Shown here: positions 1 through 24,407 of the stretch, one piece after another
Layout: every line of letters starts with the position of its first letter
How positions within the stretch are numbered: position 1 is the stretch's first letter
Source: a virus
Length of the DNA stretch: 24,407 bases
Direction: 5' to 3' (one strand)
Virus record (IMG/VR): IMGVR_UViG_3300031746_000166
Span: 1-24,407 of that record
Notes under the pieces: generated by a model
What the model saw: only the letters and a program-made list of their open reading frames with translations
Told to the model about the DNA's origin: nothing
The model's database searches: none
Made by a program: the position numbers and the translations under genes

Positions 1-2985
1 GTTCAATTTCTTCAATTTGCTAACTTCGAAGCACTGGTCGATGGGGCGGCGGCACTCAACAATACTCCGGGACGTTTGGTCTTTCGAACGACTCCAGTTG
101 GAGGGATTAGCCCGCTTGAGCGACTACGCATTAGCGCTACAGGTCAACTCGTTGTCACCGCCAATGGCACCAGCTACGTCACTGCACCAAAACCTGTACT
201 TGGTGTTGTTCCGGCCATGGTTTGGCAAGGTCAAGCGAACCAAACTATTCTGACCATTGATCACTTCACGCCTGATCAAAATCCGGGACAATTCATTTTC
301 CGAAAGGCTCGCGGGACACTTAGTGTCTACACGATTGTGCAATCGGGAGATCAACTGGGTTCGGTCCAATTCGCCGGGGCAACCGGGACTGACTTTGCTT
401 CATCTTCTGAGATTCGAGCTGAGGTCGATGGTACTCCTGGTGCCGCTGCGGATATGCCTGGTCGATTGCTCCTTCTTACGTCAGCTGATGGGACAGCCAC
501 CCCGATAGAACATTTACGAGTTAGGAGCGTCGGGCAAGTTCATGTCTTTTCCGATCCCATAACTTACGCTAACCCCCTTCTGTTACTTGGGGGGAGTCCG
601 CCAAGTCTGGCGGTTCAAGGAGCGACTAACACTGCCTCAATCTTGGTAGAGAGACACAGCGCCGATACAGCTTCTCCGGTTTTTGTCTTTGCTAAAAGTC
701 GTGCTGCAACGCTCGGGGTCAATACCGTCGTTGTCGATGGGGACGGTCTGGGTTTAATTTCATTCTTTGGGACTGACGGCACGGGGCTCATTGAAGCTGC
801 CAACATTGTCAGTCAGGTAGACGGTACCCCAGGACTCAATGATATGCCTGGCCGACTGATCTTCCGCACAACTCTTGATGGGGGGACTACTCCAGTTGAG
901 CGATTGCGAATTAACAACGCCGGAAAGGTGTTTATAACTGGTGATGGTGGAACTTTTGCTGTTCCGATCACGAGTCTTGATTATGGCCTAGCCATTCAAG
1001 CTACGCTCAGTGCCTCACTGCTTCAAACTTTGTACAGCTCAAGCGCTAGCGGTCCTCAGCACATGCTGGCTCATAGTGGGTCCAATACCTTAGGTGCCAA
1101 CGCCACCCTCGTTAATGGCGATGGCCTGGGTTTAATCTCGTTTGGTGGTTACGACGGCACGACTGCTAACATCCTGACAGGGGCGCGTATTAGTGCACTG
1201 ACCGATGGGGTGGTGGCGATAGGTCAGTTGCCGACGGCTTTGACATTCAATACCCGTGCGATCGGAGATGCTGCCTCGTTCGAGAGAGCACGCTTTAACC
1301 CCGCTGGTCGATTCCTGATGACCAACGACAACACCAGCACAGCACCGCCCCCAACGTTGGCGACTGTGGTGCCGTTTGTAGCTGCTCAAGCTGTGAACTC
1401 AGTCGTGCCCATTATTGCAGTTTACAAGCACTCAGCCGATGCACTTTCTGGCGCGCTGGCTATGGTCAAGACACGGGGTACTGTAGCCGGTGCTACAACG
1501 GTCGTTCAGCTCAACGATTCCCTGGGCAGTGTGCAATGGTGGGCTCCTATCGGGGGCACAATGGATCTGGGGGGCTATATCGAGGGGATTGTCGATGTTG
1601 CTCCTGCCACTACGATCTCAGCACGAATCTCAACTTGGACGGCACCTTCGGGGGGCGATCCTCTGGAACGACTGAGAATTCAGGCTAATGGTCAGAACGT
1701 CATTATGGGAGGTGGGACGGCGTATGGTGTCCCGCCCACTTTCGGAGGCTTGCTCCCCGCCTCTGTTGTAATGGCGCAAGGCGGAAGTGGTATAGCCAAT
1801 GTCGGTTATAACGCCACCCCGACGGGTGCCACGCTGTACATGGCGAAGTCCAGAGCTACGATCTATGGCAACAACACGGCAGTTCAGACTGACGACACCG
1901 TAGGGTCTCTTGAGTTCTTCGGTAATGATGGTGCTGGGATGATCCAGCTCGCGACCATCAGGGGGGTTGTTGAAGCGACTCCTGGCGTGAACGATATGCC
2001 CGGTCGGTTGGTGTTCAGCACCACGCCCGATGGAACGACTGCTTCTGTTGAGCGCATGCGCATTCTCCAGAACGGGATGGTCTCGGTCCTGATCTCAGGT
2101 TTCGCTTACGGCAACGCACCGAACCCCGTAGAAAGCGCCATCGCTGGAATCGTGATTCAGGGTGTTGGCCCCTCTGTTGCTCTTGATCACTACACCAACA
2201 GTGCGACAGGTCCCGTCTACGCCCTGCGCAAATCTCGTGGCACGACGGCGAGTTCGTACACGATCGTTCAGAACAACGACATCTTGGGGTCGATCAATTG
2301 GTACGGAGCTAACGGCTCGGACATCACCAACATCGCGGCGCAGATTCAAGCCGCGTCAGACGGTACTCCAGGTGCCGCTGACATGCCCGGTCGGTTGATG
2401 TTCCTGACTACGTTGGACGGCACTATCACACCGGTAGAACGACTGAGGATCACCAACGCTGGCGTGATCACCGGTTGGAATGTACCTACTGCTGCACTGG
2501 CTGGGGTGTTGACGCGGCCGGACTTGCGTGTGGCTGCGCAAGGAGCCACCGGGCAGACGATAAACACGACAGTCCTGACTACCGTCACAGGTATGGCTTT
2601 TGACCTGCAGGGCACCAGTGGGATCTACAAGATCGATGGTTTCATCACCATTGTCTCGGGCGCAGGAACTCCCGCTGACTTCCAGTTCTTCTTTGCTCGA
2701 ACTGCTGGGGCTACGGATGCCACTTGTACGATGCTCTGGGAATTGATAGATGCTGGAGCTGCAGCAGGTGGGGTCACCGATAATGCCCTAGACCAGTCGT
2801 TGTTCTCAACGATGAGTCTCACGCCAGTCACACCCACGAATACTCATGTTGTTCGTTTTACGGGCACTCTCAACTACAGTAGCGCTTCGGCATCCACGTT
2901 CAGTTTGCAGGCTGCTCGATCGGGAGCTTCCGGATCACTGACCTTGGGTGGCGACGGCAATATCACCGTGACTCGACTAAATTAA
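1..2985 (+). CDS. Repetitive tail fibre-like protein, 5' end outside window
   Basis: The reading frame is open from the first base, so the gene starts upstream; 994 residues are visible. Seven tandem units of about 129 residues are seen, each ending in a block like DGTPG..DMPGRL.F.TT.DG..PVERLRI. These blocks begin near bases 40, 427, 820, 1204, 1594, 1972 and 2359 (spacing 378-393 bases). Each unit also has a K-S-R-G-T...VQ..D.LG.I..fG.dG block. Units four and five have lost the DMPGRL core. From about base 2500 a different C-terminal domain follows (about 160 residues, beta-rich, Thr/Ser/Gly-rich), ending in a run of alternating hydrophobic residues. Such repeats are known from phage fibres and appendages, often before a receptor-binding or chaperone tip; no peptidase S74 motif is visible. 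Role as a host-contacting fibre is inferred from composition and from the neighbouring adaptor and nozzle genes. Confidence 0.8.
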   Translation, partial: VQFLQFANFEALVDGAAALNNTPGRLVFRTTPVGGISPLERLRISATGQLVVTANGTSYVTAPKPVLGVVPAMVWQGQANQTILTIDHFTPDQNPGQFIFRKARGTLSVYTIVQSGDQLGSVQFAGATGTDFASSSEIRAEVDGTPGAAADMPGRLLLLTSADGTATPIEHLRVRSVGQVHVFSDPITYANPLLLLGGSPPSLAVQGATNTASILVERHSADTASPVFVFAKSRAATLGVNTVVVDGDGLGLISFFGTDGTGLIEAANIVSQVDGTPGLNDMPGRLIFRTTLDGGTTPVERLRINNAGKVFITGDGGTFAVPITSLDYGLAIQATLSASLLQTLYSSSASGPQHMLAHSGSNTLGANATLVNGDGLGLISFGGYDGTTANILTGARISALTDGVVAIGQLPTALTFNTRAIGDAASFERARFNPAGRFLMTNDNTSTAPPPTLATVVPFVAAQAVNSVVPIIAVYKHSADALSGALAMVKTRGTVAGATTVVQLNDSLGSVQWWAPIGGTMDLGGYIEGIVDVAPATTISARISTWTAPSGGDPLERLRIQANGQNVIMGGGTAYGVPPTFGGLLPASVVMAQGGSGIANVGYNATPTGATLYMAKSRATIYGNNTAVQTDDTVGSLEFFGNDGAGMIQLATIRGVVEATPGVNDMPGRLVFSTTPDGTTASVERMRILQNGMVSVLISGFAYGNAPNPVESAIAGIVIQGVGPSVALDHYTNSATGPVYALRKSRGTTASSYTIVQNNDILGSINWYGANGSDITNIAAQIQAASDGTPGAADMPGRLMFLTTLDGTITPVERLRITNAGVITGWNVPTAALAGVLTRPDLRVAAQGATGQTINTTVLTTVTGMAFDLQGTSGIYKIDGFITIVSGAGTPADFQFFFARTAGATDATCTMLWELIDAGAAAGGVTDNALDQSLFSTMSLTPVTPTNTHVVRFTGTLNYSSASASTFSLQAARSGASGSLTLGGDGNITVTRLN
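40..2457 (+). repeat. Seven tandem ~129-aa coding repeats in the fibre gene
   Basis: The conserved block of each unit begins at about 40, 427, 820, 1204, 1594, 1972 and 2359. The best-conserved DNA is the stretch encoding D-M-P-G-R-L plus the following TT.DG and VERLRI words. Units 2, 3, 6 and 7 are closest to each other; units 4 and 5 have diverged. The near-constant period points to duplication of a structural module, giving a fibre shaft of repeating folds. Confidence 0.8.
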
Positions 2986-3012
2986 ATCCCCCAACCAGCC
3001 CTGGAGGCTACA

Positions 3013-3243
3013 GTGCAACAAGAAGTAAATCTTTCCCCCCAACAAGTTCAAGCAGCTGCGCAGGCAGGTCTTGGATTGCTCTCGGACCCTGAATTGCGTG
3101 TCAGTGTGACGCTGGCCGTTTCTGGGCACTTGAATTATCTGAGCGTGATCCTGCAAGGCATCGCAGCGGGTACGGTTATTTTGGCGAATCCGCCGAGGCC
3201 TCAACCGGTGCCTGAACTGAAGCAAATCGAAAAATCGGCGTAA
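3013..3243 (+). CDS. Small hypothetical protein in virion operon
   Basis: This 76-residue protein uses a GTG start, chosen because GGAGG lies at 3003-3007, a good spacing upstream, and no in-frame ATG follows near the start. The N-terminus is Gln/Ala-rich and probably helical (QQVQAAAQAG). A central stretch around VTLAVSGHLNYLSVILQGIAAG is hydrophobic enough to be a membrane or buried helix. The C-terminus is Pro-rich and then charged. I do not recognise a family. It lies between the long fibre and the head-tail adaptor, 13 bases before the next gene, so a minor virion or assembly role is possible, but nothing in the sequence proves it. Confidence 0.7.
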   Translation: MQQEVNLSPQQVQAAAQAGLGLLSDPELRVSVTLAVSGHLNYLSVILQGIAAGTVILANPPRPQPVPELKQIEKSA

Positions 3244-3256
3244 CAGGAGCAAGTCC

Positions 3257-3598
3257 ATGAGCTTGGCTGATCTCGGAATAGTACAAACGCTTGAACGTCT
3301 TGCGGTAGCTCTTGCCAACCCCACTTTGAGCGGTGAGAGCGGCTTAAGAGCGGGTGAGACATCTGAGCTACTGACCATCCTCGCTACACTAGCAGTTGAG
3401 GGTGACGATTCTGCGTCAGATGACATTCATGCATTCAGGGAAGTCATCGAGAGTGTCATTTCTCTAGGACGATCCCCAACACCTGCACAATGGGGCGACT
3501 TGCGCAAGCGTGTGGAGAATGTGCGTGAGTGGCAAGTGGCCCTGGCCGAAGAGACCCTGGACGACGACAACGTGGAAGAACCAGAACCCCTGGTCTGA
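3257..3598 (+). CDS. Small acidic hypothetical protein
   Basis: This 113-residue protein starts at ATG with AGGAG about nine bases upstream (3245-3249). It is mostly helical by appearance: Leu/Ala-rich N-terminal half (TLERLAVALANPTL), an acidic middle (EGDDSASDD), a W-containing helix (AQWGDLRKRVENVREWQ) and a strongly acidic tail (DDDNVEEPEP). No family is recognised. Its position, ten bases before the adaptor gene, places it in the head-tail joining operon. A scaffold-like, chaperone-like or holin-associated role cannot be distinguished. Confidence 0.75.
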   Translation: MSLADLGIVQTLERLAVALANPTLSGESGLRAGETSELLTILATLAVEGDDSASDDIHAFREVIESVISLGRSPTPAQWGDLRKRVENVREWQVALAEETLDDDNVEEPEPLV

Positions 3599-3608
3599 GG
3601 AGTAATCG

Positions 3609-4253
3609 ATGGCCGTCTCGATGACCTATAACTCGCTTTTGACAGACCTTCGGGCCTATCTGGAGCGCGGGACAGCTGTCGACCCCACAGTGTTTGAGCA
3701 GCTGCCCAGCCTGATCAACCTGGCTGAGCGCGACCTGGCCAACTCCCTCAAGTTGCTCGGTTTCGTTACCGTGGTGACGAACACCATGCTGGTTGGGGGA
3801 TCTGTGATCGCGAAGCCTAACCGGTGGCGTGCGACAATCTCGATGAACTTTGGCGTAGGTGCCTCGCAGGTACGCACCCCTCTGTTCACTCGTTCATACG
3901 AGTACTGCCGATTGTACTGGCCGGATGAAGCGTTGCTAGCGCAACCCAAATTCTTTGCGGACTATGACTACTACAACTGGCTCATCGCGCCGACACCTGA
4001 TGTGGCATATCCCTTCGAGGTGAATTTCTGGCAAATGCCTGCGCTGCTTGATGATGTCAATCAAACAAATTGGACGACTGATTTTGCGCCCAATGCGTTG
4101 CTTCATGGTGCGCTTCTACAAGCGACACCGTTCCTCAAGAACGATGAGCGAATTCCTGTGTGGCAGGGTATCTATGACCGTGACGTTGCAATCCTCGAAG
4201 CACAGGACGTGAAACGAATTATCGACAGGCAAGTTACGAGGGAGAACGTCTGA
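3609..4253 (+). CDS. Head-tail adaptor, phage SU10-type
   Basis: This 214-residue protein has the features of the adaptor (connector) family described for podovirus SU10, related in role to T7 gp11: an N-terminal helix pair (about 5-50) with LINLAERDLANSLK, a beta section (50-110), an aromatic-rich segment around residues 95-125 with EYCRLYWPD and DYDYYNWLIAPTPD, then a helical C-terminus (ALLHGALLQATPFLKND...). Such proteins form a ring between portal and nozzle. The start has an AGGAG at 3598-3602. The gene ends in a TGATG overlap with the next gene, suggesting translational coupling. The assignment rests on motif recognition, not on an alignment run here. Confidence 0.75.
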   Translation: MAVSMTYNSLLTDLRAYLERGTAVDPTVFEQLPSLINLAERDLANSLKLLGFVTVVTNTMLVGGSVIAKPNRWRATISMNFGVGASQVRTPLFTRSYEYCRLYWPDEALLAQPKFFADYDYYNWLIAPTPDVAYPFEVNFWQMPALLDDVNQTNWTTDFAPNALLHGALLQATPFLKNDERIPVWQGIYDRDVAILEAQDVKRIIDRQVTRENV

Positions 4254-6073
4254 TGCCTTACACCAATGTGTTTGGTGGGAATCTGATCTTCCCGTCACAG
4301 CTAAGTTTCGTCCTGATCACGACGGCTATCAACGCTACGCTTCAGTGGCCCACTGAACAGCAGATCACTGGCAGTTTAGTTGTTGCTGATTTCATCAACG
4401 TCAACGCCACCGCAGTCAGTCTCAGCATCACGATGCCTTCGGCACTCATCGCAGCGACGGGCAATAAGACGACGTTCAACAACGTGGGTGCGAATGCATT
4501 CACTGTTTTGAACTCGGCCGGGGGCACGCTTCAAACTGTGCAACCAGGAGAACAGTGGGTACTTGTTCTCACCAGCAATACGACAGCGGCAGGGACTTGG
4601 TCAACTTTTCAGATGGGGGCCTCAGTCTCAGTTGCTTCGGCATCGGCACTTGCGGGTGCTGGGATTAAAGCAGTTGCGACTACGCTGAATCAGAAGATTG
4701 ATTCTTCTGTCAAAGCATCAACACCGATCACGGTAGTTAGTGCTGATCGAGCGAAGTGTCTGATCTACACCTCAGGTGCAGGTATCTGCAACCTGCCCAC
4801 TGCCGGTGTTGTGGGTAGCGATTGGTTTTTCATGTTACGCAATTCCGGTTCGGGCACATTGAATGTTTTGCCTGCTGCGGGCTCCATCGATGGCTCGGCT
4901 AGCATCAATATGGATCCGCTTGACTCGTGTTTCATCTTCACGGACGGCGCAAACTTCTTCACTGTCGGCTTAAGTTCGGGCTCATCGATCGCATTTGATT
5001 ACGTGTCGATCCCTGTTCCTGGTTCGGGTGACTTCGTGTTAGCCGGTGCGAATTTGAATCGCATCGCGTATCGCTTTACCGGTGCGCTTGTAGGTAATCG
5101 TCGCATCGTTGTTCCAAATACGATTCAGCAGTACTGGGTGGATAATGAGACGACAGGTGCCTTCACCTTATCGGTCTCTACAGCTGCTCAAGTAGGCCCT
5201 CCGACAGTTGTTCAAGGTCAGACGGTAATCCTGTACTGCGATTCTACGAACGTAATTAACGCAACGAGCGCATCAGCTGTTGTGTTCCCGATAACGATCG
5301 GACAGGGGGGCACCGGAGCTACTACGATTGCCGCTGCTCAAGCTGCACTGCAGGTACCCCCAACCTCTCGACTTGTGACTGCTGGTGCAGGCATGACTGG
5401 TGGGGGCGATCTCTCCGCTGATCGTACTTTCGATGTTGTTGCCGTGGCGAACGGCGGCATTATCGTCAACGCCAACGACCTGGCGATGGACATTGCCGGG
5501 ATGACAGCTGAAACAGCACTCAAGTTTGATGATGAGATGCCCCTGCAGGATGTCAGTGTCCCAGCAAAAAGAAAGGCAACGATTGCGAACATTTTTGCAG
5601 CGATGGTGACGGGGAACGTCAAATCGGGTACGACATCGAGAAACACAACAATCACCCCCACTGATGATCCTGATTTGGCAGGGTTCGCGCTTCAGCCGAG
5701 TTCGCGTTACATCATTGAGGTGGCCCTCGTCTTTGCGGGCAACGGTGCTACTGCTAATGGCTTTCGGTGGCAATTTGATTTCAATGGGCAGGCAGGCAAT
5801 GTCTCTGTTCAAAACGGCATAGGTTGGTCGGTTCAACAGGGGGGCACCGTCGAGAGCTTAGTGACGAACGGTTCAGCGGGGGTCCTACAAACCAAGGCAA
5901 CATTCGACAATGCGGGTGTCGATGAATGGGTGACCTGTCGGTTTGGTGTTGTGACTGGTGCGGCTTACACCGCTGGGACAGCGATTGATCTGCAATGGGC
6001 ACAGGGAACGAGTAACGGCACGAATACATCTCTCCAGGCAGGTTCCTTCATGCGTGTTCAGAAGGTCGCATAA
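4253..6073 (+). CDS. Tail fibre / appendage protein
   Basis: This 606-residue protein is Thr/Ala/Gly/Val-rich and beta-rich, with almost no Cys and few charges. Two stretches typical of phage fibres are visible: GQGGTGATT (about residues 350-358) and the following TAGAGMTGGGDLSADRTF (about 377-394), which commonly precede a fibre tip. The N-terminal half holds related beta units (MPSALIAATGNKTTFNN..., then LPTAGVVGSDWFFMLRN..., then RIVVPNTIQQYWVDNET...). The last 150 residues (bases about 5620-6073) resemble the C-terminal domain of the upstream fibre. It starts in a TGATG overlap with the adaptor gene and ends in a TAATG overlap with the next gene. Receptor binding is inferred. Confidence 0.75.
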   Translation: MPYTNVFGGNLIFPSQLSFVLITTAINATLQWPTEQQITGSLVVADFINVNATAVSLSITMPSALIAATGNKTTFNNVGANAFTVLNSAGGTLQTVQPGEQWVLVLTSNTTAAGTWSTFQMGASVSVASASALAGAGIKAVATTLNQKIDSSVKASTPITVVSADRAKCLIYTSGAGICNLPTAGVVGSDWFFMLRNSGSGTLNVLPAAGSIDGSASINMDPLDSCFIFTDGANFFTVGLSSGSSIAFDYVSIPVPGSGDFVLAGANLNRIAYRFTGALVGNRRIVVPNTIQQYWVDNETTGAFTLSVSTAAQVGPPTVVQGQTVILYCDSTNVINATSASAVVFPITIGQGGTGATTIAAAQAALQVPPTSRLVTAGAGMTGGGDLSADRTFDVVAVANGGIIVNANDLAMDIAGMTAETALKFDDEMPLQDVSVPAKRKATIANIFAAMVTGNVKSGTTSRNTTITPTDDPDLAGFALQPSSRYIIEVALVFAGNGATANGFRWQFDFNGQAGNVSVQNGIGWSVQQGGTVESLVTNGSAGVLQTKATFDNAGVDEWVTCRFGVVTGAAYTAGTAIDLQWAQGTSNGTNTSLQAGSFMRVQKVA

Positions 6074-7617
6074 TGCCTGAGCAACCGGTACTCATTGTCT
6101 CGAAGTCAGGCGTCAAGCGAGATGGTAGCCGGTTCGAGGGCGGCTATTATCTCGATGTGCAGTGGTGCAGATTTCAGCGGGGTCGTCCCAAGAAGATTGG
6201 GGGATACCAACAGGTCACGGATACGGTGCCTGAGATTACGCGGGGGATGACGAGCTTCTCGCGAGACGACACCCAGTATTTGCACTTGGGACACCCCAAC
6301 ACTCTTGGGCAGTATCTTGTTTCAAATGGCACGCTAACAGCTTTCAACAGTCGCACGCCTGCAGGATTTGTAACAAGCGTAAATAATCTGTGGCAGTTTG
6401 CGATCTTCGCGGATACTTCAGGTGCAGCGCAGACATTGTTGGTGGCTCACGCTGCTCCGAACCTTGCGGATATTGATAACTCTGTAGGGCGAAATATTTA
6501 TATTGGTGTGGTCACAGCTGCAGGTGTTCTCGTTACTGCCGGATTGAATGCAGCGTGGAATGCGGTGCCTGTTAGTGGTGGCATCTGCGTGACAGGTCAG
6601 TATCTATTTGCTTTTGGTAGTGATGGGCTCATCCGACAATCCGCCATCAACAATTTGGCGACACTACCGATCGACTTCAATGTGGGTACTCAAAAGATCG
6701 TGCGTGGCATGGCGTTACGCGGATCGGGTTCTGGTCCGGGTATTTTGCTGTGGGCACTTAACGCTTTGATTCGGGGATCTTTCCAACCAGGAGGACCTCC
6801 AGATTTTGCATTCGACATTCTGGCTACTGATATCTCCGTCTTGAGTTCGCAAGGCATTGTCGAATACGACGGGATTTATTACTGGCCGGGTGTTGATCGT
6901 TGGCTGATGTTCAACGGTGTTGTACGGGAGATCCCGAACGACATGAGCCAGAACTGGTTCTTTGACAACATCAACTTCAATGAACGGCAAAAGTGCTTTG
7001 GCTTCAAGATCCCACGTTACGGAGAGATCTGGTGGTGTTACCCAAGAGGCAGTGCTACCGAGTGCACGCATGCGGTGATCTACAACTTGCGAGAGAACAC
7101 GTGGTATGACACTGCTTTGCCAGACTCTAACACTGTAGATCAGGGGCGCACTGCAGGGATTTATGCAGATGTGTACCAGCGTCCCTTTGCGGTCGATAAC
7201 GAAGTCACGGTCAATGGGCGCACGTTGTGGCAGCATGAGACTGCACTGGACAAGATCCGCGCTTCCACCATAAGTGCGATTCAGTCTTACTTCGAAACGC
7301 ACGAGTTATCGATGCTGGAGCAGTCCAGCAGTTCCAAATCTTTGCGTGTTGCACGCATTGAGCCCGACTTTGTTCAAGTGGGGGACATGACAATGCAGGT
7401 GAACGGTCGAGCAAATTCAAGAGCACCCCTGGTCTTGAGTGCTACTAAAACGTTCTCTGACACAGCCGCGACTTCGACTGATGAGACCCTCAAGTTGAAA
7501 GATGGCATTCGTAGACTGATGAGCTTTCGTTGGGAGTCCAACGTACAGGGGGGCAATTACGAATACGGTGACACGTATGCGCATATGGAACCCGCTGATG
7601 GACGGGTTGAATCATGA
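6073..7617 (+). CDS. Tail nozzle / stabilisation-like protein
   Basis: This 514-residue protein begins with the pattern seen in podovirus tail-stabilisation or nozzle proteins: a short leader, then F-E-G-G-Y-Y-L-D...W-C-R-F-Q-R-G-R-P-K-K-I-G-G-Y (about residues 21-45), followed by many short beta stretches with aromatic/Asn motifs (SNGTLTAFNS, NLWQFAIFAD, DGIYYWPGVDRWLMFNGVVREIPND) that suggest a beta-propeller. Genes of this type follow the adaptor in podoviruses and form the tail tube. It overlaps both neighbours (TAATG upstream, ATGA downstream), so production is probably coupled. Family assignment is by pattern and context. Confidence 0.65.
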   Translation: MPEQPVLIVSKSGVKRDGSRFEGGYYLDVQWCRFQRGRPKKIGGYQQVTDTVPEITRGMTSFSRDDTQYLHLGHPNTLGQYLVSNGTLTAFNSRTPAGFVTSVNNLWQFAIFADTSGAAQTLLVAHAAPNLADIDNSVGRNIYIGVVTAAGVLVTAGLNAAWNAVPVSGGICVTGQYLFAFGSDGLIRQSAINNLATLPIDFNVGTQKIVRGMALRGSGSGPGILLWALNALIRGSFQPGGPPDFAFDILATDISVLSSQGIVEYDGIYYWPGVDRWLMFNGVVREIPNDMSQNWFFDNINFNERQKCFGFKIPRYGEIWWCYPRGSATECTHAVIYNLRENTWYDTALPDSNTVDQGRTAGIYADVYQRPFAVDNEVTVNGRTLWQHETALDKIRASTISAIQSYFETHELSMLEQSSSSKSLRVARIEPDFVQVGDMTMQVNGRANSRAPLVLSATKTFSDTAATSTDETLKLKDGIRRLMSFRWESNVQGGNYEYGDTYAHMEPADGRVES

Positions 7618-7859
7618 CGCTCTTAGACCCTCGGGGCTTTTCTGGCGTGGTTGAGTGGTCGGATCAAATGAGTTCTCTTCTGGAAGAGAAATCAAAGAAC
7701 TACCCACGCCTCGATGACCTAAATGATTGGCAACGCTGGGCACAACGTGTCTTCTGCGATAACAACCCATTGGGGCAAAATGCACCCGATCCGTTTACCT
7801 ACCCTGATTGGAAAGAGTGGGCCGAACGTTTGTTTGCAGTCGCTGACTTCTCGGGATAA
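7614..7859 (+). CDS. Small Trp-rich hypothetical protein
   Basis: An 81-residue acidic protein that starts in an ATGA four-base overlap with the nozzle-like gene. It is rich in Trp and acidic residues: VEWSDQMSSLLEEKS, DLNDWQRWAQRVF and PDWKEWAERLFAV. The two W..WA.R(V/L)F words, at about residues 38-47 and 65-74, look like an internal duplication of an amphipathic helix. No function is recognised. Position between the nozzle and the ejection-type proteins suggests a virion or assembly protein. Confidence 0.75.
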   Translation: MTLLDPRGFSGVVEWSDQMSSLLEEKSKNYPRLDDLNDWQRWAQRVFCDNNPLGQNAPDPFTYPDWKEWAERLFAVADFSG

Positions 7860-7885
7860 ATCATGAACGTGAACAGGTCGGAGAC

Positions 7886-7895
7886 GGGAAGGAGC
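7886..7895 (+). promoter_or_regulatory. Ribosome binding site deciding a GTG start
   Basis: The purine-rich GGGAAGGAGC ends four bases before GTG at 7900. The next in-frame ATG (7918) has no comparable site at the right distance, so the GTG is preferred. Confidence 0.6.
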
Positions 7896-7899
7896 GCAA

Positions 7900-9678
7900 G
7901 TGCCAAAGCTACGAAACATGCAGAGTGAAACGCAAGGGGGCCTCGCACAGCTGTTGAGCCAGCAAGGGGGCAACCAAGAAGTTATCGACGCTGCGAAGCA
8001 GATCGAGTCGATGCCTGGCGGTCCTCAACTGCTCTACACCCAAGCAGCACAAAAAATGCTGACCCGACAGGGCGTGCCAAAGGCTAAAGCTAAACAGCTG
8101 CGTTTGTACTCGGCTCCTGATACGGGAATCACCCCTGCAATGGCTCATGGGGGGTCAACTCGACGCGCAGCTGAGACGGCTCGACGCGCGGGTCGTGGTG
8201 ACGATTCGATGATGTTGCATCTCGCACCCGATGAGTACGACGCGATCACTGCCATGTGGGGCAAGCCGACGATCAACCCCAAGACCGGCATTGGTGAGTA
8301 CGGCTTCTTGAGCAGTGCGTGGAAGAAGATCAAACACGCCGTGAAAAAGGTGGTGGGTTCTCCTATCTTTCAGACCGTGGCACCGATCGCGCTGGCTGTT
8401 TTTGCTCCTTGGGCAGCACCTGCCATTGGGGCGTTCATGGGTGCATCGGGCACTGCAGCTACGATCGCTGGCAATGCAGTCATTCAGGGAGGCCTCGGTG
8501 CTGTTGCCGGTGGCAAAGAAGGGGCCATACGGGGGGCAGTCAGCGGTGCCATTTCTGGGGGCTTGGGTGAAGCTGCAGGTAAAGCGGTAGGGCTGTCGGG
8601 AAAGACTGCTGACATCGCAGGTAGCGCGACGCTTCAAGGCCTTGGGTCAAAAGCGAGCGGAGGAGATTTTGGGGAGGGCGCAGTGCAGGGGGGGCTGAAT
8701 GCGGCAGTAACACGCCCCATGGTGAACAAGTTTGTCGCGGGTGCTCAGGATTACTTCGGCACCACGCCGACGACTCCGGAGATCAACATGGATCCCGGTT
8801 CTGCAGATCCCATGAATGACTCACCGGTAGTGAAGGATGGGGCCATCTCTGGAGGCATCTACGGTGACGCTACAGCGCCGGGTTCTGCGGTAGCCTCTGC
8901 TGGTACCCCTGGGGGCGCTGCGCAAGCCGCAGGCGCAGCCCAAATGGGCAAAGGAACCAGTATAGAAGACTACGCCCTGCCTGCGATTCTTGGGCTCGGT
9001 GCCTTGGGAGGTTCGTCGCAAGGGGGCTATGGCAACCCCAAACCGCCACTGTATCCGGAAGACTTCAATGAACCGTTACCGCAGTACTCACTGAAGCGCT
9101 CCATTCGGCCGATGGACCCCAACTCGTATTACACGTACGGACGCCCCGGCGCTCCTATGTCGGGGCAACACCTGTTCCTGGGGCCTGAGTCATACGAGAA
9201 GCAGGGGGGGCTTGCTGCTGCGTCAGCCCCATCGTTGGCGACCCCTCCAGGTCAGGGTTCGATCATACTGCCCCCAGGTAATGTCGGTGCGTCGCAACGG
9301 CAGGCTCTGGAGCAGCAGGGCTGGACCTTCAACGGGACCACGAATGAGATGATTCCCCCGCAAGCACAGCCTCAGACAGCGGCGCAGGGTCGTTACGTGC
9401 GGGGACCCGGTACCGGACGCTCCGATGACATTGAGGCGAGGCTCAGTGACGGTGAATACGTCGTCGATGCTGAGACCGTGTCATTGCTGGGGGATGGTTC
9501 GGGTGATGCTGGTGCGCGGCGTCTTGATGAAATGCGACGTAATTTACGCCAGCACAAGGCGACGAATCTGAAGAAGGGGGAGTTCACGCACAAGGCGAAG
9601 CCCCCTGCAAAATACATGTCGATGGGTGGCGGAATGAAGGCACTGCGACGGGCACAAATCGCTGCGGGGAGGAATTAG
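7900..9678 (+). CDS. Internal virion (ejection) protein candidate with GG motifs
   Basis: This 592-residue protein starts at GTG with a strong upstream site. Residues 1-100 are Gln-rich helices with QGGL and HGGS motifs. Residues about 138-215 carry a basic patch (SAWKKIKHAVKKVV), then a long Gly/Ala hydrophobic stretch (PIALAVFAPWAAPAIGAF...), typical of phage proteins that enter or line a membrane during DNA ejection. The middle is Pro/Gly-rich and probably disordered. Residues about 500-560 contain a block seen in many phage structural proteins: GPGTGRSDDIEARLSDGEYV, then LLGDGS..AGARRLDEMR. The C-terminus is basic. It stops immediately before the ATG of the next gene. Ejection role is inferred from the hydrophobic region and from the operon position. 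Confidence 0.65.
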   Translation: MPKLRNMQSETQGGLAQLLSQQGGNQEVIDAAKQIESMPGGPQLLYTQAAQKMLTRQGVPKAKAKQLRLYSAPDTGITPAMAHGGSTRRAAETARRAGRGDDSMMLHLAPDEYDAITAMWGKPTINPKTGIGEYGFLSSAWKKIKHAVKKVVGSPIFQTVAPIALAVFAPWAAPAIGAFMGASGTAATIAGNAVIQGGLGAVAGGKEGAIRGAVSGAISGGLGEAAGKAVGLSGKTADIAGSATLQGLGSKASGGDFGEGAVQGGLNAAVTRPMVNKFVAGAQDYFGTTPTTPEINMDPGSADPMNDSPVVKDGAISGGIYGDATAPGSAVASAGTPGGAAQAAGAAQMGKGTSIEDYALPAILGLGALGGSSQGGYGNPKPPLYPEDFNEPLPQYSLKRSIRPMDPNSYYTYGRPGAPMSGQHLFLGPESYEKQGGLAAASAPSLATPPGQGSIILPPGNVGASQRQALEQQGWTFNGTTNEMIPPQAQPQTAAQGRYVRGPGTGRSDDIEARLSDGEYVVDAETVSLLGDGSGDAGARRLDEMRRNLRQHKATNLKKGEFTHKAKPPAKYMSMGGGMKALRRAQIAAGRN

Positions 9679-10926
9679 ATGTCAAGCATTACTGACTTTT
9701 TATTCGAGGGGAAACCTCCGAAGTCAGTCACTACTTACGGACAGACTGTTGAGAATGTCCCGAAGTGGATGTCGGACTACACGCAGGGCTTGATCGCTCG
9801 TGCGAACGCTGCCGCAGCTGAACCGTACATTCCGTACGAAGGTCCCCGCATCGCAGGCTTTACCCCTGAGCAGGAGGGGGCTTTTGGGCTTGCGCAAGAG
9901 AACATCGGCGCGTATCAGCCGTACCTCGAATCAGGTGCAGAGGCAACGCAGGGGGGGCTTCAGCAAGCTTCACGCGCAGGGAACACTGATGTGCGCGGAG
10001 CGGCACAACCTTACATAGATCAGGCTGGGGGTAACTTCAACGATCCGGGCAATGTTGAAGCGTACATGAACCCCTATGTACAGAATGTGCTAAATCGACA
10101 GGAAGGCCTTGCCACGCGCACGCTGGAGGAGAACTTCTTGCCGAAGCTCCAACGGACTTTCGCAGGGGCGGGTCAGTACGGATCACGTGGTGGCTTCGGC
10201 TCCATGGAAGATATCGGTGTCAAAGGGGTTCGGGACATCCAAGAGAACCTGGAGCAGCAACGTCTGAGTACGTTGGGTACTGCGTACGGACAGGCGGCTG
10301 ATATCTATGGATCTGATCGAAGTCGTGCGGGTGAGCTTGCTAAGACCGCAGGTGGTCTCGAAGAAGCCACGGGACGACTTGGGGTGCAGGGTGCATTGGC
10401 TCAGTTCCAGGGCGCAAATCAGCTGGGACAGATGGGCGAGGCATCTTCCAAGCTGGGTTCGTTGGATTCGGCAGCACTTGAAAATATTGGCAAGACTCGG
10501 CAAGGGCAAACGCAGGCGGGGTTGGATCTTGCGTACAAAGATTTCCTGGAACAACGCGATCTGCCGATGCAGCGTGCAGCGTATATGTCGGACATCATTC
10601 GAGGGATTCCCGCATCAGCTGTCGGTCGCACCGTCAACAGGCAAGAGACTGGCCCCGCAGATATTTACCAACCGTCCGGTCTTGCACAGATTGCAGGTGC
10701 GTACGGCACGTACAAGGGATTGACCTCTGCACGTGGTGGCCCAGTTCACGCAGCTGAAGGCGGATACATCGACAATCTGACCGGAGAGTACATCGAAGAT
10801 CACACAGCACCTCGTGTGGATTATAGCGGGCATTTTGCAGGTCCCAATGACTATCGTCACGGAGGGTTGGCGCACTATGCCACCGGGGGAAAGTTGGTGC
10901 GTATGAAGCGCAGGGCTATGGGCTAG
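9679..10926 (+). CDS. Virion-associated protein, zero-frame product
   Basis: This 415-residue protein starts at ATG directly after the previous stop, with GGGGAGGA at 9666-9673. Residues 45-70 contain PYIPYEGPRIAGFTPEQE, a word seen in many phage structural proteins; residues 85-325 are Gln/Ala/Gly-rich helices with likely coiled-coil character (QENLEQQRLSTLGTAYGQAADIYG). The C-terminal 65 residues hold Gly-Gly words: ARGGPVHAAEGGYI, HGGLAHYATGGKLV. The zero frame stops at TAG 10924-10926. A GGGAAAG heptamer sits in the correct phase at 10887-10893, and the -1 frame is open to 11099, so part of the product is probably a 474-residue form. Likely an internal virion or tail component; the exact role is not recognised. 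Confidence 0.7.
   Translation: MSSITDFLFEGKPPKSVTTYGQTVENVPKWMSDYTQGLIARANAAAAEPYIPYEGPRIAGFTPEQEGAFGLAQENIGAYQPYLESGAEATQGGLQQASRAGNTDVRGAAQPYIDQAGGNFNDPGNVEAYMNPYVQNVLNRQEGLATRTLEENFLPKLQRTFAGAGQYGSRGGFGSMEDIGVKGVRDIQENLEQQRLSTLGTAYGQAADIYGSDRSRAGELAKTAGGLEEATGRLGVQGALAQFQGANQLGQMGEASSKLGSLDSAALENIGKTRQGQTQAGLDLAYKDFLEQRDLPMQRAAYMSDIIRGIPASAVGRTVNRQETGPADIYQPSGLAQIAGAYGTYKGLTSARGGPVHAAEGGYIDNLTGEYIEDHTAPRVDYSGHFAGPNDYRHGGLAHYATGGKLVRMKRRAMG
10887..10893 (+). promoter_or_regulatory. Candidate -1 frameshift slippery site GGGAAAG
   Basis: The heptamer reads G-GGA-AAG in the phase of the zero-frame gene (codons GGA at 10888 and AAG at 10891), so it fits X-XXY-YYZ exactly. The same heptamer is used for the G/GT frameshift of phage lambda (established knowledge). 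A -1 slip would let both tRNAs re-pair with GGG and AAA. No function has been demonstrated here. Confidence 0.6.
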
Positions 10927-11102
10927 GGGGCCTTGCGCAAGCTGTTCGTGGTTTCTTCAGTCGAGGCGCAAACTGGGTGCGGTCTTTGACTGGTCGTTCA
11001 CGACAGCAGCCAGAACTGCAAGCGGTGGCAGGTAAGATTTACCCCCACTGTGACTTGACGACACGTTCGCAAGGTGCGGTGAAAATAGAGGATCAAGACT
11101 GA
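10893..11102 (+). CDS. -1 frame C-terminal extension of the 9679 gene
   Basis: After a -1 slip at 10893 the frame is open for 69 codons and ends at TGA 11100-11102. That stop overlaps the ATG of the next gene as TGATG, the same junction used at 4251-4255 and 12497-12501. The product starts VGAYEAQGYGLGGLAQAVRG, which carries the GGLA-AV word of neighbouring proteins, then a basic section (FFSRGANWVRSLTGRSRQ) and an acidic end (KIEDQD). The frame is open back to 10851 but has no ATG. A separate short gene from GTG 10977 (41 residues, GAGG at 10963-10966) is the alternative; a fusion made by a sequencing or natural indel is a third. Confidence 0.6.
   Translation, partial: VGAYEAQGYGLGGLAQAVRGFFSRGANWVRSLTGRSRQQPELQAVAGKIYPHCDLTTRSQGAVKIEDQD
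10908..10938 (+). other. Stem-loop downstream of slippery site
   Basis: Bases 10908-10917 can pair with 10929-10938 in ten contiguous base pairs, two of them G-U, leaving an 11-base loop that contains the zero-frame TAG. It begins 14 bases after the slippery heptamer, somewhat more than the usual 5-9 bases. It could stimulate frameshifting; pairing was worked out by hand, with no energy calculation. Confidence 0.45.
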
Positions 11103-12499
11103 TGAAAAAGCGTTACCAAAGTGGTGGCCTTGCCGAAGCAGTTGGTGTTGACGACGAAGATTCCTATGGAGATGCAAACTCTGACGGCACTGTGGGGGGG
11201 TCAGGCGCGCTAGATGCTGCTGCATCACAGAGGACCGTTGGCGATGCACTGCCTGACTCGTTGCAAGCTTCCGTCCAGGCAGCACGCAAGGTCAACCAGT
11301 CAGCGTACGAGAGAGCCATCGCACGATTGAGATCCGGACAGGAAGCGTTGCTGGCAATGAAGCCTGAAGACAAGTCCACGCGATGGCTAGCCCTGGCCCA
11401 GGGCATGTTGGCACCGACGAAGACTGGTGGCTTCGGTGAATCCGTAAGTAACTCGGCGGGGTTGGTCCGTCAGCAACAAGAGCTGACTAACAAAGAAGCG
11501 TTAGAGCGTCAGCTTGCGCTGCAGAGAATTAACGAACAAGAGGCTGGTGCTGAGAACGAGTACGCGAAGAACGAGATCGACATTCTCGGAAAAGAAGCGG
11601 GGTACCAAGTTGGGCAGGCCCGCGCACGTGTCCTTGGCTCGTATAACGCGATCGTTAAGGCGGGCATAGAAGCAGCGAATCTGGGGTTGGATCCCAGTAC
11701 GGATCATGTTGTGCGATACAGTGAAGTATTGATGCCGGGTGGTGAAACCGTTCGGCACCTCAGCGAGGCTGACGGTAAACCGATTGAGGTTGCTGCAACA
11801 GTGAACCCGCTGACTGTTACTTCGACAACAACGGCACGAGAGGAAGCTGAAGGAGCTTCCACTGATTACACGAAGCACATCAATGCAGCGACGGGTGCGA
11901 TGGTGGTACAGCCGAAAATCAAAGAGGCGTATCGCATCCTCGCGAAGGTCAAAGCAGGTGGCGGTACAACGAGTGGCTTGAAGGCCGATATGCTCAGGCT
12001 GACGGAGTACCTCGGTATCACGGAAGCGATCCCGGAAGGAACTCAACTGCTGGCTCTACAAAGCAAGGTGGGAGGCGCATTGATGGACCAGCTGTTGCAA
12101 CTCACGGGTAGCAAAACTGATTTCGAATACCGGAAGATCGAACAGCAACACGCTCGTCTGACGCAGAACGTCGATACGAACATGAGGGTCCTCGACGACA
12201 TGCTGCAGACCTATGACGATACGATCGATCGTGGCTATACCGCAGCAGGGCAGATCAAGAACAAAGGTTACCGTGAGTATATACGCGGCCAGATTGATGC
12301 GTACCGGAAGAAGCAGGGAGATACACCTGCTGAAGTGAATCGTAAGCCTTCCACGGCATCTCTTGAAAGATTCCTGCAGCGGATGCGCGATGCAAAGGCA
12401 CCTGACCAGCAGAAGAAAGAGATCGAGATGTTCCAAAAACGCTTCGACATGAGCGATGACATCGTAGTCGAGTTGCGTAAATTGGGAGTTGCAATCTGA
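11102..12499 (+). CDS. Helical internal virion protein candidate
   Basis: This 465-residue protein starts at ATG in a TGATG overlap with the -1 frame extension above; GAGG at 11088-11091 is a possible binding site. The N-terminus carries YQSGGLAEAVG, the Gly-Gly word shared with neighbours, then an acidic linker. Residues about 60-210 are Gln/Ala/Glu-rich and look like long helices (ERAIARLRSGQEALLAMKPE, RQQQELTNKEALERQLALQ). The C-terminal third is charged and helical. There is no signal peptide and no membrane segment. It is followed by a TGATG overlap with the next gene. Position and composition fit an ejected internal protein, comparable in role, not in sequence, to T7 gp15. No catalytic motif is visible. 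Confidence 0.6.
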   Translation: MKKRYQSGGLAEAVGVDDEDSYGDANSDGTVGGSGALDAAASQRTVGDALPDSLQASVQAARKVNQSAYERAIARLRSGQEALLAMKPEDKSTRWLALAQGMLAPTKTGGFGESVSNSAGLVRQQQELTNKEALERQLALQRINEQEAGAENEYAKNEIDILGKEAGYQVGQARARVLGSYNAIVKAGIEAANLGLDPSTDHVVRYSEVLMPGGETVRHLSEADGKPIEVAATVNPLTVTSTTTAREEAEGASTDYTKHINAATGAMVVQPKIKEAYRILAKVKAGGGTTSGLKADMLRLTEYLGITEAIPEGTQLLALQSKVGGALMDQLLQLTGSKTDFEYRKIEQQHARLTQNVDTNMRVLDDMLQTYDDTIDRGYTAAGQIKNKGYREYIRGQIDAYRKKQGDTPAEVNRKPSTASLERFLQRMRDAKAPDQQKKEIEMFQKRFDMSDDIVVELRKLGVAI

Positions 12500-14403
12500 T
12501 GGCTGAAGCAACTGATTACGATCCGTACGCTGAAGACGATCCGAACTTCGATCCGTACGCCGAGACCGAAATGGCTGCTACGGAGGATATGGAAAAGACT
12601 CCGTTCCCCGAGAAGAAAGGAACATCACGCGCATCTCTTCAGTTACCTGAACTTGCGCAGACAGGTACTCGCCCGTTCTTACCGCCAGAAGAAACACGGA
12701 AAGACGTAGCGAAGAACTTCGGCGTGACCGCTGCTATGTTGACAGCGTCTGATCCGGCAGAGATTGCGAAGATGCTGACTGCGCAGAATCCGGACGTGGG
12801 TATCACGTATGCGCCGGACGGTACTCTCATTGCGACTAACAATTCTAATGGGGCGCAGGCAGTCATCAATCGTCCTGGTGTCAGCTACATGGACATCCTG
12901 CAGCTGCTGGGCCTTGCCTCTGCATTCACACCGTCAGGTCGCTTGGCAGCTGGAGCTACCCAGATACCGTTGGTAGCAGCACGTACCGCGATCACGAACA
13001 CTGCGAAGAAGAAAGCGTTGGCGGAAGCTACTTCAGCTGCAGTAGGAGTGATGGGTGTGGGGGCAGGCGTCACTGAAGGCGCAATGCAAGCAGGCCAGTC
13101 ACTGGCTGGGGGTGAGTTCAACAAAGGGGACATTGCGCTCAGTGCTGCTGCTGGAGCTATACCTGAGTACATCGCGAAACCCGCTATCAGTGCTGGGACG
13201 AAGTTGATACCAGGCACGCTGCAGGAAGCAAAGCAGGCACTACCAACTTTTCTGGGGGGCACAAGTACCCAGGATATTGCCAAGAACGTTGCTCCTAAGA
13301 CCATCTCGCAAGCGCTGCAGTACGCGGAAGATACAGGTAAGAAGATCGGAACGTCAGACGCACTGTTCGAAAAGCTATCACCCCCATTGAAGATCTTCTT
13401 CAAGATGGCTGAGCGAATTCCACTTACCGGCTTGGGTTCAGTACGTGTGAAGCAGCAGGCGCAACGTGCGGACACGCTGACCGAGTTGGCCCACGAGTAC
13501 AACATCGATGTTGACTCTTCACTGGGTAAGGAGATCGCGCAATCGTTTGTCGATCGCATGGTCAGGGCGAGGTTCTGGGGGAAGAATAAAAACCCAACAC
13601 AGGACGCGATAGGCCGCGCCTGGGTACGTGAAAGCAACAGCGTTACAGACAAGGTTTTGCGGAAGCACCTGGCTATAGGTGACCTCAACGGTGATGTCGT
13701 GGACAAACTGATGGACGCAGACAAACCGGTCTTGATGCAGGAGCTATTCGACAGGCTCACGAAGGAGGGCCAGAGGGCTGTAGGGCAACGCTTCATGACG
13801 AAAGCGCTGACGGCTGGGAAGTGGCGACCGGATGCAGCACCGCAGTCGGTGGACCCTGCTAAGTTTGCTGCGTACCTCGACACCCCCCAATCACGTCGAA
13901 CTATGCGCATCATATTCAAGGCGGGCGACCAGGAATTGCTGACAGGCGCGCGTGAGTATCTGAAGATCACCAACAAAGCGCAGTCATCGGGTAAGGGTCT
14001 TGGGATGGCTGCATCTGCTGCTGCAGCAGGTGGTGCTCTTCTGACGGAGATGCTGGGTGCCCTCGTTGGGGCTGCTGCAGTTACCAGCGTTGTTGCACAC
14101 ACTGCAGAAAGTCAGTACGTGCGCAACCAAATGATCCGACTTGCACATGCCAAAGGTAATCCAAAAGCTACCGAAGCCATCATGAACCAGATGCGCCCTG
14201 TGATGGTCGCGTTGGATAATCAGTGGCGGCAGCAGCGTCTCGATTTGCCTGAGGTCGACTTCTCCGAGATCACGCCCGAGATGCTGAAGACAGAAAGTCA
14301 GAAACAGGTTTCTTCGTTGAAGGCTAAGGCGAAGGAAAGCACCGCTGGCCTCGCCGATCTGCCGAAGAGAGCCCTAGAGATGTTTCAAGGAGTAGCGCCG
14401 TAA
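12499..14403 (+). CDS. Large virion protein with hydrophobic segments
   Basis: This 634-residue protein starts in a TGATG overlap. The N-terminus has two DPYAE words in an acidic, probably disordered leader (residues 1-25). Residues about 170-230 are Ala/Gly-rich and hydrophobic (AVGVMGVGAGVTEGAMQAG), and residues about 515-545 form a second one (MAASAAAAGGALLTEMLGA, LVGAAAVTSVVA) that could span a membrane. Between them are charged helices (DTLTELAHEYNIDVDSS, VDRMVRARFWGKNKN). The C-terminus is basic and helical. No enzyme motif, in particular no transglycosylase signature, is evident. Membrane-active segments plus neighbours suggest an ejection protein that forms part of the channel across the host envelope; this is inference. 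Confidence 0.6.
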   Translation: MAEATDYDPYAEDDPNFDPYAETEMAATEDMEKTPFPEKKGTSRASLQLPELAQTGTRPFLPPEETRKDVAKNFGVTAAMLTASDPAEIAKMLTAQNPDVGITYAPDGTLIATNNSNGAQAVINRPGVSYMDILQLLGLASAFTPSGRLAAGATQIPLVAARTAITNTAKKKALAEATSAAVGVMGVGAGVTEGAMQAGQSLAGGEFNKGDIALSAAAGAIPEYIAKPAISAGTKLIPGTLQEAKQALPTFLGGTSTQDIAKNVAPKTISQALQYAEDTGKKIGTSDALFEKLSPPLKIFFKMAERIPLTGLGSVRVKQQAQRADTLTELAHEYNIDVDSSLGKEIAQSFVDRMVRARFWGKNKNPTQDAIGRAWVRESNSVTDKVLRKHLAIGDLNGDVVDKLMDADKPVLMQELFDRLTKEGQRAVGQRFMTKALTAGKWRPDAAPQSVDPAKFAAYLDTPQSRRTMRIIFKAGDQELLTGAREYLKITNKAQSSGKGLGMAASAAAAGGALLTEMLGALVGAAAVTSVVAHTAESQYVRNQMIRLAHAKGNPKATEAIMNQMRPVMVALDNQWRQQRLDLPEVDFSEITPEMLKTESQKQVSSLKAKAKESTAGLADLPKRALEMFQGVAP

Positions 14404-14967
14404 ATGCCAGCAGTACGGAAACGTTTGGTCAGGAATCGCGTAGGCCATTTATTGGCTGAAAATAAGCGCCTCTTCTTACCTAACCATCTGGATCAGGTGC
14501 GCGCAATTGCCATGCGAGGCGTCACTGAAGAGCAGATGTCCGAACTGCTCGACATTTCGGAGACGCAAATAGGGCGATGGAAGAAGGAATACCCTGCATT
14601 CCAGAAAGCTCTTGAGAATGGGTACACTGATGCTGACGTAGCTGTGTTTGGATCGCTGTACCAAACTGCTGTGGGCTACAGCCACGATGAAGAAAAGATA
14701 TTCCAGTGGGACGGCGAGATCATCCGTGCCCAAACGATCAAGCATCACAAGCCGGATGTCGCGGCAATCAAACTGTGGATCACCAATCGCCAGCGTGAGC
14801 ACTGGAAAGATCGGCAGCAAGTGGGTGTTCATGGTGGGGCCGACGATAATTCACCCTTGGGCTTGCGTGATGAGACGAAACTTGAAGTCATGGCAAGCAT
14901 CCTGGCTCTGATCCAACCGAAACCTGATGTTGCGATCATTGATGGTCGCACGGGACGAGTGGATTAA
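14404..14967 (+). CDS. Terminase small subunit (TerS)-like DNA-binding protein
   Basis: This 187-residue protein starts at ATG directly after the previous TAA. Residues about 38-65 form a helix-turn-helix (GVTEEQMSELLDISETQIGRW) followed by KKEYPAFQKALENGY and A..AVFGSLYQTAVGYSHDEEK. The KPDVAAIKLWITNRQREHWKDR word at about 118-139 is typical of phage small terminases, where the HTH recognises the packaging site and the rest oligomerises. The C-terminal 45 residues are acidic and less ordered. No large terminase is seen in the window, so the two subunits are well separated. A generic HTH protein is the alternative, but the KLWITNRQ..HWKDR region favours TerS. Confidence 0.75.
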   Translation: MPAVRKRLVRNRVGHLLAENKRLFLPNHLDQVRAIAMRGVTEEQMSELLDISETQIGRWKKEYPAFQKALENGYTDADVAVFGSLYQTAVGYSHDEEKIFQWDGEIIRAQTIKHHKPDVAAIKLWITNRQREHWKDRQQVGVHGGADDNSPLGLRDETKLEVMASILALIQPKPDVAIIDGRTGRVD

Positions 14968-17505
14968 ATGGCTGAGAAGCCAACAGGTGAATGGTGGCGC
15001 GCACTTACCGAGCCTGCTGCAACTGCACTGACGGGTGCTGCTGCGACTCCGATCGCAGGCATTGGTGGGCTGCTGTCGCTCCTGCACAGGCAAGATCCTA
15101 AAGCTGCAGCGGAGGTAGTCCAGCGCTTGCAGCAGTCAATGACCTACGAACCTCGCACTGAGCAAGGTAACGCTGGGCTTGCAGGTTTGGGTGCCGTTAT
15201 GGACCCCATCAATAAAGCGTTGGAATTCCCAGGCAAGACAGTAGGTCAAGCATCACCGGCCACAGGCGCACTCACCACGGGTGCGCTTAGTGCATTTCTG
15301 CCATTTCGTCGCGCGTCTCTTCGGGCACCCGTTCGCCCCCCTGTTAATCCGGGGTTTAATCCAAAGTTCAAGGATTTCACCCACGGCGAACTGTGGAAAG
15401 CACTTGAGAAAGATCCTAGAAATCCGGAGGTTGAATCCGAGCTTAGTGCTCGTGCTACGGGTGACCCCTATGCTGAGCAAAGACGCCTGATGTCTGATGC
15501 GGAAGGCAGGGCAATGGATCGAGCGGTAGGGGGCGGACAGGAGCCCCCCGTTCGTAGCGTAACTACCTCACATCACGGTACGCCGTATACTTTTCCGGCG
15601 ACCCCCAATAACCCGCTCGGCGAGTTTGATATGAGCAAGGTGGGGGCTGGAGAGGGTGCTGCGGCGTATGGGCACGGCATCTACTCTGCGGGTAACCGTG
15701 AGGTGGGAACGGAATACCGGGACAAGCTTGGGGGCTTTGATCTGAATCTCACCCCGAAGCCTGCGACTAACGTCCCTATTGAGGCGCGTAATTACCTAAG
15801 GGCACATGGTGGGAACTTAGATCAGGCTCTTGATGAGCTTGAAAACTATGCCATCCCGAATGCGAATAAGCTTCTCGACATGAACCGTAGCCCGGATCGG
15901 AAAGCATTCCTTCGGAAGGCACAAAACCTGTACAACGCGCTCGACTACCTAAGAGAATTGAAAGGCAGCGGAACGCAGGTAGAAATCAAACCAAATGGGA
16001 GGCTGTACACGATTGAGATTCCTCATGAGAGCCATTTGCTTGATTGGGATAAGCCCCTGGGTGAGCAGCCAAAAACAGTTAGAGATGCTGTCAGCAGCTT
16101 CACCAATGATCGGGGTGATTACACCGGCAGCGACTGGACCGCTTATTTTGATAAACCGCGCGATGGGGCAAGCATTCACCAAGCATTATCACGTGCATTA
16201 GGTGGTGATAAAGAGGCAGCTGCTTACCTCCATTCACAAGGTGTTCCCGGTATCAAATACTTAGACCAAGGTAGCCGAGAGGCTGGTGAGGGTTCGCACA
16301 ACTACGTCATCTTTCATCCAAACGATGCGACCATAAAACATCGGGAAGCACATGGTGGACTTATTAAATTTGCGCGAGGGGGAGCAGTTGCTATGCCGTT
16401 CAAGAGTGCAAAACAGGCGCGTCTGATGCGAGGCATCTCTCACGGATGGACCCCCCGTTACATGCAGAACCCTCCGTCTCGGGCTGTCGCAGAAGGCTTC
16501 GTGAACGACAGCCAGAAAGTGGAACACTACAGGTCGGGGGGGATGATCCATCGCGCTGCCGAGAATATAGCGGCTGCGGGTGGCGGTACCGAACCCACCA
16601 TCTTGGGAGGCTCCAAACCCTACGTCCCTCTCCCGGCACCTACATCGGGAATGGAGCACGGGGAGCCCGGTTCGATCACGCGCATGCTTTGGGACAAATA
16701 CAGCGTCGTAGATCCTACTGCCAGGAACTACGATCAGTTTGCCCGTACGGAGGGGGATCCTTACCAGCACATGGCTGTTGACGACCCGAATCGGATCCAG
16801 AACCAGCAGTGGGATGCTCAACGTGTACGGGAAGCTGCATTGCGCGCACCACGTGGAGGCCTGCAGGCCGCAACTGCTCCAGAGGGTCCTTACCTGGGGG
16901 GAGGCGCTTCCACAGCCCACAGCGAGCGTTTACGTGCGCACAAACAGCGTATCGAGGACATCCTGAACCGCAGGGGTAAGGCTCAGGGGGGGCCGGTGCG
17001 GATGCAACTGGGGGGACCGGTGCCCATGATGGGGCCAGATACGAATTCGGGGGGGCTATTGGCCGCGATGAATTCCAGTCCAGATCAAGGAATGATTCAG
17101 TCTAGCAGCGAGCCTTTGTGGGGGGGGCAAGCTCAGCCGGGACAGATGCCGGGGCAGATGCACACACGAAAACCACCACCTCTACCGCCAGGAATGATGT
17201 TCCCTCAACCTGCGCCCCTGGATATGGGTGGTGACATGCGTATGCCGCTCCCTACTGGTGGCGGTCCACGTCCCATCCCCGAAGGAAGTCAGGGATCTGG
17301 AGGCCTCCCGATGGGCGGACCACGTCTGCCGTCAAGCATGCAGGGAGTGCTCCAGAAACTGCGGATGCAGAATCGACCTCGTGATGTGATCCCCCGAAAT
17401 CGGATCGGCGCGGGAGATCAACAAGGCGGCTTGGCCCGAGCAATGCAGACCCAGACAGGTCGTCCTCCAATCTCTCGGCGAATGGCTTTCCCCGGCACCC
17501 GCTGA
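14968..17505 (+). CDS. ADP-ribosyltransferase (ART-PolyVal type) multidomain virion-operon protein
   Basis: This 845-residue protein starts at ATG directly after the TerS stop; the binding site is weak. Domains: an Ala/Gly hydrophobic N-terminus (15-40); a charged linker; residues about 200-460 resembling the ADP-ribosyltransferase domain of polyvalent proteins, with TTSHHGTPYTF, AAAYGHGIYSAGNREVGTEY, LYTIEIPHESHLLDWDKPL, GVPGIKYLDQGSR and HNYVIFHPNDATIKHRE. His202/203 and Tyr239 fit the His and Tyr of H-Y-E type ARTs; the third acidic residue is not assigned. Next come AHGGLIKFARGG and a segment AMPFKSAKQARLMRGISHGW (about 475-495). The rest (520-845) is Pro/Gly/Met-rich with many GG words and looks disordered. 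ARTs modify proteins or nucleic acids with ADP-ribose from NAD+. Delivery into the host with the DNA is inferred from the operon. Confidence 0.7.
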   Translation: MAEKPTGEWWRALTEPAATALTGAAATPIAGIGGLLSLLHRQDPKAAAEVVQRLQQSMTYEPRTEQGNAGLAGLGAVMDPINKALEFPGKTVGQASPATGALTTGALSAFLPFRRASLRAPVRPPVNPGFNPKFKDFTHGELWKALEKDPRNPEVESELSARATGDPYAEQRRLMSDAEGRAMDRAVGGGQEPPVRSVTTSHHGTPYTFPATPNNPLGEFDMSKVGAGEGAAAYGHGIYSAGNREVGTEYRDKLGGFDLNLTPKPATNVPIEARNYLRAHGGNLDQALDELENYAIPNANKLLDMNRSPDRKAFLRKAQNLYNALDYLRELKGSGTQVEIKPNGRLYTIEIPHESHLLDWDKPLGEQPKTVRDAVSSFTNDRGDYTGSDWTAYFDKPRDGASIHQALSRALGGDKEAAAYLHSQGVPGIKYLDQGSREAGEGSHNYVIFHPNDATIKHREAHGGLIKFARGGAVAMPFKSAKQARLMRGISHGWTPRYMQNPPSRAVAEGFVNDSQKVEHYRSGGMIHRAAENIAAAGGGTEPTILGGSKPYVPLPAPTSGMEHGEPGSITRMLWDKYSVVDPTARNYDQFARTEGDPYQHMAVDDPNRIQNQQWDAQRVREAALRAPRGGLQAATAPEGPYLGGGASTAHSERLRAHKQRIEDILNRRGKAQGGPVRMQLGGPVPMMGPDTNSGGLLAAMNSSPDQGMIQSSSEPLWGGQAQPGQMPGQMHTRKPPPLPPGMMFPQPAPLDMGGDMRMPLPTGGGPRPIPEGSQGSGGLPMGGPRLPSSMQGVLQKLRMQNRPRDVIPRNRIGAGDQQGGLARAMQTQTGRPPISRRMAFPGTR

Positions 17506-17581
17506 CACCACAGCGCTGACAGAGTCCGTCGTCACCCCAGACGTGATAGACGAACCCATCAGCACACTGCGGATCCATCAT
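17252..17581 (-). CDS. Possible small zinc-ribbon protein at the convergent junction
   Basis: From the double ATG at 17581-17576 the frame encodes MMDPQCADGFVYHVWGDDG followed by LCQRCGVSGC. The H-V-W...C-x2-C arrangement resembles the short zinc-binding phage proteins with H.W....G.C..CG. This conserved-looking part lies mainly in the 76 bases not used by the neighbouring genes. It overlaps the 3' end of the HAD gene by 23 bases and runs antisense into the ART gene for 254 bases; that part reads like a shadow of the other strand. The length is therefore doubtful (109 codons if read to the stop). The ribosome binding site is poor. Real gene, decayed gene or chance are all possible. Confidence 0.35.
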   Translation of the reverse strand: MMDPQCADGFVYHVWGDDGLCQRCGVSGCRGKPFAERLEDDLSGSALLGPSRLVDLPRRSDFGGSHHEVDSASAVSGALPACLTADVVRPSGGLQIPDFLRGWDVDRHQ

Positions 17582-18137
17582 TGCTCTCAGGGCTCGGCGG
17601 TACGACGTTGCTGACGAGACGTTCGTCACTGGTGGAATTCACCAACTCGATCATAGCAGTAGGCTCCTTGATGGGCATGGGTAGGAAGGACGTTTGCAGT
17701 TCGGCAGGGTCGAGGATGAGCATTCCAGGTACAAGCCCTCGCACCATCTGACGTGCCTCGGGGCGATCATCGATGAACACACTTGGCTGAAATTCTTTCA
17801 CCCACTTAACGACAAGGCTGGGACCTTCAATCTTTGTCTCGGTGTTACCACGCTGGAGTAACTCGACGTGCTCCCACAACTCATGAGCACGAAGCCACGC
17901 CTCTTCGTGTCGGTATTTATTAGCGAAGCGTGTGCTGAAGACTAGTAGCCGTTCGCCCTGCTGAATAGCAGTTCGAACGTAACGCATGACAGCTTCACGC
18001 GGGGGATCACTTAGGATGCCCGCGTAGTAAGTCTTCCACGCGTCTTGATTCCTACGATCGCTCTTGGTGAGGGTCAGAAGGATTGCTATCCGTTCAGAGT
18101 GATCGGTCAGCGTGCCTTCCAGGTCCACCATCATCAT
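17559..18137 (-). CDS. HAD phosphatase, PNKP 3'-phosphatase-like
   Basis: This 192-residue protein has the HAD motifs in order: VDLEGTL (Asp5 nucleophile; the second acid is Glu7 in place of Asp), LLVFSTR (Thr69), a Lys (Lys111 in LVVKWV) and VFIDDRPEA (Asp123, Asp124). The spacing and W...Y.....SDPP..AV...V block resemble the phosphatase domain of T4-type polynucleotide kinase/phosphatase; the kinase P-loop is absent. Such enzymes clean DNA or RNA 3' ends. Glu in the second position is known in some HADs such as enolase-phosphatase. Three ATG codons (18137, 18134, 18131) could start it; the first two overlap the upstream stop (ATGA or TGATG). The C-terminal 50 residues are not conserved-looking. 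Substrate is uncertain. Confidence 0.65.
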   Translation of the reverse strand: MMMVDLEGTLTDHSERIAILLTLTKSDRRNQDAWKTYYAGILSDPPREAVMRYVRTAIQQGERLLVFSTRFANKYRHEEAWLRAHELWEHVELLQRGNTETKIEGPSLVVKWVKEFQPSVFIDDRPEARQMVRGLVPGMLILDPAELQTSFLPMPIKEPTAMIELVNSTSDERLVSNVVPPSPESNDGSAVC

Positions 18138-18307
18138 GATGCTTTTTTCGCCGAATCGAATTGACGCAGCTGCTTGCGAATCTCACTGATCCATTCCATC
18201 AGCACTTCACGATCGTTCTCGTTGGTGAGGCTCACTTCAAATGCGCCCGTCAGTTTGCGACCTTCGAGCTGCAGTGTTGCTTTGCGGTGTTGTTTCAGGA
18301 ATGCCAT
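18134..18307 (-). CDS. Small hypothetical protein, 57 residues
   Basis: A short gene starting at ATG 18307 with GGGAG four to five bases further upstream (about 18314-18318), a good site. It encodes MAFLKQHRKATLQLEGRK, then LTGAFEVSLTNENDREVLM and a basic helix EWISEIRKQLRQFDS. The first half looks beta-like, the second half helical. It stops at TGA 18134-18136, overlapping the start codons of the HAD gene, so the two are likely coupled. No family is recognised. The good binding site and the overlap junction make it a real gene. Confidence 0.7.
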   Translation of the reverse strand: MAFLKQHRKATLQLEGRKLTGAFEVSLTNENDREVLMEWISEIRKQLRQFDSAKKAS

Positions 18308-18322
18308 TTGAATCTCCCTGGT

Positions 18323-18505
18323 TTACTCTGGCTTCTTGCGCCGCAGATATGCCGCTCGGAAGCGACACTCGTCAGAGCAATACGTGGTGATGGAGAGCCC
18401 ATCGAATTTCAGTTTGCATTCGGGGTTTCCGCAGACCTTCTTGTTTCGTTTTCTCATCATTGCCAACTGTGCCCCGATGCTGTCGGAAGCCGCTCTGCTA
18501 GCCAT
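18323..18505 (-). CDS. Small zinc-binding protein, four-cysteine
   Basis: Sixty residues from ATG 18505, encoding two cysteine pairs: CGNPECK (C-x4-C) and YCSDECR (C-x3-C), about twelve residues apart, which look like a treble-clef or zinc-ribbon fold. Basic stretches flank them (MMRKRNKKV and FRAAYLRRKK), fitting nucleic-acid binding. An in-frame ATG lies at 18511 but only one to two bases from GGAGA (18513-18517); the start at 18505 leaves seven bases, so it is preferred. It lies 15 bases upstream of the 57-residue gene. DNA or RNA binding is inferred from cysteines and charge. Confidence 0.7.
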   Translation of the reverse strand: MASRAASDSIGAQLAMMRKRNKKVCGNPECKLKFDGLSITTYCSDECRFRAAYLRRKKPE

Positions 18506-18538
18506 GCTCATATCTCCATAGTGGATGAATCATCTTGC

Positions 18539-18566
18539 ATCATACACGTATTCGCTTCCGTGGAAA
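18539..18566 (-). promoter_or_regulatory. Possible sigma70-like promoter
   Basis: On the minus strand TTTCCA (18566-18561) and TATGAT (18544-18539) are separated by 16 bases, in the 56-base gap between two minus-strand genes. Four of six and five of six bases match the sigma70 consensus. A GATGA-A-TCATC imperfect palindrome lies just downstream (18524-18534). It could serve the three distal genes. Weak evidence. Confidence 0.3.
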
Positions 18567-18567
18567 G

Positions 18568-18783
18568 TTAATGTTTTGTAATAGCGCTATGAGCTGCCTT
18601 GGCCAGTTCAACGCGGCACTCGGCAGCGCGGATCTTGAGCATGTTGGCGAAGTTGTCCGCTGAGTCTGGGTCGAAGGTGACCCAGGCAATCGCCTTGGGC
18701 CAGATAATAACTACCCGTCCGTTGGAGGTGCCTATACGGGTCTCGATCTCACCTTTGTCCATTCCAATGTCGTCGTCAGCCAT
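18568..18783 (-). CDS. Small hypothetical protein
   Basis: A 71-residue protein starting at ATG 18783, six bases after the stop of the MazG-like gene; AGGTGAAGAG, which includes that stop, can serve as binding site. Acidic N-terminus (MADDDIGMDKGEIETRI), a beta-like centre (NGRVVIIWPKAIAWVTFDP) and a helical end (ADNFANMLKIRAAECRVELAKAAH). It looks like a well-formed alpha/beta mini-domain. No function is recognised; it travels with nucleotide-metabolism genes. Confidence 0.7.
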   Translation of the reverse strand: MADDDIGMDKGEIETRIGTSNGRVVIIWPKAIAWVTFDPDSADNFANMLKIRAAECRVELAKAAHSAITKH

Positions 18784-18789
18784 GGCTCT

Positions 18790-19203
18790 TCACCTGGGGG
18801 TTGGGCGAGTACGTGGCAAACCCTGATCTAGCATAGGGAATTCATAGACCATGTTGTCATCCCCCTCAACAGCTATGCGAACAGCCATGGATGCTACCTG
18901 GACAGCTTCGCGTAGCACCTGGATAGCTGTTTGGCTGCCTCCACGATCGTGGTCGATCATTGCCTGAGCAAGCTCACCAACTTCTTCCATGAGAGCCGCC
19001 AACATGTGAGTGCTCCCCGGAAACTGTTGACGAGCTGCGATCAGTTCCCCGCGTACCATGGCCATGACAATACCATCAGGGCCACTTAAGCGTTCGTGTG
19101 CGCTATTGGCCACGTTGACGCACTGGCAGAGATCGACAGTGACATTGCATTCGGTGCAGCGTGCGATGTTCCAAGGGTCACGGTAAGAGCACGTTCGGTC
19201 CAC
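18790..19203 (-). CDS. MazG-like nucleotide pyrophosphohydrolase
   Basis: This 137-residue protein uses GTG 19203, supported by GGAG about seven bases upstream. Residues 65-115 are the all-alpha NTP pyrophosphohydrolase core: LMEEVGELAQAMIDHDR (E-E-x2-E) and IQVLREAVQVASMAVRI. The second acidic motif, usually E-x2-D, reads E99-x2-Q102. Family members hydrolyse (d)NTPs to monophosphates, cleaning or tuning nucleotide pools. The first 30 residues carry five Cys (5, 16, 19, 26, 28) including C-x2-C and C-x-C, an unusual metal-binding-like addition. It overlaps the upstream nuclease gene by 26 bases. Activity is uncertain because of the Gln. Confidence 0.7.
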   Translation of the reverse strand: MDRTCSYRDPWNIARCTECNVTVDLCQCVNVANSAHERLSGPDGIVMAMVRGELIAARQQFPGSTHMLAALMEEVGELAQAMIDHDRGGSQTAIQVLREAVQVASMAVRIAVEGDDNMVYEFPMLDQGLPRTRPTPR

Positions 19204-19636
19204 GAAGTATCTCCTCTAATTTGCGAGCAGCGTCTCTGGGTTCTTTGCGAAATAACGTATGCGTAGCTATGTCCGTCAGAAGTTTGAAGCTGGCTCCGTT
19301 GAAAGCTGAAGCATGCTCACCGTGGATGCACAGAATCAGATCCAGGCCGATTGGATTTAACCGAGCAGGGATCTCTGCGAAGATCCACACAGCCCCACCG
19401 TTCCTGACCTCTTCACGAATCCACCGCAGCTGAGACTTGCGAAGTCCGGTCTCATCATTGGGGAAGGGCGGGCTCTTGTGCCGTGCGTACTTTAGCTCAA
19501 TGGTGCCGCTGTGCCCCTCAGTGGTGTAGTAAGCATCTGGAAATCCAGGTGAGGTATCCGGGGACTCAATACGTGAGTAGTTGCCTAACGGCAGAGCGCA
19601 GTCGCGTAACCAGTCCCAGAGAGATGACTCATTCAT
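19178..19636 (-). CDS. VRR-NUC / PD-(D/E)XK nuclease
   Basis: A 152-residue protein with PGFPDAYY (Pro33-Asp34) and GTIELKYARH (Glu47-x-Lys49), followed by LRKSQLRWI (Gln69), which together make the PD...E-x-K...Q pattern of the restriction-endonuclease fold, as in VRR-NUC or Holliday-junction-resolvase-like phage nucleases. The N-terminal helix (SSLWDWLRDCALPLG) and a later beta strand (GGAVWIFAEIP) also fit. It starts in an ATGA overlap with the upstream gene. In this block it is likely to cut branched recombination or replication intermediates; the exact substrate cannot be read from the sequence. Confidence 0.7.
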   Translation of the reverse strand: MNESSLWDWLRDCALPLGNYSRIESPDTSPGFPDAYYTTEGHSGTIELKYARHKSPPFPNDETGLRKSQLRWIREEVRNGGAVWIFAEIPARLNPIGLDLILCIHGEHASAFNGASFKLLTDIATHTLFRKEPRDAARKLEEILRGPNVLLP

Positions 19637-19881
19637 TGCAGCAACTTTATCTCTGGGAGCGTATGAACAATGCAGAACGGATCGAGTTTAAGTCCTCGGC
19701 AGATACAGACAACACCTTTCTCTTCGAGCAACGCGGTCAAGTGATCTATGTAGCGATCAGCGTCAGTAGCCCACAACATCGCAAAGTCGAGGAACTTATC
19801 TTGCGTACCGATCCGACGTGACTCCAGCGCAATTGCACAGAACTGCCGCGCGTCAACGCCAATGCTCGTTTCATCCGCCAT
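19633..19881 (-). CDS. Small hypothetical protein
   Basis: An 82-residue protein. The start at ATG 19881 is preferred because AGGAG (19893-19889) lies seven bases upstream; an in-frame ATG at 19950 would lie inside the helicase gene with no binding site. It reads MADETSIGVDARQFCAIALE, then an aromatic helix (DKFLDFAMLWATDADRYI) and CICRGLKLDPFC. Three Cys near the end (C-x-C...C) might bind metal, but no His/Cys partner is obvious. No family is recognised. The gene lies between the helicase and the nuclease and overlaps the latter as ATGA. Confidence 0.65.
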   Translation of the reverse strand: MADETSIGVDARQFCAIALESRRIGTQDKFLDFAMLWATDADRYIDHLTALLEEKGVVCICRGLKLDPFCIVHTLPEIKLLQ

Positions 19882-19897
19882 CAAAGTACTCCTGCCG

Positions 19898-21235
19898 TTA
19901 TGATCGGTACCGATCGAGAACGAGTTGTGCAAACTTTTTCTTGCGTGCAACAGCGTTGAAGTAATCGTCTTCGACTGTGTCTCGGGCCATCAAGAAGTAG
20001 TAGTTCACCTGCTCGGTGTTCTTCATGGACATGATGCGAAAGCGGGCCTGCTCAAATGTGATGTAACTGTGGTCCCAGCTGTAGAACACGTAGGTGTTGG
20101 ATTCCGACAGGTCGAAACCAAGCCCACTCTTCACCTGCAGAAGCACAAAGTCGACATCGAACTCGCCATCCCATGGAGACTTGCCTGAGATCTCTTTGTG
20201 TGACCAGTTGAACTCATCAAACTTTTCTTGGATCGCTGCGATCTCATGAGAGAAGCGACAGCAGATCACAATCTTGCCTTTCAATCCGGAAAGCAATTGC
20301 ATGAGCTTCGTGATCTTCTCGTCGCCGATAGGCACCACTGTTCGGTAACGTTTTCGAGTGCCGGGCATGCGTGATTGATGCAGCAGAAACCCTCCGCAGA
20401 TCTGTTGGAGCTTCTGCAACAAGGTCATGGGTAATGCCGAGTCAATGGTCAGCTCGCCGATGGTGACTTCCAGCTCGTCTTCCATCTCGGTGTATACGTT
20501 GCGTGAACTTTGAGTCAAATCGAAGTAAATCTTTTTTCTGCAAACGCGTACTGGACTTTTACCCATAGCGACCCGTGCCTCATTGAATGTGATGCGGTGA
20601 CTGTGCTCACGGATGATTCGTCGCAGCTCTGCTTTGTGGTTGTAGTCCACAATCACGCTGTACTTCTTGCCGTCTTTGCGCTTCATCTCTTCGAAGATAA
20701 CGTAGCGTTCTTTAAACTTTTCGTACGTCTGGAAGATCCGGTTGTGGCTGATGAAATCAAAGATTGCCCAGTACTGTTCATAGCCGCTGTCGATAGGCGT
20801 GCCTGTAAGGGCGAGCCGCCACTGTGCACGTTTACCCAGGGTACGAGCGAAGCGCGACTGTGCGCTCCCAGGCTTCTTTAGGTAGTGCGCTTCATCAGCA
20901 ACCACCATCAGCGTTCCGCCGTGACGCACAAACTCCAGGGACCACTTGTACCAGTACTTACGAAGGTCGAGATCTTTCACCGGCTGCTGATACGTGATGA
21001 TCTCAAAGCGACCATCCCAATCTACTTCCAGGTGTTCCTCTATCTGATTCTGCCAAGTCAACTCAGCCTGCTTGGGACAAAGGATCACGGTCAAATCCGG
21101 TTTGCGATGATCGACGATCATCAGTGTTTCAAGGCATTTCCCGACGCGTTGTTCATCGAACAGAGCGAAGCCGTCGTGCGGTAAAGCCGCAGCAACGGCA
21201 TCGTTCTGGTACGGACGTGGCTTAGTCCTGATCAC
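19898..21235 (-). CDS. SNF2-family (SF2) DNA helicase, altered motifs
   Basis: A 445-residue protein from GTG 21235, placed directly after the upstream TAG; its own binding site is weak, so reinitiation is likely. Motifs in order: Q-like RPYQ (7-10), motif I EQRVGKC (28-34; the usual Thr/Ser after Lys is Cys34), motif II DEAH (114-117), motif III LTGTP (143-147), motif V LLQVKSGLGFDLSES, motif VI QARFRIMSMKN (from 396; the second Arg of the usual QA..R..R is Ser). Phage SNF2 proteins couple ATP hydrolysis to duplex DNA translocation in replication or recombination. Size is close to the compact phage type with no extra domains. Whether the changed residues leave full activity is open. Confidence 0.8.
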   Translation of the reverse strand: MIRTKPRPYQNDAVAAALPHDGFALFDEQRVGKCLETLMIVDHRKPDLTVILCPKQAELTWQNQIEEHLEVDWDGRFEIITYQQPVKDLDLRKYWYKWSLEFVRHGGTLMVVADEAHYLKKPGSAQSRFARTLGKRAQWRLALTGTPIDSGYEQYWAIFDFISHNRIFQTYEKFKERYVIFEEMKRKDGKKYSVIVDYNHKAELRRIIREHSHRITFNEARVAMGKSPVRVCRKKIYFDLTQSSRNVYTEMEDELEVTIGELTIDSALPMTLLQKLQQICGGFLLHQSRMPGTRKRYRTVVPIGDEKITKLMQLLSGLKGKIVICCRFSHEIAAIQEKFDEFNWSHKEISGKSPWDGEFDVDFVLLQVKSGLGFDLSESNTYVFYSWDHSYITFEQARFRIMSMKNTEQVNYYFLMARDTVEDDYFNAVARKKKFAQLVLDRYRS

Positions 21236-22117
21236 CTATGACTTAGTCAACTCTTTGAGGGGGATGTCCCACTCACCCTCTTCATCGTCGACCACAGTAG
21301 CAATCGCGCCATCAATGCTTTCAATGACGCCTTCGATCGCAGTACCTTCATCATCAGAGAACACCACACGTGCGCCGGGACGTAACGCACCGGATTTTTT
21401 TGGCGCTGCTGTCTCACCACGCTTCTTACGTGGCGGCGGTTGTTCTTCTTCCTCGTCTTCGTCCGCTTCTTCTTCTCCTTCGTCAGGTTCAGGAACCTTC
21501 ACGGCACCGCGCTTCGCAGGTGCTTTGCGACGTGTGGTTGGTTGTTCTTCTTCTTCTTCAGTCTCGTCTTCCTCGTCTTCCGGTTCTTGCTTTGCCGCAC
21601 GCTTCGTCAGCGCGGGCTTGGCACTGTCTTTGCTTTTGCCTTTCGCAGGTTTCCCGCCGCCACCTTCACGTTCAATGATCTCTTCAGCAGCTGCTGCCGG
21701 AAGGTATCCGGTCACGCGAGGCTGATCTTTTTCTTCGTAGGTTTCGTTGGTGATCTCGATACCCAGCTGTTGGTCGACCATGTCTTCAAGACTGAAGCGG
21801 AACTCATCGCTGGGCGTTTCAAATCCCATGCAATCCAACGCGGTGCGTAGTACCCACAGGGATTGAGGTAACAGCACGAAGCGATGGAATACGGTAGAAC
21901 CGATGTTGGTCTTCAGACGCACCACAATCATGTCGTTACCATTTTGGCTTACTTCTTTTTCAGCACTGCTAACGGTAGCTAGGTAGACACCGTCAGGTGT
22001 CGCCATTCCGCCACCGGCCTCGACATCTGTGAAGTCGACAGTGATGGTGGATGCACCTCCCTTACGCGCGCCACGTGCTGCAGGTGCGCTTGATCCCGAT
22101 TTCTTTCTGGTAGCCAT
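21236..22117 (-). CDS. DUF669-like ssDNA-binding protein with acidic linker and SH3/KOW-like tail
   Basis: A 293-residue protein. Residues 1-23 are basic and Ala/Gly-rich. Residues about 25-145 have the pattern of phage ssDNA-binding proteins of the DUF669 type: TPDGVYLATVSSAEKEVSQN, GNDMIVVRLKT, then VFHRFVLLP and a helix RTALDCMGFE. Residues 153-245 form a low-complexity mixed-charge linker with runs of Glu/Asp (DEEDETEEEEE, EGEEEADEDEEEE) broken by Lys/Arg patches. Residues 246-293 (LRPGARVVFSDDEGTAIEGV...) resemble a small SH3/KOW/Tudor-like beta barrel. In most SSBs the acidic tip is C-terminal and recruits partners; here it is internal. It sits between the ATPase and helicase genes, fitting a recombination or replication role. 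Confidence 0.65.
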   Translation of the reverse strand: MATRKKSGSSAPAARGARKGGASTITVDFTDVEAGGGMATPDGVYLATVSSAEKEVSQNGNDMIVVRLKTNIGSTVFHRFVLLPQSLWVLRTALDCMGFETPSDEFRFSLEDMVDQQLGIEITNETYEEKDQPRVTGYLPAAAAEEIIEREGGGGKPAKGKSKDSAKPALTKRAAKQEPEDEEDETEEEEEQPTTRRKAPAKRGAVKVPEPDEGEEEADEDEEEEQPPPRKKRGETAAPKKSGALRPGARVVFSDDEGTAIEGVIESIDGAIATVVDDEEGEWDIPLKELTKS

Positions 22118-22954
22118 TTACTTTGAACTCCTGACTTTTTTACGAGTGATACTTTTGCCTTCCGTGAGATCCCGAATTTTCTGATACGTCGGGTTGACGA
22201 TCAGTTCTGGAATCGGTCCTGCACTTGGGGGTCTGCGGACCTTGGTTGAATAGAACGCGTGTGGACCGATCCGCATACAGTAGTCCACGTGGCGCACCTC
22301 TTCTTTGTCTTCCCGCTGCCAACGCTCACGGATGAACGTTGACCCGATGGCATCAACCGCACCATCAAGGAAGGCTCCTACCGATGGCATGACGCGCGCT
22401 CCGATGCTGGGTTCGATAGCTTCTTGCTCATCGTCACCACCGTCGTAGACACGCTCATGCGCAATCAACAGTATGTTGTATTTGTCTGACAATTCCCTGA
22501 AGTCGGTGATGAGTTGCTTCAAGAGCCCACCGAGCTGCCCCCAGTTACGCTGCGAGAATGGCTCATCTGCTCCCTTACGATTCTTGCGTAGCACTTCAGC
22601 CATGCCAATGTCTTGCAGGTTCGTCACCTGATCGATGACTACGGATGCGAACTCTACTTCAGTCTCCCCATTGCGCAACCCGTCGTACAGGTCTGTCATC
22701 TGCTTCCACTGTGTGACTCGCACGACGTACACGTCTTCTTCTTGCCGAATGGTTTCTGTGCCACGTTCGTTGGTGTCGATGAACAGAATGGGCTTTGGGA
22801 ATGTTGCGCCGAAGGCAGTCTTACCTGTTCCAGAGCGCCCGTACACCATCATGACCAGATTGGTTTTGAGTAACCCCACAGGTTGGATCTGGTCTAGGAT
22901 TGAGCGCGTGACCTCGGGCTGAGTTGCTACTTTTTTACGTCTCTGAGCTACCAT
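22118..22954 (-). CDS. RecA-like AAA ATPase, Sak4/phage recombinase type
   Basis: A 278-residue protein from ATG 22954, which overlaps the upstream stop as TGATG; GGAG (22966-22963) is eight bases away. A GTG one codon earlier could also serve. Walker A is GRSGTGKT (39-46), then ILFIDTNERG, Walker B-like ASVVIDQVTN, and a sensor-like NILLIAHE; the rest matches the compact RecA-fold ATPases called phage nucleotide-binding proteins (AAA_24) or Sak4. These promote annealing or strand exchange, usually next to an SSB and an exonuclease, as here. The basic C-terminus (KSITRKKVRSSK) may touch DNA. Confidence 0.75.
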   Translation of the reverse strand: MVAQRRKKVATQPEVTRSILDQIQPVGLLKTNLVMMVYGRSGTGKTAFGATFPKPILFIDTNERGTETIRQEEDVYVVRVTQWKQMTDLYDGLRNGETEVEFASVVIDQVTNLQDIGMAEVLRKNRKGADEPFSQRNWGQLGGLLKQLITDFRELSDKYNILLIAHERVYDGGDDEQEAIEPSIGARVMPSVGAFLDGAVDAIGSTFIRERWQREDKEEVRHVDYCMRIGPHAFYSTKVRRPPSAGPIPELIVNPTYQKIRDLTEGKSITRKKVRSSK

Positions 22955-23940
22955 CACTTTGACTCCGCTACTTCACGTTGCACATATTCGGATTTGATAA
23001 TGAACTCGGAGTCATGCCCGCGAACATCGGACTCGCACACGGGCTTGAACTCGCAGCCGTTGCAGTTGAACGGGGACATACTGCGCACACAGTGGGCTTT
23101 AGGCTTGCGCTTCTCTTGGATCTCACGAGCTGTTTCTAAGAAATCACTGACCACTGTATCAATCATGACCTGGCTGGGTTTTGCCAAGAAGACTCGTTCA
23201 AAGAAGGTGTCTTCTTTCCCTGCCAAGTTAGCCAGCATGTCCTTGTAATCGCTCTCAAGCAGCTCGTTTCTTCTGATCGCTTCGCGGTATGTATGCACAT
23301 CGCAATCGAGATTCTTACGTTGGCTGAGTTCCCCTGACTTCAAGATGTCTGGTTCGGTGGGGGCCTTAGAGCGTGCGTAGTCCCACAGCACACCGTCGAT
23401 CTTTATGTCTGGGCTCTTCTGCTGCAACGCCCACACGTACAGCACCAGCTGCAGTTCACTGAAGCGATCGTCTGCGGTGGGAATGCTTGCCATGAACTTG
23501 TGATCTACGATCCACCTGCGTTGTTCTTTGTCTACAGCGATCTTGTCGATGAACCCTGCGAAGCGCAGACCCCCAGGTAAATCAAAAAACAGATCCAGTT
23601 CGCTTGCTTCGTACTTCAGTGGGTCTTTGCGCCACTTGCGCAGGTAACCTTCGAAGATCTTGCCGCAGTCACCAACGATATCTCCATGCATCTCTTTCTC
23701 GGATGCAAAATAGGTAGCGTATTCGGTGGCATATTTATCAAGGACATCCCAAGGGTCGGGGCCTGCGTAGCCTTTGATCATTCGCTGCTTGACCAGGACG
23801 TTGAGCATCTCATGTAAGATCTCCCCCTTCACCAGACGCACCCCTTTAAACTGTCGTTTGATGCGCATCACATAGCGATACCACCATGATTTCTGGCAAC
23901 GACGATAGGCAGAGACTTCTGTGTGCGAGATGGTCGGCAT
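22954..23940 (-). CDS. Cas4/RecB-like PD-(D/E)XK exonuclease with Fe-S cluster
   Basis: A 328-residue protein from ATG 23940, which overlaps the upstream stop as TAATG; an in-frame TTG (23952) is less likely. Motifs: Cys15 in YRRCQKSWW, VKGEILHEML (His43), FAGFIDKI (Asp132), WIVDHKF (Asp146-x-Lys148), ELQLVLYVWAL (Gln164, Tyr168). The end holds C293-x2-C296-x5-C302 (plus Cys284), matching with Cys15 the four-cysteine 4Fe-4S arrangement of AddB/RecB/Cas4 nucleases. Such enzymes resect DNA ends to make 3' overhangs. Its partners downstream are the RecA-like ATPase and SSB. Substrate polarity cannot be told. Confidence 0.8.
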   Translation of the reverse strand: MPTISHTEVSAYRRCQKSWWYRYVMRIKRQFKGVRLVKGEILHEMLNVLVKQRMIKGYAGPDPWDVLDKYATEYATYFASEKEMHGDIVGDCGKIFEGYLRKWRKDPLKYEASELDLFFDLPGGLRFAGFIDKIAVDKEQRRWIVDHKFMASIPTADDRFSELQLVLYVWALQQKSPDIKIDGVLWDYARSKAPTEPDILKSGELSQRKNLDCDVHTYREAIRRNELLESDYKDMLANLAGKEDTFFERVFLAKPSQVMIDTVVSDFLETAREIQEKRKPKAHCVRSMSPFNCNGCEFKPVCESDVRGHDSEFIIKSEYVQREVAESK

Positions 23941-24290
23941 TATTTGTACCAAGGTTTGAAGTGTTCAATTTCAAGTATCGAAGGGAACGTGCCCCGGAAG
24001 CAGATGGCACGGTCATCAATCGTCAGGTGGGCCGCAGGTTTCTCGGTGGGGAACTCCAGATCCTGAGGGTCGTAGGCATACGCGACAAACCAATCGCGCA
24101 TCGCTTCGATGCCCCCAACATCTTTGCTGCGTGATGAGTAGATACAGACCTCGTACTCATCGATCAGTGTATCAAGCCAATCAAACGCGCCTGCTACGGG
24201 AGGGTCGCTGATGATGGTTGCACCCTGCCACCCACTGGTGTAGCTGTGAATGACGCCATCGAAATCGATGCACAGAGTTTTACGCCACAT
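23940..24290 (-). CDS. HAD-like hydrolase
   Basis: A 116-residue protein from ATG 24290, with purine-rich GGGGAAGAAAT immediately upstream; an in-frame ATG at 24317 is not well supported. HAD motifs: LCIDFDGVIHSYTSGW (Asp9 and Asp11), VCIYSSRS (Ser), and HLTIDDRAICF (Asp-Asp), with a short cap. Small phage proteins of this type are often found beside replication genes; the substrate, perhaps a nucleotide or DNA/RNA end, is not known. It ends as TAATG onto the nuclease gene and overlaps the previous gene by eleven bases, so the block is translationally chained. It is distinct from the HAD protein at 17559. Confidence 0.7.
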   Translation of the reverse strand: MWRKTLCIDFDGVIHSYTSGWQGATIISDPPVAGAFDWLDTLIDEYEVCIYSSRSKDVGGIEAMRDWFVAYAYDPQDLEFPTEKPAAHLTIDDRAICFRGTFPSILEIEHFKPWYK

Positions 24291-24405
24291 ATTTCTTCCC
24301 CTTTCCCCAAGGTCCAAGTTCAGCCTCGCCTTCCATTGGCACGCTTAGCTGGATCTTGAACGTGTCCATCAGTTTGGGTCGCTTAGCGATATCCAACATG
24401 AGAGG
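24280..24405 (-). CDS. Unidentified gene, partial (3' end only)
   Basis: The frame is open from the window edge and ends at TAA 24282-24280. An ATG at 24399 is in frame but not preceded by a ribosome binding site, so the gene probably starts outside. The visible end reads MLDIAKRPKLMDTFKIQLSV, then PMEGEAELGPWGKGKKYVA. The last 11 bases overlap the HAD gene. No family can be assigned from about 40 residues. Confidence 0.5.
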   Translation of the reverse strand, partial: PLMLDIAKRPKLMDTFKIQLSVPMEGEAELGPWGKGKKYVA

Positions 24406-24407
24406 TA

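Follow-up and report, generated by a model that had tools for sequence, protein, structure and literature searches.

The locus analysed here raises the question of why a gene starting at position 9679 of the window (the whole stretch of viral DNA under analysis, 24,407 nucleotides) should end at TAG 10924-10926 and leave 175 bases before the ATG at 11102 that opens the next gene (11102-12499). An earlier note on this DNA had proposed that the heptamer GGGAAAG near the end of the gene directs a -1 frameshift, giving a 474-residue protein beside the 415-residue product (predicted masses 50.3 kDa and 44.1 kDa, respectively). Its coordinates proved exact when rechecked in the sequence (gene 9679, TAG 10924, the 175-base gap, heptamer 10887-10893), the heptamer does read G GGA AAG in the zero frame, and the -1 frame from 10893 (VGAYEAQGYGLGGLAQAV...IEDQD) is indeed open for 69 codons and closed by TGA 11100-11102, in a TGATG that overlaps the next ATG (Table 1). 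The same TGATG junction is found in relatives L002-L005 and L024, and the same heptamer in the same phase in L002-L005, L024 and L056. The comparisons below lead us to regard this as very probably a programmed -1 ribosomal frameshift site in a podovirus-like phage gene for a DNA ejection protein. The majority of ribosomes would decode G GGA AAG in the zero frame and terminate at TAG 10924, producing the 415-residue form. In a fraction of ribosomes the tRNAs in the P and A sites would re-pair one base back, on GGG AAA, and these ribosomes would produce the 474-residue form, which carries a C-terminal appendage of roughly 60 residues. We infer the slippage itself, its efficiency and the entry of both forms into the virion.

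Table 1. Positions in the window of the gene, its two reading frames and the candidate frameshift signals
Feature	Position	Strand	Remark
Zero-frame gene, 415-residue short form	9679..10926	+	probable homologue of the podovirus DNA ejection protein family
GGAGGG, Shine-Dalgarno-like	10861..10866	+	20 nt upstream of heptamer
Putative slippery heptamer G GGA AAG	10887..10893	+	zero-frame phase
-1 frame extension, 69 codons and TGA	10893..11102	+	predicted long form of 474 residues
Ten-base-pair stem-loop	10908..10938	+	TAG in loop; candidate stimulator, weak
Zero-frame stop TAG	10924..10926	+	ends short form
TGATG	11100..11104	+	long-form stop overlapping next-gene start

Scanning viral contigs with the 415-residue protein identified 143 encoded relatives, of which the best 80 were kept; when a profile and individual family members served as queries, the close clade gained only two more. 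The close clade analysed here comprises 30 distinct members, duplicates left out, at roughly 51% identity to the window protein or more, and the genes up- and downstream are unchanged in nearly all of them. L001, the nearest contig, shares > 9 kb of identical sequence with the window and was therefore treated as the same virus, contributing no independent evidence. None of 50,697 phage records exceeded 35% identity, and bacterial genomes yielded one weak relative only. The distant homologues, about 70 in number, display neither a C-terminal appendage nor a conserved heptamer.

Fourteen distinct members of the close clade, window included, have a split layout in which a short zero-frame gene is followed by a conserved -1 extension (L001-L005, L010, L011, L013, L015, L018, L022, L024, L035 and L056). 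Exactly one in-phase X XXY YYZ heptamer lies in the overlap of the zero and -1 frames in all 14 genes, although these overlaps span just 9–119 codons (9–35 in 13 of the 14; 345 codons in total). The heptamers fall into three classes, namely class A with G GGA AAG (seven genes, including the window), class B with G GGA AAA (four) and class C with C CCA AAA (three), and, measured against the C-terminal domain, the slip site lies at a different point in each class. Elsewhere in these genes such sites are rare: the first 300 codons of 30 relatives contain 12 in-phase XXXAAA[AG] sites per 9,000 codons, nearly all within the conserved protein motifs EGKPP and IPKWM, so that about 0.46 heptamers would be expected in the 345 overlap codons compared to 14 observed. 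Counting one member for each of four groups (the window, the L003 group, class B and class C), the chance of finding a heptamer in all four is about 2e-7. Slippery codon pairs were used for 37 of 106 GK/PK pairs in the ejection gene compared to 4 of 135 in neighbouring genes. The + strand of the window holds two XXXAAA[AG] sites in all 24,407 bases. A second in-phase GGGAAAG lies at 8598-8604 in the gene at 7900-9678; its -1 frame closes after two codons and it was not seen in relatives, hence we rejected it as a functional slip site and consider it probably due to chance.

The extension is conserved at the amino acid level in these split homologues, and the heptamer is kept in 14 of 14, a clear answer to the comparison of homologous genes that the earlier note had proposed. 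Past the zero-frame stop, pairwise dN/dS is 0.10–0.46 and mostly 0.1–0.25, similar to the core; within class A it is 0.14–0.25 where synonymous sites are unsaturated, and substitutions pile up at sites that are third positions when the -1 frame is read. Purifying selection thus acts on the extension as a -1 frame product, and together with the heptamers this supports the earlier note's proposal of a frameshifted 474-residue form beside the 415-residue form. The class A extension has 16 invariant columns in 7 sequences. Its EDxD end (window 11085-11104) also encodes GAGGA, likely a ribosome-binding site of the next gene, and part of the conservation may therefore not concern the protein. The split tails of the GGGAAAA and CCCAAAA classes, read in the -1 frame, align with the tails of relatives in which the two parts are fused in a single frame; for class A there is no fused relative, and the likeness of its extension to the other tails is only moderate (hhalign probability 91%).

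A rival reading takes the -1 frame to be a separate small gene, starting at GTG 10977 or an upstream codon and translated by coupling to the stop of the short form. A weak GAGG precedes GTG 10977 by about 11 nt, L002 has an ATG at codon +34, and TGATG shows that coupling is used in the operon. However, the conserved Y.LGGLAQA lies upstream of GTG 10977, which speaks against the independent start there that the earlier note had named as a potential refutation. In five relatives (L010 and L013 in class B; L011, L018 and L022 in class C) the first ATG, GTG or TTG of the -1 frame comes no earlier than codon +25 to +46. That is past most of the conserved peptide, which therefore cannot arise by independent initiation in these genomes. 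The only early -1 frame start in L035 is a TTG at +7, and L015 has an ATG seven codons ahead of the slip. A separate gene would also leave unexplained both the heptamer in 14 of 14 split genes and the existence of fused relatives, and we consider it very improbable.

The fused layout, a single frame that includes the homologous C-terminal domain, is found in 14 other distinct members of the close clade. An in-phase heptamer is retained in 11 of these (C CCA AAA in seven, G GGA AAA in four), and in 11 of 11 a -1 slip at the heptamer would reach a stop after 3–8 codons, compared to 23% of random codons in these genes that have a -1 stop within 8 codons. The earlier note had stated that homologues with a clean single frame would count against frameshifting. 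Such homologues do occur, but 11 of the 14 keep the heptamer in phase with an immediate -1 stop, and rather than refuting frameshifting these 11 look like a version of the same device in which the polarity is inverted. When class B genes are aligned with their fused counterparts, the GGGAAAA is the same and there is one base fewer just 3' of it, and it is this one-base indel that inverts the default frame.

That same indel, and the existence of fused relatives, are what would be expected if an indel or sequencing error had broken a single gene and the heptamer were coincidental. We rejected a sequencing error or a pseudogene and give this explanation very little credence, since the same split is present in 14 distinct relatives with the heptamer every time, identical sequence is found in separate assemblies (L011/L012) and the downstream frame is under purifying selection.

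Three fused members have no heptamer (L023, L026 and L030) and two others encode the short form only, with no extension (L115 and L124); neither form is therefore indispensable in every lineage. These five appear to be lineages that have lost one isoform. On a tree of core columns there have been at least four changes of polarity and three changes of slip site. L035 (3001-4283) combines a core that falls among class C genes with a tail and slip site of the class B type, suggesting recombination where core and tail meet. As tails may recombine apart from cores, some of the changes on the tree may be exchanges rather than mutations. What is conserved is thus neither the site of slippage nor the default product, but the capacity to make both forms.

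Stimulation of -1 frameshifting usually comes from a structure 5–9 nt downstream of the slip site, or from a Shine-Dalgarno sequence about 10–14 nt upstream. The GGGAAAA and CCCAAAA classes, as well as L003-L005 and L024, have elements at such spacing. Stems that start 5 nt past the heptamer are present in class B (17 bp) and in its fused counterparts (14 bp), and their z-scores, calculated over a short stretch, are -2.4 to -4.2. In L003-L005 and L024 the stem is of 12 bp and the spacer of 6 nt. Each of these stems contains one or two pairs that are changed on both sides, which with four sequences is supportive but not proof. Both CCCAAAA classes have no consistently strong stem, and carry GGAGGG 12 nt upstream of the heptamer. 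The EGGY codons at this site are GAG GGT GGG TAY in 10 of 10 genomes, whereas none of the 12 EGGY copies elsewhere in these genes uses this set of codons (p 1.5e-6, although the sequences are not independent).

The subclass to which the window belongs (L001, L002 and L056) has no conserved stimulator, as neither a stem nor GGAGGG is well placed; in the window GGAGGG precedes the heptamer by 20 nt, farther than is usual for a stimulator. The stem-loop described in the earlier note does exist, with the TAG in its loop (10908-10917 pairing with 10929-10938, ten pairs, -18.3 kcal/mol), but its z-score of -0.2 to -1.0 is unexceptional, it begins 14 nt 3' of the heptamer and it is absent from L002 and L056. 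We rejected it as a conserved stimulator, given that it is no stronger than in shuffled sequence and is missing in the nearest members of the class, and it is the weakest part of the case for frameshifting. The idea that transcriptional slippage at the G/A run makes the second form draws on dnaX, where ribosomal and transcriptional slippage both occur (PMC3711429, PMC5009743), but it is most unlikely here, as the runs are short (G5A3 or C3-4A4) compared to the 9–10 A described for dnaX and the phase, type of heptamer and Shine-Dalgarno or stem stimulators fit ribosomal slippage.

Programmed ribosomal frameshifting thus remains our preferred reading, and the relatives offer a clue to what it may be for. 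The heptamer is kept whichever form is the default product, suggesting that it is the presence of both forms that counts. At the level of sequence comparison, this conservation, which extends to relatives of inverted polarity, indicates that a mixture of both C-terminal forms is maintained by selection. We further propose, as a reading that is about as likely as not, a polarity-indifferent isoform switch: the target of selection would be the proportion of short and long form and not the identity of the default product, and the site would for this reason have been kept at three positions and in either polarity.

A clade with both polarities and three slip sites provides a natural experiment on the purpose of frameshifting. 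The prediction is that ejection protein with and without the C-terminal appendage would both be needed in some proportion. If the ratio is conserved, the two polarity classes would need complementary efficiencies (e.g. near 50% as in dnaX), and the ejection complex would hold both types of subunit in fixed proportion. Gene callers are liable to misannotate these genes in two ways, as split members lose the extension while fused members hide the short form.

Known cases of frameshifting in tailed phages concern tail assembly chaperones and capsid or tail proteins. Our search of the literature found nothing on frameshifting in ejection proteins or in LUZ24-like phages; the mechanism has already been described and no case in an ejection protein was found, so that this would be a known mechanism in a new gene. 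One close likeness is phage lambda G/GT, which has the same GGGAAAG, a -1 shift, a short zero-frame and a long -1 product, and a polycistronic late operon in a tailed phage. In lambda the shift is low-level with a 30:1 ratio, and the products are not found in the mature virion (PMC5009743). The ejection gene differs in having no long-tail context, and no homology to tail assembly chaperones was found, the window gene having no match to that family.

The fused relatives share the layout of E. coli dnaX (tau/gamma), in that the long form is encoded in frame, a -1 stop follows within a few codons, and there is a Shine-Dalgarno-like element upstream or a stem downstream. This arrangement of a single-frame gene with a quick -1 stop is present in 11 fused relatives, whereas the window has the opposite polarity. 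Reversed polarity has been described for dnaX between distant bacteria, with many cases thought to involve transcriptional slippage (PMC3711429, PMC5009743). Here both polarities and three slip sites occur inside one phage clade of about 51–90% protein identity, and such mixing within one clade is unusual. Podovirus capsid genes also use frameshifts, including T7 10A/10B and the major capsid proteins of phiEco32, YF01 and Privateer, which use GGGAAAG, while in the SU10 capsid gene the -1 frame is cut short (PMC7881722, PMC9965538). These share with the present case a -1 shift near the end of a virion gene that would produce a C-terminally extended minor form; the differences are that the gene here encodes an ejection protein, and that its polarity is inverted in some relatives with the heptamer retained.

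The assignment to ejection proteins comes from PHROG 4287 (annotated as DNA ejection protein), which was matched by 51 of 77 homologues, including L017 with an E value of 4.2e-10. The window protein scanned alone had no profile match, but it is about 61% identical to L017, and the gene probably belongs to the DNA ejection protein family of podovirus-like phages. It sits downstream of an SU10-type adaptor gene, among ejection-type genes, in an operon that also includes tail fibre and virion structural genes and the terminase small subunit, and there is synteny with Caulobacter phage GB2A (homologue gp064). A distant homologue, gp27 of the podovirus Sinorhizobium phage phiM5, is annotated as detected in particles and adjoins internal virion proteins. 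The description of the locus as a virion gene in the earlier note thus holds at the level of homology (PHROG 4287 and the phiM5 particle annotation). PHROG 4287, phiM5 gp27 and GB2A gp064 share a homologous core and a syntenic module with the window gene, but the distant homologues (about 25–40% identity) end soon after the core and have no appendage or conserved heptamer.

An AlphaFold2 model built from 77 sequences (pLDDT 63; an earlier model from 24 sequences was poor) consists mainly of long helices, followed by a low-confidence linker at residues 302–360 and a small helical tail. Structure comparison matched no solved structure, and its hits among viruses were uncharacterised phage proteins. 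In the model the linker contains the CCCAAAA slip sites and the small tail the GGGAAAA sites, hence frameshifting would decide whether a complete tail domain is present. The most likely role of the appendage would be docking within the ejection complex via a small helical domain that follows a flexible linker, the partner being another component of that complex or of the portal ring. A GG[LYM][AI] word recurs in several predicted virion proteins between 7900 and 17505 in the window (e.g. KQGGLAAAS, RHGGLAHYATGGK, YQSGGLAEAV, AHGGLIKFARGGAVAMP and QQGGLARAM), and is perhaps a docking motif shared within the ejection module.
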